A stretch of 64,000 nucleotides of DNA from Vandammella animalimorsus (GTDB taxonomy: Bacteria > Pseudomonadota > Gammaproteobacteria > Burkholderiales > Burkholderiaceae_C): the NCBI RefSeq assembly GCF_002285285.1, contig NZ_NSJF01000008.1:1-64000 (forward strand), in the 5' to 3' direction. Below the pieces are notes generated by a model. It made no database searches. It had not been told where the DNA came from and was given only the letters and a program-made list of their open reading frames with translations. A program made the position numbers and the translations under genes. Below are positions 1-64,000 of this stretch, piece by piece (positions within the stretch are counted from its first letter, which is position 1; the number at the start of each line of letters is the position of its first letter).

Positions 1-168
1 CGCGGCCTGCCTCCGCCCGCGCCAGCGCCCGCGCCCCAGCCCGCCCCTCCTGCGCCGCCTGCGCCGCCGGTGCACATCACCCTCAACGCCAACGGCGTCA
101 ATGACCCGCTGCGCCTGGCGCGGCTGATTGAGCCCGAGCTCAGACGCATGGCGCAGCTGGCGCGGTAG
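1..168 (+). CDS. Phage tail tape-measure protein, C-terminal end (partial)
   Basis: The frame is open from the first base and stops with TAG at 166-168, so only the last 55 residues are visible. They consist of a Pro/Ala-rich stretch followed by VHITLNANGVNDP and a charged amphipathic helix ending in Arg. A proline-rich linker, a short VHI-type beta strand and a terminal helix is a common C-terminus of siphophage and transposable-phage tape-measure proteins. The tail genes that follow support the reading. The tape measure sets tail length and is threaded through the tail tube. The identification rests on a short tail and on context, so it is moderately sure. Confidence 0.6.
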   Translation, partial: RGLPPPAPAPAPQPAPPAPPAPPVHITLNANGVNDPLRLARLIEPELRRMAQLAR

Positions 169-231
169 GCAAAACGGCCACAAAGGCCGGTTTGCTCATC
201 TTCTGACACCTGTCAAAAGACCTGCCCTTAC

Positions 232-272
232 AAACCCGGCACAGTGCCCGTCACTGGCCGGGTTTTGTTTTT
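232..272 (+). terminator. Strong intrinsic terminator inside the phage tail region
   Basis: AAACCCGGC (232-240) pairs with GCCGGGTTT (257-265), and the intervening CAGTG/CACTG (242-246/252-256) extends the stem. A T-rich run TTTTGTTTTTG follows. This is a textbook rho-independent terminator between the tape-measure gene and the next tail gene. The downstream tail genes therefore need antitermination or read-through, because only about 50 bases separate the hairpin from the next start and no clear promoter is visible there. Confidence 0.75.
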
Positions 273-322
273 GCAAAACGCTTTAATCAACGTTCGCGGC
301 CAGTACCCAGCACACTGCCGCC

Positions 323-3300
323 ATGCCATCCGTCCAACGCTATCTCTCCGGCCACAACAACGCCGCCCGCAGCGCCGCATTGAGCGCCTCCAGCGTGCGC
401 GCCAGCCAGGCCATTGAGCGCGTGCGGGCGCAGCGCACGGGCGGCGGGCGCGTGCGGCTGTCAGGGGCCTACAGCGGCCATGCGGCCGCGCAGGTGGAGA
501 TTGAGCTGCGCGCCGCCGGCGGCGTGCCGCGCGCCTCGCAGCCGCAGTTTGCCGGCGTGGGCAATGGGCAGCTGTCGGTGCTGGGCGTGGATGCGGCCGC
601 GCCGCTGCAGGCGTTGACGCTGACGCTGGTCGATCTGGGCGTGCCCACCGAGCATGCGCAGCTGGCGCTGCGCGAGGTGCAGATCCGCGCCCGCGCCCCG
701 GGCGCGGCGGGCAATCAGATCCGCATCACGGTGCAGCCGCAGCTGCACCGCGCGGCCACCGATTGGGCGCTGCTGGCCGATTGGCCCGCAGGCAGCGCCC
801 TGCAGCAGGGCGCGCAATGGGATTGGGGCGGCCTGCCGCTGTCGGCCCAGGGGCAACTCGATGAGCGCAGCGGCCGCATCCAGGTCGGCCACGACCCGCA
901 GGTGTATCGCCCGTACCGTGTTTACAAGGATGGGGCCTGGCAGTTTGGGATCACGCCCGCGCCCGAGCGACCGCTGCCGGCGGGCGCGCCGGTCTGGCGC
1001 GTGACCGGCGGGTATGTGGTGACGGTCACCGATGGCCAGGCGGTGGAGACCTACGGCGACACGGCCGCGGGCCAGGCGGCGCTGGTGACGCTGTACGAGC
1101 TGCTCTCCGCACTGGCCGGCTCGGCCCTGGTGGAGGTGGCCGGCGTGGTGGCCGCCGAGCGCGCCCTGGGCGGGCAGGCGGCGCTGGACGTGCCGCTGCG
1201 CACGCAAGCCTGGCTGCATGGCCTCTCGGGCAAGGTTGATCTCAAGGATGTGAGCGTGCCGCCGGCTGCGCCCACGCAGCAGCTGACTGTGCGCTGCATC
1301 AATGCCGACGTGGTCGGGCGCGAGCGCTGGAGCGTGCAGGGCGCGGTCTCCGGCGCGCTGCCCGTGGCCGTGACCGGCCAGCGCTACCAGAGCGCGGCGG
1401 CTGATTTTTTGATCCCGGCCACCCCGCCGGCTGCCGTGGGCAGCGGCGAGGTGGGGTTTGTGTACACGCCCACGGGGCGCAGCGATGACGAGGGCCTGCC
1501 CAGCGTGTGCCTGCGCCCGTTGCGCCTGGGGGCCAATGCGCGGCCGCTGACGGTGACGTTCCGGTATTCCAAACGCCCGCCGGCCGAGTGTTCGTGCAGC
1601 GACATGCCAGCGCCGCGGCTGTCGCCAGCCTGTCTGGGGATTGGAGAGGATATGGACATTGAGGACGTGGAGTTCATGAGCCGCATCAAGGCGGTCTACG
1701 CCTGGCGCGAGGCGTTCATTCGGGGCAACACCGGCGTGCAGTTGGCGGGCATGACGCCCGGCACGCCGGAAATCCCCGGTACCCCCGGCACGCCGCCTGT
1801 CACGCGCTGGCGGTTTACCGTGCAGTACGGTGGCAATGTGATGCAGGGTGGCTCCACCACCTGGCAGTCGGCGCGCGCCGTGTCGCAGCAGCTCTACGAT
1901 GATGAGTCTGAGGCGCGGACGGCGCTGGATGCCGCCAAAAACGCAGGCCCATTGCCGGCAGGTACGGCCCTGGGGCCCATCACCCGTGGCGGCGTGGCGC
2001 TGGATTTGCAATCGATTTCTGGTGGATTCAGTTTTTCGAAGGTGGATGGGCCATTGCCGGTGGATATCCATGCCTCAGGCGCCGGCTCTGTTGTCACCGG
2101 GGGCACGCCTGGTACGCCGACCATCCCGGCGCAACCGGGCAAGGCTGTGCCGCTGAGCTACCGCGCCTATGTGATTGATCTGGATTGGATGGAGTCGGCC
2201 ATCCCCATCCTGGTGGGGTGCCTGTCCCGCGTGTACGACAAGCCGGCTGCGCGGCAAGCGTGGGATGCGCTGTGGGAGGAGGTCAAGACAGACCTGGGCC
2301 ACCTGCAGGCTGCGCGCAACGACCTGGAGACCGCGGCGCACGCGCACGCGCGCTATCTGGATCGCTACAAATCGACGGTGGACAACATCCTGCTCTCGGT
2401 GGGCATCCTCCCAAAATCTGAGGCCAGCAGCACAGACGCGGGCAGCTGCTGGACCGACCACGGTGGCACCCATTGGTGGGTGGACACCGAGGGCAACTAT
2501 CTGCCCGCATTCACAGGCCATGCCTACATCAGCGCCAAGCGCGACGCCGATGGCAAGGTGTACTCGACCAAAGAATTCGGCTTCGGCCTGCTGGTGGCCT
2601 GCGCCGAGCGCCTCAAGGAGGGCGACCAGATCACCGTGCGCATCCACAGCGTGGATGGCCACCGGCCCTACCAGGTGGGCGATGAGGCTGTGATCTCCAC
2701 CGTGGCCGCAGGCCCGGCCTGGCTGGCCGGCGGCGTGGACGGCACGGATGCGCAGACCTGGCGCGTGGCCGGCAGCGTCAGCGGCGCGCTGCCCGATTAC
2801 ATCGTGCCCACCGATGGCGCGGCCGCGCCCGTCTATCACCAGGCGGGCGCGCGCCTGCAAATGGCCCTGGGCGGCATCCCGTTTGCGCTGGGCGATACGT
2901 TCAGCCTGGCCATTGAGGCCGGGCAGTGGCGCTGGCGGCGCGATGCCGGGGCCTGGTCGGCCCTGGCGGACATCCCCGCCAGCGGGCAAGCGCCGCTGGC
3001 CGATGGGCTGCAGGTGCATTTTGATTCGGGCGCGGCGCCCTCGTTTGCCGATGGCGACGCCTATGTGTTTGCCGTGCACCAGCCCTGGGCCGTGGGCCAC
3101 GTGCGCGATGCGCACGAGAGCGCCTGGGGCTGGGCGGGCGCGGCGGCCACGCTGGAGATCGACCTGGGCGCGCCCACGCCGGTTGCGGCCCTGGCCCTGG
3201 CGCGCTACCACCTGCCCGCCGGGGCACAGGTGCGCGTGGCCATCGATGGCGCCGCGCCCCAGCTGCTGGACACCAGCGGCCCCGTGGCCGTGCTGCTGCT

Positions 3301-3763
3301 GCCCGCGCCCGTGCAGGCCAGTCGCCTGCTCATCAGCATCAGCGGCGCCGAGGGCGGGCACATCGGCTGGCTGTGGGCTGGCCTGCCCCTGGCCACCGAC
3401 CACCACGCAAGCCAGTGCCAGCGCGTGCGGCGCTGGGCCGTGGGGCGCGGCAGCGGCATCAACCCGGCCAGCCTGTACGCGGGCGCGGGCGATGGCTGGC
3501 GCCTGGCCTGGTCGCCCAGCGACGCAGCCGCCTCGCGCCTGCTGCAGGCCGACCTGCAGCGGCTGCTGCCGCTGCTCGATTGGGCCCAGCAGCAGGATGA
3601 GCCGCTGATCCTGGTGCCGCACCACCGCCACCCGCAGGACGCCAGCCTGGTGCGCCTGGGCGCAGACGCCTTGGAGATCACCGACCAGCACGCCTGGCAG
3701 CCAGACGATGCGCAGCACCGGCTGCTCTCGGCCACGCTGGATTTGGAGCCGGTGTTCGCATGA
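323..3763 (+). CDS. Large phage tail-tip/hub structural protein (1146 aa)
   Basis: This is the largest gene of the phage segment. Its N-terminus (YLSGHNNAARSAAL) lacks a signal peptide. The body is rich in beta-type sequence, as expected for a virion structural protein. Two short collagen-like GTP/PGTPG stretches lie near residues 476-494 and 595-606 and flank a small inserted domain. The C-terminal third resembles proteins that place ligand-binding or baseplate domains at the tail tip. It lies directly after the tape measure and overlaps the next gene by four bases (ATGA at 3760-3763), the classical order tape measure, distal tail proteins, hub. I recognise the position and style rather than a named family. 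The precise role (distal tail, hub or baseplate component) is inferred. Confidence 0.6.
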   Translation: MPSVQRYLSGHNNAARSAALSASSVRASQAIERVRAQRTGGGRVRLSGAYSGHAAAQVEIELRAAGGVPRASQPQFAGVGNGQLSVLGVDAAAPLQALTLTLVDLGVPTEHAQLALREVQIRARAPGAAGNQIRITVQPQLHRAATDWALLADWPAGSALQQGAQWDWGGLPLSAQGQLDERSGRIQVGHDPQVYRPYRVYKDGAWQFGITPAPERPLPAGAPVWRVTGGYVVTVTDGQAVETYGDTAAGQAALVTLYELLSALAGSALVEVAGVVAAERALGGQAALDVPLRTQAWLHGLSGKVDLKDVSVPPAAPTQQLTVRCINADVVGRERWSVQGAVSGALPVAVTGQRYQSAAADFLIPATPPAAVGSGEVGFVYTPTGRSDDEGLPSVCLRPLRLGANARPLTVTFRYSKRPPAECSCSDMPAPRLSPACLGIGEDMDIEDVEFMSRIKAVYAWREAFIRGNTGVQLAGMTPGTPEIPGTPGTPPVTRWRFTVQYGGNVMQGGSTTWQSARAVSQQLYDDESEARTALDAAKNAGPLPAGTALGPITRGGVALDLQSISGGFSFSKVDGPLPVDIHASGAGSVVTGGTPGTPTIPAQPGKAVPLSYRAYVIDLDWMESAIPILVGCLSRVYDKPAARQAWDALWEEVKTDLGHLQAARNDLETAAHAHARYLDRYKSTVDNILLSVGILPKSEASSTDAGSCWTDHGGTHWWVDTEGNYLPAFTGHAYISAKRDADGKVYSTKEFGFGLLVACAERLKEGDQITVRIHSVDGHRPYQVGDEAVISTVAAGPAWLAGGVDGTDAQTWRVAGSVSGALPDYIVPTDGAAAPVYHQAGARLQMALGGIPFALGDTFSLAIEAGQWRWRRDAGAWSALADIPASGQAPLADGLQVHFDSGAAPSFADGDAYVFAVHQPWAVGHVRDAHESAWGWAGAAATLEIDLGAPTPVAALALARYHLPAGAQVRVAIDGAAPQLLDTSGPVAVLLLPAPVQASRLLISISGAEGGHIGWLWAGLPLATDHHASQCQRVRRWAVGRGSGINPASLYAGAGDGWRLAWSPSDAAASRLLQADLQRLLPLLDWAQQQDEPLILVPHHRHPQDASLVRLGADALEITDQHAWQPDDAQHRLLSATLDLEPVFA

Positions 3764-5382
3764 TCTGCTGGCTGGACGTGGACGGCGGCGCCGATGGGCA
3801 CCGCATCAGCCTGGTGCCGCCGCGCGGCGCGCCGGCCGGCGGCGCGCGCGTGCTGCCGCTGCTGGCGGGCATCTCGGCCATTGAGCGGCCGCTGTCCATC
3901 CCCGGCATCGCCGCAGCACCCACCAGCCACCTGGACGCGGCCCTGGCCAATGCCGGAGGCGCCATCACGCGGCTGTGGGGCCAGCGCCCGCCGCTGCGGC
4001 GCGCGGCGCGCATCATGGGCCGCGCCGGGCCCATCTGGCAGGGCGTGGTCACCGCGCTGGAGCTGGGCCAGCAGGCCCGCATCACGCTGGAGGCCGGGCT
4101 CGATCGGCCGCTGTCGGACAACCTGCCGCTGCGCACCAGCGCCGTCTGGGGCGGCTGGCGCGACGTGCGCGTGCTGCCCTGGGCCTGGGGCCGCGTCACG
4201 CTGGCACCTATCCAGTACAGCGACGACCAGCGCGTGTACCTGCTGGCCGACCACCCCATCGAGGGCGTGGACGAAGTCAAGCGCGACGACGTGGCCACCC
4301 AGGCATACGAATGGCGCAACGCGCTGGACAGCACCGGCCATGCCGTGGCCCTGCTGGAGCTGGCCGAGCCCCTGGCCGAGGGCGAGCGCCTGGCCGTGAC
4401 CCTGCGCGGGCGCATGCACCCGGAGACGGGCCGGCTGCTGCAAACCCCGGCCGAGATCGTGCACGACGTGCTGGCCCGCCTGGCCGGCGCGCCCGTGGCC
4501 TGGGCCGAGCTGGACGATTGGCGCGCGCAGACCAGCGATTGGAAGCTCGGCGGCGTGCTGGCCGACAACAGCATCACGGTGCGCGCCGCTGTGGATCAGA
4601 TCGTGCAAAGCGCCGGCGGCGCCTGGTCGCCGGCCATGCCCGGCATTGCCACCACCTGGCCGCCGCTGCCCGATGCGGCCGCGCCCGCGCACCCCGTAGG
4701 GGTGCGCAATGTGCGCGAGGTGCAGGCCAGCGCCGAGGCCGGCGGCATCGTCACCGTGCTGCGCGTGCTCTACGACTGGGACCATGCCGCCGGCCGCTAC
4801 CTGCGCGCCGTGCAGCTGCGCGCGCCCGACGCCGCCCGTGAGTTTGGCGAGCTGGAAATGGACTGGCCCGCCCCCTGGCTGCGCAGCCCGCGCCAGGCCC
4901 AAGCCCTGGGCGCGCGCATGCTCGCCTGGCTGGCCCGGCCGCGTTGGCGCGTGAGTTGGCAGCAGGACTTTGCGGACATCGCCACCGGCGCCTGGGTGGA
5001 CATCGATCACCCGCTCGCGCCCATCAGCGGCCGCCAGCGCCTGGTGCATGCGCAGCTGGATCTGCAGCAGGCCAGCCTGGCCTGCAGCGTCATCGCGCCC
5101 GTGGGCGATGCGCCTGAGATCGAGATCGTTCGGCTGTCCAGCGCCTTCGAGCCTGTGATTCAGCCAGGCATCACCGTGGAGGTGGCCGAGGGCGAGATCA
5201 TTTTTACGGCCCGCGATGAGCAGGGCCGCGTACTGGCCGGCGCGCGCATCACCCTCAACGGCCAGGCCACCAGGATTGCCGACAGCGCCGGGCGCGTTTC
5301 GTTCCCCGTGGCGCGTGGCCGGCACGCGCTGCTGATCGAGGCCGATGGCTACCCGGCCACCGAGGCCGTGGTCGTTGTGTGA
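3760..5382 (+). CDS. Phage tail protein with C-terminal carboxypeptidase-regulatory-like domain (540 aa)
   Basis: The gene overlaps its upstream neighbour by ATGA, so the two are probably translationally coupled. Residues 1 to about 460 form a tail-hub-like body with many aromatic and Gly residues (WRVSWQQDFADI near the end). The last 70 residues contain QGRVLAGARITLNG followed by a G-R-V-S-F-P strand and an EADGY turn. That is the signature of the small Ig-like carboxypeptidase-regulatory fold often used as a surface-binding or stabilising module in virions. No enzymatic motif is visible. A distal tail or adhesin-support role is inferred from position after the tape measure and from this terminal domain. 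Confidence 0.6.
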   Translation: MICWLDVDGGADGHRISLVPPRGAPAGGARVLPLLAGISAIERPLSIPGIAAAPTSHLDAALANAGGAITRLWGQRPPLRRAARIMGRAGPIWQGVVTALELGQQARITLEAGLDRPLSDNLPLRTSAVWGGWRDVRVLPWAWGRVTLAPIQYSDDQRVYLLADHPIEGVDEVKRDDVATQAYEWRNALDSTGHAVALLELAEPLAEGERLAVTLRGRMHPETGRLLQTPAEIVHDVLARLAGAPVAWAELDDWRAQTSDWKLGGVLADNSITVRAAVDQIVQSAGGAWSPAMPGIATTWPPLPDAAAPAHPVGVRNVREVQASAEAGGIVTVLRVLYDWDHAAGRYLRAVQLRAPDAAREFGELEMDWPAPWLRSPRQAQALGARMLAWLARPRWRVSWQQDFADIATGAWVDIDHPLAPISGRQRLVHAQLDLQQASLACSVIAPVGDAPEIEIVRLSSAFEPVIQPGITVEVAEGEIIFTARDEQGRVLAGARITLNGQATRIADSAGRVSFPVARGRHALLIEADGYPATEAVVVV

Positions 5383-5392
5383 GGAGGCAGTG

Positions 5393-6043
5393 ATGGATCA
5401 GGGCAGGAGACGATTCTTTCCATCCCGGCGCGTGCAAACCGTGCCCGGCCGAAGCGTGGAGATAGAGATGCAGCTGCGCCCCGGCGCCGCCGCGCCCGAG
5501 CCTGTGACCCTGCCACCGGCGCCGCCAGAGCCACCGCCGCCGGCAGGCGGCTGCGGCTGTGATGTGCATGGCGCCGGCTGGCTGGTTTCGGGTGGCGGAG
5601 AACTCTCCGAGCAACTGCCCAATGGGCAGACGCGTTTTTACAGCCAGTGGGGCGACGCCGAATCACGCTGGACAGGCACGCCCGCGCACCACGACGCGGG
5701 CGGCAACCCGCTGCCCATCCCGGCCGAGCAATTCCATTGCCACTACCTCAAGACCACGTATTTGCCAGAAAACGGGTTGTACGCCGTGCTGCAGGGCCGG
5801 GCGCTGGCCGATGCGCACTGGACGTTTCAATGGCAGGGCGGCGCGCTGGGCGACCCCAAAGCGCCGGGCGGCGATTACAGCGGCGGGTTCCGCGTCAACA
5901 CCTGGGGCAATGTGCTGCAGGTCATTGGCGGCGCCATCAGCCATGGCGGCTCCGAATTCGCCCTCAGCCTCACCGCCTGGGCCCACTGCGGCGGCCAGCA
6001 AGTGGCCGAGCTGACGCTCGATATCTACTTTCCAGGTTATTGA
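5393..6043 (+). CDS. Phage structural protein, probably tail tip or fibre (216 aa)
   Basis: The start at 5393 is chosen because a perfect GAGGAGG ribosome-binding site lies at 5381-5387. The first 45 residues are basic, then come an LPPAPPEPPPP proline hinge and a Cys-rich GGCGCDVHG turn (about residues 57-65). The rest is a beta-rich, Trp- and Gly-rich globular domain ending in LDIYFPGY. This architecture, a short anchor, a Pro hinge and a beta-rich terminal domain, is typical of tail-tip or receptor-binding accessories. It closes the structural gene run of the prophage. The family is not recognised, and the role is inferred from position and composition. Confidence 0.5.
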   Translation: MDQGRRRFFPSRRVQTVPGRSVEIEMQLRPGAAAPEPVTLPPAPPEPPPPAGGCGCDVHGAGWLVSGGGELSEQLPNGQTRFYSQWGDAESRWTGTPAHHDAGGNPLPIPAEQFHCHYLKTTYLPENGLYAVLQGRALADAHWTFQWQGGALGDPKAPGGDYSGGFRVNTWGNVLQVIGGAISHGGSEFALSLTAWAHCGGQQVAELTLDIYFPGY

Positions 6044-6059
6044 TGGGCAACAGAAAAAA

Positions 6060-6190
6060 AGACGGGCGACTGCACTGGTGCGGGAACACCAGCGCGGCCC
6101 CCGATTCGCTGACCAAGGCAGCAAATCAGGCAAGGCCCGCCACCTGTGCACAGGCGGGGCGAGCCTATCACGGGTTTACAGCCAGCAAAA
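6060..6190 (+). ncRNA. Structured RNA candidate resembling phage C4 antisense RNA
   Basis: This otherwise non-coding stretch contains a hairpin CTGGTG/CACCAG (6075-6080/6087-6092) with a CGGGAA loop. A second hairpin, CCCGCC/GGCGGG (6136-6141/6153-6158), encloses a CCTGTGCACAGG palindrome. A long-range GCCCC/GGGGC pairing (6097-6101/6156-6160) could close a junction. The motifs GGTGCGGGAACACC, CCAAGGCAGCAA and GGCGAGCCTATCACGGG match, from memory, the conserved core of C4 RNAs found upstream of phage anti-repressor genes. The family assignment is recall and not a covariance search. The same stretch could also be read as an N-terminal extension of the small downstream gene through a TGATG overlap at 6041-6045. 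Confidence 0.42.
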
Positions 6191-6204
6191 AGGATTTGCA
6201 CACC

Positions 6205-6360
6205 ATGCAAAAGGAAAACACTCAACCCCTAGGAAAAAACGGCTTCAAGTACAAGCCACAGTTTGGCCTGATCATTGTTTGCAAGGATGAGGCCGAGCAG
6301 CAAAAACGCTATGCCGCGCTGGTGCGGCAGGGCTACAAGGTCAAGGTGGTGGCGGTATGA
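6205..6360 (+). CDS. Small phage protein of unknown function (51 aa)
   Basis: The short protein has a basic N-terminus and a compact beta-alpha-beta pattern: FKYKPQFGLIIVCKDEAEQ, a helix, then GYKVKVVAV. The first strand (GLIIVCKDE) and the final strand resemble half of a small alpha/beta fold. The start at 6205 is preferred because AAAAAGGA lies about 11 bases upstream. An alternative start at 6043 would give 105 residues and overlap the previous stop, but that region looks like structured RNA. The stop overlaps the start of the ATPase/acetyltransferase gene (ATGA, 6357-6360), so translation is probably coupled. The gene is not recognised. Its place ahead of a possible modification enzyme recalls the small Com regulator before Mu mom, but no zinc-finger cysteines are present. 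Confidence 0.6.
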   Translation: MQKENTQPLGKNGFKYKPQFGLIIVCKDEAEQQKRYAALVRQGYKVKVVAV

Positions 6361-7466
6361 AAGTGCATATCGACCACTCCTGTGAGGACTTCAACAGCTA
6401 CCGCGCTGCGCGAGTCAAGTCGCTGTTCAACGTGGACAGCGGGGCCAGTTTCACCCTGTCGGCGGATTTGCCCCTGGGTGAGCGCCCGTGGCAGATCGGC
6501 CTGATCGTGGGGCCCAGCGGCAGCGGCAAGACCAGCATCGGCCGCGCCGTCTGGGGCGATGGCGCGCTGTACGCCCCCAGTTGGCCGCAGGATGCGCCCG
6601 TGATCGATGCCATTACACCGGGCGGTTCCTTCGACGCGGTCACCGCCGCACTCTCCAGCGTGGGCCTGGGCAGTGTGCCCGCGTGGCTGCGGCCGTGGCC
6701 GGTGCTCTCCAATGGCGAGCAGTTCCGTGCCAACCTGGCCCGCCTGATTGCCGAGGCGCCCCCGCGCGCAGTGCTCGACGAGTTCAGCAGCGTGGTGGAT
6801 CGGCATATCGCCCAGATTGGCGCGGGCGCCTTCGGCAAAGCATGGCGCCGCACGGCAGGACAATGCATTTTGCTCAGTTGCCACTACGACATCATCGATT
6901 GGCTGCAACCAGACTGGGTGTTTGATACCGGCTGCGGGCAATGGCAATGGAGGCGCCTTCGGCGCCGACCAAACATTGCCCTCGATATCTGGCAAACCGA
7001 CTGGCGCCATTGGCCTGCATTTGAGCCGCACCACTATCTGAAGCTGCCGCACATGATTGCCGCGACCAATTACGTGGCTACTGTGGACGGCCAAATGGTT
7101 GCCCATGTGGCCGTGAGTACCCGCAGCAGGCATGAGGCCAGGGCCTGCCGCCTGGTTGTCATGCCCGAGTGGCAAGGCGCTGGCGTCGGGCTGTGTTTTC
7201 TCAATGCGGTGTGCGAGATGTGGCGCCAGGGGCAAAACCGCTACGGCAGGCCCATGCCAACGCTGTTTCACACCAGCCACCCGGGGCTGGCCGCCGCGCT
7301 GCGCCGCTCCCCCTTGTGGACGCAGGTCTCGGCCTCTCTGTGCGGGCAAAACAAAGCCCGCTCCGCACAAAGCATGCGCCGTAGCGGGCGCAATGGGGCG
7401 GGCTACGGCGGGCACTTCCGGGCCGTACAAGGGTTCAGGTATCTGGGCCAGGAGGGTGCGCCATGA
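6357..7466 (+). CDS. ABC-type ATPase fused to a GNAT acetyltransferase-like domain (369 aa)
   Basis: The N-terminal half is an ABC ATPase: Walker A GPSGSGKTS (52-60), an ABC signature LSNGEQFRA (117-125) and Walker B RAVLDEF (137-143). A His follows at HYD (176-178). The C-terminal half is GNAT-like, with a motif A RLVVMPEWQGAGVG (265-278) that supplies the acyl-CoA pyrophosphate loop, and conserved HHY (225-227) and HTSHP (305-309) segments. There is no membrane segment, so it is not a transporter. It overlaps the genes on both sides by four bases, which suggests a coupled three-gene unit at the end of the phage late operon. Phage Mu carries mom, a GNAT-fold DNA-modification enzyme, in the equivalent place. 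An ATP-dependent base or macromolecule modification role is inferred, not shown. Confidence 0.75.
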   Translation: MKVHIDHSCEDFNSYRAARVKSLFNVDSGASFTLSADLPLGERPWQIGLIVGPSGSGKTSIGRAVWGDGALYAPSWPQDAPVIDAITPGGSFDAVTAALSSVGLGSVPAWLRPWPVLSNGEQFRANLARLIAEAPPRAVLDEFSSVVDRHIAQIGAGAFGKAWRRTAGQCILLSCHYDIIDWLQPDWVFDTGCGQWQWRRLRRRPNIALDIWQTDWRHWPAFEPHHYLKLPHMIAATNYVATVDGQMVAHVAVSTRSRHEARACRLVVMPEWQGAGVGLCFLNAVCEMWRQGQNRYGRPMPTLFHTSHPGLAAALRRSPLWTQVSASLCGQNKARSAQSMRRSGRNGAGYGGHFRAVQGFRYLGQEGAP

Positions 7467-8062
7467 GGGTATTGCTCATAGGCCAGAAGTGGCTCGCAGC
7501 CCAAGTACTGGGGCTATGCCAGCAGCGCGGCGACGACGTGGCGGCCGTCATTACGACCAGCGCGGAAGACCGCTTGGCCATTGCGGCACGCCGTGATGGC
7601 ATCCCGGCGCACATAACGGCACGGATTGAGCCGCAGCATGTGCCCGCTGGTTTGGATGTGATCGTGTGCGCGCATGCCCATGTGTTTGTCCCGGCGTTTG
7701 CCAGGCAGGCCCCTCGCCTGGGCGCGCTGGGCTATCACCCGAGTCTGTTGCCCCGCCACCGTGGGCGTGATGCGATTCGCTGGGCCATCCACATGCGTGA
7801 GGTCGTCACAGGAGGCACGGTCTACTGGCTCGATGACGGCGCCGACACTGGCCCCATTGCCGCCCAGGATTGGTGCTGGGTCACGCCAGGGGATACAGAG
7901 CAATCGCTCTGGAGGGACAAGCTGGCGCCCATGGGTTTGCGCCTGATCGGGCAGGTTCTGGCGCAGCTCGATCAAGGCATCTGCCCCAGGGTTGACCAAC
8001 CGCCGGAGATGGCCACATGGGAGCCTGCGTTCGACCGCCCCCGGCTAGGCGGGGACCCATAA
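7463..8062 (+). CDS. Formyltransferase-fold protein with altered catalytic motif (199 aa)
   Basis: The fold is that of the formyltransferase family (GART, methionyl-tRNA formyltransferase, sugar N-formyltransferases). It starts with a Rossmann-like MRVLLIGQKW and has the formyl-donor loop HPSLLPRHRG (92-101) and the Asp loop DDGADTG (124-130). In characterised members the catalytic triad is Asn-x-His...Asp. Here His92 and Asp128 are present, but the Asn position two residues before the His is Gly90. At 199 residues it has the catalytic core only, with no tRNA-binding C-terminal domain, so it is not a housekeeping Fmt. It overlaps the ATPase-GNAT gene by ATGA. It could modify a base or other phage target, or bind a formyl-folate-like ligand. 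Substrate unknown. Confidence 0.75.
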   Translation: MRVLLIGQKWLAAQVLGLCQQRGDDVAAVITTSAEDRLAIAARRDGIPAHITARIEPQHVPAGLDVIVCAHAHVFVPAFARQAPRLGALGYHPSLLPRHRGRDAIRWAIHMREVVTGGTVYWLDDGADTGPIAAQDWCWVTPGDTEQSLWRDKLAPMGLRLIGQVLAQLDQGICPRVDQPPEMATWEPAFDRPRLGGDP

Positions 8063-8066
8063 ACGG

Positions 8067-8100
8067 CAACGTCGGCATAAACGCCGACGTTGTGTTGTTT
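8067..8100 (+). terminator. Terminator at the right end of the phage late operon
   Basis: CAACGTCGGC (8067-8076) and GCCGACGTTG (8083-8092) form a perfect 10-bp stem with a six-base loop, followed by TGTTGTTT. It lies five bases after the last phage gene and probably ends late transcription before the chromosomal junction. Confidence 0.7.
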
Positions 8101-8158
8101 CCGCTGATGTAATTTCTTTGCGCCTGCTGCAATAACTCGCTGCCCTATTTATCTCGCC

Positions 8159-8828
8159 AAGCAGCCGGCATTTATCGCGCGCCGCTTCAGCCACCTGCGC
8201 CCGCACTCGCACGAGGAAGGGCTGCTGTTCATGCTCACCGGCGGGCTGATCCACGTCGAAACCGAGCGTCAGGCCTGGTGCGCCAGCCCCGGCCACCTGG
8301 GCTGGATCGCCCCCGGCGTGCCGCACCGCGCGCAGTGGCACGGCGTGGCAGGCGGCATCTTTTTGTACCTGCACCCGCGCCACTGCGCCCCCTTGCCCGC
8401 CGAAGGCGCCACCGTGCGGCTGACGCCACTGGCCGAGGCGCTGATGCGCCGCCTTGCCCGGCCTGCCGCTGCCGCGCTCGGCCGCTTTGCAGGCATTGGC
8501 GCAGGCCTTTCTGGCCGCGCCCGACAGCGCGGACGATCTGCCGCAATGGGCGCGCCGCGCCCGGATGTCGGCCAGCACCTTGCAGCGCCGCTTCAAGGCC
8601 GAAACGGGCCTGAGCCCCAGCCACTGGCGCCAGCGCGCCCGCCTGATGCGCGCGCAGGAGCTGCTGGCCGGCGGCGCCAGCGTCACGGCGGCGGCCATGC
8701 ACGTGGGCTACGGCAACGTCAGCGCCTTCATCGAAGCCTTCGCCCGCCACTTCGGCGCCACGCCCGGCCAGTACCTGCAAGCCGATGCAACGCCCGCACG
8801 GTCTGCCGAAACAGGCCCTCAGCCGTAG
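8159..8828 (+). pseudogene. AraC-family regulator remnant, 5'-truncated and frameshifted
   Basis: From about 8159 one frame encodes an AraC-type cupin sensor: FIARRFSHLRPHSHEEG, LTGGLIHVET, then WIAPGVPH. After RRLA at about 8455 the homology moves to another frame, which encodes LPQWARRARMSASTLQRRF and the second helix-turn-helix VTAAAMHVGYGNVSAFIEAFARHFG, ending at 8828. Moving between the frames requires one surplus base near 8450-8460. No start codon precedes the cupin domain, because a stop at 8105-8107 and phage-type sequence interrupt it. The gene is therefore broken twice. The likeliest cause of the 5' loss is phage insertion. The 3' end overlaps the convergent lyase gene by 10 bases. 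Confidence 0.75.
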
Positions 8829-9694
8829 CGCTGCTCCAGCGCGTCCCAGGCCGGTTTGCCGACCAGGCGCTGGCGTTCGGCGAAGGGGGCGACCAGGCCG
8901 CTGGATTCGAGCAGCTGCTTGTCGCGGCGCAGCGCGCCCAGGGCGTTTTGCATGCCAGTGAGCGCGCCTTGCAGCGCGGCGTTGGCGTAGAGCACGATGC
9001 CGTAGCCCAGCGCGGCCAGCTCGTCGGCGCCGACGATGGGGGTTTTGCCGCCGATGACCATGTTCATCAGCTGCGGCACGGGCAGCAGGCCGGGCAGGGC
9101 GCGGATGTGCTCGGCGCTGGTGACGGCTTCGACGAACAGCAGGTCGGCCCCGGCTTCGGCAAAGCGCTGGGCGCGTTCGACGGCTGCCTCGAAGCCGTGC
9201 ACGGCGGCGGCGTCGGTGCGGGCCATGATGAGCAGGTCGGCGTCGCGCCGGGCATCGGCGGCGGCCTTGATCTTGCCCACGGCCTCCTCGGTGCTGATGA
9301 CCTGCTTGCCGCTGAAGTGGCCGCAGCGCTTGGGCGCGAGCTGGTCTTCGAGCTGGATGCAGTCGGCCCCGGCGCGCTCGAGCGTGCGCACGCTGTGATA
9401 GACGTTGAGGGCGTTGCCAAAGCCGGTGTCGGCATCGACGATCAGCGGCAGGGCCACGGCGTCGCGGATGCGGGCGGTGTGCTCGGCGATTTCGTGCAGG
9501 CCCATGAAGCCCTGGTCGGGCAGGCCCAGCCACATGTTGGTCACGCCCGCGCCGGTGACGTAAATGGCTTCGAAACCCAGGTCTTCGACGACCTTGGCCG
9601 ACAGGGCGTTGAAGGCGCCGGGCACGAGGGCGCCGCGGCGGGCCTGGATGAGGGCGCGCAGTTGCTGGCGCGGGGTGGCTGGGCTGGTGGACAT
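8819..9694 (-). CDS. Isocitrate lyase/PEP mutase superfamily lyase, PrpB-like (291 aa)
   Basis: This cytosolic TIM-barrel lyase has the superfamily Mg-binding VDADTGFG (87-94), LEDQ (115-118) and the lyase loop KRCGH (122-126) that carries the catalytic Cys. KRCGH indicates C-C bond cleavage (2-methylisocitrate or 2,3-dimethylmalate lyase types) rather than a phosphonomutase. Sequence after the loop (FSGKQVI) differs from the RPNK/RPGK typical of enterobacterial PrpB, so this may be a separate subfamily. It is last in the leftward cluster after prpC, acnD and prpF. Cleavage of 2-methylisocitrate to pyruvate and succinate is the natural expectation, but a related substrate such as dimethylmalate is possible. 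Confidence 0.75.
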   Translation of the reverse strand: MSTSPATPRQQLRALIQARRGALVPGAFNALSAKVVEDLGFEAIYVTGAGVTNMWLGLPDQGFMGLHEIAEHTARIRDAVALPLIVDADTGFGNALNVYHSVRTLERAGADCIQLEDQLAPKRCGHFSGKQVISTEEAVGKIKAAADARRDADLLIMARTDAAAVHGFEAAVERAQRFAEAGADLLFVEAVTSAEHIRALPGLLPVPQLMNMVIGGKTPIVGADELAALGYGIVLYANAALQGALTGMQNALGALRRDKQLLESSGLVAPFAERQRLVGKPAWDALEQRYG

Positions 9695-9785
9695 GGCTGA
9701 GGTTCCTTGGCAAAAGGGCGTGCGCGCTGGCGCACGAGATCAGGGGGAAAGAGGTTTGGCGCGAACAGGCGCGAAAGGCCGGGGT

Positions 9786-10991
9786 TCAGCGCAGCGTGTC
9801 GGCGGGCACATGCACCCAGCCGCTCATCAGCACCCGGGCGCTGCGGCTCATCACGGCTTTTTTCACCGTCCATGGGCCGCTGGCGTTTTCCACTGCCGCG
9901 CCCACGCGCAAGCTGCCGGAGGGGTGGCCAAAGCACACGCTCTCGCGCGGTTCGCCGCCAGCGGCGCGGTTCACCAGCGTGCCGGGCACGGCGGCGGCGG
10001 CGGCGATGGCGACCGAGGCCGTGCCCATCATGGCGTGGTGCAGCTTGCCCATGGACAGCGCCCGCACCCGTAGGTCGATGTCGGCAGCATGAATGGTCTT
10101 GCCGCTGGAGGCGGTGTAGTCCGCGGGCGGGGCGACAAAGGCCACCTTGGGCGTGTGCTGGCGCTGGGCGGCTTCTTCCGGGCGTTGGATCAGGCCCATG
10201 CGCAGCGCGCCGGCGGTGCGGATGGCCTCGAACATGGCCAGCTTTTGCGCATCGGCGTTGATGTCCTTTTGCAGCTCGCTGCCGGTCAGGCCAATGTCGG
10301 CGGCGTTGACGAACACGGTGGGGATGCCCGCGCTGATGAGCGTGGCTGCCAGTTGGCCGATGCCGGGCACATCCAGGGTATCGACGACGTTGCCGGTGGG
10401 GAACATCGCCCCGCCGCCCTCGCCCTCGCCCTCGCCCTCGTCGGACGGGTCGATGAATTCCAGCACGATTTCCGCCGCCGGAAAGGCCACGCCATCGAGC
10501 ATGAAATCACCGCCCTCCACCACCTGCCCGCCCTGCACCGGCACGCGGGCGAGGATGGTCTTGCCGATGTTGGCCTGCCAGATGCGCACTTCCACCAGGC
10601 CGTTCTGCAGTCGCTCGGGCGGGATGAAACCATTGGCAATGGCGAACGGTCCGACGGCGCTGGAGAGGTTGCCGCAGTTGCCGCTCCAATCGACCAGGGC
10701 CTCGCCAATGGCGACCTGGCCGTAGAGGTAGTCCACGTCGTGGCCGGGCCGGTTTGACGGCGAGATGATGACGCACTTGCTGGTGCTGGAGCTGGCCCCG
10801 CCCATGCCGTCGATGTGCTGGGCATAGGGGTCGGGCGAGCCGATCACGCGCATCAGCAGCGCATCGCGCGCCGCGCCGGGCTGCTGCGCCTGGGGCGGCA
10901 AATCCGCAAGACGAAAAAACACGCCCTTGCTGGTGCCGCCGCGCATGTAGGTGGCAGGGATGCGGAGTGCGGGCCTTGGGTGCATGGGCAA
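9786..10991 (-). CDS. prpF: PrpF-family aconitate/methylaconitate isomerase (401 aa)
   Basis: PrpF proteins have two diaminopimelate-epimerase-like domains and isomerise trans-2-methylaconitate to the cis form, so that aconitase can hydrate it. The sequence shows the family opening IPATYMRGGTSKGVFF (11-26), QHIDGMGGASSSTSK and GNCGNLSSAVGPFA. Length is normal for the family. acnD lies upstream in the same cluster, and AcnD and PrpF work as a pair in the PrpD-independent methylcitrate cycle. Inside the gene a (CGCCCT)4 repeat at 10415-10438 encodes an EGEGEG loop. A 91-base gap separates it from the lyase gene. Related PrpF-fold enzymes act on oxalomesaconate or methylitaconate, but context favours methylaconitate. 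Confidence 0.88.
   Translation of the reverse strand: MPMHPRPALRIPATYMRGGTSKGVFFRLADLPPQAQQPGAARDALLMRVIGSPDPYAQHIDGMGGASSSTSKCVIISPSNRPGHDVDYLYGQVAIGEALVDWSGNCGNLSSAVGPFAIANGFIPPERLQNGLVEVRIWQANIGKTILARVPVQGGQVVEGGDFMLDGVAFPAAEIVLEFIDPSDEGEGEGEGGGAMFPTGNVVDTLDVPGIGQLAATLISAGIPTVFVNAADIGLTGSELQKDINADAQKLAMFEAIRTAGALRMGLIQRPEEAAQRQHTPKVAFVAPPADYTASSGKTIHAADIDLRVRALSMGKLHHAMMGTASVAIAAAAAVPGTLVNRAAGGEPRESVCFGHPSGSLRVGAAVENASGPWTVKKAVMSRSARVLMSGWVHVPADTLR
10415..10438. repeat. Tandem hexanucleotide (CGCCCT)4 inside prpF
   Basis: Four perfect head-to-tail copies of CGCCCT encode alternating Glu-Gly on the minus strand. Copy-number change would keep the reading frame and alter the length of a surface loop. 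Confidence 0.9.
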
Positions 10992-11041
10992 ATCCTTGTG
11001 GGCAAGAGGGCAGAGCGAACAACGAATGGGGGCAATGAAAG

Positions 11042-12079
11042 TCAGTCATCCACGCCAGGGCGCAGCGGCGGCAGGGTCACGCTGCCGTCGGCGTTGCGGA
11101 TATTGCGCAGCAGGCGCTCATCGCTGGCCTGGCCGCTGTGGCTGTCGTATTGCAGCGCCAGGGCCATGTCCTCGTGGCAATTGCTGCGGCGCTGGGCCAC
11201 AGCCTGGGGCGAGCAGAGCAAGATCTGGGCGTGCAAGCGGCCGATGTCCGCAGGGTCGGGCGCCATTCGCCAGACCACCGGGGAGATGGCGTTCAGGGCC
11301 GCCCCCCGCAGATGCGTCTCCAGATAGCGCTGCGTGTGCGCCAGGATCGCGGCCTGCAGCTGCTTGTAGTAATCCGTGTAGGGGATCACGCGCAGCCGGG
11401 ATGGATCGGGCGGCAGCGGGGTATCGGGCCTGAGCCAGATGGAATACAGCGGCGCATCCGGGCGGCTGGGCGCCCGGGTTTCCCAGTCCAGGCGCTCGGG
11501 CATTGCAGCCGGGTTGGCCCCCGACTGGCGCAGGTACAGCTCCCAGTGCGGCCGCCCCCAGTCCTTGCTCGCAGACGTCTGGCCCCAGGCCTGCCAGTAC
11601 GCCTGGGCACAAGCGCCCACACGGGCCAGCGCGGCGCGGGTATCGCCTTGGATGTCCAGCTCCACCAGCGGCGCGGGGCCGCTGCCGCCAGAGACCATGC
11701 CCAGCATCGGCAGCCCGCAGCCACGCAAGGCGGCCACGCTGGTGTTGAAGATGGTGGCGTTGTAATGGCCGCTGTCGTAGGCGTGCTGCAGGATCTGGCG
11801 GCAGCGCTGCGGTTCGCAGATGCTCAGGTCGCGGTGGCTCAGCTTGACGCGGAAGTTGGCGTCATCGCGCGCGGCCAGGATGATTTCATAGCCCTGCAAA
11901 TCCCCGCGCCGGCCGGCCTTGTACAGCTGGAACTGGCCTGGCCAGGTGGCCTCGGCCAGGGCCAGTGTCTGCCGCGTGGCCTCATCCAGCGCGCGCGGGT
12001 TGTGGCAGGCCGCCAGCGGCAGGCAGGCCAGCAGGCCCGCCAGGCTGCGCAGTCGTGCAGCGCGCTGGCGGCGCATCAT
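11042..12079 (-). CDS. Putative lipoprotein of unknown function (345 aa)
   Basis: The start at 12079 overlaps the stop of the upstream receptor gene (AAATGATG). The N-terminus is a classical lipoprotein signal: basic MMRRQRAARLR, a hydrophobic stretch, and lipobox LAAC. The mature protein would be anchored in the envelope. The remainder is soluble and Cys-containing (CEPQRC, GACAQAYWQAW), with no recognised domain. It is transcribed with the Bug receptor and prpF, so it may assist substrate capture or envelope adaptation, but nothing in the sequence shows a biochemical role. A lipoprotein between tctC-like and prpF genes is not a standard part of methylcitrate clusters and may be an insertion into the operon. 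Confidence 0.7.
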   Translation of the reverse strand: MMRRQRAARLRSLAGLLACLPLAACHNPRALDEATRQTLALAEATWPGQFQLYKAGRRGDLQGYEIILAARDDANFRVKLSHRDLSICEPQRCRQILQHAYDSGHYNATIFNTSVAALRGCGLPMLGMVSGGSGPAPLVELDIQGDTRAALARVGACAQAYWQAWGQTSASKDWGRPHWELYLRQSGANPAAMPERLDWETRAPSRPDAPLYSIWLRPDTPLPPDPSRLRVIPYTDYYKQLQAAILAHTQRYLETHLRGAALNAISPVVWRMAPDPADIGRLHAQILLCSPQAVAQRRSNCHEDMALALQYDSHSGQASDERLLRNIRNADGSVTLPPLRPGVDD

Positions 12080-13074
12080 TTCGCTTCCAGCTTGGCGGCC
12101 GAGATGGTCTGGGCCCATTTGGCGGTTTCGCTCTCGATGAGGCGGGCGAAGTCCTCGGGCGAGCCGCCGCCGACCTGGCCGGCCGTTTCCTCGAACGCGG
12201 CGATCACATCGGGCTGCTGCAGCACGCGGTTGGCCGCGGCATTGATCTTGTCCACGATGTCGCGCGGCACGCCCGCCGGGGCGATGAGGCCCTGCCAATT
12301 GGTGGACTCAAAGTCCGTCAGGCCCGATTCGGCCAGCGTGGGCACCTCGGGCAGCAGCGGCAAGCGCTGGGCGCTGGTGACGGCCAGCGGTCGCACCTTG
12401 CCGGATTTGATGGCTGGCATGGCTGCATAGCCCATCTCGAACATCATCGGGATGTGCCCGGCCATCAAATCGGCCGCGGCCGGCGCGCCACCTTTGTAGG
12501 GCACGTGCGAGAGCTTGATGCCCGCTTGGTGGGCAAACAGCTCGCCCGAGAGGTGGTGCGCCCCGCCCATGCCGGAGGAGCCGAAGCTGATGCCGCCCGG
12601 GTCTTTCTTGGCCAGCGCAATCAGCTCCTGCACCGTCTGGGCGGGCACGCCCTGGTGGACGTTGAGGACCAGCGGCGCCTGCTCAATCAGCACGATGGGC
12701 GTCAGCTCGGTCTTGACCTGATAGGGCACGGTCTTGGGCGTCAGCGTGGGGTTGACTGCCAGTGGCGCCAGGTGGCCACTGCCAATGGTGTAGCCATCGG
12801 GCTTGGCCTTGGCGATTTGCGCCGTGCCGATGACGCCGCCTGCACCAGCTTTGTTCTCAATGACGATGGTTGCGCCCAGCTCCTTCTCCAGCTTGCTGGC
12901 AATCAGGCGCATGCGCGTGTCGGCAAAGCCGCCTGCGGCATAGGGCACGATGAAGGTGATGGGCTTGGCAGGCCAAGCCTGCTCTGCCTGGGCGGCGGCG
13001 GAAAACGCCGTCGCCCCGGCCAGGGCCCAGGTGCACAGCGCGGCCAAGCGCAAGGAAAAGCGTCGCATGTTCAT
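12076..13074 (-). CDS. Bug-family (TctC-like) periplasmic solute receptor (332 aa)
   Basis: The start MNMRRFSL at 13074 yields a clean signal peptide (hydrophobic core then AAQAEQ). The mature protein opens with WPAKPITFIVPYAAGGFADTRMR, the canonical Bug-family motif. It goes on with GAGGVIGTAQIAKAKPDGYT, FGSSGMGGAHHLSGELF and VPYKGGAPA. Bug receptors bind carboxylates such as citrate in the periplasm and can serve TctAB transporters or act as sensors. No tctA or tctB lies nearby, so it is an orphan receptor, which is common in Burkholderiales. Its place between acnD and prpF suggests a tri- or dicarboxylate ligand related to the methylcitrate pathway. Confidence 0.88.
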   Translation of the reverse strand: MNMRRFSLRLAALCTWALAGATAFSAAAQAEQAWPAKPITFIVPYAAGGFADTRMRLIASKLEKELGATIVIENKAGAGGVIGTAQIAKAKPDGYTIGSGHLAPLAVNPTLTPKTVPYQVKTELTPIVLIEQAPLVLNVHQGVPAQTVQELIALAKKDPGGISFGSSGMGGAHHLSGELFAHQAGIKLSHVPYKGGAPAAADLMAGHIPMMFEMGYAAMPAIKSGKVRPLAVTSAQRLPLLPEVPTLAESGLTDFESTNWQGLIAPAGVPRDIVDKINAAANRVLQQPDVIAAFEETAGQVGGGSPEDFARLIESETAKWAQTISAAKLEAK

Positions 13075-13108
13075 GACTCCAGATGAGATGGTTGTGGCAA
13101 AGCGCGTG

Positions 13109-15757
<2,649 letters not shown>

Positions 15758-15854
15758 GGGGTGCGTGGGGGTATGGGGCTATGGGCGGCAGCAAGCCGGG
15801 ATGCGCGCGCCTGTGTGGCGAGCCGCCATCCCGTCATGGGCGGAACGCTCAGGC

Positions 15855-17009
15855 TCAGGCCCGCGCCTCGATGGGCACGAACACCTGGTCTTCCGGGCCG
15901 ACGTAATGGGCGCTGGGGCGGATGATCTTGTTGTCCACGCGCTGCTCGATCACGTGCGCGGCCCAGCCGCTGGTGCGGGCGATCACGAACAGCGGGGTGA
16001 ACATGGCCGTGGGCACGCCCATCATGTGGTAGCTGACGGCGCTGAACCAGTCCAGGTTGGGGAACATCTTCTTGACCTCCCACATGACGGACTCCAGACG
16101 CTCGGCAATGTCGTACATCTTGGTGGCGCCGGCCTCGTCCGACAGGCGCTTGGCCACGCCCTTGATGACCACGTTGCGTGGGTCGCTGACGGTGTAGACC
16201 GGGTGGCCGAAGCCGATCACCACCTCCTTGGCCTCGACGCGGCGGCGGATGTCGGCCTCGGCCTCGTCGGGGTTGTCGTAGCGCTTCTGGACTTCAAAGG
16301 CCACCTCGTTGGCCCCGCCATGCTTGGGCCCGCGCAGCGCGCCAATGGCGCCGGCGATGCTGGAATACATGTCGCTGCCCGTGCCCGCGATCACGCGCGC
16401 GGTGAAGGTGCTGGCGTTGAACTCGTGCTCGGCGTACAGGTTCAGCGAGGTGTGCATGGCGCGCACCCAGCTCGCGCTGGGCCTTGCGCCGTGCAGCAGG
16501 TGCAGGAAATGCCCGGCGATGGACTCGTCGTCCGTCTCCACCTCGATGCGGCGGCCCGAGTTGCTGAAGTGGTACCAGTACAGCAGCATGGAGCCCAGCG
16601 AGGCCAGCAGCCGGTCGGCAATGTCGCGCGCGCCGGGCAGGTTGTGGTCGTCCTTTTCCGGCAGCACGCAGCCCAGGGCGGACACGCCGGTGCGCATCAC
16701 GTCCATGGGGTGGGCGCTGGCGGGCAGCTTTTCCAGCGCCTCCTTCACGTTCGCGGGCAGGCCGCGCATGGCTTTGAGCTTGGCCTTGTACGCCTTGAGC
16801 TCGGCCGCCGTGGGCAGCTTGCCATGCACCAGCAGGTGGGCGATTTCCTCGAACTCGCAGACCTCGGCCATGTCCAGGATGTCGTAGCCGCGGTAGTGCA
16901 AATCGTTGCCCGTGCGGCCCACGGTGCACAGCGCGGTGTTGCCCGCCGTCACGCCGGAGAGGGCGACGGATTTTTTGGGCTTGGTGGGGGCGGCGGTCGT
17001 GGGGATCAT
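15855..17009 (-). CDS. prpC: 2-Methylcitrate synthase, citrate-synthase family (384 aa)
   Basis: The enzyme condenses propionyl-CoA with oxaloacetate, the first step of the methylcitrate cycle. Its 384-residue size is that of short PrpC-type synthases rather than the roughly 430-residue GltA. Catalytic residues are visible: His in GPKHGGAN (about 230), His in GFGHPVY (about 268), and Asp in NLDWFS (about 320). CoA- and substrate-binding Arg residues follow. The ATG overlaps the stop of the upstream thioesterase (ATGA at 17006-17009). A 97-base gap separates it from acnD. Regulation by the divergent ScfR-type protein is inferred from the repeats upstream of the operon. Confidence 0.9.
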
Positions 17010-17404
17010 GAAGAGGTCTCCTGGTTGATGTCAGCGCGGTCAATGGCAATGGGGCGGCCCTGGCCGTCGATCGCCACCATTTCGAAAATTCCCTTGAGCA
17101 CCTCCTCGCGCGGCAGGCCGGGCGCTTCGGTCAAACCCTTGACGCACACAGTCATGGAGCTGCGGCCCACGCGGCTGACCCAGGCCAGCAGCGCCAGGCT
17201 ATGGCCCACGGGGATGGGCTGGGCGAACTGGATGCCGCTGACCCCGGCCATCACCACTTCACGCTGTGCCAGGCTGCGCGCCGCCAGGAACGCAGCCTTG
17301 GCCATCAGTTGCAGCCCTTGGCCGGCAAACAGCGTGCCGTGGTGGTTGGCCATGGCCGGCAGTACCAGCTCATGCACTTCAGCGGTTCCGAGGGGTGTTG
17401 TCAT
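17006..17404 (-). CDS. Hotdog-fold acyl-CoA thioesterase (132 aa)
   Basis: The start [13 protein letters not shown] at 17404 is chosen over a longer frame because it gives the usual thioesterase length and leaves the operator region outside the gene. The sequence [23 protein letters not shown] is the central helix motif of acyl-CoA hydrolases of the YciA/BACH type, with hot-dog strands before and after. It would hydrolyse short acyl-CoA, possibly propionyl- or methylcitryl-CoA, and so release free CoA. It is the first gene of the leftward operon and overlaps prpC by four bases. A detoxifying or CoA-sparing role during propionate use is inferred. Confidence 0.82.
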
Positions 17405-17405
17405 G

Positions 17406-17500
17406 ATTCGCAATTTACGCAAGAATCCCGCGCGACTCAACGACTGAAAAGGCGAATGATTGCGAACTAAAACCAGCCCATTTGCAAATATTGCGAATTG
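17406..17500. promoter_or_regulatory. Divergent regulatory region with TTGCGAA/TTTGCAAA repeats (putative ScfR operators)
   Basis: The 134-base region between the thioesterase and the ScfR-type regulator holds TTCGCAA (17407-17413), TTTACGCAA (17414-17422), TTGCGAA (17460-17466), TTTGCAAA (17481-17488) and TTGCGAA (17491-17497). TTTGCAAA is the known core of operators bound by the related actinobacterial regulators RamB and PrpR. The copies flank both start sites, so the regulator probably controls the operon and its own gene. Binding is inferred. Confidence 0.6.
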
Positions 17501-17538
17501 TCTGCCGAGGCCGTTGCAAGTGTTCGCCCCCTTAAGCG

Positions 17539-18975
17539 ATGAAAAAAACCTTCATGGGCGTCAAACTGCGCCGCCTGCGCGCAGAGCGCGGCCTGTCGCA
17601 AGTCGCGCTGGCCCAAACCCTGGGCCTGTCACCCAGCTACCTGAACCAGCTGGAGCAGAACCAGCGGCCTTTGACCGTGTCCGTGTTGCTCAAGATCAGC
17701 CAGGCGCTGGGCGTGGATGTGCAGCACTTCTCCGAAGACGAGGAAATGCGCCTGGTGGCGGCGCTGCAGGATGCGCTGGCCGATGCGCCGCAGCCCGTCA
17801 CCCTGCCCGAGCTGCGCGAACTTGCCGCGCAAATGCCCGCCCTGGCCCATGCCCTGCTGGCCTTGCACCGCCGCAGCGTGGATGCGCAGGCGCGCTGCGA
17901 CGCGCTGGCCCTGCGCCTGGGCGGAGACGAGCGCGCCCAGGCGCAGCCTGCTGCCGAGGCGGCCGCTGCCACGCCGCGCGCCATGCCTTTTGAAGTGGTG
18001 CGCGACTTCTTCTTTGCCCACCAAAACCACTTCGACACGCTGGATCGCGCCGCTGAGGGCCTGGCCGCGCAGGCGTGCAGTGCCGGCGGGCCTCTGCCCG
18101 CCTGGCTGGAGCAGCGCCTGCACCAGCGCCACGGTGTGCGCGTTTTGCGCAGCGATGCAGCACAAGAGCGCCAGCGCAGCTACGACCCCGCCCAGCGCAT
18201 CCTGCACCTCTCAGCGGCGCTGGAGCCAGGCCAGCAAGCCTTCCAGTTGGGCACCCAGCTGGCGCTGCTGGAAATGAGCGAGGCGCTCGACGCTTTGGCC
18301 CACCCGGCGGCCCTGCAGCACGATGTCGCAGCGCAGCGCCTGGCGCGCATCGGCCTGGCCAACTACTTTGCCGGTGCGTTGCTGCTGCCCTATGCCCAGT
18401 TCCTGCAGGCGGCCGAAAACCTGCGCTACGACATCGACCTATTGGGCCAGCGCTTTGGCGTCGGCTTCGAAACTGTTTGCCACCGCCTCAGCACCCTGCA
18501 ACGGCCAGGCGCGCCGGGCGTGCCCTTCTTCTTCGTGCGCGTGGACCGCGCCGGCAACATCAGCAAGCGCCAGTCGGCCACGCACTTTCACTTCAGCCGC
18601 ACCGGCGGCACCTGCCCGCTGTGGAACGTGTACGAGGCCTTCGCCCAGCCCGGACGCATCGTGCCGCAGCTGGCGCAAATGCCCGACGGCCGCACCTATC
18701 TGTGGGTGGCGCGTACCGTCTCGCGCGGCCGCCACGGCTGGGGCTCACCGCGCAAAACGTTTTCCATCGGTCTGGGTTGCGACATCCGTCATGCCTCCAG
18801 GCTGGTGTACGCCAAAGGGCTGGACTTGAAAGATCCTAGCGCCGCCATCCCCATCGGCATGGGCTGCAAGGTCTGCGAGCGCCCGCACTGCCCGCAGCGC
18901 GCCTTTCCCTACGTGGGCGAGGCCTTGCGCATCGATGAAAACCAAAGCCGCTTCTCTCCCTACGGTGTGGCTTGA
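17539..18975 (+). CDS. ScfR/PrpR-type short-chain fatty acyl-CoA regulator (478 aa)
   Basis: The N-terminus is an XRE helix-turn-helix (MGVKLRRLRAERGLSQVALAQ, then SPSYLNQLEQNQRPL). The middle part is degenerate IrrE/ImmA-like. The C-terminal domain is that of short-chain fatty acyl-CoA regulators: HFHFSRTGGTCPLWNVYEAF and a closing Cys cluster GMGCKVCERPHCPQRAF (about 438-454). This architecture is that of RamB and mycobacterial PrpR, which sense acyl-CoA, in PrpR through a C-terminal Fe-S site. It is divergent from the prp-type operon, and the shared intergenic repeats support direct control of prpC and acnD by propionyl-CoA status. The three closely spaced Cys suggest a metal or Fe-S cluster here too. 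Confidence 0.88.
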   Translation: MKKTFMGVKLRRLRAERGLSQVALAQTLGLSPSYLNQLEQNQRPLTVSVLLKISQALGVDVQHFSEDEEMRLVAALQDALADAPQPVTLPELRELAAQMPALAHALLALHRRSVDAQARCDALALRLGGDERAQAQPAAEAAAATPRAMPFEVVRDFFFAHQNHFDTLDRAAEGLAAQACSAGGPLPAWLEQRLHQRHGVRVLRSDAAQERQRSYDPAQRILHLSAALEPGQQAFQLGTQLALLEMSEALDALAHPAALQHDVAAQRLARIGLANYFAGALLLPYAQFLQAAENLRYDIDLLGQRFGVGFETVCHRLSTLQRPGAPGVPFFFVRVDRAGNISKRQSATHFHFSRTGGTCPLWNVYEAFAQPGRIVPQLAQMPDGRTYLWVARTVSRGRHGWGSPRKTFSIGLGCDIRHASRLVYAKGLDLKDPSAAIPIGMGCKVCERPHCPQRAFPYVGEALRIDENQSRFSPYGVA

Positions 18976-18989
18976 TGCGTTTTGGCGGG

Positions 18990-20138
18990 CTACGGATTGG
19001 CCTGGGCACTTGCCAAGATAGGCGCGCGCCGAGCAAGCCAAATCCCATGCCTGAGGGGCCATTGCGCATAGCTTGGATCGGCATTCAAGGTCTGTGCGGC
19101 ATGGTGGGCCCAGTACGGGTCGAACAAGGCCTCGCGGCCAATGGCGATCAAATCGGCCTTGCCTTGCGTGAGTATGGCTTCTGCCTGATGGGCATCGACG
19201 ATCATGCCCACGGCCTGGGTTTTGACATGGGCGTCGTGGCGAATCCGTTCGGAAAATGGGACTTGAAAACCCAATCCCCTGGGTACTGGCAGGGCGCGGG
19301 TTTCTTCCGTCAAACCCCCGGACGAACAATCGATGACATCGACGCCGCAGGCAGCAAGCTCTTTGGCCAGCACGATCGAGTCCTCCAGGCTCCAGCCGCC
19401 CTCGCTGCCATCGACGGCGGAAATTCGGCAAAACAAGGGCTTGCCTGCTGGCCATATGGCACGTACTGCCCGCGCAATGTCCAGTGCCAATTTCATGCGC
19501 CCAGCCAAATTGCCACCCCACTCGTCACGGCGAAGGTTGGACAGCGGCGAGAGAAAGCTGGCGACCAGATAGCCATGGCCAAAGTGCAGCTCCACAGCAT
19601 CGAAGCCTGCGGCGTTGGCGCGCCGGGTGGCATCGGCAAAGCTGCGCACGATGGCGGCAATGTCTTGCGCAGACAAGGCCTTTGGGGCCGTCCATCCAGG
19701 GCCTGCCGGCAGCTTGCTGGGGCCAAGACGCTCCCACGGATGGGCGTCGGCGGCCAACTGTGCATCTGATAATGCTGCCCCGCCTTCCCACAGTGGCTGG
19801 CTGCCCGCCTTTCGACCAGCGTGCGCCAGTTGTATCCCAATGGCTGCACCATTGCTGTGTACGAAGTCGACCAGTGTTTTCAATGGCTCGATCTGGCTGT
19901 CTTGCCATAGGCCCAGATCGGCGGTGCCGATTCGGCCTCGTGGATCCACGGCTGTGCTTTCGGTGAGGATCAGCCCGGCGCCGCCCAGGGCAAACTTGCC
20001 CAGATGCACCAGATGCCAAGCAGTGGCATGGCCCGATTGGGCGGCATGCTGGCACATGGGCGAGATGACGATGCGGTTTTTCAGCTCCAGATCACGCAAT
20101 CGGATGGGTTGGAAAAGAAGGGGTTGGGCTGGGTGCAT
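18990..20138 (-). CDS. Old Yellow Enzyme family NADH:flavin oxidoreductase (382 aa)
   Basis: This is an FMN-dependent TIM-barrel ene-reductase of the YqjM-like class. Visible family features are FQPIRLRDLELKNRIVISPMCQ at the N-terminus, GIQLAHAGRK, the substrate-binding HFGHGYLVASFLSP with the catalytic-type HGYL (about 188), and the FMN-phosphate segment GKADLIAIGREAL near the C-terminus. Such enzymes reduce C=C bonds of enones or dienoyl-CoA-like compounds. It is the last gene of the leftward catabolic operon, and its stop lies 14 bases from the convergent ScfR-type gene. In context with a ketosteroid-dehydrogenase-like protein it may handle unsaturated ring intermediates. Substrate unknown. 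Confidence 0.85.
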   Translation of the reverse strand: MHPAQPLLFQPIRLRDLELKNRIVISPMCQHAAQSGHATAWHLVHLGKFALGGAGLILTESTAVDPRGRIGTADLGLWQDSQIEPLKTLVDFVHSNGAAIGIQLAHAGRKAGSQPLWEGGAALSDAQLAADAHPWERLGPSKLPAGPGWTAPKALSAQDIAAIVRSFADATRRANAAGFDAVELHFGHGYLVASFLSPLSNLRRDEWGGNLAGRMKLALDIARAVRAIWPAGKPLFCRISAVDGSEGGWSLEDSIVLAKELAACGVDVIDCSSGGLTEETRALPVPRGLGFQVPFSERIRHDAHVKTQAVGMIVDAHQAEAILTQGKADLIAIGREALFDPYWAHHAAQTLNADPSYAQWPLRHGIWLARRAPILASAQANP

Positions 20139-20170
20139 GGCAATTACTTTCTGTGTTCAAGCGCAGTCCT

Positions 20171-21394
20171 TCAGGCCTCAGCCAATGGCCTGGGGCGTTG
20201 TTGGAGTTGCCAGGCGAGCAAGCCTGTCAGGACCACAAAGCCCGAGGAAGATATGAAAAACACCGTGGATAGACCGAGGCGGTCAACGATCCAGGCTGCG
20301 GCCATGATGCCTGCTGACTGGCCCACAAACAGCGTGCAGACAAACAGCGATACTGCCGTGCTGCGCACAGTCGGGGCCATTTGCGTGGCCTGGGTTTGCA
20401 GCGTGTTGTGTAGCGCATAAAAGCCCAATCCGGCAAGCCAGCAGGCGGGTACGAACCAGGCCCAGTGCGAGGTCCATGCCATGGTTGCCCAGGCCAGGCC
20501 AAGGCAGGCGCCGCCGAAGCAGGTTTGCGCGACCTCTCCACCGTGGTGCAGCAAACGGCAGGCGCAGCAGCTGTAGAACAGCCCGCCCAGTCCGTAAAAG
20601 GCAACGATGGCGCCTGCGGCCAGTGGCGTCATGTGAAAGCACGCCTGCATGTGCGCTGGGATGAAGGACAGGGCACCCAAAGCCAGCGCCCCTTCCAGAC
20701 CTGTCACGATCAAAATCACTCTGGCCCAGGGATGGGATAGGACGTGTCTTATAGGGCGTTGGGTGCAATAGGCGCTGACCCCTGCCAGGGATTGGCCTGT
20801 GCTGGCGTTAGCGTCGGCCCGGACTCTTTGGCACAACGCCATGCCGCTGAGCAGGAAGGCCAAGCCCGTGGAGGCAAAGGCCAGGCGCCAATCGAACAGC
20901 GCGGCAGCCAGAGCGCCAAACAGCTGACCGAACATCATGCCGCACACCACTGCACCCGACAGTTTGGCCAGTGCCCCGGAGCGCTCGGAATAAGAAAAGT
21001 GGCTTCCCACCCATGCCATAGCCATGGGCACGATGCCCGCTGCGGTTGCACCCATGAGGATGCGACCAGCGACCAGCCATGCTAACGATGGCGCCAACGC
21101 TGCCGCCACACAGCCAATGGCACTGGCGCAACTGGCATAGCCCACCATCTGTACAGTGCCGTAGCGTTCTCCCATCAAGCCGTAGAAAAGCTGTAGCACG
21201 CCATAGGCCACGGCAAAGCCAGAGATGGCATAGCTGGCCTGCCCTGTGCTGACCCCAAAATCCTCGGCCAGTGCGGGCAGCATGGCGTCGCACAGCCGCA
21301 TGGCCGCCATGCTGGTGAAAGCGCACACACCCAGTAGCCGGAACATGCTGAGCGAGCAATCAGGGGCTGTGGCCTGGTTTTCCCAAGCTGCCAT
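20171..21394 (-). CDS. Major facilitator superfamily transporter (407 aa)
   Basis: The protein has about twelve hydrophobic segments and the MFS signature region around YGLMGERYGTVQMVGYASC between helices 2 and 3 in place of the consensus DRxGRR loop. A central polar loop follows helix 6. No signal peptide is present. It lies between the OYE and MBL genes with short gaps (32 and 27 bases), so it belongs to the operon. It could export an intermediate or import the growth substrate in parallel with the ABC importer. The subfamily (aromatic acid or drug efflux) cannot be decided from the sequence alone. Confidence 0.82.
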   Translation of the reverse strand: MAAWENQATAPDCSLSMFRLLGVCAFTSMAAMRLCDAMLPALAEDFGVSTGQASYAISGFAVAYGVLQLFYGLMGERYGTVQMVGYASCASAIGCVAAALAPSLAWLVAGRILMGATAAGIVPMAMAWVGSHFSYSERSGALAKLSGAVVCGMMFGQLFGALAAALFDWRLAFASTGLAFLLSGMALCQRVRADANASTGQSLAGVSAYCTQRPIRHVLSHPWARVILIVTGLEGALALGALSFIPAHMQACFHMTPLAAGAIVAFYGLGGLFYSCCACRLLHHGGEVAQTCFGGACLGLAWATMAWTSHWAWFVPACWLAGLGFYALHNTLQTQATQMAPTVRSTAVSLFVCTLFVGQSAGIMAAAWIVDRLGLSTVFFISSSGFVVLTGLLAWQLQQRPRPLAEA

Positions 21395-21421
21395 GGCGAG
21401 GCTGCAGTGCTGGCTGGCGCG

Positions 21422-22381
21422 TCAACCCTCTAGCGCCCGCCACATTTCCAGATCGCGCTGCGCCGTCCAGATGCGCGGGTCGGGATATTGGGTGAGTTCG
21501 TCGTAGCAGCGCGTGACATCGAATGGCATGCAGTGCTCGAAGATGACCCAGTGACCATATTTCGGCCGCAGCGCGGTCATGGTGTCCTGATAAATCGTTT
21601 TGAGATCCTTGCCGGCCTGCACGCCTTGTTGCACACAGGCGCGCACGTCGGCAATGAAGCTGCGCGTTTCCCCGATGCCTTGAGCGATCGTCTCTGGCGT
21701 CGTCAGCGCCGCACCCCGGCCTGGCACCAATGCCTGGGGCTGCAGTGTGGCCAGGCGATCGAGCGTTTGCGGCCAATCCTTGAAGTAGGCGTCGCCAGCG
21801 TAGGGCGTCGCACCGAATTCGACCAAATCCCCAGACAGCAAGGCCCGCTCCTGCGGCAGCCACACCACGGTATCGCCCTTGGTGTGACCGCGCCCCAACT
21901 GCAGTAACTGCACCTCAAGCTTGCCAAGCCAGAGAGTCATTTTGCCCGTGAAGGTGATGGTGGGCCAAGTCATCCCGGGGGGCACAGTTTCTACCCCGGC
22001 GAACAGGCGTGGAAAACGGGCGATCTCGCTGGCCTTGTCCTGCTCGCCACGCTCAACGATCAGGTCGTAGGTGTCTTGGCTGGCCAGGACATGGTCTGCG
22101 CCGTAGGCGCTGGCACCCAGCACGCGAACGGCGTGGTAGTGCGTGAGCACCACGTATCGAATGGGCTTGTCGGTGACTTGCCGGATACGGCGGATCACAT
22201 CCTGCGCCATGGCGGGCGTGGCCTGTGTGTCTGCCACCAGCACGGCGTCATCGCCAATGATTACCCCGGTGTTGGGGTCGCCCTCGGCCGTGTAGGCCCA
22301 GGCGTGCTCTGAGATCTGGCTGAAGCTGACCTGCTTTTCATCCAGGTCGGCTTGTGAAGCAAATTTCTTAGTCTGGCTCAT
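21422..22381 (-). CDS. Metallo-beta-lactamase-fold hydrolase with degenerate metal motif (319 aa)
   Basis: The MBL fold is clear: DAVLVADTQATP (46-56), LTHYHAVRVLGA (79-90), GRGHTKGDTVVWL and LLSGDLVEFG. The canonical HxHxDH is HYHAVR (81-86), so Asp85 and His86, ligands of the second metal site, are replaced by Val and Arg. The third His (GRGHT) and the bridging Asp (SGDL) remain. A mononuclear enzyme or a changed activity is therefore likely. The gene lies between livF and the MFS gene, in an operon that also encodes redox enzymes. Lactone, ester or thioester hydrolysis in the same pathway is a plausible inference. Confidence 0.82.
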   Translation of the reverse strand: MSQTKKFASQADLDEKQVSFSQISEHAWAYTAEGDPNTGVIIGDDAVLVADTQATPAMAQDVIRRIRQVTDKPIRYVVLTHYHAVRVLGASAYGADHVLASQDTYDLIVERGEQDKASEIARFPRLFAGVETVPPGMTWPTITFTGKMTLWLGKLEVQLLQLGRGHTKGDTVVWLPQERALLSGDLVEFGATPYAGDAYFKDWPQTLDRLATLQPQALVPGRGAALTTPETIAQGIGETRSFIADVRACVQQGVQAGKDLKTIYQDTMTALRPKYGHWVIFEHCMPFDVTRCYDELTQYPDPRIWTAQRDLEMWRALEG

Positions 22382-22411
22382 GGGTGTTCCTTGTTCAGTG
22401 CGTTGATGGTT

Positions 22412-23122
22412 TCAGTGCGTGCCCAGGTAGGCTGCCTTGACCTTGGGGTTGTTCAGCAGTTCAGGCCCTGTGCCCTCTAGCGTGATGCGGCCGGTTTCAA
22501 GCACGTAGGCGCGATCGGCCACGCCCAGGGCCTGCTTGGCCATTTGCTCCACCAGCAAAATGGTCAGGCCCGATGCACGCAACTGCTCGATGGCGTGGAA
22601 GATGTCCTGGATGACCAGCGGTGCCAGCCCAAGCGATGGTTCATCAAGCAGCAGCAGTCGGGGTGCACTCATCAGTGCGCGCGAAATGGCCAGCATTTGC
22701 TGCTCTCCACCAGACAGAGTCCCGGACAGCTGGTGCTGGCGTTCGCGCAAGCGGGGAAAGCGCTGGAATTCGCGCTCCAGGTCGGCTTCAATCTGTGCCG
22801 TGTTTCTGCGGCGCGTGTAGCCACCCAGCAGCAGGTTTTCCCGCACCGTCTGGTCTGCAAAAACGCCACGCCCTTCAGGTGACATGGCGATGCCCAGCCC
22901 GACGCGCTCATGCGCCTTGACTTTGGTGATGTCGCTGCCATTGAAGCGGATGCGGCCTGCGGCGGCGGTCTCCAGGCCGCAAATGCATTTCAGCAGCGTG
23001 CTTTTGCCTGCGCCGTTGGCGCCAATGATCGTGACCACCTCACCGGCATGGACCTGCAGGTTGACGCCTTTGATGGCCTGGATCGCGCCGTAGGCCACTT
23101 GGACTGCTTCGAGTTTCAGCAT
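22412..23122 (-). CDS. livF: Branched-chain-type ABC importer ATPase LivF (236 aa)
   Basis: A typical LivF. The start MLKLEAVQVAYG is preferred over an upstream GTG because it leaves a 16-base gap to the preceding gene and the usual length. Walker A is GANGAGKST, the signature LSGGEQQMLAIS, and Walker B LLLLDEPSLGL. It energises import together with the LivG half of the fused protein encoded just upstream. The genes livK, livH, livMG and livF follow in this order within a larger catabolic operon, so the importer probably serves the pathway substrate (a carboxylate or amide) rather than leucine. Confidence 0.93.
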   Translation of the reverse strand: MLKLEAVQVAYGAIQAIKGVNLQVHAGEVVTIIGANGAGKSTLLKCICGLETAAAGRIRFNGSDITKVKAHERVGLGIAMSPEGRGVFADQTVRENLLLGGYTRRRNTAQIEADLEREFQRFPRLRERQHQLSGTLSGGEQQMLAISRALMSAPRLLLLDEPSLGLAPLVIQDIFHAIEQLRASGLTILLVEQMAKQALGVADRAYVLETGRITLEGTGPELLNNPKVKAAYLGTH

Positions 23123-23138
23123 ATTGCCCCCCTGTTGC

Positions 23139-24920
23139 TCATGCCACGGTGGGGCTGGGCCCCGGCTCATCGATACCGAGATAGGCCTCAATGACACGGG
23201 GGTCGGCCTGTACTTGTGCAGGCTGCCCTTGTGCGATCTTGACGCCGTAGTCCAGCACGATCACATGGTCGGAGATCGACATGACCAGGTCCATGTGGTG
23301 CTCGACCATCAGAATGGTTACGCCATGCTGGCCAATGCGCACCAGCAGCTCGCCCAACTCCGCTGTCTCCTGAGGGTTCAAGCCGGCAGCGGGCTCATCG
23401 AGCAAGAGAAGCTGCGGCTGCGTGGCCAGGGCCCTGGCCAATTCAACGCGGCGCTGCAGGCCGTAGGGCAGGCTGGCCGCCCGATGGTGGGCCCAATGCA
23501 GCAGGCCCACCAGATCCAGCAGCTGCAGGGCCAAGGCTTGCGTGGCGGCTTCCTGCCGGATGGCGCTGGGCAAGGCCAGCAGCGAGGCAAAAAAACCGTT
23601 GCCCATGCGGCAGTGGTGCCCCAGCATCACATTGTCCAGAACCGATAAGTCGCCAAACAGCCGCAGGTTCTGGAAGGTGCGGCCCATGCCCATGCGGCAA
23701 ATGGCATGTACCGGGTGCTCGGAGATCTCCTGCCCGAGAAAGCGGATCGAACCTGCACAGGGCTTGAGCAGGCCGGTGAGCATGTTGATCATGGTGCTCT
23801 TGCCAGCGCCATTGGGGCCGATCAAGGCGTGGATGTGCCCGCGCTGCAGCTCAAAGGACACGTCCTGCGCGGGCTTGACGCCGCCAAAACTTTTGGTCAC
23901 GCCCTGCGCAACCAGCAATGCGCTGTCGTGGTCCGTGTCAGATTGCAAGGGCGAGGTGTCGCCTTCTTGGTTGACAGCAGGTGCGTCGGGCTTGGGGGCA
24001 AGCCACCTGGAGAACAGGCCCGCCACGCCGCCTGGCATCACGTAGAGCGCAAACAGCAGCAAAACGCCGTAGAGCAAATGCTGCACCGATGGCCAGCGCG
24101 CCAGCATGGCATCGACCAATGTCAGCACCACGGCACCGATCAATGGGCCATATTGCGACCCGGGGCCACCAAAGAGCACCAGCAGCAAAATGAAGATCGA
24201 CAGATGGAATGTGATGAAGTCCGAGTTGATGTACTGGTTTTGCTGGGCCACCAGAGCCCCTGCGATGCCACAGGTCACGGCCGCAATGACAAAGGCCATG
24301 ACTTTGGCGCGATAGACCCGCACACCGACCGATGCAGCGGCGATCTCATCGGCCTGCAGCGATTGCAGGGCCCGGCCAAAGCGCCCCTGCAGCACATTGC
24401 GCAGCAGCCAATGTGTCAGTGCGCACAGGCCAATGCCCAGCCAAACCCATTGCTGCGAGGTCAGCGGCTGTGCATTCCAGGTCAAGGGCCTGATGCCATA
24501 AATCCCTTGTGCGCCGCCGAACACTTCGGTCCATTCGCTCACCAGCTTTTCCACCACGATGCCAAATGCCAGCGTCACCATGGCAAGGTATGGGCCTTTC
24601 ACGCGCAGCGAAGGCAGGGCAATGAGCACGCCGCAAGCGGCGGATACGCCTGCGGCAAGAACCAATGCAAACCATGGGTTGATGTCCGTGCGCGTGGTGA
24701 GCAGCGCCGCCGCGTATGCGCCTGCAGCAAACAGCCCGGCCTGTCCCAGGGACTTCTGCCCTGCGTAGCCCACCAGCACATTCATGCCGGCAGCGCAGAG
24801 GTAATAGACGCACATCATGAAGATGATGCGCAGGTAATAGTCGTTTTGCAGCAAAGCGATGAGGCCGGCCAGTGCGGCAGCCACCAGGGCCGTGCCCACC
24901 AAGTGTCGATAGCGCTTCAT
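23139..24920 (-). CDS. Fused LivM permease-LivG ATPase of ABC importer (593 aa)
   Basis: One polypeptide carries both functions. Residues 1 to about 320 are the LivM permease, with about nine to ten membrane helices and motifs GYAGQKSLGQAGLFAAGAYA and FGGPGSQYGPLIGA. A linker of about 25 polar residues follows, and then a LivG ATPase with Walker A GPNGAGKST, family signature LPYGLQRRVELA and Walker B LLLLDEPAAGL. LivM and LivG are often separate proteins; the fusion fixes a 1:1 ratio. The start MKRYRHLV at 24920 overlaps the livH stop (ATGA, 24917-24920). It pairs with LivH in the membrane and LivF in the cytosol. Confidence 0.93.
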   Translation of the reverse strand: MKRYRHLVGTALVAAALAGLIALLQNDYYLRIIFMMCVYYLCAAGMNVLVGYAGQKSLGQAGLFAAGAYAAALLTTRTDINPWFALVLAAGVSAACGVLIALPSLRVKGPYLAMVTLAFGIVVEKLVSEWTEVFGGAQGIYGIRPLTWNAQPLTSQQWVWLGIGLCALTHWLLRNVLQGRFGRALQSLQADEIAAASVGVRVYRAKVMAFVIAAVTCGIAGALVAQQNQYINSDFITFHLSIFILLLVLFGGPGSQYGPLIGAVVLTLVDAMLARWPSVQHLLYGVLLLFALYVMPGGVAGLFSRWLAPKPDAPAVNQEGDTSPLQSDTDHDSALLVAQGVTKSFGGVKPAQDVSFELQRGHIHALIGPNGAGKSTMINMLTGLLKPCAGSIRFLGQEISEHPVHAICRMGMGRTFQNLRLFGDLSVLDNVMLGHHCRMGNGFFASLLALPSAIRQEAATQALALQLLDLVGLLHWAHHRAASLPYGLQRRVELARALATQPQLLLLDEPAAGLNPQETAELGELLVRIGQHGVTILMVEHHMDLVMSISDHVIVLDYGVKIAQGQPAQVQADPRVIEAYLGIDEPGPSPTVA

Positions 24921-25840
24921 ACTTTCTCCACCATCGCTTTGCCAAACAGCCCGGTCGGACGCAGCGCGAGCACCAGGATCACGAGAGCGAACACGGCCAC
25001 TTCTCGCCACTGTGCAGACCAGAGGTTCACGAGTGACTCCAGCACGCCCAGCGCAAAGCCGCCGATGACGCAGCCGCGGGGGTTGTTCAGCCCTCCGATG
25101 ATCGCGCCTGAAAAGCCTTTGAGCCCTACGGCCAGGCCCAGGAACAGCGATGCCTGGGCGATCGGCGCCAGCAGAAAGCCCGACAGGCCCGCCAGTGCAG
25201 AGCTCATCACGAACGCGCCGGCCATCATCGCGTTGGTGTTGATGCCCATGAGGCTGGCCACTTGGCCATTGGCGGCCACTGCGCGCATGGCCTTGCCGGC
25301 CATGGTGTGGTTCATCACCCAGTCCAACCCCAGCGTGATGACTACGGCCACACCCAGCGTCAGCAGCTCTTGCGGGCGCACGCCAATTCCCAGCACGCGG
25401 ATGACCGAATCACCTAAGGGGCTGGGCACGACCACAGGCTTGGGGCCCCAGATGGCCAGGCCGATGCTTTGCAAAATGACGCCAAAGCCCAGGGTGCTCA
25501 TGACCCAGGCCATGCCGGGGCGACCCGCAAAGGGGCGCACGCCCACGATGTACAGCAGCCAGCCAAGAGCACCCATGACACCCAGTGCGGCTGCCAAGGC
25601 CAATAGCTGGGCCCCTGTGCCAGGCTGCGTCTGGCCGAAGGTGGTTGAGGTCACGGGCATGCCCAGCAGCAAGAACAAGGCGCTCATGCTGATGAATGCC
25701 CCTGCCGAGACGAACTCCCCATGCGCGAAGTTCAAGGTCTTGGTGGTTGTAAACGTGATGCTGAAGCCCAGGGCGACCAGGGCGTAGGCGCCGCCCACGG
25801 CCAGGCCGCTGAGAATGGATTGCAAGACCGCTTCTGTCAT
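24917..25840 (-). CDS. livH: ABC importer permease LivH (307 aa)
   Basis: LivH-type inner-membrane permease with about eight helices. Family motifs are GLAVGGAYALVALGFSITF near the N-terminus, LNFAHGEFVSAGAF, and GLKGFSGAIIGGLNNPRG near the coupling helix. The start MTEAVLQS at 25840 is chosen because it begins at the first membrane helix. The stop overlaps the start of the fused livMG gene by four bases, so the two permeases are translationally coupled. A 71-base gap separates it from the receptor gene. Confidence 0.93.
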   Translation of the reverse strand: MTEAVLQSILSGLAVGGAYALVALGFSITFTTTKTLNFAHGEFVSAGAFISMSALFLLLGMPVTSTTFGQTQPGTGAQLLALAAALGVMGALGWLLYIVGVRPFAGRPGMAWVMSTLGFGVILQSIGLAIWGPKPVVVPSPLGDSVIRVLGIGVRPQELLTLGVAVVITLGLDWVMNHTMAGKAMRAVAANGQVASLMGINTNAMMAGAFVMSSALAGLSGFLLAPIAQASLFLGLAVGLKGFSGAIIGGLNNPRGCVIGGFALGVLESLVNLWSAQWREVAVFALVILVLALRPTGLFGKAMVEKV

Positions 25841-25911
25841 GGTTGACTCCAGAGCGAGGGCCCCGGGTGGCACGGTTACAACCCGGTGGCGTAGAGCATC
25901 TTTGTGGGTGC

Positions 25912-27108
25912 TTATTTCTTGAAGTCAGCGCTGCTCAGCGCTTCAATGACCGAATCCGAGTAGGGCGCGAGCTTGCCGTCCTTCCAGCGAATCCAGACGA
26001 AATCCTCGGCCTTCAAGGCTTCGTGATTTGTGGCGCTGAAAGGCTTTTCGTAGGTCTTGAGCAGGCCCTGCACGGGCGCTTGCAAATCCTCCAGCGCTTG
26101 GCGCACGGCCTTGCCATCGGTGCTATCAGCCTGCCGGACTGCGGCGGCATACAGCATCACGGAGTCGTAGCCATGCAGGGCGAAGGAGAAGGAGCCGGGC
26201 GCCTTGAGTTTGGCTGAAATGCGCTCGAAGAGGGCCTGCTGCGCAGGGGTGTAGGCATCGGCCACCGTTCGCATGAAGATGGGTTTTTCTGCCAGGTTCT
26301 TGCCTGCGGCGTCATAGAAAGTGATGTTGTCGGCCGCCCAGGAGGTGAGTACCAGCGGGAAGTAGTCGATCTTTTCCATGCTGCGTACCAATTGCGCGAT
26401 TGGCGTGCCCTGTGCCCAGACCACCACCGTGTCCACGCCGGCTGACTTCATTTTGTTCAGCTGGGAAGTCATGTCCGTATCGCCCACGCCAAAACGCTCA
26501 GTCGCAGCAACGCTGATGCCTTGCAGCTTGGCAATCTCCTCCAGATCCTTGAGCCCGCCTTGCCCATAGCCCGTCGTCTCTGCCATCAAGCCGATGCGCT
26601 TGGATTGCTGCGCATTCTTTTTCACATAGGCCATCAGGGCTGCCACTTGTTCCCGGTCCACCATAGAAATGCGGAACATGTAGTTCTCAGCATTGGCGCT
26701 CATGGGTTTGGTGATGTCTGTGCCGGATGCCACGTTGCCGATGACGGGAATCTTTTTCTGATTGGCAATGTGCTTCCAGGCCATGGCGTTGCCGGAGTTG
26801 GTTGGGCCGAATACGGCAGCCACCTTCTCGCGGTCGATCAATTCGCTCATATTCTGAATCGACTTGGGAGGCGCCGAGGCGTCGTCACGGGTGATCAGCA
26901 CCAGCTTTCTTCCCAATACGCCGCCTGCTGCGTTGAGATCCGCGATGGCGGCTTCCATACCCAGCACCGCCGCCTGCCCGCTTTGGGCAGAGGGCGATGC
27001 TGACAAATCCCCGTTGTAGCCCAGCTTGATGTCTTGTGCGCTGGCCATGGCCGTGGCCACCAAACCGGCTGTGAGCAAGGCTCGCTTGAAGAGTTGAGAA
27101 ATGCGCAT
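25912..27108 (-). CDS. ABC importer periplasmic binding protein, LivK-like (398 aa)
   Basis: Signal peptide MRISQLFKRALLTAGLVATA followed by a cleavage-like ASAQ, then the mature start DIKLGYNGDLSASPSAQSG. The fold is that of type I periplasmic receptors of the amide/urea/branched-chain amino-acid group: DLNAAGGVLGRKLVLITRDD, VAAVFGPTNSGNA, and a second lobe with YDSVMLYAAAV. It delivers ligand to LivH and LivMG. It is separated from the SDR gene by 69 bases. Ligand specificity cannot be read from the sequence. Neighbouring genes suggest an aromatic or alicyclic carboxylate rather than leucine. Confidence 0.9.
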   Translation of the reverse strand: MRISQLFKRALLTAGLVATAMASAQDIKLGYNGDLSASPSAQSGQAAVLGMEAAIADLNAAGGVLGRKLVLITRDDASAPPKSIQNMSELIDREKVAAVFGPTNSGNAMAWKHIANQKKIPVIGNVASGTDITKPMSANAENYMFRISMVDREQVAALMAYVKKNAQQSKRIGLMAETTGYGQGGLKDLEEIAKLQGISVAATERFGVGDTDMTSQLNKMKSAGVDTVVVWAQGTPIAQLVRSMEKIDYFPLVLTSWAADNITFYDAAGKNLAEKPIFMRTVADAYTPAQQALFERISAKLKAPGSFSFALHGYDSVMLYAAAVRQADSTDGKAVRQALEDLQAPVQGLLKTYEKPFSATNHEALKAEDFVWIRWKDGKLAPYSDSVIEALSSADFKK

Positions 27109-27177
27109 TGTTGTCTCCTTGTTGGCTGTTGTGATTCAAAGTGAACAGGCCCATGAGTCGAGAGCGCATCCCATGCG

Positions 27178-27942
27178 CTAAGCGGCGAGGAATCCGCCGT
27201 CCACGGGCAAGGTGACGCCTGTGACATAACTGGCCATGTCCGAGGCGAGAAACACCACCGGGCCCACCAGCTCCTGCGGTTGCCCGACACGGGCCATGGG
27301 TGTGCGCTGCATGAATGGGGCCAGGCGCTCGGGAGCGCCGCGCGTGTAGGCCGTCATTGGGGTGTCGATCACCCCGGGCGCAATTGCATTGACCCGTACG
27401 CCATGCCGAGCCAGCTCCACCGCCATGGCCTGGGTCATCAGTCTGACGGCACCCTTGGATGGCGAATAACCCACCACATTGGGGATACCGACGCAAGAGG
27501 CGATGGAGGCTACGTTGATGACTACGCCCCGCCTGCGTTTGAGCGCGTCCAGCCAAGCCAGGGTCGGGAAAAAACTTCCCATCACGTTGACATTGAGCGT
27601 GCGCTGCAGGTTCGATGCGGCCTGTGGGCTGTCCAGACCTTCTCGAATGAGCATGCCGGCGTTGTTGACCAGGATGTCAATGTCGCCCACTTGCGCTGCC
27701 AGCGCTTGGCATTCGTCTTGAGAAGTCACGTCCAGCCTATGGGCCACTGCCTGAGCGCCTGCAGCATGAATTTGCGCTGCAACAGTCTGCGCGTTTTGGG
27801 CATCCAAATCCGTCACGATGACCTGAGCCCCCGCTTTTGCCAGGCCCTGCGCGATGGCTTGGCCATTGCCTTGGCCCGCTCCGGTGACGAGAGCAATGCG
27901 CCCATCGAGGATTCTGGGAGCCATGCATGCGGTGATTTCCAT
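27178..27942 (-). CDS. Short-chain dehydrogenase/reductase (254 aa)
   Basis: Classical SDR with cofactor motif TGAGQGNG (20-27), the acidic TDLDAQN after strand 2 (44-50) that favours NAD(H), NNAG (93-96), catalytic Ser146 (NVASIAS), Tyr159 and Lys163 (YSPSK), and the PG...T motif IAPGVIDTPM. Length is standard. It lies 24 bases downstream of the flavoprotein gene, so they are co-transcribed. It would oxidise a hydroxyl or reduce a keto group of a pathway intermediate. A hydroxysteroid- or 3-oxoacyl-type substrate is possible but undecided. Confidence 0.9.
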   Translation of the reverse strand: MEITACMAPRILDGRIALVTGAGQGNGQAIAQGLAKAGAQVIVTDLDAQNAQTVAAQIHAAGAQAVAHRLDVTSQDECQALAAQVGDIDILVNNAGMLIREGLDSPQAASNLQRTLNVNVMGSFFPTLAWLDALKRRRGVVINVASIASCVGIPNVVGYSPSKGAVRLMTQAMAVELARHGVRVNAIAPGVIDTPMTAYTRGAPERLAPFMQRTPMARVGQPQELVGPVVFLASDMASYVTGVTLPVDGGFLAA

Positions 27943-27966
27943 TGGGCCGCTCCTTGGATGCGCTGT

Positions 27967-29700
27967 TCAAGCGCTCGTGGGCAGTGCGGCCTGGTTGGCC
28001 AATGCCCGCCCGGCGATGTAGCCAAAGGTGAGGGCCGGGCCGAGCGTGATGCCCGCGCCGGGGTAATTTCCGCCCATGATGCTGGCGGCGTCGTTGCCGA
28101 CCGCGAACAGCCCCGGCACGGGCTGCCCGTCTTTCTGCAAGACCCGGCAATGCCGGTCCGTGGCCAGACCGGCGAAAGTGCCAATGTCCCCGACAACGAC
28201 CTGGATGGCATAGAACGGGCCATGCTGGATTGGCGCCATGCAAGGGTTGGGTTTGACCAGCGCATCGCCCTGGTAGCGGTTGTAGGCAGTGCTGCCTTTG
28301 GCGAATCGGGTGTCAGTGCCCGATATGGCATCGCGATTGAACGCTTCGACCTCCTCCTGCAAGGCATCCGGGGGGACGCCGATGGCTTGCGCCAGCGCTT
28401 GCAGGCTGCCCCCCCGCTTGAGGTAGCCGCTTTTCAAATGCTTGCCAATGGGCAGCGGAAATGGAGCCACTGCGCCCATGCCGTATTCACGCAAATGCGC
28501 GTGGTCACACACCAGCCAGCAGTTCACAGCAGGGCTGCCGGCGCAGGCCTTCACCAAATCCTGGATGAAGTCATGGTAGGACAGGGCCTCATTGGTGAAG
28601 CGCCTGCCCTGGGCCGTGACGGCAATCACCCCCGGCTTGGCGCGATCGATGAAGTGCGGCATGACCCCATCGGTGCCATCCTTGCGCTTGACGATTGAGG
28701 TAGGGCACCAGGCGGCGGCATTGGGGATGGTTGGGTCCACCCAGCCGCCGACGGATTCGCCAAGGCGCAAGCCATCGCCGGTATTGGGCGTTGGTGATGG
28801 AGTGAAATGCTCATGGCCGGTGGGCGCATGCGGGAACAATTGCTTGCGGCGCTCAATGTCATGGGGAAAGCCGCCGCAGGCGAGCACGACCCCACGGCGC
28901 ACGCGCAGGTCTGTGGGCTGGCCCTCGCGAACCACCGTCGCGCCCACGACCCGACCTTGATCGGTGATGAGCTTTTGCGCTGGGCAGTTGAGCCAAACGG
29001 GGATGCCCAGATCCAGACCGGCCTTGAAGAGTCTGCCAGCCAGCGCATTGCCATTGGTCAGTGTCATGCCCCTGCCGTGCTGCAGCACGTCGGCGAAGTG
29101 CTTGCCAAAGCGCTTGGCGACATACCAGAAGGACTCCAATGACTTGAAGGCGCGCAGGAAATGCCAGAGCTCCTTGCCGGATCCCAGCATCATGCCGAAC
29201 ACCGTCAGCTCCGGCACGGGGGGCGCCAGTTGCGCGACGTGTTGCCCAAGCTCTCTGGCGTCGAAAGGGCGCGTCACCATAGAGCGCCCACCTGGCTGAC
29301 CGCCCGGCGCTTCGGCGTGATAGTCTGGAAACACAGCCGGCATGTCGAACTGGACGCAGGTGTTGTTCGTAAAAAAATCGATGGCCTGGGGCCCGTTCTC
29401 GATGAAGGCGGTCACGCGGTCGGCATCAAAGTGCGTCCTCGCTTCATGTTGCAAATAGCTGCGCGCAGCATCCACAGGCTCATGAATGCCTTGCTGCTTG
29501 GCCAGTTCGGTGCCAGGAATCCACAGCCAGCCGCCCGAGCGTGCCGTCGTGCCGCCATAGACGGGGGCTTTCTCCACGACCAATACCTTCAAGCCTTGGT
29601 GAGCAGCCGTGATGGCTGCTGACATACCGGAAGCGCCGGTGCCTATCACCAGAACGTCATACATGGATTCCTGCTCGCTCATTGCTTCATCCCTTGCCAT
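27967..29700 (-). CDS. FAD-dependent 3-ketosteroid dehydrogenase-like flavoprotein (577 aa)
   Basis: The N-terminus binds FAD (VLVIGTGASGMSAAITAAHQG, GTGASG at 20-25), followed by GGTTARSGGWLWIPG. The C-terminal part keeps the signature of 3-ketosteroid Delta1-dehydrogenases: GPFYAIQVVVGDIGTFAG (about 495-512, with the Tyr that corresponds to a KstD catalytic Tyr) and GNDAASIMGGNYPGAGITLG. It would introduce a double bond alpha-beta to a keto group in a steroid- or terpenoid-like ring. It is the first gene of the long leftward operon. Alternative starts exist at 29682 and 29664; 29700 is kept because AGGA lies upstream. Soluble fumarate-reductase-type enzymes are the alternative family. Confidence 0.85.
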   Translation of the reverse strand: MARDEAMSEQESMYDVLVIGTGASGMSAAITAAHQGLKVLVVEKAPVYGGTTARSGGWLWIPGTELAKQQGIHEPVDAARSYLQHEARTHFDADRVTAFIENGPQAIDFFTNNTCVQFDMPAVFPDYHAEAPGGQPGGRSMVTRPFDARELGQHVAQLAPPVPELTVFGMMLGSGKELWHFLRAFKSLESFWYVAKRFGKHFADVLQHGRGMTLTNGNALAGRLFKAGLDLGIPVWLNCPAQKLITDQGRVVGATVVREGQPTDLRVRRGVVLACGGFPHDIERRKQLFPHAPTGHEHFTPSPTPNTGDGLRLGESVGGWVDPTIPNAAAWCPTSIVKRKDGTDGVMPHFIDRAKPGVIAVTAQGRRFTNEALSYHDFIQDLVKACAGSPAVNCWLVCDHAHLREYGMGAVAPFPLPIGKHLKSGYLKRGGSLQALAQAIGVPPDALQEEVEAFNRDAISGTDTRFAKGSTAYNRYQGDALVKPNPCMAPIQHGPFYAIQVVVGDIGTFAGLATDRHCRVLQKDGQPVPGLFAVGNDAASIMGGNYPGAGITLGPALTFGYIAGRALANQAALPTSA

Positions 29701-30026
29701 CGCCGGTCATTCCTGGTTTGGTTGTATAAATTAGCTTAATACTAATCCATGTTTTATTTACTAATGGTTTACCCTTGATGTATGCACTTGATATTGTTTG
29801 ATGTGGCTGGCAGACGCAGAGCTGGTGTCAAAGCAGCGCATCGCAGCATTGGGGGCGGGAGGTTGGCAGCTAGAGCGTGTTATGCACTTTCCGCCCCCCC
29901 GCGAGAGCGCAAAGTGCATAACACGCTCTAAAGAAAACGTTGCTGGGAGCTGTATATTGGCGCGGCAGTAGTGCCAGGCGCCAGCGGCGTCATGGAAGCG
30001 ATGGATTCAACCGTTAGGAGAAAGGC
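29701..30026. promoter_or_regulatory. Divergent control region between catabolic operon and iclR-type gene
   Basis: The 326 bases hold no gene. The first half is AT-rich. It contains the partial palindrome TTAGCTTAATACTAA (29731-29745), a candidate IclR-type operator 31 bases before the flavoprotein start, and T-rich promoter-like sequence around 29750-29765. The second half carries a perfect 20-bp inverted repeat listed separately. The operator is inferred from position and symmetry only. Confidence 0.45.
29871..29930. repeat. Perfect 20-bp inverted repeat (dispersed element)
   Basis: TAGAGCGTGTTATGCACTTT (29871-29890) and its exact reverse complement (29911-29930) flank a 20-base GC-rich spacer. 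The 16-base end GCATAACACGCTCTAA recurs at 40859-40874, so this is a dispersed repeat and not only a local hairpin. It lies between divergent genes, where a terminator is not expected. Confidence 0.85.
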
Positions 30027-30875
30027 ATGCCTGCAGCCGATGCAGCAAGCAGTGGGCTTACGCCCGAAAAAGGGCGCCGTGGCATTCAGTCGATCGAGGT
30101 CGGTGGGCAGCTGTTGCTGGCCCTTGGCGCCCAGGGGCGGCCGATGCCATTGAGGGAGTTGGCCAAGGCGGCGGACATGGCTCCTGGCAAGGCCCACCCC
30201 TATCTCGTGAGCTTTGCCAAGCTGGGCTTGGTTACGCAGGAGCCATCCACCGGCTATTACTGGCTCGGTCCGATGGCCATGCAGTTGGGCCTGGTGACTT
30301 TGCGCATGCTCAATCCCGTGCGCGAGGCCACGCCCTACGCACAGGCCCTGGCACGGGAGACTGGTCACAGCGTCGGGCTGTCCGTTTGGGGCAATCAAGG
30401 GCCGACCATGGTTTTTCTCTTTGATGCGATCTACCCACTGCACACCAATATTCGCACCGGCACCGTCATGTCTTTGGCTGGTACGGCTACAGGGCGTTTG
30501 TTTGCTGCCTATCTACCGGCAAAGCTGATCGAGGAATCACTGCTCGAAGATGAACGACGCCTTGGACCGGACATTGCCAAACCCATTGATGCCGACGAAC
30601 TGCAGGAAATGCTCAAGCAGGTGCGTAGGCACGGCGTCTCGCGCGCCGTGAACAACCCGACCCCTGGCGTGTGCTCGTTTGCTGCGCCAGTGTTTGACTA
30701 CTCTGGCAACATTGTGCTTGGCATGACTTTGATGGGGCGTACGCGCGCATTTGATACCCATTGGAATGGCACACAGGCCAATGCTGTGCGGGCCTGTGCC
30801 CAGGAGGTTTCAAAGCGTCTGGGAAGCCTTGCGCACAGCCTGGCGCAAGCGAACTCCAAGGCGGGGAGGGTATAG
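30027..30875 (+). CDS. IclR-family transcriptional regulator (282 aa)
   Basis: The N-terminal winged helix-turn-helix (about residues 18-82: GIQSIEVGGQLLLALGAQG, LRELAKAADMAPGKAHPYL, GLVTQEPSTGYYWLG) is followed by an IclR effector domain (SVGLSVWGNQGPTMV, GTVMSLAGTATGRLFAAYLP, and FAAPVFDYSGNIVLGMTLMG). No membrane segment is present. It is divergent from the nine-gene leftward operon, and IclR proteins usually control the adjacent catabolic genes in response to a pathway metabolite. The 326-base intergenic region would be its target. Whether it activates or represses cannot be read from the sequence. Confidence 0.9.
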   Translation: MPAADAASSGLTPEKGRRGIQSIEVGGQLLLALGAQGRPMPLRELAKAADMAPGKAHPYLVSFAKLGLVTQEPSTGYYWLGPMAMQLGLVTLRMLNPVREATPYAQALARETGHSVGLSVWGNQGPTMVFLFDAIYPLHTNIRTGTVMSLAGTATGRLFAAYLPAKLIEESLLEDERRLGPDIAKPIDADELQEMLKQVRRHGVSRAVNNPTPGVCSFAAPVFDYSGNIVLGMTLMGRTRAFDTHWNGTQANAVRACAQEVSKRLGSLAHSLAQANSKAGRV

Positions 30876-30995
30876 CCCCCGCCTTCGGTATGACTTGCAA
30901 AGGCTGGCCGTGCCAAATGGCCCAGCGGTGCGGCTGCATGTGTCGGGAGGTGCTTTGCAGCCCGTCCCTGGCGCGGATGCGCGCGGCGGTGGCGG

Positions 30996-32564
30996 TTAGC
31001 CCCAGAGCCTGATACGCAGATAAACCTGCAGCAGCAACAGGCCCAGTGCGAAGCCCAGGCTGCCGTAGAGCAGCGATTGCAGCAGGCGGTTGGTGCGTTT
31101 TTGCTCTTCGATCAGGCGGCGCAGTTCCTGGTCGCGTTGTTGCACGCTGTGCTGCAGGAAGTCCTGCACCAGGCGCGGCAGGGCTGGGAGGATTTGCGCG
31201 TAGCGCGGCGCTTCATTGCGCAGTTCTTGCCATAGGCGCTTGGGGCCGACCTGATCGACCATCCACTTTTCCAGAAAGGGTTTGGCGGTGCTCCACAGGT
31301 CGAGGTCGGGGTCGAGTTGGCGGCCCAGGCCTTCGATGTTGAGCAGGGTTTTTTGCAGCAGCACCAGCTGCGGCTGGATTTCGACGTGAAAGCGCCGTGA
31401 GGTCTGGAACAGACGCATCAGCACTACGCCCAGCGAGATTTCCTTGAGTGGGCGGTCGAAGTAGGGTTCGCAGACGGTGCGGATGGCTGCTTCAAGCTCG
31501 GCCACGCGGGTGTTGGCCGGCACCCAGCCGCTTTCGACGTGCAGTTCGGCAATGCGCTTGTAGTCACGGCGGAAGAAGGCGGTGAAGTTTTGCGCCAGGT
31601 ATTCCTTGTCGAAGTCGGTCAGTGTGCCGACGATGCCGAAGTCCAGCGAGATGTAGCGCCCGAAGCTGCGCGCATCCAGGCTGACCTGGATGTTGCCCGG
31701 GTGCATGTCGCCGTGGAAGAAGCCGTCGCGAAACACCTGGGTGAAGAAGATGGTCACGCCATCGCGCGCCAGTTGCGGCAGGTTGACGCCGTGCTGCCTG
31801 AGGGTTTCGGTTTGGCTGATGGGCACGCCCGTCATGCGCTGCATGACCATGACGTCGGTGTGGCAGTAGTCCCAGAAGACTTCGGGGATCAGCACCAGAT
31901 CCAGCCCTTGCATGTTGCGCCGCAGCTGGGCGGCGTTGGCCGCTTCGCGCATCAGGTCGAGTTCGTCGTGCAGGTAGGTGTCGAATTCGGCCACGACTTC
32001 GCGCGGCTTGAGGCGCTTGCCATCGGCGGAGAGTTTTTCCAGCCAGCCGGCGAGCATGTGCATCAGCGCCAGGTCTTTCTCGATGACCTTGAGCATGCCC
32101 GGGCGCAGTACTTTGACGGCCACGTCATGGCTTTGGCCGTGCTTGTCCACCAGGGTGGCGAAATGCACCTGCGCGATGGAGGCGCTGGCCACTGGCTGGC
32201 GCTCGAAGCTGGTGAAGACGGCATCGATGGGGCGGCCGAAGGCTTTTTCGATGATGGCTACGGCCAGCTCGCTGTCAAACGGCGGCACGCGGTCTTGCAG
32301 CCGTGCCAGCTCGTCGGCAATGTCTGGCGGCATCAGGTCACGCCGCGTGGAAAGCACCTGGCCGAATTTGACGAAGATCGGGCCAAGCTGCTCCAGCGCC
32401 AGGCGCAGCCGTTGGCCGCGAGGCGCCTGCAGATTGCGTCCGCGCGAGAGCAGGCGCACCAGCGTCTGCGCCCAGCTGCTGCGCAATTGGGTGAGCACCA
32501 TTTCATCCAGGCCATAGCGCAATACCACCCAGACGATGGCCCAACCGCGTAGCAATTTGCTCAT
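30996..32564 (-). CDS. ubiB: Ubiquinone biosynthesis protein UbiB (522 aa)
   Basis: UbiB is an atypical kinase-like (ADCK/ABC1) ATPase needed for ubiquinone synthesis and delivery of lipid precursors. The hallmark KFGQ lies at 66-69 within [18 protein letters not shown], followed by ASIAQVHFA, the ATP-binding VAVKVLRPG and DFGIVG in the metal-binding loop. The C-terminus has a membrane anchor of about 25 hydrophobic residues ending in YLRIRLWG. Length matches the family. It lies 17 bases downstream of the ubiJ-like gene, the usual proteobacterial order. The gene converges with the iclR-type gene across 120 bases that hold nothing recognisable. Confidence 0.95.
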
Positions 32565-32581
32565 GGCGGTGCTGTCGGCGC

Positions 32582-33283
32582 TCAGGCTTGCGGCGCCTGG
32601 GTGGGCGCGGCGGGCGAGTCGGGTGAATTGGGCGCGGCCGCAGCCGGCGCTGGCGCATCGTTGGCGGGCCCGGTGCGCACGACGGCGACCGGATATTCGG
32701 CGGCATGGCCTTGGCCGGCGGCCGGTGCTGGGGCTGTGCGGCTGCTCAAGCCGTCCCAGGTGGCCAATGCGCCCTGGGCGAACTTGCGCAGCGCATCGGC
32801 CACGATGCGGCCCAGTTGCGCCAGCTTGTGCGCTGGCACATCGCCGACCAGGCGTGCCAAATCGTCTTCCACATCCCAGCGCACGTTGTCGATGACCCAG
32901 TTCAGCTCGCTGGCCAGGGCTACATCGCCGGCAATGCGGATCGGCGGGCGCTCGCCTTGGGCGGCGTGGCGGGTCAGCTGGCTGATGGAGGGCTCGGCCA
33001 CCTCAACCAGCAGATCACTGCTTTGCTGGGTGCTGTCCAGGTCCAGCAGGCCTGCGGGCGTGATGCGCACCTGGCCGTTGAACTGGCGCCAGCTCAGGTA
33101 GATGGTTTTGCCCTGTTGCTTGGCCAGACGCTGCTGGGCCTGGGGCTCTTGCTGCAGCACGTGGTTGAGCAGCAGCACCATGCGGCGCTGCATTTCTTCG
33201 ATCAGCCAGGCCGGCAGCGTGATGCTTTTGCCAATGCTGCTGGCGATGTTGCTCAGAAAAGAGAGTGGGGACTGTATTGCCAT
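32582..33283 (-). CDS. ubiJ: SCP2-domain ubiquinone biosynthesis accessory factor UbiJ (233 aa)
   Basis: UbiJ binds ubiquinone precursors in the soluble Ubi complex through an SCP2-like lipid-binding domain. The start [15 protein letters not shown] at 33283 gives the normal UbiJ N-terminus. The central part [20 protein letters not shown] and [21 protein letters not shown] are typical UbiJ segments. The C-terminal 45 residues form an Ala/Pro-rich disordered tail that is longer than in enterobacterial UbiJ. It precedes ubiB in one transcript. The assignment rests on family motifs plus ubiB linkage. Confidence 0.88.
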
Positions 33284-33368
33284 AGGCCCCGATTGTGCTT
33301 GAAGTTGGCCGCCATGCCAGGCCTTGCGGTTTTCTCGCGCGGCCACTGGCCCGGGGCCTTCGCAGGGC

Positions 33369-33407
33369 AAAAAAACCCGCCTGGCTGCGAAAGGGCGAGG
33401 CGGGTTT
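33369..33407 (-). terminator. Terminator downstream of tRNA-Arg
   Basis: AAACCCGCC (33373-33381) and GGCGGGTTT (33399-33407) form a nine-bp stem. On the minus strand it is followed by a run of T from the A-tract at 33369-33375. It lies 24 bases after the tRNA 3' end. Confidence 0.7.
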
Positions 33408-33430
33408 GGGCGTTTGCCCGTGCCGTGGGC

Positions 33431-33505
33431 TGGTCCCCCCGACAGGAATCGAACCTGTATCTAGCGCTTAGGAGGCGCTCGTTCTATCCATTGAACTACG
33501 GGGAG
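33431..33505 (-). tRNA. tRNA-Arg (anticodon CCT)
   Basis: The minus-strand sequence folds as a cloverleaf. The acceptor stem CTCCCCG pairs with CGGGGGG, the D-arm is GTTC/GAAC, and the anticodon stem AGCGC/GCGCT carries the loop CTCCTAA, so the anticodon is CCT (reads AGG). The T-arm is ACAGG-TTCGATT-CCTGT and the end ACCA is encoded. Length is 75 bases. tRNA-Arg genes are frequent phage or island integration sites, but no integrase or attachment repeat is seen next to it. Confidence 0.96.
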
Positions 33506-33553
33506 GGCCGGGCTCGGGCGCGGATTGTACTGGTCGCAGGCTCTGACACGGCC

Positions 33554-34528
33554 TCAGCCCAGCTGCAAGCGCTGGCGCGCAGCCTGGTACTCGCGCTCCA
33601 GCCGATCCACCAGGGCGGCGGTGGAGGTCACGGCCTTGATGGCGCCAATGCCCTGGCCGCAGCCCCAGATGTCGCGCCAGGCCTTGGTTTTCTGCGCCTG
33701 ACCGTCGCTGGTAGTGGCAAAGCTCATGTCCTTCAAATTGCCTTCGGGCAGATTGTCTGGATCCAGCCCGGCATTGCGGATGCTGGGCGCCAGGTAATTG
33801 CCATGCACGCCAGTGAACAGGCTGGAATACACGATGTCGTCCGACGTGTGGTCGACGATGGCCTGCTTATATTCCTGTGAAGCGTTGGCCTCATCGGTGG
33901 CAATGAATGCCGAGCCCATATAGGCAAAGTCCGCCCCCATGGCCTGGGCCGACAAAATCGCATCGCCCGTGGCCATTGCGCCCGACAAGGCCAAGGGCCC
34001 GTCAAACCATTCGCGGATTTCCTGCACCAGAGCAAATGGGCTTTTCACGCCCGCATGACCGCCAGCGCCGGCAGCCACAGCGATCAGCCCATCGGCGCCT
34101 TTTTCAATGGCTTTTTTGGCAAAGGCGTTGTTGATCACATCGTGCAACACGATGCCGCCATAGCTGTGCGCTGCTTCATTGATTTCAGGGCGCGCGCCCA
34201 GCGAGGTAATCACGATGGGCACGCGGTACTTGACCAGCAACTCCATATCCTGCTCAAGCCGGTTGTTGCTTTTGTGGACGATCTGATTGATGGCAAAGGG
34301 CGCGGCCGGACGCTCAGGGTTTTTGGCATTGTGCTCGGCGATGCCCTCGGTAATCTCCTTGAGCCAATCTTCCAGCACTGAAGCGGGCCGGGCATTGAGC
34401 GCCGGCATGGAGCCCACGATGCCCGCCTTGCATTGGGCCAGCACCAACTTGGGGTTGCTGATAATGAACAAAGGCGAGCCAATGACAGGCAGGCGCAGAT
34501 TCTGCAAAACAGCGGGAATGCGTGACAT
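33554..34528 (-). CDS. Nitronate monooxygenase / NPD family flavoprotein (324 aa)
   Basis: The start MSRIPAVLQNLRLPVIGSP at 34528 gives the family's normal N-terminus, although the frame is open much further upstream. FMN-binding TIM-barrel features include AQCKAGIVGSMPALNARP, ADGLIAVAAGAGGHAG and the segment ALSGAMATGDAILSAQAMGADFAYMGSAFIAT, characteristic of 2-nitropropane dioxygenase/nitronate monooxygenase proteins. It would oxidise alkyl nitronates such as propionate-3-nitronate to the carbonyl compound and nitrite. Enoyl reductase (FabK-like) is the main alternative in this superfamily. It stands alone between the tRNA and the H-NS-like gene. Confidence 0.85.
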   Translation of the reverse strand: MSRIPAVLQNLRLPVIGSPLFIISNPKLVLAQCKAGIVGSMPALNARPASVLEDWLKEITEGIAEHNAKNPERPAAPFAINQIVHKSNNRLEQDMELLVKYRVPIVITSLGARPEINEAAHSYGGIVLHDVINNAFAKKAIEKGADGLIAVAAGAGGHAGVKSPFALVQEIREWFDGPLALSGAMATGDAILSAQAMGADFAYMGSAFIATDEANASQEYKQAIVDHTSDDIVYSSLFTGVHGNYLAPSIRNAGLDPDNLPEGNLKDMSFATTSDGQAQKTKAWRDIWGCGQGIGAIKAVTSTAALVDRLEREYQAARQRLQLG

Positions 34529-34873
34529 AAAAATCCTTGAATCGACAAAAAGCCATTTGGCGATGGGCCTGGTGGACGGCTGTGTGCTGCTGCGTGGCAG
34601 GTGGGCAGGCGTGGGCCAGGATTGGCCACTGATTCTAGAGCCACTCGCCTTGCCAGCCGATGCATGGCTTGCAGCCCATGCGACAGCGCCAGATGAGCTG
34701 GGATGGGCCTGTTGGGCCATGGGGCGCTCATGCCTCATGTCAAAGCGGACTGCAACTGCGGGCATGGCAGGCGTTTGCCTTGTGCTGGTTGCGAGAGCTC
34801 CAAAACAACACGGCCACCTCTTACAAAGGTGGCCGTGAAGGCAGTCAAATTTTGCAGACTTGGCCCTGCAACA
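34529..34873. other. 345-base intergenic stretch, no gene
   Basis: It lies upstream of the nitronate monooxygenase gene and downstream of the H-NS-like gene. Apart from the terminator at 34809-34837 I see no convincing coding or regulatory signal. Confidence 0.6.
34809..34837 (-). terminator. Terminator of the H-NS-like gene
   Basis: CACGGCCACC (34809-34818) pairs perfectly with GGTGGCCGTG (34828-34837) around a nine-base loop. On the minus strand TTGTTTTGG follows. It ends transcription from the H-NS-like gene, whose stop is at 34874. Confidence 0.8.
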
Positions 34874-35164
34874 TCAAACCTTGAATTGTTCGCGATCCAG
34901 CCCTTGAATCCAGCGGGGCGGCTTGCCGCGGCCTGTCCAGGTTTCGCCCGTGGCTTTGTTCATGTATTTGATGGCCACTTTCTTGGCGGCTCCTGGCTGG
35001 CGGTTAGCCTTGCTGTTGCCGAACACATCCGCCACACTCAAATCATTTTTTTGCACAATGGCGCGCACCTGTTCAATGGCTTGGGTGCGCTCTTGCTCAC
35101 GAATTTTTTGAATGCGCTGCTCCAATTCTTCGCGCTGTTGAAGGAGTGCGGTTAATTCAGACAT
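34874..35164 (-). CDS. H-NS family nucleoid-associated protein (96 aa)
   Basis: The small protein has an N-terminal coiled coil (ELTALLQQREELEQRIQKIREQ) for oligomerisation and a C-terminal DNA-binding motif TWTGRGKPPRW (75-85), the Burkholderiales version of the H-NS AT-hook-like loop. A basic linker, ANRQPGAAKKVA, joins the two. H-NS proteins silence AT-rich horizontally acquired DNA. Its own upstream region (35165-35400) is markedly AT-richer than the rest of the window, which would fit autoregulation, though that is inference. A hairpin terminator follows the gene. Confidence 0.92.
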   Translation of the reverse strand: MSELTALLQQREELEQRIQKIREQERTQAIEQVRAIVQKNDLSVADVFGNSKANRQPGAAKKVAIKYMNKATGETWTGRGKPPRWIQGLDREQFKV

Positions 35165-35919
35165 CAGGAATCTCCACTAAGTTTAAGAATGAGGGGTTAA
35201 TCAGTTATTGAATGATTGTATCGCAAAAACGAAGGTTGTTTAAATGGCTTGTCAGGCGGCAGGCCTTTGCCGTTCGCACGGCGTTGTCTTTGGGTGCCTG
35301 AATATAAATTATTTTTTAATGTTGCCTTGTCAGGCGCGGATCAAGAGCAGATTGAATTGATTACAGCCTTGTCATTGATCTGTCACAAATTAAGCAAGGC
35401 AAGGGCATGAGCATTCAGGTGTGCTGCCTCTTCAGCTGAAGGCCAGGTTTTGTGCAGCATTAAAACCTGGCCATGGCGCAGCAAAGTCGCAGGCAGAGCG
35501 CCTCGCGCTTGTGCCTAGGGCAGAGAAGCAGAGCAGGGACGAGAGCCCTTGCCCAGGGCGTGGATATGGCCCGCGGCGATTGGTGCACGATCGATGGCAT
35601 TATAATGAAGCGAATCGTTTCTATTCTTATTTGAGGTCCTTGTCCTTTCGCTCGCAGGCATGTTGCTTGCAGGGGACAGGGCCTTTTGGCGAACAGGCCG
35701 GCAACAGTGCCCCGACTGGGGCTTGAGCACGGGATGCGCGGCGCGGTTTTAACCGCGCCGTTTTTGCGGCCTGGGCCGGGCGGGCAGGCGTGTTGCTTGC
35801 GGCAAACCGCGCCATGGGATGGAGGCATGGTTGCGCACCGTGTTGTTTTTTTGCACCACGCGCATGCTCTTTTGCGTAATGCTGGGCAGGCGCAGATTTT
35901 TTTCTCATTGAGGAGTTTT
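35165..35919. other. 755-base AT-richer non-coding stretch between hns-like and TonB-receptor genes
   Basis: No convincing gene is present; short open frames lack ribosome sites and family likeness. It contains AT-rich sequence around 35300-35380, an 11-bp perfect hairpin GGCCAGGTTTT/AAAACCTGGCC (35441-35451/35462-35472), and a near-repeat CAGGC(A/G)TGTTGCTTGC at about 35654-35669 and 35786-35801. A Fur-like site is listed separately. The length exceeds what a single promoter needs, so an unrecognised small RNA or decayed insertion is possible. Confidence 0.55.
35607..35631 (+). promoter_or_regulatory. Fur-box-like sequence upstream of TonB receptor
   Basis: GAAGCGAATCGTTTCTATTC followed by TTATT resembles the betaproteobacterial Fur consensus built from GATAAT-type hexamers. 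It lies in the AT-rich window about 290 bases before the TonB-dependent receptor start. Iron control of such a receptor would be ordinary. The match is imperfect, and the distance is long. Confidence 0.35.
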
Positions 35920-37887
35920 ATGTCCGCGCTGAAAAGCACCCCTTTGTTTCGTCTGAGTATTTTGCAGATGGCTTTGTTGGCGGGTTTTGCCCATGCCCAG
36001 CAGCGGGCCGATACATCGAAGAAAGATGCGGAATTGCCTGCCGTGCAGGTGCAAGGCCAGGCTCCCACGGCTGAGCCTGTAGAGGATTGGCGTGCTCAGG
36101 AGCGCAGCACGGATACCGACCTGAAAGAAGTCTTGGCCGATCAAGTGGCGGTGCAGTTCGGTGGTGGCAATGGTGCGTCGCAGTGGGTCACGATCCGTGG
36201 CATGGGGCAGGACCAGATCGACTACGTGGTTGATGATGCCTCCAGCGATGCGCAGATCTTCCATCACCAGGGCCGCTTCATGATGGATCCGGCACTGGTG
36301 AAGATCATCGGTATCGAGAAGGGTACGGGCTCGGCCAGCTCGGGCATTGGCGCCACCAGCGGCAAGATTGAGGCCACCACGGTCGATGCGCTGGATCTGC
36401 TGCGCGATGGTCAGGGCGTGGGCTTTCGCGTCAATGGCGGTATCAACACCAACAAGGGCCGCAATGGCGGGCTCTCCGTCTATGGCCGCAGCGGCAATTT
36501 CGATGGCCTGTTCGTAGGCAACCGCGTCGATGACCAAAACTACAAGGATGGCAGCGGCCGTGAAATCGGCAACAGCGCGCTCGATGGCCGCAGCTTCATG
36601 GCCAAGGCCGGGGTGAATTTCAGTGACGACCTGCGCCTGACGCTGAGCCACCGCCGTGAGCAGGAGTCGGGTCTGCGCAATCTGCGCGAGGAGTTTTTCT
36701 TCGACACCGCCAACGACGATCCTGCACACCGCCGCCGCACGGTGGACAGCACCACGGCCGCGCTGCGCGGCAGCCGGCTGGGCTTCATCGACACACTGGA
36801 CTTGAATGCCTCGATGATCCGCTCCGAGCAGGAAAGCGGCGCTGGCAAGCGTCTGCCGGCCTCGACGGTGAACATCGACACCAATGCCGGCAACCTGCGC
36901 CTGAGCAGCCGCCTGGGCGCGCACCGCATCAAGTACGGTGTGAACCTGCGCCAGCAGCAGGCAGGCTCCACGCGCTCGCAGGCTGCCGGGCTGGGCAAGC
37001 AGGAGAAAACCGACACCGGCCTGTACGTCGAAGGCATCTGGAGCTGGCACCCCATCACGCTGACCACTGGCCTGCGCTATGACCGCTTCAGCCTCAAGTC
37101 CAATGAGGGCGCCAAGCATTCGGATGGCAACGTCAACCCCAGCGTCGGCCTGATCTGGGATGCCACCGACACCCTGTCCTTCAACATCAGCCACAACCGC
37201 GCCAGCCGCAGCCCGCGTTTTTACGAGGCCCTGCTGGCCAGCACGCCTGTGCGCTACGACCGCGATCTGAAGGCCGAGCGCTCGCAGAACTCGGAAATTG
37301 GTTTTGACTGGGTCGATGGCGGACTGGCTGTTTCCGGCAGCTATTTCCAGCAGAAGATCCGCGATCTGCAGAACTTTGCCGGCATGAACTGTGTGGAGCG
37401 GGTTTGCGAATACCGGCTGGTGCGCAACAACGGCGAACTGACCAACCGCGGCTACGAGCTCAACAGCAGCTACCGCTGGCGCGATCTGACGGCCCGCCTG
37501 GGCGTGGCGCACAGCAAGCCCAAGCTCAACGGCGCGACCTACGATTCGGTGGCCACGGCCATCCCGATGGGCCGCCAGTGGACCACCGGCCTGAGCTACC
37601 ACTACCGCCCCTTCAACCTGGAGCTGGGCTGGCGTGGTCGCTATGCGCAAAAGGGCAGCTACATCAACGCCACCCGTGGCAGTGGCACGCCCGTCTCGCG
37701 CAGCGGCTACGGCGTGCACGACCTGCACGCCACCTGGATGCCGCTGGGCAAGGACACGCTGCACGTCAACTTCGCCGTGCACAACGTGGCCGACAAGCTC
37801 TACCGCAGCCACAGCCAGCGTTCGGGCAACAACGCCTTGCCCGAGCCAGGCCGCGAATTCCGCCTGAGCGTCAACTACCGCTACTGA
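35920..37887 (+). CDS. TonB-dependent outer-membrane receptor (655 aa)
   Basis: The start at 35920 follows GAGGAG and gives a signal peptide ending AHAQQ. After a TonB-box-like ELPAVQVQGQ (about residues 38-47) comes a plug domain with WVTIRGMGQDQIDYVVDD and KIIGIEKGTGSASSGIGATSG. The rest is a 22-strand-type beta barrel ending in the outer-membrane signature FRLSVNYRY with terminal aromatic residues. It imports a large ligand such as a siderophore or haem at the expense of TonB energy. The ligand cannot be told. No tonB, siderophore or ABC genes are adjacent, so it is an orphan receptor. A hairpin terminator follows. Confidence 0.9.
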   Translation: MSALKSTPLFRLSILQMALLAGFAHAQQRADTSKKDAELPAVQVQGQAPTAEPVEDWRAQERSTDTDLKEVLADQVAVQFGGGNGASQWVTIRGMGQDQIDYVVDDASSDAQIFHHQGRFMMDPALVKIIGIEKGTGSASSGIGATSGKIEATTVDALDLLRDGQGVGFRVNGGINTNKGRNGGLSVYGRSGNFDGLFVGNRVDDQNYKDGSGREIGNSALDGRSFMAKAGVNFSDDLRLTLSHRREQESGLRNLREEFFFDTANDDPAHRRRTVDSTTAALRGSRLGFIDTLDLNASMIRSEQESGAGKRLPASTVNIDTNAGNLRLSSRLGAHRIKYGVNLRQQQAGSTRSQAAGLGKQEKTDTGLYVEGIWSWHPITLTTGLRYDRFSLKSNEGAKHSDGNVNPSVGLIWDATDTLSFNISHNRASRSPRFYEALLASTPVRYDRDLKAERSQNSEIGFDWVDGGLAVSGSYFQQKIRDLQNFAGMNCVERVCEYRLVRNNGELTNRGYELNSSYRWRDLTARLGVAHSKPKLNGATYDSVATAIPMGRQWTTGLSYHYRPFNLELGWRGRYAQKGSYINATRGSGTPVSRSGYGVHDLHATWMPLGKDTLHVNFAVHNVADKLYRSHSQRSGNNALPEPGREFRLSVNYRY

Positions 37888-37969
37888 TCACTCTCGCTGC
37901 GTTCAGCGCGCGAGTGCGCGGCCAGGTTTGATCGCCTCTGCCGCGCCCCGCGTGCTCTCCCGCCCCCAC

Positions 37970-37995
37970 AGCCACGGCCCTGCCGTGGCTTTTTC
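37970..37995 (+). terminator. Terminator of the TonB receptor gene
   Basis: AGCCACGG (37970-37977) pairs with CCGTGGCT (37983-37990) around a five-base loop, followed by TTTTT. It lies 83 bases after the receptor stop, next to the convergent permease gene. Confidence 0.8.
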
Positions 37996-38014
37996 ATGGC
38001 CTTGGCAGCAGAGC

Positions 38015-39469
38015 TCACCACCACAGCAGCGCCACGCAAAACAGTGCCAGCACCGATACCGAGGGCAGCGCCGCCAGCAGCACCATGCGCTGCACCCAGG
38101 CGCGCTGGCCGGCAGCCTCTGGCGGGCACAGTTGCACGGCCATCTCCACCTTCGCCGGGGAGGCCATGAGCAGCAGTGCCGCGCTCACGTTGTGCGCTGC
38201 CATGAAGGGCAGCAGCGGCAGGCCCATTTGCAGCGCGATGCGCGCCTGCGTATCGGCCAGCATGGCATTGGCGCCGGTATTGGAGCCGGTGACGAAGCCG
38301 CCCAGCGCACCGACGAACGGCGCTGCCAGCGCATATCCGTGGCCCAGCCCGGCCAACGCCTGCGCCAGGCGGGCGGCCATGCCCGAAAGCGCCATCACCA
38401 GCCCCAGCAGGATGTAGCACACCGCCACCGCAGCCACCAGGGCCCAGCCGTGCAGCACGCGGGCCTGCAGGCCGCGCCACTGCAGTGCTGGAAGGGGCGT
38501 GCTGCCGCGCTGCACGCGCCAGGCCGTCAGCGCCGTGGCCAGCCACAGCCACAGCGCGGGCGAGGCCAGCGCCATCCAGGCGCTGCCGCCCAACCCTGCG
38601 GCGCGCAGGCTCTGTGCGGCCAGCAGCAGCCCACCCAGCAGCAGCGCATAAGCCTGCAGAGCCAGCAAGGCTGCCTGCGGCAGCGGCGGCCAGGCGCCGC
38701 GTTGGCGCATCAGGTGCAGCAGCATCACCAGCAAGGCCCCCAGCGCCCCCGCTGGCGCCGTGCCGGCCAGCCGGTTGCAGGCCCATACAGCCAGCCACAG
38801 CGCCAGTGCCGAAGCCGTGGCCAGCCCCAGCGCACGACCGCGCTGCCCCGGTTGCCCGGCCAGCCAGGCCGCGCCCCAGCCCGCCACCAGAAAGGGTGGC
38901 AGGCTCAGCCAGGCCGAGGCCTCGCCCAGCGCCTGAAAAGGCAGCTCGGCCATGCGTGCAGCAATCAGCGTGCCCGGCCCCATCGAGCCCCAGGGTACGG
39001 CGCACAGCCCCAGCAGGCCCACCAGCGCCGCGCGCGCTGGCGCCAGGCCCAGGTGCAGCAGCAGCGGAATACCCACCGTCACGCCAATGCCAAAGCCGGT
39101 GACCGATTCGGCAAATGGCGTCGCCCCATGCACCACCAGCAGCGCCGCGCCCACGCCCTGGCCGGCGCGCTGGCGCAGCCAGCCTGCCAGTGCCGCCTGC
39201 GCGCCGCTGGCTTGCAGCAGCTGGCTCAGCGCCAGGCCGCCGCCGATGATGCCCGCCACCTCCAGCACCACTGGCAGCCAATGCCAAGCTGCTGATGTCA
39301 GCGCTGGCGTGCCCGGCAGGCTGCCGCCAGTCAGGGGCTGGGTCGCCGCCAGGGCCAGCGCCACAGCCAGCCCCAGCAGGGCTGCGCGCAATGAAGGCCA
39401 GCCGCGCAATAAGGCGCCCAGCACCGCCAGAACGGGTAACAATGCCGCCAGGGACCACATGACATGCAC
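38015..39469 (-). CDS. L-lactate permease family transporter (484 aa)
   Basis: The polytopic membrane protein has about twelve to fourteen helices. Family motifs of LldP/LctP are visible: GATPFAESVTGFGIGVTVGIPLL, LLGLCAVPWGSMGPGTLIAA, and near the end GALGGFVTGSNTGANAMLADTQ with HNVSAALLLMASPAKVEMA. These correspond to the substrate-binding re-entrant segments of lactate/glycolate:proton symporters. It is somewhat shorter than the roughly 550-residue E. coli LldP. The adjacent divergent XRE-cupin regulator probably controls it through a pair of inverted repeats in the 51-base gap. Lactate or glycolate are the likely substrates. Confidence 0.85.
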   Translation of the reverse strand: MHVMWSLAALLPVLAVLGALLRGWPSLRAALLGLAVALALAATQPLTGGSLPGTPALTSAAWHWLPVVLEVAGIIGGGLALSQLLQASGAQAALAGWLRQRAGQGVGAALLVVHGATPFAESVTGFGIGVTVGIPLLLHLGLAPARAALVGLLGLCAVPWGSMGPGTLIAARMAELPFQALGEASAWLSLPPFLVAGWGAAWLAGQPGQRGRALGLATASALALWLAVWACNRLAGTAPAGALGALLVMLLHLMRQRGAWPPLPQAALLALQAYALLLGGLLLAAQSLRAAGLGGSAWMALASPALWLWLATALTAWRVQRGSTPLPALQWRGLQARVLHGWALVAAVAVCYILLGLVMALSGMAARLAQALAGLGHGYALAAPFVGALGGFVTGSNTGANAMLADTQARIALQMGLPLLPFMAAHNVSAALLLMASPAKVEMAVQLCPPEAAGQRAWVQRMVLLAALPSVSVLALFCVALLWW

Positions 39470-39474
39470 TCCTG

Positions 39475-39515
39475 AAATTCCTTATCTGCAATTTTAGTTT
39501 CCGATAAGAAATTAA
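39475..39515. promoter_or_regulatory. Inverted CTTATC repeats in permease/XRE-cupin divergent promoter
   Basis: AATTCCTTATCTGC (39475-39488) and the reverse complement of CCGATAAGAAATT (39501-39513) form two inverted half-sites with the core AATTnCTTATCnG. They occupy almost the whole space between the divergent starts. They are the natural operator for the XRE-cupin protein; binding is inferred. Confidence 0.55.
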
Positions 39516-39520
39516 AAAAC

Positions 39521-40138
39521 ATGGCAAATACCCTGATGACCCCCTTGCCCGACGAGCCTCAGGAGCCCCAGCCAGGGCCTGGCCGACACGACGCCGCCTT
39601 CGGCGCGGCCGTGCGCGCGCGCCGCGCGGAGATTGGCATCACCCTGGAGCAACTGGCCGAGGCCACCGGCATCTCGCGCAGCGCGCTCTCGCGCATCGAG
39701 CGCGGCGCCCTGGCCACCAGCCTGAACTACGGCCTGGCCATCGCCCAGGCGCTGGGGCGCGAGCTGCCCGAGCTGCTGGGCCAGGGCGGGCCGGCTGGCC
39801 AGCACATCACCCGCGCGGCCGATGGGGTGCGCTACGTTGATCCGGCCACGGGCGTGCAGCGCCAGGCGCTGGCGCGCCCGGCCCCGGGGGTGGAATGGGT
39901 GGCCTACACGCTGCCCGTGGGTGCGCAGACCGGCACCTTCGCACCCCATGGCCCGGGCACGCGCGAGACCTTCCATGTCGTCTCAGGCACGGTGGAGATT
40001 GAGCTGGATGGCCAGGCCGTTCGCCTGGGCCCGGGCGACACCGCCACGTTGCGCGCGGACGTGGCGCACCGCTTTCGCAACACCGGGCGCAGCGCGGCGC
40101 GCGTCATGCTGATCGTGGCTGAGCCCAGGGCCTGTTGA
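39521..40138 (+). CDS. XRE-cupin transcriptional regulator (205 aa)
   Basis: Residues 25-80 form an XRE helix-turn-helix (RARRAEIGITLEQLAEATG, then SRSALSRIERGALATSLNY). Residues 125-200 form a small cupin with GPGTRETFHVVSGTVEIELDG and LGPGDTATLRADVAHRFRNTG. Such proteins (SutR/PuuR type) bind a small ligand in the cupin and control the adjacent transport or catabolic gene. The start ATG follows an AT-rich AAATTAAAAAAC stretch with no clear ribosome-binding site, so the mRNA may have a very short leader. It is divergent from the lactate-permease family gene. Confidence 0.9.
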   Translation: MANTLMTPLPDEPQEPQPGPGRHDAAFGAAVRARRAEIGITLEQLAEATGISRSALSRIERGALATSLNYGLAIAQALGRELPELLGQGGPAGQHITRAADGVRYVDPATGVQRQALARPAPGVEWVAYTLPVGAQTGTFAPHGPGTRETFHVVSGTVEIELDGQAVRLGPGDTATLRADVAHRFRNTGRSAARVMLIVAEPRAC

Positions 40139-40283
40139 GGTTTAGGGGTTGTTGAGATTTAGTCTTGCGGCGGTGTTTTCGGTCAAAACTCCACAGCTGC
40201 CGCGTTTTCGCCTTGCATCTGCGGCTTTTGCCTCGAAAAACTGCTTTGTGCCCACTTGCACCGAAACTTTGAACAGGCTCTCA
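40139..40283. repeat. Intergenic element ending in TTTGAACAGGCTCTC (putative dispersed repeat)
   Basis: It starts with two near-copies, GTTGAGGTTTAGG and GTTGAGATTTAG, and ends TTTGAACAGGCTCTC at about 40268-40282. The same 15 bases recur at about 57055-57069 near nrdH. Frame and composition do not suggest coding. It looks like a short mobile or extragenic repeat of the host genome. Confidence 0.4.
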
Positions 40284-40838
40284 ATGACAGCAAAACCTGA
40301 ACGACCTAGACCTAGTGCCCTCTTGGCAGCGGTGTTGCACGATGGGCACGGCATTGCCGAGCCTGTGCTCAAAGCCTTTGTGCAACGCTTGCAGGCTCGT
40401 GGCGTCCGTGTGCGTGGCTTGCTTCAGGACAGCGTCGTGCAGGCTGACACGGCTGCTGATGGCAGCAGCATTTGCCAGCGCCACATGGAATTGGTGGATG
40501 TGCAAGGTGGCCAGCGTTATCTGATCTCTCAGGTGCTGGGCAAGGGGTCGCAAGCCTGCTGTCTGGATGCAGCAGGGGTGGCTGCAGCCAGCGTCGTGCT
40601 GCGTCGCGCCCTGCATGAGCAGCCCGATCTGATCGTGGCCAACCGCTTTGGCAAGATTGAGATCGAAGGCTCCGGCTTGCGTCAGGAAATTGCTGCCGCT
40701 GCTGCTGCTGGCATTCCATTACTCACGGCCGTGGATCAGCGTTTTTTGCCCGAGTGGCAGGCTTTTTGCGGTGGTATGGGCATGCAGCTTCCGCCCGACG
40801 TGCAAGCCTTGGAGCAGTGGTGGCAACACCTGCCCTGA
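40284..40838 (+). CDS. DUF2478 family protein (184 aa)
   Basis: The start MTAKPERPRPSALLAAVLHDGHG is chosen at the beginning of family likeness, because the upstream frame runs through a repeat element. The protein is a small alpha/beta P-loop-like fold without a standard Walker A: a strand LAAVLHDG, then the RGVRVRGLLQDS strand, a MELVDVQGGQRYLISQ beta hairpin, and DLIVANRFGKIEIEGSGLRQEI. The last segment, with a conserved NRFGKxExxGxG, marks DUF2478 proteins, which often lie beside molybdenum transport or cofactor genes. None is seen here. Function unknown. Confidence 0.75.
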   Translation: MTAKPERPRPSALLAAVLHDGHGIAEPVLKAFVQRLQARGVRVRGLLQDSVVQADTAADGSSICQRHMELVDVQGGQRYLISQVLGKGSQACCLDAAGVAAASVVLRRALHEQPDLIVANRFGKIEIEGSGLRQEIAAAAAAGIPLLTAVDQRFLPEWQAFCGGMGMQLPPDVQALEQWWQHLP

Positions 40839-40858
40839 GTACCTCGTTCAAGGCCGCT

Positions 40859-40874
40859 GCATAACACGCTCTAA
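40859..40874. repeat. Third copy of GCATAACACGCTCTAA
   Basis: These 16 bases are identical to the right arm of the inverted repeat near 29917-29932. They lie just after the DUF2478 stop and just before the stop of the convergent giant ATPase gene. Confidence 0.85.
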
Positions 40875-40895
40875 GCGGCAATGGGCCCGACGCCA

Positions 40896-43800
40896 TCATG
40901 GCGCAGGGCTGGGCGGTTCGGTGCGCACCATTTTGTCGAAGGCCTTGTCCACCACTTCGGTGTGGCGCACGCGCTCCTTGTCGCGTGGCGCGGCTTTGGC
41001 GTTGAGGATGTCGAGCTGCTCCTGGATGGCGGCGGCGATTTGCAGCATGACGCGGTGCAGGCCCAGCTGCTGGCGGCGGCTGTTGGCCAGGTGGTCTTGC
41101 ACGGGTTGCAGGGCGCTGGCCACCAGGTGGCCCAGCTCGCGCGCGGCCAGCAGGCGGCTGGTTTGTTCGGCCAGGTCTTTTTCTGCCTGGCTTGGGCTGG
41201 CGGCGTCAGCCTGTGCGGCAGGCGGCTGCGCGGCGGCCAGTTGTTGCAGGCTGGCCAGCAGTTCGGCCCAGGGGGCGGCGGGCTGGTTGGCGCTGGCTTC
41301 GGCCTGGGCACGGGTGGCGCGCACCAGGTCGATGAGCTGGGCGACGATTTGCCCGCCGGTGTCGGCATCGGCGCCGCCCATGGCTTGCGTGCGCTGGTAG
41401 TTGAGCTGGATTTCGCGCCAGCGCGCCTGCTGCGCTTGGCTCATGTGGCTGCGCAGCTCGGCGAGCTTGAGCAGGTTTTCCTCTGCGCCGGTGGTCAGCA
41501 GCTGCGCTTCGCCCAGGTAGTGGTCGTCCAGCAGTTGCTGCATTTCGGCTTCGTTCATGACGCTGGTGATTTTCTCGGCCAGCTTGTTCATGTTGCGGTA
41601 GGAGCCTTGCAGCTTGAAGGGCGGCTCGGTGCGGTTGGCGTCGGCCTGGGCGGCGCTGGCGATGTATTGCTGGTTGACGCGGTAGACGATTTCGCGCACA
41701 GCCAGCATGCGCTGGAGCACGGCGTCGATCTCGCGCAGCTCGGCGGCGCTGTAGTCGTGGCTGAGGTCGCCGGCGGAGAATTCCCGGCCCTGCGCCTTGC
41801 CGATGAGCAGGTACAGGTCCTTGAGATCGCGCGTGGCCAGCGGCGCCAGCGTGGGGTTGCTGGTCAGGCTGTTTTCGATGTAGCTGAGCTTGAAGGTCTC
41901 CTCCATGCCGCCGAGCACGTCGCCCAGGTTGTAGACGTCGGCGCGGTTGGCGAGCATGTCGGGGATCTTGAAGACCTCGCCCGATTCGGTGTAGGGGTTG
42001 CCGGCCATGACGATGCAGAACTTCTTGCCGCGCATGTCGTAGGTCTTGGTGCGCCCGCGCCAGACGCCCTCGATGCGGCGCGTGCCGTCCGACAGCGAGA
42101 TAAAGCGCTGCAAAAACTCCGGGTGGGTGTGCTGGATGTCGTCGATGTAGAGCATGACGTTGTTGCCCATCTCCAGCGCGAGGTTGAGTTTTTCCAGCTC
42201 CTGGCGGCTGGTGGCGTCGGGCGCCTGGGCGGGGTCGATGCTGCGCACTTCATGGCCCAGCGCCGGGCCGTTGATCTTCATGAAGATCAGCCCCAGGCGG
42301 CTGGCGACGTATTCCATCAGCGTGGTTTTGCCGTAGCCGGGTGGGGAGATCATCATCAGCAGGCCCATCAGGTCGGTGCGCTTGTGCTCGCCCACGGTGC
42401 CCATTTGCTTGGCCAGGTTGTCGCCGATGACGCTCAGGTACACGTCGTTGATGAGCTTGTTGCGCACGAAGCTGGCCAGCGGCCGGGGCTTGAACTCGTC
42501 CAGCCGCATGGCCGCGCGCTGCTCGGTGAGGATGTCCTGGCGCAATTGCTGGTAGCGGCGCAGGCCGGGCACGAAGTGGTTGGTGTGCCAGTGGGCGCGG
42601 CGCGCGAAGTCGTCCACGCCCAGCTCCAGCGCGCCATCGTGGATGCGCGGGTGCTGGCCCAGCAGGCCGGTGACAGTGGTGCGCAGCGGCACGTGCAGCA
42701 CCTCGTGCGCCGTGCCCTCGTGCAGCAGGGCCAGGGCGGCGGCTTCGGGCACGTAGTCCAGCGCGGCCTGGGCGTTCTGGGCCGATGCGCTGGCCTCGGC
42801 CTGGGCGATGGCGTTCAGCCACTGGACGGCCAGGGCAAAGCGCACGGCCAGCGGCTGCTCGGCATCGTGCAGGGTGGCGTGCAGCTCGGCCCAGCGGCCC
42901 TGGGGTTGCAGGCGCTCTTGCAGGCTGTGCAGCAAGGCTGCCGCCTGGCTGGAGAAGTGCAGCCGGGCTGCGCCGCCGCTGGCAGGGCCGGCCAGCTCCT
43001 CGGCCAGATAGGTCGCGGCCTGGGCGGCCAGGGATTGCAGGGCGGTATTGCTGTGCTGTGGTCTGGGCTGGGTCGGATCGCCCAAGTTGGCTTGGGCGGC
43101 CAGGTCGGCCGGCGCAAACACGGCTTCAAGCTGCTGGCTGCGCGCAAAGGCCAGCAGGGCCTGGGCCATTTCCTGCTCCAGCGCGGTGCGCGCCTGGGCG
43201 CTGCCCAGCAGTTGCTGCATGGCGGCGGCGCCCTGGGCGCGGCTGGGCCAATGGCGCGCTTGGGCGGCCAGTTTGAAGCCCGGCTCCGCGCCGCCATCCA
43301 GGCCCGCACTCAGGCTGCTCCACAGCAGCACGGCCAGGGCGCGGGCGCGGGCGTCGTGCGCCAGCACGCCGGCCTGCTCCTGCAGCGGCAGCAGCGCTTG
43401 CAGGATGAGGGCGGCATCGTGATCGTGGATGCCGCGCTCATAGCCTTCGCGGTAGCGCGGCGCGGCAAATTCGCGCACGGCGCGCACCAGCGCCTCGGGC
43501 TTGGGCAGCAAGGCCATGAGCTGGTCGCGGCTGGGGGCGGCGGCGCTGGCTTCTTCGCCTGGCTTGCCGCCTTCGCCGCCCTGGCTGGCGGTGCCTGTGG
43601 TGCCCACTGCTCCCACCCCTGTTGGGCGCGCTGCTTGCAGCATTTGCAGGGCCAGGTATTCAGCGCGGCTCAATTGGGGCGATTCGGATTCGAGCGAGAC
43701 GTCCCAGAACGGGCGCAGCGCGGCCAGCTCGGGCGCGTGCAGCGGCTCCATGAAGTCCGTGCCCGTCAGGTGCAGATGCAGCGTGTCGCCGCGCGGCATC

Positions 43801-46511
43801 AGCGTCAAATCCAGCGCCTGGGTGTTGACGGAAAAGCGGTGCCGGCCCAGGCGGATGACGCTGCCGTCGCCTTCGAACAAATCGCTCTTGTCGCGCAGCG
43901 CGCGCAGGGCCTGGTCGCGGATGCCTTTGAGGCGCGCCTCGATGTCGTCGGCCTTGACGTGGTCGTGCAGCGCGCGCAGGCGCTCGGCCAGCTCGCGCAG
44001 CTTGAGGATCAGCGCATCGCCGGCGAAGAAGGCGTTGAGCGCGTCCTGCCCGTCCATGCGCTCGGTGCGGCGCGGCAGCCCTTCCAGAATGCGCAGCGCA
44101 GCGTCGAACACGCCCTGGGCGCGGCGTTGGCGATCGTCCAGCAGGGCCTGTTTGTGGGCTTCGAAAGTCTCCAGCAGCTCCTCGCGCTTGGCGATGATGT
44201 CGGTCAGGAACTGCTCGTGCTCGCCGTACTGGCTCTCCAGCTCTTCGAGCTGCACCAGCAGGCGGGCCAGTTGCTCATCGCATTTTTCCGGGTCGGTGGC
44301 CAGGGCCAGGGCGCTGGCGATGCTTTGGCCAAACAGCGCGAACTGCGCGCCGAACTGCGCCACCTGCTCGGCCGCGCCCATGCCGCGCTTTTTCTGCTCG
44401 GCGCGGGCGCGGCTTTGGTTGAGCGCGGCGTAAATCTCGGAGATGCCCTGCACGATGCGGGTGCGCTGCGTGGGGTCGTCCACGCGCAGCACGGCCATCA
44501 GCTCGGAGAGCGTGTCCAGCTCGGCCGACATGGCCTGCATGGCCGTAAGCGGCTCTTGCAGCTGGGGTGTGGTCTGGGCCTTGGCGACTTGCTCGTCCAG
44601 CTGTTTGAGCCCTTCGGTGTAGGGGGCCAGGGCCTCGTCGCTGGCGAGGAACTCGGCCGTGCGCTGGGCCGTCTCGGCATGGGCGACGTCCAGCTCGGCC
44701 TGCAGGGCATCCACGGCGGCGGCATCGACGTAGCGCAGCTCGCGCACGCTCATCAACCGCCCGCGCTGCGCGCCCAGGCTGGCCAAGGCCTGCACGTAAT
44801 CGCGCGTGTGGCGCAAATCGCCGCGGCGGATCTCGCCCAGCAGGCTGCGCTGGCGCGTGGCGGCCTCGTTCATCTGGCGCTGCGTGTCGCTGCGGATGCT
44901 CTCGACCTTTTCGTACTCGTCCAGCACCGCCTCGCCGCTGGCGACGATCTCGTGCAGCACGCGGGGCAGCCTCGGCAGTGCGCCCTCCAGCCCCTGCTCC
45001 ATCCAGTGGTAGCGCTCGAACAGGCGGCGCGTGGTGTCGATCAGCCGCCCATAGCGGCCGCTGGAGATCTCCTCGGCCTCGATCTCGCGCGTGAGGCTGT
45101 ACAGCTCGGAGATGCCGCGCACCAGCTCGGCATTGCCGATGCGCCCCAGCGGCGTGTGGCGCGCGGGCTGGCGCGCAGCGTATTCCTCAGTGGCGAATGG
45201 CGTGCGCCAGATCTGCATCGGGTGGATGCGCGTGGGCTCGTCGGACTCGGAGCTGAACAGCACCATGCGCCCGTCCTCCAGCAACGCGTAGCCGTGGCCG
45301 ATCAGCGGCGCTTGCAGCTCGCGCGCGATCAGGTTGTAGGTGAACAGCGCCACGCGCCCGCCTTCGGGCTCGTAGAACACGTAGAGCACGTCCTCGCCGT
45401 TGGGCGAGCGGTAGCTGCGCTTGAAGCGCATGCCGCCCATGTCCTGGCCGAAGCTGCGGCTCTCGCCGTTTTGCAGGTAGTAGCCACCGGGGAAGATGAT
45501 GCCGTGGTCCTCGGGCAACTGGATGCAGGCCAGGCCGATGGCATCAATGCGCTGCACCTTCTGCGTCAGCGTGTTGTAGACCAGATAACGCCACTGCTCT
45601 TCACGGTAGGGCAGCACCTTCAGCAGGATCAGGCTGCCCACGCGGGCGTATTCCAGCCTGGCGTCGTCCAGCGACTGGGTGGCGTCCTGCACGGCCTCGC
45701 GCCAGATGCCCAGGCCATCGTTGGTGTTGTTCTCGATCTTGACCGTCAGCTCGCCGCCCAGCGTGTCGATGAATACCGTATCCAGCACATTGATGTGCGG
45801 GTGGCGGCCCTGCACCACGTCGGCGCGGCCTGCGGCCGTCCATTCGAAATCGTAGGGCGCGGGCAGGGCGATGTCGCGCTCGCCGCGGTTGTCGATGTAC
45901 TGCACCTGGCGGCCATCGGGCGAGACCGACCAGCGGAACACCCGCACGTCCGAGAGCCGCTCGCCAATCTGAAACGCCGCCAGCAGCTTGCCGTCCTTGA
46001 CGCGCAATTGCAGCAGCCGCGCGCCCTTGTAGTAGGTGTAGAGCTCGCGGAAATCCTGCACAAAGCTCTGCTGGCCCAGAAAGGTCTGGGCCGCATCGAC
46101 CGGCACCACGTCGTAGCCCGCGCCGCCTTCGCTGCCATCGCCGGCAGAACCCGCCGCGCCTTCGTGCAGGCGATAGACGGCGAACACATCCTCAACGCGC
46201 GTCTCCTGCTTGATGCCCAGGAACACGTTGTAGCCAAACACCATCAGCTCGCCCAGCTGCACGATGTCGCGCCCCACGCAGTTGTGCTCGGTGCGCACCC
46301 GCACGCGGCCCAGCAGGCCCATCTGGCTGGCGCCGAACTCGGCCAGGCGCTGCGCGTTCAAGTCCGCCGCCAGCGCCTGCAAGCTGGCGCCCTGCTCGGC
46401 CAGGCGATTGCGCAAAACCTCATACGCGCCGCCGCTGGCGACGGCCTGGTCCACGGCGTGATCGGCGCTGGCTGCTGCGGCCTGCTGGGGCTGCTGTTGT
46501 TGTGTGGTCAT
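40896..46511 (-). CDS. Giant DUF3686-type AAA+ ATPase, so-called DNA repair ATPase (1871 aa)
   Basis: The start MTTQQQQPQQAAAA at 46511 is preferred to an upstream GTG because it opens the conserved part. The N-terminal 600 residues carry beta-propeller-like repeats typical of DUF3686 (VQYIDNRGERDIALP, LFERYHWMEQGLEG). A long coiled-coil middle follows. The C-terminal AAA+ module has Walker A PPGYGKTT (about residue 1390), Walker B LYIDDIQ (about 1455) and a MoxR-like sensor region VMAGNPYTESGEVFKIPDMLANRADVYNLGD. Some databases call the family DNA repair ATPase, but genomic linkage with flotillin and PspA genes points to membrane stress. It heads the distal half of a six-gene leftward cluster. 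Confidence 0.85.
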   Translation of the reverse strand: MTTQQQQPQQAAAASADHAVDQAVASGGAYEVLRNRLAEQGASLQALAADLNAQRLAEFGASQMGLLGRVRVRTEHNCVGRDIVQLGELMVFGYNVFLGIKQETRVEDVFAVYRLHEGAAGSAGDGSEGGAGYDVVPVDAAQTFLGQQSFVQDFRELYTYYKGARLLQLRVKDGKLLAAFQIGERLSDVRVFRWSVSPDGRQVQYIDNRGERDIALPAPYDFEWTAAGRADVVQGRHPHINVLDTVFIDTLGGELTVKIENNTNDGLGIWREAVQDATQSLDDARLEYARVGSLILLKVLPYREEQWRYLVYNTLTQKVQRIDAIGLACIQLPEDHGIIFPGGYYLQNGESRSFGQDMGGMRFKRSYRSPNGEDVLYVFYEPEGGRVALFTYNLIARELQAPLIGHGYALLEDGRMVLFSSESDEPTRIHPMQIWRTPFATEEYAARQPARHTPLGRIGNAELVRGISELYSLTREIEAEEISSGRYGRLIDTTRRLFERYHWMEQGLEGALPRLPRVLHEIVASGEAVLDEYEKVESIRSDTQRQMNEAATRQRSLLGEIRRGDLRHTRDYVQALASLGAQRGRLMSVRELRYVDAAAVDALQAELDVAHAETAQRTAEFLASDEALAPYTEGLKQLDEQVAKAQTTPQLQEPLTAMQAMSAELDTLSELMAVLRVDDPTQRTRIVQGISEIYAALNQSRARAEQKKRGMGAAEQVAQFGAQFALFGQSIASALALATDPEKCDEQLARLLVQLEELESQYGEHEQFLTDIIAKREELLETFEAHKQALLDDRQRRAQGVFDAALRILEGLPRRTERMDGQDALNAFFAGDALILKLRELAERLRALHDHVKADDIEARLKGIRDQALRALRDKSDLFEGDGSVIRLGRHRFSVNTQALDLTLMPRGDTLHLHLTGTDFMEPLHAPELAALRPFWDVSLESESPQLSRAEYLALQMLQAARPTGVGAVGTTGTASQGGEGGKPGEEASAAAPSRDQLMALLPKPEALVRAVREFAAPRYREGYERGIHDHDAALILQALLPLQEQAGVLAHDARARALAVLLWSSLSAGLDGGAEPGFKLAAQARHWPSRAQGAAAMQQLLGSAQARTALEQEMAQALLAFARSQQLEAVFAPADLAAQANLGDPTQPRPQHSNTALQSLAAQAATYLAEELAGPASGGAARLHFSSQAAALLHSLQERLQPQGRWAELHATLHDAEQPLAVRFALAVQWLNAIAQAEASASAQNAQAALDYVPEAAALALLHEGTAHEVLHVPLRTTVTGLLGQHPRIHDGALELGVDDFARRAHWHTNHFVPGLRRYQQLRQDILTEQRAAMRLDEFKPRPLASFVRNKLINDVYLSVIGDNLAKQMGTVGEHKRTDLMGLLMMISPPGYGKTTLMEYVASRLGLIFMKINGPALGHEVRSIDPAQAPDATSRQELEKLNLALEMGNNVMLYIDDIQHTHPEFLQRFISLSDGTRRIEGVWRGRTKTYDMRGKKFCIVMAGNPYTESGEVFKIPDMLANRADVYNLGDVLGGMEETFKLSYIENSLTSNPTLAPLATRDLKDLYLLIGKAQGREFSAGDLSHDYSAAELREIDAVLQRMLAVREIVYRVNQQYIASAAQADANRTEPPFKLQGSYRNMNKLAEKITSVMNEAEMQQLLDDHYLGEAQLLTTGAEENLLKLAELRSHMSQAQQARWREIQLNYQRTQAMGGADADTGGQIVAQLIDLVRATRAQAEASANQPAAPWAELLASLQQLAAAQPPAAQADAASPSQAEKDLAEQTSRLLAARELGHLVASALQPVQDHLANSRRQQLGLHRVMLQIAAAIQEQLDILNAKAAPRDKERVRHTEVVDKAFDKMVRTEPPSPAP

Positions 46512-46619
46512 GCCTGGTGTTCCTTGCGGCGGATGCGCAGATTCCGGGTATTGGTTCAGTGGTGGCCCGGCGCAGGCGCAAGCCATGCCTGCGCCCTTCG
46601 CGCTGCCTGGTTCGGGCGC

Positions 46620-47273
46620 TCAGCGCGCCTTGACGTAGCGGCAGTTGGGGATGGCAGTGGCGATGAAGTCGAAGTCGGCCGAAGTGCAGTCCCAGCCGCG
46701 GATCATGCCCTGCTCGGGCACGGCGTCCGGAATCAGCAGCACCTGGCCGTCCAGATCGATGCCGGCGATGGGCTGCAGCACGATCACGCCGCCGGGGCGC
46801 AGCTGCACCGAGGCCAGCAGATTGCTGGGCGTGTAGTCCGTATCGATGCTCAGCTGGCGCAGCTCGGTGGGCAGCTCGCCGTTGACGGCCAGGTATTCGG
46901 CGATGGCCACGCGCACGCTACCGGCAGAGTCCACCACCTGGCGCAGGCGCTCCATGCGGCGGGTCTGGGCCACGGCCTGCTCCAGGCGTTGCTGGTGCTC
47001 TTGCTTCATGTGCTCGGCGGTCTCGCGCGCCACGTTGCGGGCGATGTCGCGCTGGGGCCGGCCGATGGTGAAGTCATAGACTGCCACGGCCAGCGCCGCC
47101 GTCGCCACGGCGATGAGCACCACGGCCCAGATGGGCAGGCTGCGCGCCTGGGCTGGGCGTTGCACAGGGCGCGGGCGTGCCGTGCGGGCTTTGGGCGGGG
47201 CGCTTTGCGCGCGCTCTGGGCGTTGGCCTGCCGCGCCCGGTGGCGTATGGCGGCGTGTGGGCTCGCTGGGCAT
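46620..47273 (-). CDS. Single-span membrane protein with pilin-like C-terminal domain (217 aa)
   Basis: The first 45 residues are basic and Pro-rich. A single transmembrane helix follows (47-67: PIWAVVLIAVATAALAVAVY), then a short amphipathic helix (80-105). The C-terminal domain resembles the globular head of type IV pilins and pseudopilins: VRVAIAEYLAVNGELPTEL, QLRPGGVIVLQPIAG and a terminal disulfide-type pair WDCTS/IPNCRYVK. No prepilin peptidase site is visible, so it is not an exported pilin but may display a pilin-like domain in the periplasm. It lies between the giant ATPase and the flotillin genes. The role is unknown. Confidence 0.7.
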   Translation of the reverse strand: MPSEPTRRHTPPGAAGQRPERAQSAPPKARTARPRPVQRPAQARSLPIWAVVLIAVATAALAVAVYDFTIGRPQRDIARNVARETAEHMKQEHQQRLEQAVAQTRRMERLRQVVDSAGSVRVAIAEYLAVNGELPTELRQLSIDTDYTPSNLLASVQLRPGGVIVLQPIAGIDLDGQVLLIPDAVPEQGMIRGWDCTSADFDFIATAIPNCRYVKAR

Positions 47274-47284
47274 GGCCGCTCCCT

Positions 47285-49378
47285 TCAGGCGTCAGCGCCA
47301 GGGGCCCGGCCTGGCTGGCTGGCCGGGGGCGTGGCCGGCTGTGCCTGGGTCAAGGCCTTGAGCAAGTCGCCGGAGGGGGCGCCGCCGCCGGTGAACTTTT
47401 GCAGCAGGTCGTGGATGATGGGGCTTTTGCCCGCCGCGCCTTCGAGGAATTTGCCCATGGACAGGCCGCTGGCGAATTTGTCGAAGAACGCGCCTTCGCC
47501 GCCAACGATGTCGATGTTGGCCTTGGACAGCGCCGAGGACAGCACCTCGGCCTGCTCGCGCGCGATGTGCTTGCTGGCCTCGATGCCGGCAATGGCCTGC
47601 TCGAAGCTCTTTTCCAGTTGCATGCGGAACTCCTCGTGCGCGCGGGCGGTGTCGCCCAGTTGGCCCAGGGTGGCGAATTTCTCGGCCAGGCCCTTGGCTT
47701 CGGCCATGAGTTTTTCCAGCAGCACAGCGGCCTCGGCATTGCCCACTTCGCTGGTGACCTTGGCGCGCGCCAGGCCTTGCTCCTGCTCGCCCTTGGCGAT
47801 GGCAATGAGCTTTTCGGCTTCCACCTTGGCTTCGGCCAAGCCCTGCTTTTCGACGGCATCGGCCCTGGCGTCGATCACGCGCGCTTCGGCCAGGCCTTTT
47901 TCTTCCAGGCCCTTGGCCTCGGCCATGAGCTGCTCGGCAGTGACCTTGGCTTGCGCCAGGCCTTCTTTTTCCAGCGCGGCGGCGGCCACTTCGCGCACGC
48001 GGGCATCGGCCAGGCCGGGGGCGGCGCGCTCGGCCTGCACGCCTTCGGCCAGGCGCTTCTTGGCCTCGGCCTGTTGCGTGGCCGCTTCCAGCTCGGCCTG
48101 GGCGACGACGGTGATTTCCACGGCCTTGTGGCGCGAGGCGGCCTCATCGGCCTCGGCTTTTTTCACCTGCTTGACCAGGGCCTCTTCGGCTTCGGCCTGG
48201 GCTTGCAGCACGGCCACTTGCTTGAGGCGGTCGGCTTCGGAGACCTGGCGCACTTCCTTGATGCGCTCTTCTTCCTGGGCGACGGTTTTCTCCACCGCCA
48301 CGCGCTCGCGCACGACGTTGGCGATGTGGGCTTTTTCCACTTCCAGGGCTTTTTCCTTCTCGATGCGTTGCAGCTCGACTTCGCGCTCGCGCGAGACGAT
48401 TTCCAGATCGCGCGCGCGGGTGACTTTTTCCGCTTCGATGACCACGGCCCTCTGGCGGTTTTGCTGGGCCACTTCCACTTCGCGCAGGCGGTTTTCCTCG
48501 CGGATGTCCACTTGCTCCTGCGTGGCGATGCGGGCCTGCTCGGCCTTGAGGCGCTCTTCTTCCTGCACCTTGCGGGTTTCGGCCTCTTCGCGCGCCTGGA
48601 TGGTGGCGATTTCGCGCTTTTGGCGCGCCTCGGCGTCGGCCTGTTGGCGCTCCAGCGCCAGCAGGGCCTCCTTGGTTTCGACGTTCTTCTTGGTGATGGC
48701 CATTTCCTCGTTGCGCTCGAGTTCGTTGGTCACCACGTTTTGCGCCGCTGTCAGCTCGGTGATCTTGCGGATGCCTTCGGCGTCCAGGATGTTGTGGGGG
48801 TCCAGCGCGGCCTTGGGGGTTTGCTCCAGGTAGTCGATGGCCACGTCTTCGAGCGCGTAGCCATTGAGGTCTTCGCCGATCACTTGCACGATGCGGTCGC
48901 GGAACTCCTGGCGGTTCTCGAACAGTTTGACGAACTCGATTTGCTTGCCCACGGTCTTGAGCGCCTCGGAGAACTTGGCGTTGAACAGCTCGTTGACGGC
49001 GGCTTTGTCCGAGGCGCGATCGACGCCGATGGACTTGGCGACCTTGAGCACATCCTCGGGCGTTTCATTGACGCGCAGGTAAAAGGCCACGGTGATGTCG
49101 GCGCGCATGTTGTCCTTGCAGATCAGCCCTTCCTTGCCGCGGCGGTCCACCTCCAGCGTGATGAGGGAGATCTTCATGAACTCCTTCTTGTGGATCACCG
49201 GATACACCAGGCCGCCTGTGAATTTGACCTTGGGCGTGGAGCTCATGTCGTTGATGATCAGCGCCGTGCCCTGCGGCACTTTGACGTAGAAGGCTTTGAA
49301 CATCGCCAGCAAGGCGACGACGATGACGACGACGACGCCAATGCCCAGCAGCAGGGGCATGATCCAGGCCAAGTTCAT
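47285..49378 (-). CDS. Flotillin-family (SPFH) membrane scaffold protein, YqiK-like (697 aa)
   Basis: An N-terminal membrane helix (about 6-28) is followed by an SPFH/band-7 domain (about 30-230, with VPQGTALIINDMSSTPKVKF and LEVDRRGKEGLICKDNMRADITVAF). A very long charged coiled coil (240-600) carries degenerate copies of a GLAEAKV-type unit at about 480-560. A C-terminal Gly/Ala-rich tail closes the protein. YqiK-like flotillins form membrane microdomains and are encoded beside YqiJ (NfeD-like) proteins, as here. Length exceeds the roughly 550 residues of E. coli YqiK because of extra coiled-coil repeats. It forms the core of the envelope-stress cassette. Confidence 0.92.
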   Translation of the reverse strand: MNLAWIMPLLLGIGVVVVIVVALLAMFKAFYVKVPQGTALIINDMSSTPKVKFTGGLVYPVIHKKEFMKISLITLEVDRRGKEGLICKDNMRADITVAFYLRVNETPEDVLKVAKSIGVDRASDKAAVNELFNAKFSEALKTVGKQIEFVKLFENRQEFRDRIVQVIGEDLNGYALEDVAIDYLEQTPKAALDPHNILDAEGIRKITELTAAQNVVTNELERNEEMAITKKNVETKEALLALERQQADAEARQKREIATIQAREEAETRKVQEEERLKAEQARIATQEQVDIREENRLREVEVAQQNRQRAVVIEAEKVTRARDLEIVSREREVELQRIEKEKALEVEKAHIANVVRERVAVEKTVAQEEERIKEVRQVSEADRLKQVAVLQAQAEAEEALVKQVKKAEADEAASRHKAVEITVVAQAELEAATQQAEAKKRLAEGVQAERAAPGLADARVREVAAAALEKEGLAQAKVTAEQLMAEAKGLEEKGLAEARVIDARADAVEKQGLAEAKVEAEKLIAIAKGEQEQGLARAKVTSEVGNAEAAVLLEKLMAEAKGLAEKFATLGQLGDTARAHEEFRMQLEKSFEQAIAGIEASKHIAREQAEVLSSALSKANIDIVGGEGAFFDKFASGLSMGKFLEGAAGKSPIIHDLLQKFTGGGAPSGDLLKALTQAQPATPPASQPGRAPGADA

Positions 49379-49435
49379 CGGTGTTCTCCCAGGGGTGTGT
49401 GGTGTGTGAAAGGAAAGGGGGCGGCGCAGGGTGGC

Positions 49436-50086
49436 TTATTGCGATGCACCGGTGTTGAATTCTTCTTCGGAAACGACGCGCCAGGCGCGCTGCTCGGGCA
49501 GCGGCTCGATCAGCACCACGCGGCTGCCGCGCGGCAGCTCATCGCCATGGGTGCGGATTTGCAGCACCAGGCCCGCGCCGCCATCGTCCACGGCGGCATA
49601 ACCGCTTTGGGCATTGACGCTGGCGCTGCGCACCACGCCCACGCGGCCGAGCAAGGTTTTGGGTTCTTCCTGCGGGATCTTGCGCAGCAGGGCGCGCACG
49701 GGCTTGAGCGCCAGGCTGGTCAGCGCAATGGCGGCCAGGCTGGCGGCGGCAAACACCGCTGCGCCCAGCGCGAAATGCACGGCAGGGTGGCCCAGCAGCG
49801 GCAGCGCAATCAAAACGGCAAAGTAGCTGGCCAGCCAGCCAAAGAGCACGATGAGGCTGAGGATGACGGTCAGCGGCACGCCGCCCAGCCCCAGGCGCGA
49901 GAGCAGGCCGGCCAGCGCGCCGGCATCGGCGCCGTCCAGCCCGTCGGCGTCGAAGAACAGGCTGTCGAGCACTTCGGTCTCCAGCAGGCCCAGGGCCACG
50001 ACCAGCCAATACAGCACGACCACGGCCAGCAGAACGCTGAAAACCACGGTGGGAAAGCCAGTGACGATCTGCAAAAAGCTGTGCAT
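49436..50086 (-). CDS. YqiJ-like (DUF1449) membrane protein with OB-fold domain (216 aa)
   Basis: The start MHSFLQIVTGFPTVVFSV at 50086 places a membrane helix at the very N-terminus. Two to three further hydrophobic segments follow (ILSLIVLFGWLASYFAVLIALP and ALGAAVFAAASLAAIAL). The C-terminal 70 residues form a soluble NfeD-like OB fold (LLGRVGVVRSASVNAQSG, GDELPRGSRVVLIEPLPE). E. coli YqiJ and YqiK are encoded together and act as a membrane-microdomain pair; the same pair is adjacent here, 57 bases apart. A structural partner of the flotillin is inferred. Confidence 0.85.
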   Translation of the reverse strand: MHSFLQIVTGFPTVVFSVLLAVVVLYWLVVALGLLETEVLDSLFFDADGLDGADAGALAGLLSRLGLGGVPLTVILSLIVLFGWLASYFAVLIALPLLGHPAVHFALGAAVFAAASLAAIALTSLALKPVRALLRKIPQEEPKTLLGRVGVVRSASVNAQSGYAAVDDGGAGLVLQIRTHGDELPRGSRVVLIEPLPEQRAWRVVSEEEFNTGASQ

Positions 50087-50226
50087 GCGAACCTCTTGGG
50101 CGGGAGCTGTGTGGGACGGCTGGTGGGCGCACCGCGCGGCCATGCCGCTGGCGCGGACACAAGGCTGGGATTTTCGCGCGCTTTGGGCGCTAAGGGCCGG
50201 GGGCAAGGCCCCCGACAGGGCCTGGT

Positions 50227-50952
50227 TCAATCGTTTTGGCTGGCAGGGCTGGCCGCCGGCTGCCCGCCGCGCTGGGCCTTGAGCCGCGCCAGCACGCTGC
50301 TGGCGCTGTGCGCGTCGGGGCTGATGCCAGCCTGACGCAGGCGGGCATCGAGAGCGTCTTCGGCGTTTTCCTGGGCCAGCTCTGCGGCTGCCTGCAGCCG
50401 CGCGCCGCGCTCGGCCTGTTTTTGCTTGATGCGCTCCAGCGAATCCAGCGCGGTTTGCACGCGCGACTGCCCGCCGCTGTAGCGTTCGGCCACGGTGGCC
50501 TGGGCGCGCTGCACGTTTTCCGTGGCCTTGACGGTGTCGGCCTGTTGCTTCAGCCGCCGGATGTGCGCCTCGGCCTGGGCAATGGCCTGGCGCAGCTGGC
50601 TGGCGCTGTGGGCGAATTGCTCGGCCTGGGCCTGCTCCTCGTCGCGCACGGTCTCCAGCGAGGCGATCTTGCCCGCCACCTCCAAGGCCAGGGCTTCGTC
50701 GCTGCCATCGAGCGCCTTGACGGCATAGCCCTCGTATTCAGCGATTTTCTTGGCGCTTTGCTCCAGCTTGCCGCGCGCCAGCTTCTCCTTGGCGATGATC
50801 TCGGCCAGCGCCTCCTTGCTCTTGCGCAGGTCGGCGTCGGCGTCGCGGATCTCCTGATCCAGAATGCGCAGCGCCTGGCCATCGACCAGGGCCTGGCCGG
50901 CTTCATGGGCGCCGCCGCGCAGCGCTGTGATGAGTTTGTTCCATACCGACAT
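50227..50952 (-). CDS. PspA/IM30 family protein (241 aa)
   Basis: PspA/IM30 (YjfJ-like) ESCRT-III-related membrane-remodelling protein. The start [19 protein letters not shown] at 50952 follows GGAGG. The N-terminal amphipathic region is followed by alpha-helical coiled coils ([46 protein letters not shown]). Length is close to the 222 residues of PspA. Such proteins oligomerise on damaged inner membrane. Classical pspBC and pspF are absent here. Instead the gene lies with flotillin, YqiJ-like, DUF3686 and YjfI-like genes, a different and widespread arrangement. It lies 47 bases after the YjfI-like gene. Confidence 0.92.
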
Positions 50953-50999
50953 GGTGGTCTCCTCCTTGCTCAGTGAAAAGGGGTTACAGGGGCGGGCCA

Positions 51000-51632
51000 T
51001 CAACCCGCAGCCTGTTGCGCGGCCGGGCGCAGCAGCGGCTCGAAGGCCTCGGTCATCTGGATGACGTTGTCTGCCAGGGTTTCGATTTCATACAGCACGT
51101 TGGCCAGCGAGGCGGCGGCGCTGAGCGCGCCAAAGACGATGTAGCCATCTTGGCCGTCGGCAAAGCGCTCGATGGCCACCGTGGCCAGTGGGAACACCTT
51201 TTGAGCGCGCAGCACCTGCTCGTTGAAGGCAGCGCGATCTGCGATGTGCTCGATTGGCCACAGGTAGGCCTCAATCACGATCTGCCCGCCAGCAACTGCC
51301 AGAAACAGCGGCAGCTGGCCGTAATCGTGCATGGTGATCAGGATGCTGGCCTCTGCGCCTTCGAGCAGCTCCAGCGTGGCATTGCCGCTGGCGGCCCAGT
51401 CGCTGTCCAGCATGGACTGGTGCAAGGCGTGGATGGTCCAGGGTGTTGCCGTGTTCATGATGCCCTCCTTGATGCTTGTCTGCGCGCCGCGTGGCAGGCG
51501 CATCTGTTTTTCCAATGCCAGCAGGTCTTGCGCGTATTCGGGCAGAACCCACAGCTCCTTCTTGACCAAGCCTTTCTCGCGCAGGCGCTGGCGATGCAAG
51601 CGCTGGTAGTAGGCCGACGACTTTCTTTCCAT
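51000..51632 (-). CDS. YjfI-like (DUF2170) protein with basic N-terminal module (210 aa)
   Basis: The start [21 protein letters not shown] is chosen at 51632. Residues 1-55 are strongly basic and helical ([28 protein letters not shown]), like a small ribbon-helix-helix or plasmid-type DNA-binding module. From about 59 ([16 protein letters not shown]) the sequence matches DUF2170/YjfI ([30 protein letters not shown]). E. coli YjfI is about 133 residues, so the N-terminus is an extra domain, or a later ATG at 51458 begins the DUF2170 part. It lies upstream of the pspA-type gene, as yjfI precedes yjfJ in E. coli. Regulation of the cassette is possible but unproved. Confidence 0.75.
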
Positions 51633-51806
51633 GTGATGGATTTTATTGTCTTTACATGTGAAGTCAATCGAGTTTGTGCCGGATTTGGAGGGTGTTTGAT
51701 TTATTTTTTCTATCCAAGAAATGAATTTGCTCAATTTGATCTATTGCGTTGCAGGCCGTACACTTCGACCCATCATTGTTCACCTGCAAACGTAAGAGGT
51801 ATTTCC

Positions 51807-52370
51807 ATGGCAAAGGTCAACACCCCCATCAAGCCTTTCAAGGCCACCGCCTACCGCAATGGCCAGTTCGTCGACATCACCGAGAAGGACGTGCTGGGCA
51901 AGTGGGCAGTGTTTTTCTTCTACCCCGCTGACTTCACTTTCGTCTGCCCCACTGAGCTGGGTGACGTGGCCGACAAGTACGAAGAGCTGCAAAAGCTCGG
52001 CGTCGAAGTGTTCTCCGTCTCGACCGACACGCATTTCACGCACAAGGCCTGGCACGATACGTCCGACACCATCGGCAAGATCAACTACTACATGGTGGGC
52101 GACCAGACCTTCCAACTGGCCAACAACTTTGATGTGCTGCGCGAAGGCCAGGGCTTGGCCGACCGTGCCACCTTCATCGTCGATCCGCAGGGCGTGATCC
52201 AGGCGGTGGAAATCACCGCCGAAGGCATTGGCCGCGACGCCGAAGACCTGCTGCGCAAGATCAAGGCCGCCCAGTACGTGGCCGCCCACCCGGGCGAAGT
52301 CTGCCCGGCCAAGTGGAAGGAAGGCGACAAGACTCTGGCCCCTTCGCTGGATCTGGTCGGCAAGATCTAA
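51807..52370 (+). CDS. ahpC: Alkyl hydroperoxide reductase subunit C, typical 2-Cys peroxiredoxin (187 aa)
   Basis: AhpC reduces H2O2 and organic peroxides. The peroxidatic Cys lies in [13 protein letters not shown] and the resolving Cys in [10 protein letters not shown] near the C-terminus, which is the typical 2-Cys arrangement. Start at 51807 follows AAGAGG. The 174-base divergent region to the YjfI-like gene is AT-rich. A perfect OxyR site was not found there. A terminator follows, and ahpF comes next with its own ribosome site, so ahpC is expected to be much more abundant than ahpF. Confidence 0.97.
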
Positions 52371-52431
52371 GCGCCTGCTCGCGCTGCGCGCCGGCGCCCT
52401 GGCCCCCATCGGCCAGGCCCGGCCACCGTCA

Positions 52432-52469
52432 AGCCCCGAGACCTCGTGCGGGTGCTCGGGCTTTTTTTT
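52432..52469 (+). terminator. Terminator between ahpC and ahpF
   Basis: AGCCCCGAG (52432-52440) pairs with CTCGGGCT (52455-52462), with one bulge, and an eight-T run follows. Partial read-through would set the usual excess of AhpC over AhpF. Confidence 0.85.
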
Positions 52470-52514
52470 GCCCAATTTCTCATACAAGAACCGTTGATCA
52501 GGAGGAAATGAACC

Positions 52515-54068
52515 ATGTTGGACGACGCACTCAAAACCCAGTTGAAAGCCTATCTGGAGCGCCTGACCCGGCCCGTGGAGCTGGTGGCCACGCTCGACGA
52601 CAGCCAGGGTGGGCGCGACATGCGCGCGCTGCTGGAGCAGATTGCCGAGCAAAGCGACAAGATCAGCCTGCGCACCGATGGCAGCGATGCGCGCGTGCCT
52701 TCGTTCCTGATCACCAACCCCGGTGTGGACAGCGGCTTGCGCTTTGCCGGCGTGCCGCTGGGGCATGAGTTCACCTCGCTGGTGCTGGCGCTGCTGCAGG
52801 TCGGCGGCCACCCCTCGAAAGAGCCCGAGCAGCTGCAGCAGCAAATCCGCGACATCAACGGCCGCTTTCACTTCGAGACCTATTACTCGATCACCTGCCA
52901 CAACTGCCCGGACGTGATCCAGGCGCTGAACCTGATGGCGGTGCTCAACCCCAACATCACGCACACGGCCATCGACGGGGCGCTCTACCAGCAGGAGATC
53001 GAAGACAAGCAAATCATGGGCGTGCCCACGGTGTTCCTCAATGGCCAGCACTTCGGCCAGGGGCGCATGGCGTTGGCCGAAATCGTGGCGCGCATTGACG
53101 ACAGCGCCGCAGAAAAGGCCGCGCAGGAAATCAGCAGCAAGGAGCCGTTTGACGTGCTCATCGTCGGCGGCGGCCCCGCTGGCGCGGCCGCCGGCGTGTA
53201 TGCCGCGCGCAAGGGCATCCGCACCGGCATTGCGGCCCAGCGCTTTGGTGGCCAGGTGCTCGACACCATGGACATCGAGAACTACATCTCCGTGCGCAAG
53301 ACCGAAGGCCCGCAGTTCGCGGCGGCGCTGGAGGCGCACGTCAAGGACTACGACGTGGACATCATGAACCTGCAAACTGCCAGCAAGCTGGTGCCGCCCA
53401 GCGCGCCGGGCGGGTTGATCGAGGTGCAGTTCGAAAGCGGCGCGCGCTTGCAGGCCAAGACCGTCATCCTCTCCACCGGCGCGCGCTGGCGCGCCATGGG
53501 CGTGCCCGGTGAGGAGGAGTACCGCACCAAGGGCGTGACCTTCTGCCCGCACTGCGACGGCCCGCTGTTCAAGGGCAAGCGCATTGCCGTCATCGGCGGC
53601 GGCAACTCTGGCGTTGAGGCCGCCATCGACCTGGCCGGCATTGTCGAGCACGTCACTTTGCTGGAGTTCGCCCCTCAGCTGCGCGCCGACGACGTGCTGC
53701 AGAAGAAGCTGCGCTCGCTGCCCAATGTCGAGGTGCTGCTCAACGCCCAGACCACGCAGGTGCAGGGCCAGGGCGGCAAGGTCAACGCTTTGGCGTACAA
53801 GAATCGCGAGACAGGCGCCGAAAGCACGCTGGCGCTGGAGGGTATCTTCGTGCAGATCGGGCTGCTGCCCAATACCGACTGGCTCAAGGGTACGCTGGAG
53901 CTCTCGCCCATGGGTGAGATCGTCGTCGACGCCCATGGCCGCACCAGCATCCCTGGGGTGTTCGCCGCAGGCGATTGCACCACCGTGCCCTACAAGCAAA
54001 TCGTCATCGCCGCAGGGGATGGCGCCAAGGCCGCATTGAGCGCCTTTGACCATCTGATCCGCTCGTGA
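52515..54068 (+). CDS. ahpF: Alkyl hydroperoxide reductase subunit F, flavin disulfide reductase (517 aa)
   Basis: AhpF transfers electrons from NADH via FAD to AhpC. The N-terminal double thioredoxin fold has CHNC (128-131). A thioredoxin-reductase-like body follows, with FAD motif [15 protein letters not shown], redox disulfide CPHC (about 344-347) and NAD-binding [12 protein letters not shown], and ends with [23 protein letters not shown]. Length is standard. AGGAGG-type sequence precedes the ATG at 52515. It lies 144 bases after ahpC, and a terminator separates them. A bidirectional terminator then separates it from convergent nrdE. Confidence 0.97.
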
Positions 54069-54110
54069 TCGACCCACGCCCTGGCCCGGTGCGGGCCAGG
54101 GCGCCATGCA

Positions 54111-54149
54111 AAAAGCGCCAGCGGCATGTACAGCCGCTGGCGTTTTTTT
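54111..54149. terminator. Bidirectional terminator between ahpF and nrdE
   Basis: CGCCAGCGGC (54116-54125) pairs perfectly with GCCGCTGGCG (54133-54142) around ATGTACA, with A-tract before and T-tract after. It can serve both convergent genes. Confidence 0.9.
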
Positions 54150-54188
54150 ATGTTCAGAGCCCAAATCGCTTAGGGCGTGAACAGGTTC

Positions 54189-56435
54189 TTACAGCGTGCA
54201 GGAGACGCAGCCTTCGACCTCCGTGCCCTCCAGCGCCATCTGGCGCAGGCGGATGTAGTAAATGGTCTTGATGCCCTTGCGCCAGGCGTAGATCTGCGCC
54301 TTGTTCACATCGCGCGTGGTGGCGGTGTCGCGGAAGAACAGCGTCAGCGACAGGCCCTGGTCCACGTGGCGCGTGGCGGCGGCGTAGGTGTCGATGATTT
54401 TCTCCGGGCCGATTTCGTAGGCATCCTGGTAGTACTGCAGGTTGTCCTGCGCCAGGTAGGGCGCGGGGTAGTACACGCGGCCGACCTTGCCTTCCTTGCG
54501 GATCTCGATCTTGGCGACGATGGGATGGATGCTGCTGGTGGAGTTGTTGATGTAGGAGATCGAGCCGGTGGGCGGGATGGCCTGCAGGTTCTGGTTGTAG
54601 ATGCCGTGCTGTTGGATGCTGGCCTTGAGGGCTTTCCAGTCCTCCTGCGTGGGGATGGCGATGCCGGCCTGCTCGAACAGTTGGCGCACGCGGGCGGTCT
54701 TGGGCTCCCACTTCTGGAAGATGTATTTGTCGAAATACTCGCCGCTGGCGTACTTGGAGTCCTTGAAGCCCTTGAAGGTCTTGCCGGTCTCGATGGCCAG
54801 TTGGTTGGAGGCGCGCAGCGCGTGGTAGGTGATGGTGTAGAAGTAGATGTCGGTGAAGTCGATGCCTTCTTCACTGCCGTAGAAGATTTTTTCGCGCGCC
54901 AGGTAGCCGTGCAGGTTCATCTGCCCCAGGCCGATGGCGTGCGAGTCGTCATTGCCCTTGGCGATGGAGGGCACGCAGCGGATGTCGCTCATGTCGGAGA
55001 CGGCCGTCAGCGCGCGGATGGCCATCTCCACCGTCTTGGCGAAGTCGGGCGAATCCATGGTCTTGGCGATGTTCAGGCTGCCCAGGTTGCAGGAGATGTC
55101 CTTGCCAATGCTCTCGTAACCCAGGTCGTCCACGTAGTGCGAAGGCTCGTTGACCTGCAGGATCTCCGAGCACAGGTTGCTCATGTTGACGCGCCCCTTG
55201 ATGGGGTTGGCGCGGTTGACCGTGTCCTCGAACATGATGTAGGGGTAGCCCGATTCGAACTGGATCTCGGCCAGGGTCTGGAAGAACTCGCGCGCGTTGA
55301 TCTTCTTCTTGCGGATGCGCGGGTCGTCCACCATCTCGCGGTATTTCTCGGTGACGGAAATGTCGGCCATGGGCTGGCCATAGACGCGCTCGATGTCGTA
55401 GGGCGAGAACAAATACATGTCCTCGTTGTTCTTGGCCAGCTCGAAGGTGATGTCGGGGATGACCACGCCCAGCGACAAGGTCTTGATGCGGATTTTCTCG
55501 TCGGCGTTCTCGCGCTTGGTGTCCAGAAAGCGCAGGATGTCCGGGTGGTGGGCGTTGAGGTACACCGCCCCCGCGCCCTGGCGCGCGCCCAGTTGGTTGG
55601 CGTAGGAAAAGGCGTCTTCCAGCAGCTTCATGATCGGGATCACACCCGAGGACTGGTTCTCGATGTGCTTGATGGGCGCGCCCGCCTCGCGGATGTTGCT
55701 CAGGCAAAAGGCCACGCCGCCGCCGCGCTTGGACAGTTGCAGCGCCGAGTTGATGGAGCGGCCGATGGACTCCATGTTGTCCTCGATGCGCAGCAAAAAG
55801 CACGAGACCAGCTCGCCGCGCTGGCGCTTGCCGCAGTTGAGGAAGGTCGGCGTGGCCGGCTGAAAGCGTCCGCTGATGATCTCGTGCATCAGCTCCATGG
55901 CCATGGCCTCGTCGCCGCGCGCCAGCGTCAGCGCCACCATGCACACGCGGTCTTCGTAGCGCTCCAGATAGCGTTTGCCGTCAAAGGTTTTCAGCGTGTA
56001 GCTGGTGTAGTACTTGAAGGCGCCCAGAAAGGTTGGGAAGCGGAATTTGTGCGCATAGGCCGCATCCCAGAGCTTTTGCAAAAAGGCAAAGTCGTACTGC
56101 GCCAGCACCTGGCCCTCGTAATAGCCTTTCTCCACCAGGTAATCGAGCTTTTCCTTCAGGTTGTGGAAAAACACCGTGTTCTGGTTCACGTGCTGCAAGA
56201 AGTACTGCCGCGCGGCCAGCCGGTCCTTGTCCAACTGGATTTCCCCATTGGGCCCGAACAGGTTGAGCATGGCGTTGAGCGCGTGGTAGTCCAGCTCCAG
56301 CTCTTCCTTGGTGGCCGCCGGCGCCTTGTGCACTGGCGTAGCCTGCAGCGGCACCTTGGGCTGGGGCGGCTGGGCGGCGGAGGCCTGTGTCTTGGGGGCT
56401 GGGGCGTAGGCGGTCTCGGTAGAGGTGGCTGACAT
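54189..56435 (-). CDS. nrdE: Class Ib ribonucleotide reductase large subunit NrdE (748 aa)
   Basis: NrdE reduces ribonucleoside diphosphates. The start [14 protein letters not shown] at 56435 gives an Ala/Pro-rich extension of about 50 residues before the conserved [19 protein letters not shown]. Active-site features include [29 protein letters not shown], and the C-terminal redox pair CVSCTL. An N-terminal ATP cone is not evident, which fits class Ib. nrdI and nrdH precede it in the same direction. nrdF, which normally follows, is missing: the next gene is ahpF on the other strand after 120 bases and a terminator. The radical-forming subunit must therefore be encoded elsewhere. Confidence 0.95.
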
Positions 56436-56535
56436 GGCGGGCTCGGCGGGAAAGAGGGTCAAACAGGAATCAACAAAAAAGAAAAGATCGGCGGGTGATG
56501 CGCCCAGCGCGGCCTCAGAGCGCATGGCCGCTGGG

Positions 56536-56982
56536 CTACGGGTGCGAGGCTGGTTCAGGCGCGGGCTCAGGTTCAGACGGCTGGGCCGCCTGCTGCAAAA
56601 AGGCACTGATGCCCTGGCGCACGCGCTGCACATCGTCGCTGGTGCCCAGCAGCTCGAACTTGTAGAGCAGCGGCACCTGGCATTTTTGCGCCACCACCGC
56701 CCCGGCCAGCCCGTAGGCCGTGCCGAAATTGGTATTGCCTGCAGCGATCACGCCGCGCAGCAGGCGGCGGTTCTCAGGCTGGTTCAAAAACGCAATGACG
56801 GGCTTGGGTACGGCCCCCTTGAGGCTGCCGCCGCCGTAAGTGGGCACGACCAGCACATAGGGTCCGCTGGCCTGGAACTGCTCGGCCTGCGCCACCTTCA
56901 AGGGAATGCGCTGCGCGGGCAATGCCAGCTTCTCGACGAAGCGGTGCGTGTTCTCTGAAACGCTGGAGAAGTAAACGATCAT
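56536..56982 (-). CDS. nrdI: Flavodoxin-like NrdI (148 aa)
   Basis: NrdI is the FMN protein that supplies superoxide or oxidant for assembly of the dimanganese-tyrosyl radical cofactor of NrdF. It begins [19 protein letters not shown], the FMN-phosphate loop, with [21 protein letters not shown] and [14 protein letters not shown] as NrdI-type segments. The last 20 residues are Pro/Glu-rich and disordered. It lies 100 bases upstream of nrdE. Its presence implies that an NrdF exists in the genome even though it is not adjacent. Confidence 0.95.
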
Positions 56983-57071
56983 GCAGCAACGGCAATGCGG
57001 TCATGGCGGCCAGGAGTGCAGGCCGGGGCGCAAGGCTGGCGCAGCAGCGCCGAGATTTTGAACAGGCTCTC

Positions 57072-57302
57072 TCAAGCCGTGGCCGTCAGACTGGCGATCT
57101 TGTCGGGGCGAAAGCCACTCCAGTGCATGTCGTTGGCGATCACCACTGGCGCCTGGGTATAGCCCAGGTTTTTCACCATCGCCATGGCCTCGCTGTCCTG
57201 GGACAGGTCGACGACTTCATAGGCAATGCCCTGACGATCGAGGGCGCGGTAGGTGGCGGTGCACTGGACGCATGAGGGCGTGCTGTAGACCGTGACCTGC
57301 AT
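57072..57302 (-). CDS. nrdH: Glutaredoxin-like NrdH redoxin (76 aa)
   Basis: NrdH is the thioredoxin-reductase-dependent electron donor of class Ib ribonucleotide reductase. The start MQVTVYSTPSCVQC at 57302 gives the redox motif CVQC (11-14). The C-terminal WSGFRPDKIASL is the family WSGF(R/D)Px motif. Length is typical. It is first in the nrdHIE unit. The frame is open upstream, but homology begins here and AGGAG-type sequence lies before it. Confidence 0.95.
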   Translation of the reverse strand: MQVTVYSTPSCVQCTATYRALDRQGIAYEVVDLSQDSEAMAMVKNLGYTQAPVVIANDMHWSGFRPDKIASLTATA

Positions 57303-57517
57303 GGGGGGCTCCTTCTTTGAGATCAGACGATGATGGCGTGCGGAAGGGGCGGCCCTGGGTCTCGGCAGCGGTTTCCCCATGCCGGGCCGTGCGCGGGTGT
57401 CCTCCCTCGTGATTGCATGGCCGCTGACCTTTGCAGTGGCCCTTGCCGGGGCCGGTGGCGTGGTGCCGCTGGGCCGCCGATGCAAACCGGGCGATGCTAC
57501 CATAGCCCACACCCCGG

Positions 57518-57533
57518 CCACTAGATGTAGTGC
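57518..57533. promoter_or_regulatory. NrdR box, distal copy relative to the second box
   Basis: CCACTAGATGTAGTGC is a 16-bp palindrome that fits the NrdR consensus built around CTA-nATn-TAG. Its centre lies 31 bases from that of the second box, three helical turns, the usual spacing for cooperative NrdR binding. Confidence 0.88.
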
Positions 57534-57548
57534 TGCTCCCGAAAGAAA

Positions 57549-57564
57549 ACACTACATCTAGTGT
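57549..57564. promoter_or_regulatory. NrdR box, second copy
   Basis: ACACTACATCTAGTGT matches the NrdR consensus ACACTATATATAGTGT at 14 of 16 positions. With the first box it makes the classical paired NrdR operator of ribonucleotide reductase operons. NrdR represses when dATP is high. Confidence 0.93.
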
Positions 57565-57772
57565 TTTTTGGCGATTTGTTGATTTTTTGCAAGATGCTGG
57601 CTGGGCGCGGCCTGCACGGCCTCATCGGGGCGCAGGGCCTGTGCTGGCAAGGGTTGAAAAGGCCAAAGCCGCGTCACACGCGCCCTGCCGGGACATGGGA
57701 TGCAGCCGCCCCAAGGGGTCTTGTTGCAATTGGTTGCATCCGGTGCCTGGCGGTCAGCGCCCGCGCTGGGCG

Positions 57773-58144
57773 CTACCACTGGCCGGTTTCCATGCGGATG
57801 GCCACCTCGCAGTCGTCGAAGATGGCCAGCTTGGCGATGCGCACGCGCACGCCGATGACGCCGGGCAGCTGCATCAGCCGGTGCGAGACCTTGCCGATCA
57901 GCGTCTCCAGCAGGTTGACGTGCTCGGCCGTGCATTCGTCGATGATGATCTGGCGCACCTTGCGGTAATCCAGCACGCTGTGGATGTCGTCGTCAGCGGG
58001 CAGCAGCGGCTGCGTGCCCTGATGCAGCTCTGCATCGACCTGGATGGGCTGTGGGGCATTGCGTTCGTGCGCCAGAATGCCCAGATTGGCATCAAAGCGC
58101 AGGCCGGTCAGGGTCAGGGTCTGGGCGCCTTTGGTGTGGTGCAT
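57773..58144 (-). CDS. folB: Dihydroneopterin aldolase FolB (123 aa)
   Basis: FolB converts 7,8-dihydroneopterin to 6-hydroxymethyl-dihydropterin in folate synthesis. The start MHHTKGAQTLTLTGLRFD at 58144 gives the family length. Visible family features are LGILAHERN near the N-terminus (catalytic Glu), SVLDYRKVRQII, HVNLLETLI and the C-terminal strand VRVRIAKLAIFDDCEVAI with the catalytic Lys. The N-terminal frame is open upstream but unrelated to FolB. It lies 49 bases after the O-antigen-ligase-type gene, so it may be co-transcribed. Confidence 0.9.
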   Translation of the reverse strand: MHHTKGAQTLTLTGLRFDANLGILAHERNAPQPIQVDAELHQGTQPLLPADDDIHSVLDYRKVRQIIIDECTAEHVNLLETLIGKVSHRLMQLPGVIGVRVRIAKLAIFDDCEVAIRMETGQW

Positions 58145-58193
58145 GGCAGTGACGCAGAGCAGCGAAAAGGAAGACGAGGTGGCCAGCGCAGAA

Positions 58194-59510
58194 TCATGCG
58201 CGCCGCTCCAAGCGGCACAGCGCGGCCCAGCACAGTATGAGCATGAACAGGTAGAACATGGTGCCGCTGTTGTGCGCGAAGAACACCTGCGTCCAGCCAA
58301 AGCCGATGTACATCAGGACGATGGCCGAGCCCATCAGGCGCAGCGCCCACCATTGTGCCTGCTGCCATGGCGGCGGCGCTGCGGCCAGCAGTGCTGCCTG
58401 GCGCCGGCGGCTGGGCCAGAACAAGGCCAGTGGCACGCCGTAGAACGCCAGCAGCAACGCCACGCCCAGCAGCCCGCGCTTGGAGAACAAATCCAGCACC
58501 TCGTTGTGGGCGTGGTCGAAGTAAGTGGTGTTGATGTCGAATTGGCCAGCCTGCGCCAAGCGCAGCTTTTCCTGCTTGTAGCCGGCATCGCCCCAGCCCA
58601 GCCAGGGCTTTTGCTGGCCCATGTGCCAGGCCAGGCGCCAGTGCTCCAGGCGGTGCCCGATGGATGTACTGGCATCGCCCTGGGCCTGATAGGCAGCCAC
58701 CTCCGTGCCCATCAGCTGCAGGCGCTGCACGACCTGTGGCAGGCTGACGGCCAGCGGCACCAGCAATACCAGCAGCAGGGCCGCCCATGGACGAGCCAGC
58801 CAAACTGTTCGGCTGGCGCGGGCTGGCTGGCGCCCAGGCAGGCGCAGCACTGGCCAGGCCAACAGCGGCAACAGCAGCAGGGCCAGCCAACCGCCGCGCG
58901 TGAGCGAGAGCACAGAAGCGCCGAATGCTGCGCCAATGGCCAGCACCAGCCCCAGCCGCATGCCCGGCCGCAGCCGTTGGTAATGGCAGGCCAGCACGAT
59001 GCCGGCCAGCACCGCCAGCAGCAGCGCCAGGTTGCCAAACTGGATGGCATTGGTGTGGCCGGCGGCCCTGGCCATGCCCAGGCCGTAGACCTGCCACAGC
59101 GCGATGCCGCCGGCCCCCAGGCAGCCGGCCAGCAGGCCTTTTTCCAGCGCCTGGGCGCTGGGCGGGTGGGCCAGCGCATAGCCCAGGCAGGGCAGGGCCA
59201 GGGCGTATTTGCTGAACCGGTCCCAGCGCGCCGAGCCGGCCTGGGCATCGGCCTGGATGGCCCACATCAGCCCCATGGCCAGGATGGTGGCCGCCAGCAG
59301 CCAACTGCCAGCGCTCAGGCGTGGCAGCGTTCTGGGCCAGTGGTGCAGATTGGCCAGCGCCAGCAGCAGCAGCAGCAGCGCCCCCCAGGAATAGCCCGAG
59401 GGCAGCCACAGCGCCAGCGCTGGCACCAGGAAAGCCGCCACGCTGGTGGCGCGCTCCCAGCGCCCCTGCGGCGCGCATGGACTGGCTTCAATGGTGGCGG
59501 CGCTGGACAT
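58194..59510 (-). CDS. O-antigen ligase / Wzy-family polytopic membrane protein (438 aa)
   Basis: The start at 59510 (MSSAATIEASPCAP) overlaps the upstream glycosyltransferase gene by 23 bases. About ten to twelve membrane helices are interrupted by a large periplasmic loop. The Wzy_C-type segments ASVLSLTRGGWLALLLLPLL, WLGWGDAGYKQEKL and FDHAHNEVLDLFSKRGLLG (about 329-347, with the conserved His residues) mark the O-antigen ligase/polymerase superfamily. WaaL ligases attach O-antigen or glycans to lipid A-core in the periplasm. Protein glycosyltransferases share the fold, so the exact acceptor is open. Confidence 0.85.
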   Translation of the reverse strand: MSSAATIEASPCAPQGRWERATSVAAFLVPALALWLPSGYSWGALLLLLLALANLHHWPRTLPRLSAGSWLLAATILAMGLMWAIQADAQAGSARWDRFSKYALALPCLGYALAHPPSAQALEKGLLAGCLGAGGIALWQVYGLGMARAAGHTNAIQFGNLALLLAVLAGIVLACHYQRLRPGMRLGLVLAIGAAFGASVLSLTRGGWLALLLLPLLAWPVLRLPGRQPARASRTVWLARPWAALLLVLLVPLAVSLPQVVQRLQLMGTEVAAYQAQGDASTSIGHRLEHWRLAWHMGQQKPWLGWGDAGYKQEKLRLAQAGQFDINTTYFDHAHNEVLDLFSKRGLLGVALLLAFYGVPLALFWPSRRRQAALLAAAPPPWQQAQWWALRLMGSAIVLMYIGFGWTQVFFAHNSGTMFYLFMLILCWAALCRLERRA

Positions 59511-60339
59511 CGTCACTGAGGCGCTCGTAGTCGTAGCGCAGCGCTGCATAGCGCAAAAAGCTCTCCAGCGCCTTGAAGAAGCAGTAGAGGAAGCCCGCAC
59601 CGCCGCCCAGCAGGCCCAGGCGCAGCAGGTAGTAGCGCACAAAGGCCACCAGCGCTGCGGCCAGGCCGCGCAGCACGCCGCCGCGCTTGCCCTGGGTCTT
59701 GCGCTTGGCCGCGCCCAGCATGGCGTACTGCATCACCTTGGACATGGAGGTGCTGACGTCGGGGTTGGTGTAGTGCACCAGCAGGGCCTGGATGTCCTTG
59801 CGCGGCGCGGGCGTGCGCAGCAGGGCCTCCTCGTGCACCACCCCCTCGAAGCGCTCGATCAATTGCCGTGGGAACAGGCGCACGACCCGGGTGCGCGACA
59901 TGGTGCGCGGCAGCACCCGGCCGAATGCCACCAACTGCCAGCGGATGCACCAGACGGCCTGCCGGTCGTCCTGCGCGACGATGGCCAGCAGCTCCTTCTG
60001 GAAGGCTGGCGAGATCACCTCGTCGGCATCGAGGAAGAAGACGAAATCGCCGCTGGCGTGGTCCAGCAGGCGGTTGCGCTGCACGGCAAAGCCGTGCCAG
60101 TCCGCATGCACATGCACGGCCGCGCCCATGCTGCGGGCGATTTCCACCGTCCTGTCGGTGCTGCCAGCGTCCACCACCACCACCTCGTCGGCAAAGGCGG
60201 CACTTTGCAGGCATTGGCCAATGTGCCGCTCTTCATTGCAGGCCAGTACCGCGATGGTCAGCCGGGGCCGCTGGGCACCTGCGGGTGCCCGGCCAAGGGC
60301 CAGGGGGGCGGTATGGGAGTGTGGCAGCTCGCGGTCCAT
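59488..60339 (-). CDS. Family 2 glycosyltransferase, LPS-core type (283 aa)
   Basis: GT-A fold enzyme with LTIAVLACNEERHIGQCL, the nucleotide-binding DAGSTD (57-62) and the metal-binding DADE (104-107). The latter half, AVWCIRWQLVAFGRVLPR and LVHYTNPDVSTSMSKVMQYA, resembles KdtX/WaaE-type core glucosyltransferases. A hydrophobic helix near the C-terminus (about residues 225-250) suggests peripheral membrane association. It overlaps the ligase gene by 23 bases, so the pair is likely to be coupled in LPS core assembly. The sugar donor is unknown. Confidence 0.88.
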   Translation of the reverse strand: MDRELPHSHTAPLALGRAPAGAQRPRLTIAVLACNEERHIGQCLQSAAFADEVVVVDAGSTDRTVEIARSMGAAVHVHADWHGFAVQRNRLLDHASGDFVFFLDADEVISPAFQKELLAIVAQDDRQAVWCIRWQLVAFGRVLPRTMSRTRVVRLFPRQLIERFEGVVHEEALLRTPAPRKDIQALLVHYTNPDVSTSMSKVMQYAMLGAAKRKTQGKRGGVLRGLAAALVAFVRYYLLRLGLLGGGAGFLYCFFKALESFLRYAALRYDYERLSDDVQRRHH

Positions 60340-60532
60340 GGTGGGGCAGGCAAGGCGAGGGGCTAACGAAAAGCGGTGCGGGCAAGGCTGGGCGCGCAGG
60401 GCAAAATCCGCCAGCGGGGCGGCAGTGCGGGCGCAGCCATCGTCAAAAACCCGCCATTATCGGCGCGCCGCCAGGGCGCAGCCCATCCTGCGCAGCACTT
60501 TTTCTGGGGGCGCCGTGCGCTTGCAGCCATGT

Positions 60533-60952
60533 TCATGGCGTAGTGTGCCCAGCGGCATCGCTGGGGCGGCTCAGTTGCCAGCTCGCCAGACGGCCCGCAC
60601 GAAAGCGGCAATCCAGCCAAGCTCCGCCCGGGTCTTGCCAGCGGTAGACCTCCTCGGCCTGGCCCAGCGGGCCTTGCGGCTCGCCCAGCGCGCGGGTGTG
60701 CTGCACGACCTGCAGCAGCGTCATGCCGGCCTGCAAGCGGCTGTTGAGCATCACGGCGCTGGAGACAAAACCCTTGGGCGAGCTGGCCGCCGCGCGCAGC
60801 ACGCGCAGCACCCGGCTCAGGTGCAGCAGCACGAAGAACACCACCGCGCCCAGCGCCAGCATGAAGCCGGGCCAGCCGCGAAAGACAAATCCGGCCATGA
60901 GCAAAGCCACTGCGGCGCTCAGCCACAGCAGCAGTTTCAGTGTCGCTTGCAT
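60533..60952 (-). CDS. Small membrane protein of unknown function (139 aa)
   Basis: The first 55 residues contain two membrane helices (LLLWLSAAVALLMAGFVF and GFMLALGAVVFFVLLHL). A soluble C-terminal part follows, with a Trp-rich end, VYRWQDPGGAWLDCRFRAGRLASWQL. No family is recognised. It is oriented like the lipid-cluster genes to its right, separated from the 188-residue membrane protein by 42 bases, and may belong to the same transcript. The 193-base gap before the glycosyltransferase (60340-60532) shows no gene. Confidence 0.6.
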   Translation of the reverse strand: MQATLKLLLWLSAAVALLMAGFVFRGWPGFMLALGAVVFFVLLHLSRVLRVLRAAASSPKGFVSSAVMLNSRLQAGMTLLQVVQHTRALGEPQGPLGQAEEVYRWQDPGGAWLDCRFRAGRLASWQLSRPSDAAGHTTP

Positions 60953-60994
60953 GGGGCGCGATTGTATCGGCGGCTGCTCATTGGCCTGCCGCCA

Positions 60995-61561
60995 TCAAGT
61001 GCGCACCAGCACCAGCAGCGCCAGGGCCAGGGCCAGGGTTGCAGCCTGCAGCAGCAGCCAGCCGGCTTGCCGGCGCAGCAGCCGCAGGCAGGCGCGTTGG
61101 CGTTGCGGCCAGGGGCGCGGCGGCGTTGCATTGCGGCCTGGCTGCAGCCCCAGGGCCTGCAGGGCCGCATCGAGCTGGCTGGCCGCCTGCTGCGCATCAC
61201 TGGCGTGGCAGGCCAGCCAGCCTAGCAGCTGCGCGTCGATGGCCGTGCGCGCGGCGGTGAGCTTTTGTGCCAATGCGGCCAGCAGGCTGATGGCCAGGCC
61301 CAGCGCCGCCCACAGACCAAGCTGGCTGGGCCAGGGCCAAGCGGTGGTTGCCAGAGCCGCCAGCACCAGCAGCGCCAGCCCAGCCAAGGCGTTGCTGCAG
61401 CCATCGATCAGTCGGCCTTGGCGCAGCACGGCCGCCAGCACGGCCCATTGGTAGCGTTGCGCGCTGGCCTCGGCCGCAGCGCTGGGGGCTGATGCTGGAG
61501 GGCATGACACCGGGCATGGCGTCGGGCCAGGCATGGCGGGCTTCCCTTCAGTCATGTGCAC
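60995..61561 (-). CDS. Membrane protein of unknown function in lipid cluster (188 aa)
   Basis: After a Pro/Ala-rich N-terminus come two adjacent hydrophobic segments (ALAGLALLVLAALATTAW and LGLWAALGLAISLLAALA), a soluble middle with Gln-rich helices, and a final helix ending LALALALLVLVRT. The start MHMTEGKP overlaps the phosphatase gene stop by 14 bases, which implies coupling to it. No catalytic motif is visible. Its place beside phosphatase and methyltransferase genes suggests a membrane-lipid related role, but nothing in the sequence proves it. Confidence 0.65.
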   Translation of the reverse strand: MHMTEGKPAMPGPTPCPVSCPPASAPSAAAEASAQRYQWAVLAAVLRQGRLIDGCSNALAGLALLVLAALATTAWPWPSQLGLWAALGLAISLLAALAQKLTAARTAIDAQLLGWLACHASDAQQAASQLDAALQALGLQPGRNATPPRPWPQRQRACLRLLRRQAGWLLLQAATLALALALLVLVRT

Positions 61562-63005
61562 AGGCCCCGGGTTGCGGGTGGATGGCCGGTTCGTTGGTCA
61601 ACTCGATGGCCAATTGCGCCAGCACGGCGCGGTGGCTGGCGTGCAGCACGGCCTGGGGGCGGGCCGCCTGCAATCGGGCGACGGCCGCGGCCGGGCTGGC
61701 GGCGTGGCCGTAGCGCAGCAGCCAGGCAGCCACGGCCATGGCGCTGCGCGAATAGCCCAGCGCGCAGCACACCAGCACAGCCTGGCCGGGCGCTTGGCGG
61801 CGCGCCGCCTCAATGGCGTCTGCGGCCTGCAGGCATTGCTCGGCCGTGGGGATCAGCAAGTCCAGCCAGGGCAGGGCCGTGTAATGCGCCAACTGGCGGT
61901 GTACGGCGCGCGGGCAAGGCAGCTCGGCGCACAGGTCGATCAGCGCGGCGCATTGCGGCGGCAGCTCGGGCCCAGGCCGCGCCGGCATGCGGCCCAGCCA
62001 CAGGCCTGGGGCGATGGCGTTGGGCTGCGGGTGGCGCCGCGTCCACCAGTGGCGGTTCAGCCAGGCCGCCAGCGTGTAAGGAGCCAGCAGCCAGCGGCTG
62101 GCTGTGCTGTGGCGGCCATCGGGGCGCTTCTGAAAACCTGCACTGCCCCACCGGGCGTAATGGCCGGCCACCAGCAGCAGCGCCGTGGCCGGCCACAGCA
62201 GCCACAGGGCGGCGGGCTGGCCCAGGCTGGTCAGCAGCGCGGCCAGCGCCGTGCAGGCCAGCGCCCCGCCCAGGTAGCGCCGCGCCAGCCGGCGTCGGGC
62301 GGCGTCGGACGGGGCCGGGCCGGTGGCGGTGTGCGCCATTGGCGGCATGGGCCAGAGCCAGGCGGCCAACAAGCCCAGCAGCGCGCCGGTGGGCAGGTCG
62401 ATGAAGTGGTGCTGCCAGGTGGTCAGCACCGACAGACCGATCAGCGCAAACCAGCCGTGCAGCAGCCAGCGAGCCCAAGGCGCTTGCAGGTGTCGCCCGT
62501 ACAGCAGCCAGAGCACCACCAGCAGCGCGATGTGCAACGAGGGCGCCTGGTTGAAGGGCTTGTCAAAGCCCATCAGCGCATCGAACAGCAGGCCGAAGAC
62601 GCCGTCGATGGCGGGGCGCTGCCAGGCAAAGCGCAGCGGCCACAGCAGAAAGCAGGCGATGGCCACGGCCTGCACTGTCAGCAGCCGCCGCCAGTGCGTC
62701 AGCAGCTCTTGGCGCGAGCGGCAGACGAACAGCGACAGCGCGTAGAGCAGGTTGATGGACCAGTAGGGCACGATGGTCCAGGGCCACAGCGGGATGTGGC
62801 GCTCCCAATCGAACACCACGCTGCCCACGCCCTGGCTGCCCCAGTGGCCCAGGGCGCGCTGTTCGGCCGCGTAGTTGGCCAGGCCATAGCTGGTATAGAA
62901 CAACACGGCCAGCGCCAGCAGGCGCCACAGCGCTTGCCGCCAAAGGCCGGGCGGGCGCGGTGGCCGGATGGTGCTGGCGTTTGGGGTGGCGGTGGCGTGG
63001 GCCAT
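61548..63005 (-). CDS. PAP2 phosphatase fused to dual-specificity phosphatase (485 aa)
   Basis: The first half is a six-helix PAP2-like phosphatase with a variant motif set (NQAPSLHIAL near 152-162 and WQHHFIDLPTG near 196-206). The second half, from about 330, is a dual-specificity phosphatase with the catalytic P-loop VCCALGYSRSA (C-x5-R). PAP2 domains dephosphorylate lipid or polyprenyl phosphates; the DSP half could dephosphorylate a phospho-inositol-like or protein substrate on the cytosolic side. This fusion beside a hydrolase-methyltransferase protein is a recurring Burkholderiales arrangement by recall. It sits 23 bases after the methyltransferase gene. The substrate is unknown. Confidence 0.85.
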   Translation of the reverse strand: MAHATATPNASTIRPPRPPGLWRQALWRLLALAVLFYTSYGLANYAAEQRALGHWGSQGVGSVVFDWERHIPLWPWTIVPYWSINLLYALSLFVCRSRQELLTHWRRLLTVQAVAIACFLLWPLRFAWQRPAIDGVFGLLFDALMGFDKPFNQAPSLHIALLVVLWLLYGRHLQAPWARWLLHGWFALIGLSVLTTWQHHFIDLPTGALLGLLAAWLWPMPPMAHTATGPAPSDAARRRLARRYLGGALACTALAALLTSLGQPAALWLLWPATALLLVAGHYARWGSAGFQKRPDGRHSTASRWLLAPYTLAAWLNRHWWTRRHPQPNAIAPGLWLGRMPARPGPELPPQCAALIDLCAELPCPRAVHRQLAHYTALPWLDLLIPTAEQCLQAADAIEAARRQAPGQAVLVCCALGYSRSAMAVAAWLLRYGHAASPAAAVARLQAARPQAVLHASHRAVLAQLAIELTNEPAIHPQPGACAHD

Positions 63006-63028
63006 GGCGCATCCTCGGCAACAGGCTT

Positions 63029-64000
63029 TCAGCCCAGGCGCTGCGCCAGCGAAACGCTGAAGATGCCCCAGCGGTCGATGCGCTGGGTCAGCTTGCGAAA
63101 GCCGGCGGCGGCCACCAGCTCGTCCATCTCGGCCTGGCTGCGCAGGCGCATCACCCAGGGCTGGCCGCCGCGGTGACTGCTCAGGGCCCGGGCGATGAGC
63201 TCCTGCTGCGGGTGCCAGGGCTGGCCGGTGTAGATCAGGTAGCCGCCCGGGGGCACGGCCTGGGCCAGCCCGGCCAGCGAGCGCGCCACCAGCGCGTTGT
63301 CGTCAAACAGCTCGTACAGGCCGGAGACCACGGCCAGCGTGGGGCGCGGCTGCAGCTGGGCCAGGTCTTGCTCGTCGAAGGCGTCGCCCTTGGCAAAGCG
63401 CGCCACGTCCGCCAGGCCCTTGGCGGCGATCAGGGCCTGGCCGTCGCGCACGTTGATATCGCTGTAGTCGCGCAGCAGCAGCTGCTCGGGCAGCGGGATC
63501 CCGGCTGGGCGCTCGGTAATGGCTTCGAGCATGTAGCGGCCGTGGCCTGCGGCGATGTCCACCATGCGCAGCGGCTGGCCGGCCTCGTGCAGGCGCTGCA
63601 TGGCCAGGTGCAGCAGCTCTTCGAGGTGGCGCTTGCGCTGGCGGATGCCGCGCCAGCCGATGGAGTTCAGGTAGTTGCGATCCATGAGGCGGCCCAGCGC
63701 GCTGGGGCTGTCGGCCCGGTTGCGGTACACGTAGTCCAGCGTGCTGCCGGAGTCGAAGCCGGTCTCGAAGCCCAGCTTCAGCCCGTTGGAGAAGCGGCTG
63801 CCCCAGCGCAGCGCAGCGCGCTGCAGCTGCCAGTAGCGCTGCGCCAGCGAGCCTGGCGGCAGCGGCGCGGCCAGCGCCTGGGCCTGGGCGCAGCCGGGGC
63901 CGGCGCGGTCGGCCTGGCGCAGGCTGGGCGGCGCGGGCGCGTCCCAGGCGGCGAGGATGAAGCGCCGCGCCTGGGCCACGGCATGGGCACGGTCGCGCTC
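63029..64000 (-). CDS. SAM-dependent methyltransferase domain, probably C-terminal half of a hydrolase-methyltransferase fusion (partial)
   Basis: The frame is open to the right edge, so the N-terminus is outside the window (about 324 residues seen). A Rossmann methyltransferase is visible: motif I MVDIAAGHGRYMLEAI, the acidic DYSDINVRDGQAL, and VVSGLYELFDDN. Upstream residues GSRFSNGLKLGFETGFDSG are typical of the linker in Burkholderiales bifunctional alpha/beta-hydrolase/class I methyltransferase proteins. No hydrolase motif is seen because it would lie to the right of 64000. It shares orientation with the PAP2-DSP gene and is probably in one operon. A lipid head-group role is inferred. 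Confidence 0.75.
   Translation of the reverse strand, partial: ERDRAHAVAQARRFILAAWDAPAPPSLRQADRAGPGCAQAQALAAPLPPGSLAQRYWQLQRAALRWGSRFSNGLKLGFETGFDSGSTLDYVYRNRADSPSALGRLMDRNYLNSIGWRGIRQRKRHLEELLHLAMQRLHEAGQPLRMVDIAAGHGRYMLEAITERPAGIPLPEQLLLRDYSDINVRDGQALIAAKGLADVARFAKGDAFDEQDLAQLQPRPTLAVVSGLYELFDDNALVARSLAGLAQAVPPGGYLIYTGQPWHPQQELIARALSSHRGGQPWVMRLRSQAEMDELVAAAGFRKLTQRIDRWGIFSVSLAQRLG

Follow-up and report, generated by a model that had tools for sequence, protein, structure and literature searches.

Predicted ABC-coupled GNAT systems, in which a GNAT is joined to or lies beside an ABC ATPase, are the closest described counterparts of the locus studied here. Such GNATs were predicted to acylate a DNA nucleobase (Iyer 2013, NAR 41:7635, cited in PMC7824862); the passages of PMC7824862 that recount this prediction mention neither a formyltransferase nor a tail protein, which the 2013 paper itself might do. 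Tenacibaculum phage pT24 is a named example. Another point of comparison is com-mom of phage Mu, likewise the last phage genes, in which a small gene overlaps the gene of a GNAT-fold protein. The small protein, Com, is a zinc-finger protein according to an excerpt of PMC6483171. As for the formyltransferase (FT) fold, FDH (ALDH1L1) transfers a formyl group onto a 4'-phosphopantetheine thiol (PMC8748788), with the roles of the catalytic residues in its hydrolase domain given in sections of PMC4388273, and the FDH-like N-terminal domain of HypX has been proposed, in sections of PMC6802093, to formylate CoA from 10-formyl-THF.

Here we describe a phage gene trio that joins these elements: a 51-aa protein, an ABC ATPase-GNAT fusion (ABC-GNAT), and an FT-fold protein. 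Judging from its sequences and genomic context, the trio most likely tags the phage's own DNA with a small group, which may be formyl, against bacterial cutting.

Organization of the locus

The window, that is, the whole stretch of DNA analysed (64,000 nucleotides; Vandammella animalimorsus GCF_002285285.1, NZ_NSJF01000008.1 positions 1 to 64,000, forward strand), begins at a contig end, so the remainder of the prophage lies outside it. It contains the following features.

3760..5382, + strand: upstream phage tail-tip gene (context), by similarity to cyanophage tip proteins
6205..6360, + strand: gene of the 51-aa protein, stand-alone ParB-type 'tail' (phrog_28816, 7.5e-23; tblastn; alignment)
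6357..6360, + strand: ATGA stop/start overlap of genes 1 and 2 (translational coupling), from the sequence
6357..7466, + strand: ABC ATPase-GNAT fusion gene, 369 aa (phrog_11143, 4.3e-149; Pfam; AlphaFold2 model)
6357..6959, + strand: ABC ATPase domain, residues ~1-201 (conserved motifs; Foldseek matches)
6963..7463, + strand: GNAT domain, residues 203-369 (AlphaFold2; Foldseek; acyl-CoA motif QGAGVG)
7029..7037, + strand: HHY 225-227, candidate catalytic pair of the initial annotation (79-row alignment)
7463..7466, + strand: ATGA stop/start overlap of genes 2 and 3, from the sequence
7463..8062, + strand: FT-fold gene, 10-formyl-THF hydrolase type, 199 aa (Formyl_trans_N; PDB matches)
7736..7738, + strand: H92 codon, catalytic His by alignment to FDH His106 (128/128 rows)
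7844..7846, + strand: D128 codon, catalytic Asp by alignment to FDH Asp142 (128/128 rows)
8066..8093, + strand: terminator-like hairpin at the end of the operon (11 base pairs followed by a T-rich stretch)

Both junctions of the trio are ATGA, and the three open reading frames with four-base overlaps described in the initial annotation were recovered with the same coordinates. Its placement of the trio after tail-tip genes is supported as well, because the product of 3760-5382 is ~33% identical to cyanophage tip protein J/tail tip protein L (two phage records). The trio would be expressed late. A hairpin scan of the region gave four terminator-like sites against 1.9 expected.

The ABC ATPase-GNAT fusion

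That the 369-aa protein joins an ABC ATPase to a GNAT-like domain, as first annotated, is borne out by Pfam, the key motifs and the AlphaFold2 model (mean pLDDT 90.3; GNAT domain 88.2). The Pfam matches lie close to their cut-offs: ABC_tran (1.6e-5) and Acetyltransf_1 (4.4e-4) just above, Acetyltransf_7 (3.1e-5) just below. The ABC domain, whose Foldseek matches are ABC nucleotide-binding domains, carries Walker A (GPSGSGKT), the signature (LSNGE), Walker B with DE141-142, and H-loop H176. Residues G52, S54, G55, G57, K58, L117, S118, G120, D141, E142, and H176 are invariant in 79 aligned ABC-GNATs, the members of the 79-row alignments being hand-picked from the loci. Folding of the C-terminal domain as a GNAT had been set beforehand as a check; the model bears this fold out, with Ard1 (E 1.4e-5) and RimI (E 2.3e-5) as the best Foldseek matches. 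In the acyl-CoA motif QGAGVG (273-278), Q273 and G274 are kept in 79/79 rows, G276 in 78/79, and G278 in 77/79.

The fusion is homologous to the pT24 proteins (35.3% over 74% of the window protein), and this homology, together with a soluble ABC ATPase, the kept motifs and the GNAT, places it in the predicted ABC-GNAT DNA-modification family. In pT24, however, ABC and GNAT are separate genes, and no FT match was found in the 10.8 kb around them.

The kinship to Mom suggested by the initial annotation is an analogy. A GNAT fold is common to both, by Foldseek for the window domain and according to an excerpt of PMC7824862 for Mom, but Mom has no ABC domain. HHY is indeed present at residues 225-227, with Y227 kept in 79/79 rows, H225 in 77/79, and position 226 occupied by His in 58/79 and Tyr in 21/79; in a weak profile alignment, the His-Tyr of Mom occupies a comparable position ahead of the second strand. 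That alignment (hhalign) sets HHY on the Mom HY with a probability of 4.9% (P 0.008) in one run and 0.2% in the other, and no HHY-on-HY match arose when one Mom sequence alone was compared. Pfam Mom (PF25680) is in the library and detects Antuna gp49 at 1.2e-46, but with matches listed up to E 1 it does not appear for the 369-aa protein. Equivalence with Mom is weakly supported, and strict Mom membership was rejected. The 51-aa protein was likewise rejected as Com: a zinc-finger translational activator overlaps mom, whereas this protein has one Cys only and resembles the tail domain of ParB-like proteins. In the Mu com-mom stretch examined, the annotation shows no FT partner. A Mu-like prophage in the genome was not accepted as proven, the evidence being a single sub-threshold Gam match on another contig (C2).

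The third protein resembles 10-formyl-THF hydrolases

The third protein matches Formyl_trans_N (Pfam, 1.5e-22), and its 199 aa agree with the annotated FT fold lacking a tRNA-binding domain. One correction is needed: the protein is closer to the 10-formyl-THF hydrolase domain of ALDH1L1 than to Fmt or PurN. Its best PDB matches are this FDH domain (5.8e-28), and the likeness spans residues 1-188 with the motif YHPSLLPRHRG. Across 128 FT rows (127 loci, the window copy twice; ORFs under 140 aa dropped), the catalytic His, Ser, and Asp are each found in 128/128 and the transferase Asn, absent from FDH too, in 0/128. The phage family differs from FDH at position 90, mostly Gly versus Ile, and is stand-alone, whereas FDH has carrier and dehydrogenase domains. 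Identity with Fmt was rejected on the missing C-terminal tRNA-binding domain, the missing Asn and the NCBIfam fmt score (57.6 bits against a cut-off of 201.5), and identity with PurN on its NCBIfam score (45.8 bits against 150.1).

Since FDH hands formyl to a phosphopantetheine thiol, we propose that the third protein makes formyl-CoA for the GNAT. The N-terminal domain of HypX, of the same superfamily, offers a proposed, undemonstrated precedent (sections of PMC6802093). In HypX this domain is joined to another, enoyl-CoA hydratase-like one, in contrast to the stand-alone phage protein, and HypX is absent from the 52 PDB sequences matching the latter at E 1e-3.

The 51-aa protein and the ParB-like partners

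The 51-aa protein corresponds to the C-terminal tail, here a separate polypeptide, of the ParB-like proteins encoded ahead of ABC-GNAT at other loci. Alone, it matches the end of NHagos gp1, which is ParB-like, at 45.5% identity (tblastn, E 2e-4), and it was aligned with NHagos gp1, five other ParB-like partners and two stand-alone relatives. It consists of the tail domain only and so is not itself a ParB-like partner, for which a ParB core is required; a profile search of the 64-kb window found no ParB core at E up to 1. The tail lies upstream of ABC-GNAT in 155/169 loci, with a four-base gene overlap in 122 of 146 loci measured, and is presumed to be an adaptor for ABC-GNAT. Among loci having both tail and FT, the ParB core was undetected in 85/125 (ParB counts are lower bounds), and DNA targeting there would therefore fall to ABC-GNAT by itself. 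The tail seems not strictly private to ABC-GNAT partners, given a short, weak match (16 residues, E 0.0014) in gp1 of ChaChing, at a locus with a PAPS reductase-like gene.

ParB cores of this type also stand beside DNA-modifying enzymes. The NHagos order is gp1 ParB, gp2 ABC-GNAT, gp3 FT, gp4 terminase, and that of Zemanar is gp1 ParB, gp2 Tet_JBP-like (Pfam 5.5e-6, below cut-off), gp3 ADDT (above cut-off), terminase. The two gp1 proteins are 61% identical over 136 aa, that of Zemanar being without the tail. A ParB-core search matched 342 records, and 9 of the 60 listed come from loci of DNA methylases. Six neighborhoods among these 60 were examined, two of them (Appa and Zemanar) chosen at the outset for their apparent informativeness and the other four added as a control: Martha has ParB with a Mom-like gene, Typha with a queuine-type TRTase, QueD, and QueE, Edmundo with PAPS reductase and a methyltransferase, and ChaChing with the gene named above. 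ParB also occurs with Mom in Antuna (Pfam Mom, as above) and, by annotation, in Appa. Zemanar gp1, Appa gp46, Martha gp69, and Typha gp1 have the same core as the tail-bearing partners (HMM E-values between 1e-33 and 1e-28 when nine proteins were searched), but no tail match better than E 1; the window has the reverse, a tail without the core. The ParB proteins of Appa and Martha, both adjoining Mom, end in a CxxC-containing stretch in place of the tail. This pattern suggests that the ParB core is a general subunit for phage DNA hypermodification.

Conservation of the trio

Co-occurrence of the three genes, another check set beforehand, is far above chance. The third gene lies within 1.5 kb after ABC-GNAT in 130/169 loci, and conversely ABC-GNAT lies upstream of the third gene in 77 of 80 loci (the best 80 of 338 matches), or 77/77 of those assessable; the two sets have contigs in common. 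With the start codon chosen nearest that spacing, a four-base overlap of ABC-GNAT and the third gene is possible in 60/125 loci. The trio is a widespread conserved cassette, and its FT and tail association is, by a literature search thin on subscription papers, what we add to the published ABC-GNAT prediction.

Relatives of ABC-GNAT were confirmed on at least 586 viral-contig and 416 genome-contig stretches. The FT, counted from -300 to +1500 bases from the ABC-GNAT end, is missing from 30/160 assessable loci of the first set and from 88/88 of a distant set, indicating that ABC-GNAT does not need it. The 160 loci drawn from these viral and genome stretches are the best 80 of at least 586 and the best 80 of 416, and therefore lean to close relatives and a high FT frequency; 79 additional viral-contig loci, new among the 80 best of at least 597, have the opposite bias, short contig ends being kept in the FT count. 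Locus L180 is Jace counted again, and some contigs are in both sets. The FT profile was built from four proteins and the ParB profile from six, and the tail, ParB and FT profiles necessarily recover the proteins they were built from. In the FastTree phylogeny, 48/134 inner branches are poorly supported.

In the FT-less clade, PanD adjoins ABC-GNAT on six contigs, five of which also have CoA-transferase III, and both enzymes are compatible with acyl-CoA supply; the CoA_transf_3 proteins are short and cover part of the profile only. PanZ/PanM is a GNAT-type activator of PanD. Activation of this type is an unlikely reason for the presence of PanD, since the GNAT here is a member of the ABC fusion family.

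Proposed mechanism and alternatives

The ATP-dependent acyl or formyl modification of DNA, RNA, or a virion or host component envisaged in the initial annotation is partly supported, with DNA as the best reading. Independent evidence from context comes from the ParB core, which also adjoins Mom, Tet/JBP plus ADDT, queuine-type and methyltransferase genes. In our scheme, the ABC domain, which presumably dimerizes on DNA and is driven by ATP, would present a base to the GNAT, which would move an acyl group onto it from a CoA thioester. The tail, fused to a ParB-like core in many other phages, would dock on ABC-GNAT and regulate or target it. The third protein would transfer formyl from 10-formyl-THF to a pantetheine thiol, most simply that of CoA; if formyl-CoA is then used by the GNAT, the primary product would be an N-formyl group, and the packaged genome, once modified, would withstand restriction by the host. 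Taken whole, as a late DNA-modification cassette with formyl-CoA as donor and restriction resistance as outcome, the scheme is tentative, and we give it slightly less than an even chance. The expected lability of an N-formyl group attached to an exocyclic amine counts against formylated DNA, and release of formate, of which FDH hydrolase domains are also capable, counts against formyl-CoA. The loci lacking a detected ParB core or the FT, the weak tail match in ChaChing and the partial CoA_transf_3 matches weigh against the scheme too. Phage eta was rejected as a precedent for the chemistry; its DNA has no modified base.

A broader and doubtful extension is a modular DNA-acylation platform, in which a fixed core of ABC-GNAT and tail would be served by interchangeable acyl-CoA suppliers: a folate-dependent formyl-CoA maker giving formylated DNA in one clade, and, in another, aspartate decarboxylase together with a CoA-transferase of class III, which would supply an acyl group of the beta-alanine type. 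If true, one-carbon units of folate would reach DNA as a modification by way of a CoA thioester.

A DNA modification in two steps is unlikely; ABC-GNAT would first draw on host CoA thioesters to add an acyl group, either ordinary or carrying an amine, and this group or a precursor of it would next be formylated directly by the third protein. PurN, Fmt, and ArnA formylate amines directly, the fold is that of the wider amine-formyltransferase superfamily, the ParB and NHagos context applies equally, and a tailoring step would predict the missing FT of the distant set. However, the amine-formyltransferase Asn is absent from every row, hydrolase domains are the best matches, and the FT family tracks one ABC-GNAT clade.

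An RNA or protein target (tRNA, ribosome, host RNA polymerase or virion protein), which the GNAT would modify in the manner of RimI, TmcA-type enzymes or phage Rac, is quite unlikely. The nearest solved GNAT folds, Ard1 and RimI, are protein acetyltransferases, which counts against DNA, and modification of host RNA polymerase by phage GNATs has been described (excerpt of PMC7824862). Against this, the ParB core is common to loci of DNA methylases, Mom, Tet/JBP plus ADDT and queuine-type genes, and 47/99 loci flagged distant (cluster 2) have a homologue of the terminase large subunit no more than 4.5 kb away, which suits packaged DNA.

We consider it very improbable that the trio serves the prophage in superinfection exclusion or defence, the ABC ATPase sensing and the GNAT being the effector. 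The trio is apparently the last prophage operon, a common site of lysogenic conversion genes, and the ABC signature region weakly matches mad3 (PADLOC, 1.1e-7), but no PADLOC family covers the trio proteins beyond this generic ABC motif, on which ground a known defence system was rejected; the genes also occur in large T4-type phages, e.g., PX29 and VmeM-32, and the folate enzyme would have no obvious role. Least probable of all is an auxiliary 10-formyl-THF hydrolase that restores THF for nucleotide synthesis merely beside ABC-GNAT, which fits the hydrolysis of 10-formyl-THF by the FDH domain (excerpt of PMC4388273) and the PHROGs family name, cyanobacterial phosphoribosylglycinamide formyltransferase, but not the ABC-GNAT found upstream at all 77 assessable loci of the best 80, with genes that in part overlap, and such a metabolic gene should occur alone elsewhere too. 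Also against the preferred scheme, FT-fold phage genes without an ABC-GNAT partner exist at weak similarity, e.g., in Prochlorococcus P-SSM7 (24%).

For the preferred reading, DNA modification by ABC-GNAT, the near-constant folate partner in one clade provides a definite, testable guess at the chemistry of proteins that are often labelled hypothetical or transporter proteins in the phage records listed. The full set is present in the isolated phages Komp_PAO1_1 and NHagos (a Gordonia phage), with the tail fused to ParB in NHagos.

A coupled trio at the end of a phage region

The phage region at the contig start ends in three genes:

6205–6360, + strand: 51-aa protein (phrog_28816, 7.5e-23; annotated 'unknown function' in PHROGs)
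6357–7466, + strand: ABC ATPase–GNAT fusion, 369 aa (phrog_11143, 4.3e-149; likewise 'unknown function' in PHROGs)
7463–8062, + strand: formyltransferase-fold protein (FT), 199 aa (phrog_9240 in PHROGs, 5.7e-61)

The three open reading frames are joined through two ATGA overlaps, with a tail-tip gene upstream and a terminator-like hairpin 3' of the trio.

ABC-GNAT is matched in 51 of 50,697 phage records, and scans confirm it at at least 586 viral stretches and at 416 stretches of bacterial and archaeal genomes. The loci read comprise the best 80 of the at least 586 viral stretches, the best 80 of the 416 genome stretches, the window copy and eight phage records, making 169 loci with ABC-GNAT; a 170th locus is the Mu control. 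The 80 genome loci fall in Pseudomonadota (59), Planctomycetota (7), Bacteroidota (5) and five other phyla (7 together), with 2 unassigned. The tail domain, which stands alone as the 51-aa protein, lies upstream of ABC-GNAT in 155/169 loci. FT follows within 1.5 kb in 130/169; it is absent from 30, and the contig ends too soon in 9. Among the best 80 of 338 FT matches, ABC-GNAT is found within 1.5 kb upstream in 77, the tail too in 74, and the remaining three loci begin at a contig edge. FT-fold relatives apart from the trio occur in phages at weaker similarity (e.g. Prochlorococcus P-SSM7, 24%). The coupled trio that the initial annotation placed at the end of a phage region behind tail-tip genes is borne out, and the three families do co-occur in other phages, a check which that annotation suggested; the trio is real and conserved, and unusually informative.

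The tail/ABC junction is a four-base overlap in 122/146 loci measured. At the ABC/FT junction such an overlap is possible in 60/125 loci, with the start codon picked so as to favour it. In 88 loci chosen as distant (9 phage records and 79 viral contigs), FT is found in none, the tail in 75 and a ParB core in 69. On a FastTree phylogeny of 137 sequences, the FT label requires 8 changes, counting rows away from contig edges; with contig-edge rows counted as a group, the FT group requires 12, compared with 42.4 for shuffles. The tail state (ParB-fused or stand-alone) requires 12 changes.

After the prophage, reverse-strand genes at 8819–15757 resemble, from their translations, a methylcitrate (prp) cluster (lyase, PrpF-like and aconitase-like proteins). 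On another contig of the same genome, a sub-threshold match to Mu Gam (G000:C2:29108–29536; L375) may be the mark of another transposable phage.

Motifs and fold of ABC-GNAT

In a 79-row alignment, the key residues of Walker A, the signature, the Walker B DE and the H-loop are invariant, as are Q273 and G274 of the GNAT motif; G276 is conserved in 78 rows and G278 in 77. AlphaFold2 models the whole protein at a mean pLDDT of 90.3, and the GNAT part on its own at 88.2. In Foldseek comparisons the whole model resembles ABC nucleotide-binding domains, and the GNAT part resembles Ard1 (E 1.4e-5) and RimI (E 2.3e-5), upholding the earlier claim that the C-terminal domain folds as GNAT. The top two viral-model matches to the GNAT part are GNAT proteins encoded by Leptospira phage LE4 and by Enterococcus phage 9184, each at an ABC-GNAT locus.

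Several records carry other names. The 9184 protein is annotated 'DNA polymerase', and the ABC parts of four loci from Streptococcus, Lactococcus and Vibrio phages (L006, L007, L009 and L175) are labelled as transporters (iron-siderophore, oligopeptide, hemin or unspecified ABC). The GNAT model also matches a phage protein of 214 aa labelled aspartate 1-decarboxylase (BFVD A0A8S5PZ92; rank 39, E 1.5e-3), which may be a PanZ-like GNAT or a fusion protein.

Comparison with Mom

According to the initial annotation, a His-Tyr pair is among the published catalytic residues of Mom, the DNA modifier of phage Mu; H58-Y59 is invariant in a seven-member Mom alignment. Profile comparison sets HHY (residues 225–227) of ABC-GNAT on this pair with weak matches (E 0.25, probability 0.2%; P 0.0082, 4.9%), and the match is absent when one single Mom sequence is used. 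Y227 is conserved in 79/79 rows, but the residue before it (226) varies between H (58 rows) and Y (21 rows). The Pfam Mom model does not match the 369-aa protein, and the solved Mom structure (8bv8) is absent among the 50 Foldseek matches listed for the GNAT part. Equivalence of HHY to the Mom pair is suggestive only.

The 51-aa protein is a detached tail domain of ParB-like proteins

Gordonia phage NHagos encodes a 210-aa ParB-like protein directly before ABC-GNAT. The 51-aa protein as sole query matches the C-terminus of this protein (45.5%, E 2e-4), and matches 19 of 50,697 records in total. In an alignment of nine partners (three stand-alone, six ParB-like), the most distant are only weakly similar in the tail. 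Two proteins that did not go into the tail profile serve as an independent check: it detects EastWest gp74 at 1e-9 and Pmp13 gp47 at 1.3e-12. No ParB core is present in the 64-kb window, the rest of the prophage lying beyond it. Because the tail matches ParB-like C-termini and the window holds no ParB core, sequence comparison identifies the 51-aa protein as a detached domain of ParB-like proteins, which would dock onto ABC-GNAT. A homologue in Porphyromonas phage007a (L003:4876–5004), annotated 'acr candidate', is more likely an ABC-GNAT tail protein.

The ParB core beside DNA-modifying enzymes

Gene neighbourhoods suggest DNA as the target. The gene order is ParB/ABC-GNAT/FT/terminase in NHagos, and ParB/gp2/gp3/terminase in mycobacteriophage Zemanar, whose tail-less ParB is 61% identical to that of NHagos across 136 aa. 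Zemanar gp3 is an amino acid:DNA transferase (ADDT; above the Pfam cut-off), and gp2 is Tet_JBP-like (5.5e-6, below cut-off). The two look like a base-hypermodification set, and the gp2 annotation 'queuine tRNA-ribosyltransferase' (L377:785–2823) looks wrong. Antuna and Appa, two Microbacterium phages, share an identical ParB protein, and in each the ParB core immediately precedes a Mom-family enzyme (assigned by Pfam in Antuna, 1.2e-46, and by annotation in Appa).

Since the Zemanar and Appa neighbourhoods had been picked, we read four others of the 60 listed ParB-core records as a control. By deposited annotation, ParB is followed by a small gene and a Mom-like gene in Martha; by a small gene, a queuine-type TRTase, QueD, QueE and GTP cyclohydrolase in Typha; by PAPS reductase, a second ParB, a methyltransferase and terminase in Edmundo; and by two small genes, a PAPS reductase-like gene, a second ParB and terminase in ChaChing. 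Of the 60 ParB-core matches listed, 9 themselves bear the annotation of a methylase or methyltransferase (DNA or unspecified). The ParB core is most naturally read as a component that serves DNA-modifying enzymes. ParBc proteins are also reported from contigs that encode phage CmoX enzymes, which modify cytosine (PMC12783734).

The ParB C-terminus varies with its partner, being the tail beside ABC-GNAT and a CxxC-containing end beside Mom (Appa, Martha). The tail is missing from the ParB of Zemanar and Typha. ChaChing gp1 gives a short and weak tail match (E 0.0014 across 16 residues), and the tail may therefore not be exclusive to ABC-GNAT. Cores with the CxxC-containing end lie beside Mom-family or Mom-annotated enzymes at L369:3469–4621, L376:1501–2653 and L380:2977–4345 (Microbacterium and Arthrobacter phages). 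The PAPS reductase gene between two ParB-like genes, just before terminase, lies at L378:2971–5783 in Edmundo (Arthrobacter) and L381:1–2717 in ChaChing (mycobacteriophage); the first ParB of each pair ends in a faintly tail-like DDExQQ stretch.

Of 99 loci flagged as distant, 47 have a homologue of the terminase large subunit (cluster 2) no more than 4.5 kb away; terminase does not come directly behind in, for example, PX29, VmeM-32 and Jace.

The third protein is of FDH type

The best match of FT among PDB sequences is the hydrolase domain of 10-formyl-THF dehydrogenase (FDH; 5.8e-28). The top Fmt and PurN matches are weaker, at 1.9e-14 and 1.6e-9 respectively. Assignment as Fmt or PurN was rejected, FT being below both NCBIfam cut-offs. 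Across an alignment of 128 rows (from 127 loci, with the window copy counted twice), the FDH-site His, Ser and Asp are invariant. The Asn crucial in Fmt, ArnA and GART (PMC4388273) occurs in 0/128 rows, the position being G (105), A (8), I (7), S (4) or V (4). In FDH, substitution of Ile104 by Asn leaves <10% of hydrolase activity (PMC4388273). Some Gordonia homologues are annotated as tRNA-methyltransferase.

Acyl donor and target

DNA acylation by ABC-GNAT was already predicted by Iyer et al. 2013, as cited in PMC7824862; the trio is a variant of this predicted type. In the literature searched, to which the text of Iyer et al. itself does not belong, we found no description of FT or the tail in association with ABC-GNAT.

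Formyl is carried on a 4'-phosphopantetheine arm (PMC8748788), and HypX, with an FDH-like domain, is proposed to formylate CoA, direct experiments being lacking according to that paper (PMC6802093). Because GNAT enzymes use acyl-CoA and FT-type enzymes pass formyl to a pantetheine thiol, formyl-CoA would be the simplest link between FT and GNAT: FT would hand formyl to the thiol of CoA, and GNAT would then use formyl-CoA. DNA is the probable target, a judgement that combines this best explanation with its first rival, a two-step DNA modification. The chances that formyl-CoA is the donor are about even, and those of formyl-CoA as donor with DNA as target slightly short of even.

In the FT-less clade (127 FT-less loci), an aspartate decarboxylase (PanD) adjoins ABC-GNAT on six distinct contigs (Jace, read as L005 and L180; L082, identical to L181; L189; L191; L193; L228). 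A short CoA-transferase III protein is present on five of the six (all but L193), after ABC-GNAT but before it in L082. The Jace decarboxylase matches 15 phage records. Two of them are Jace, and panD is annotated in Achromobacter phage 2-1; most of the others we judge by their titles to be bacterial contamination. The Jace CoA-transferase matches Jace alone among phage records. PanD and CoA-transferase III fit acyl-CoA provision, as a putative second supplier in the FT-less clade.
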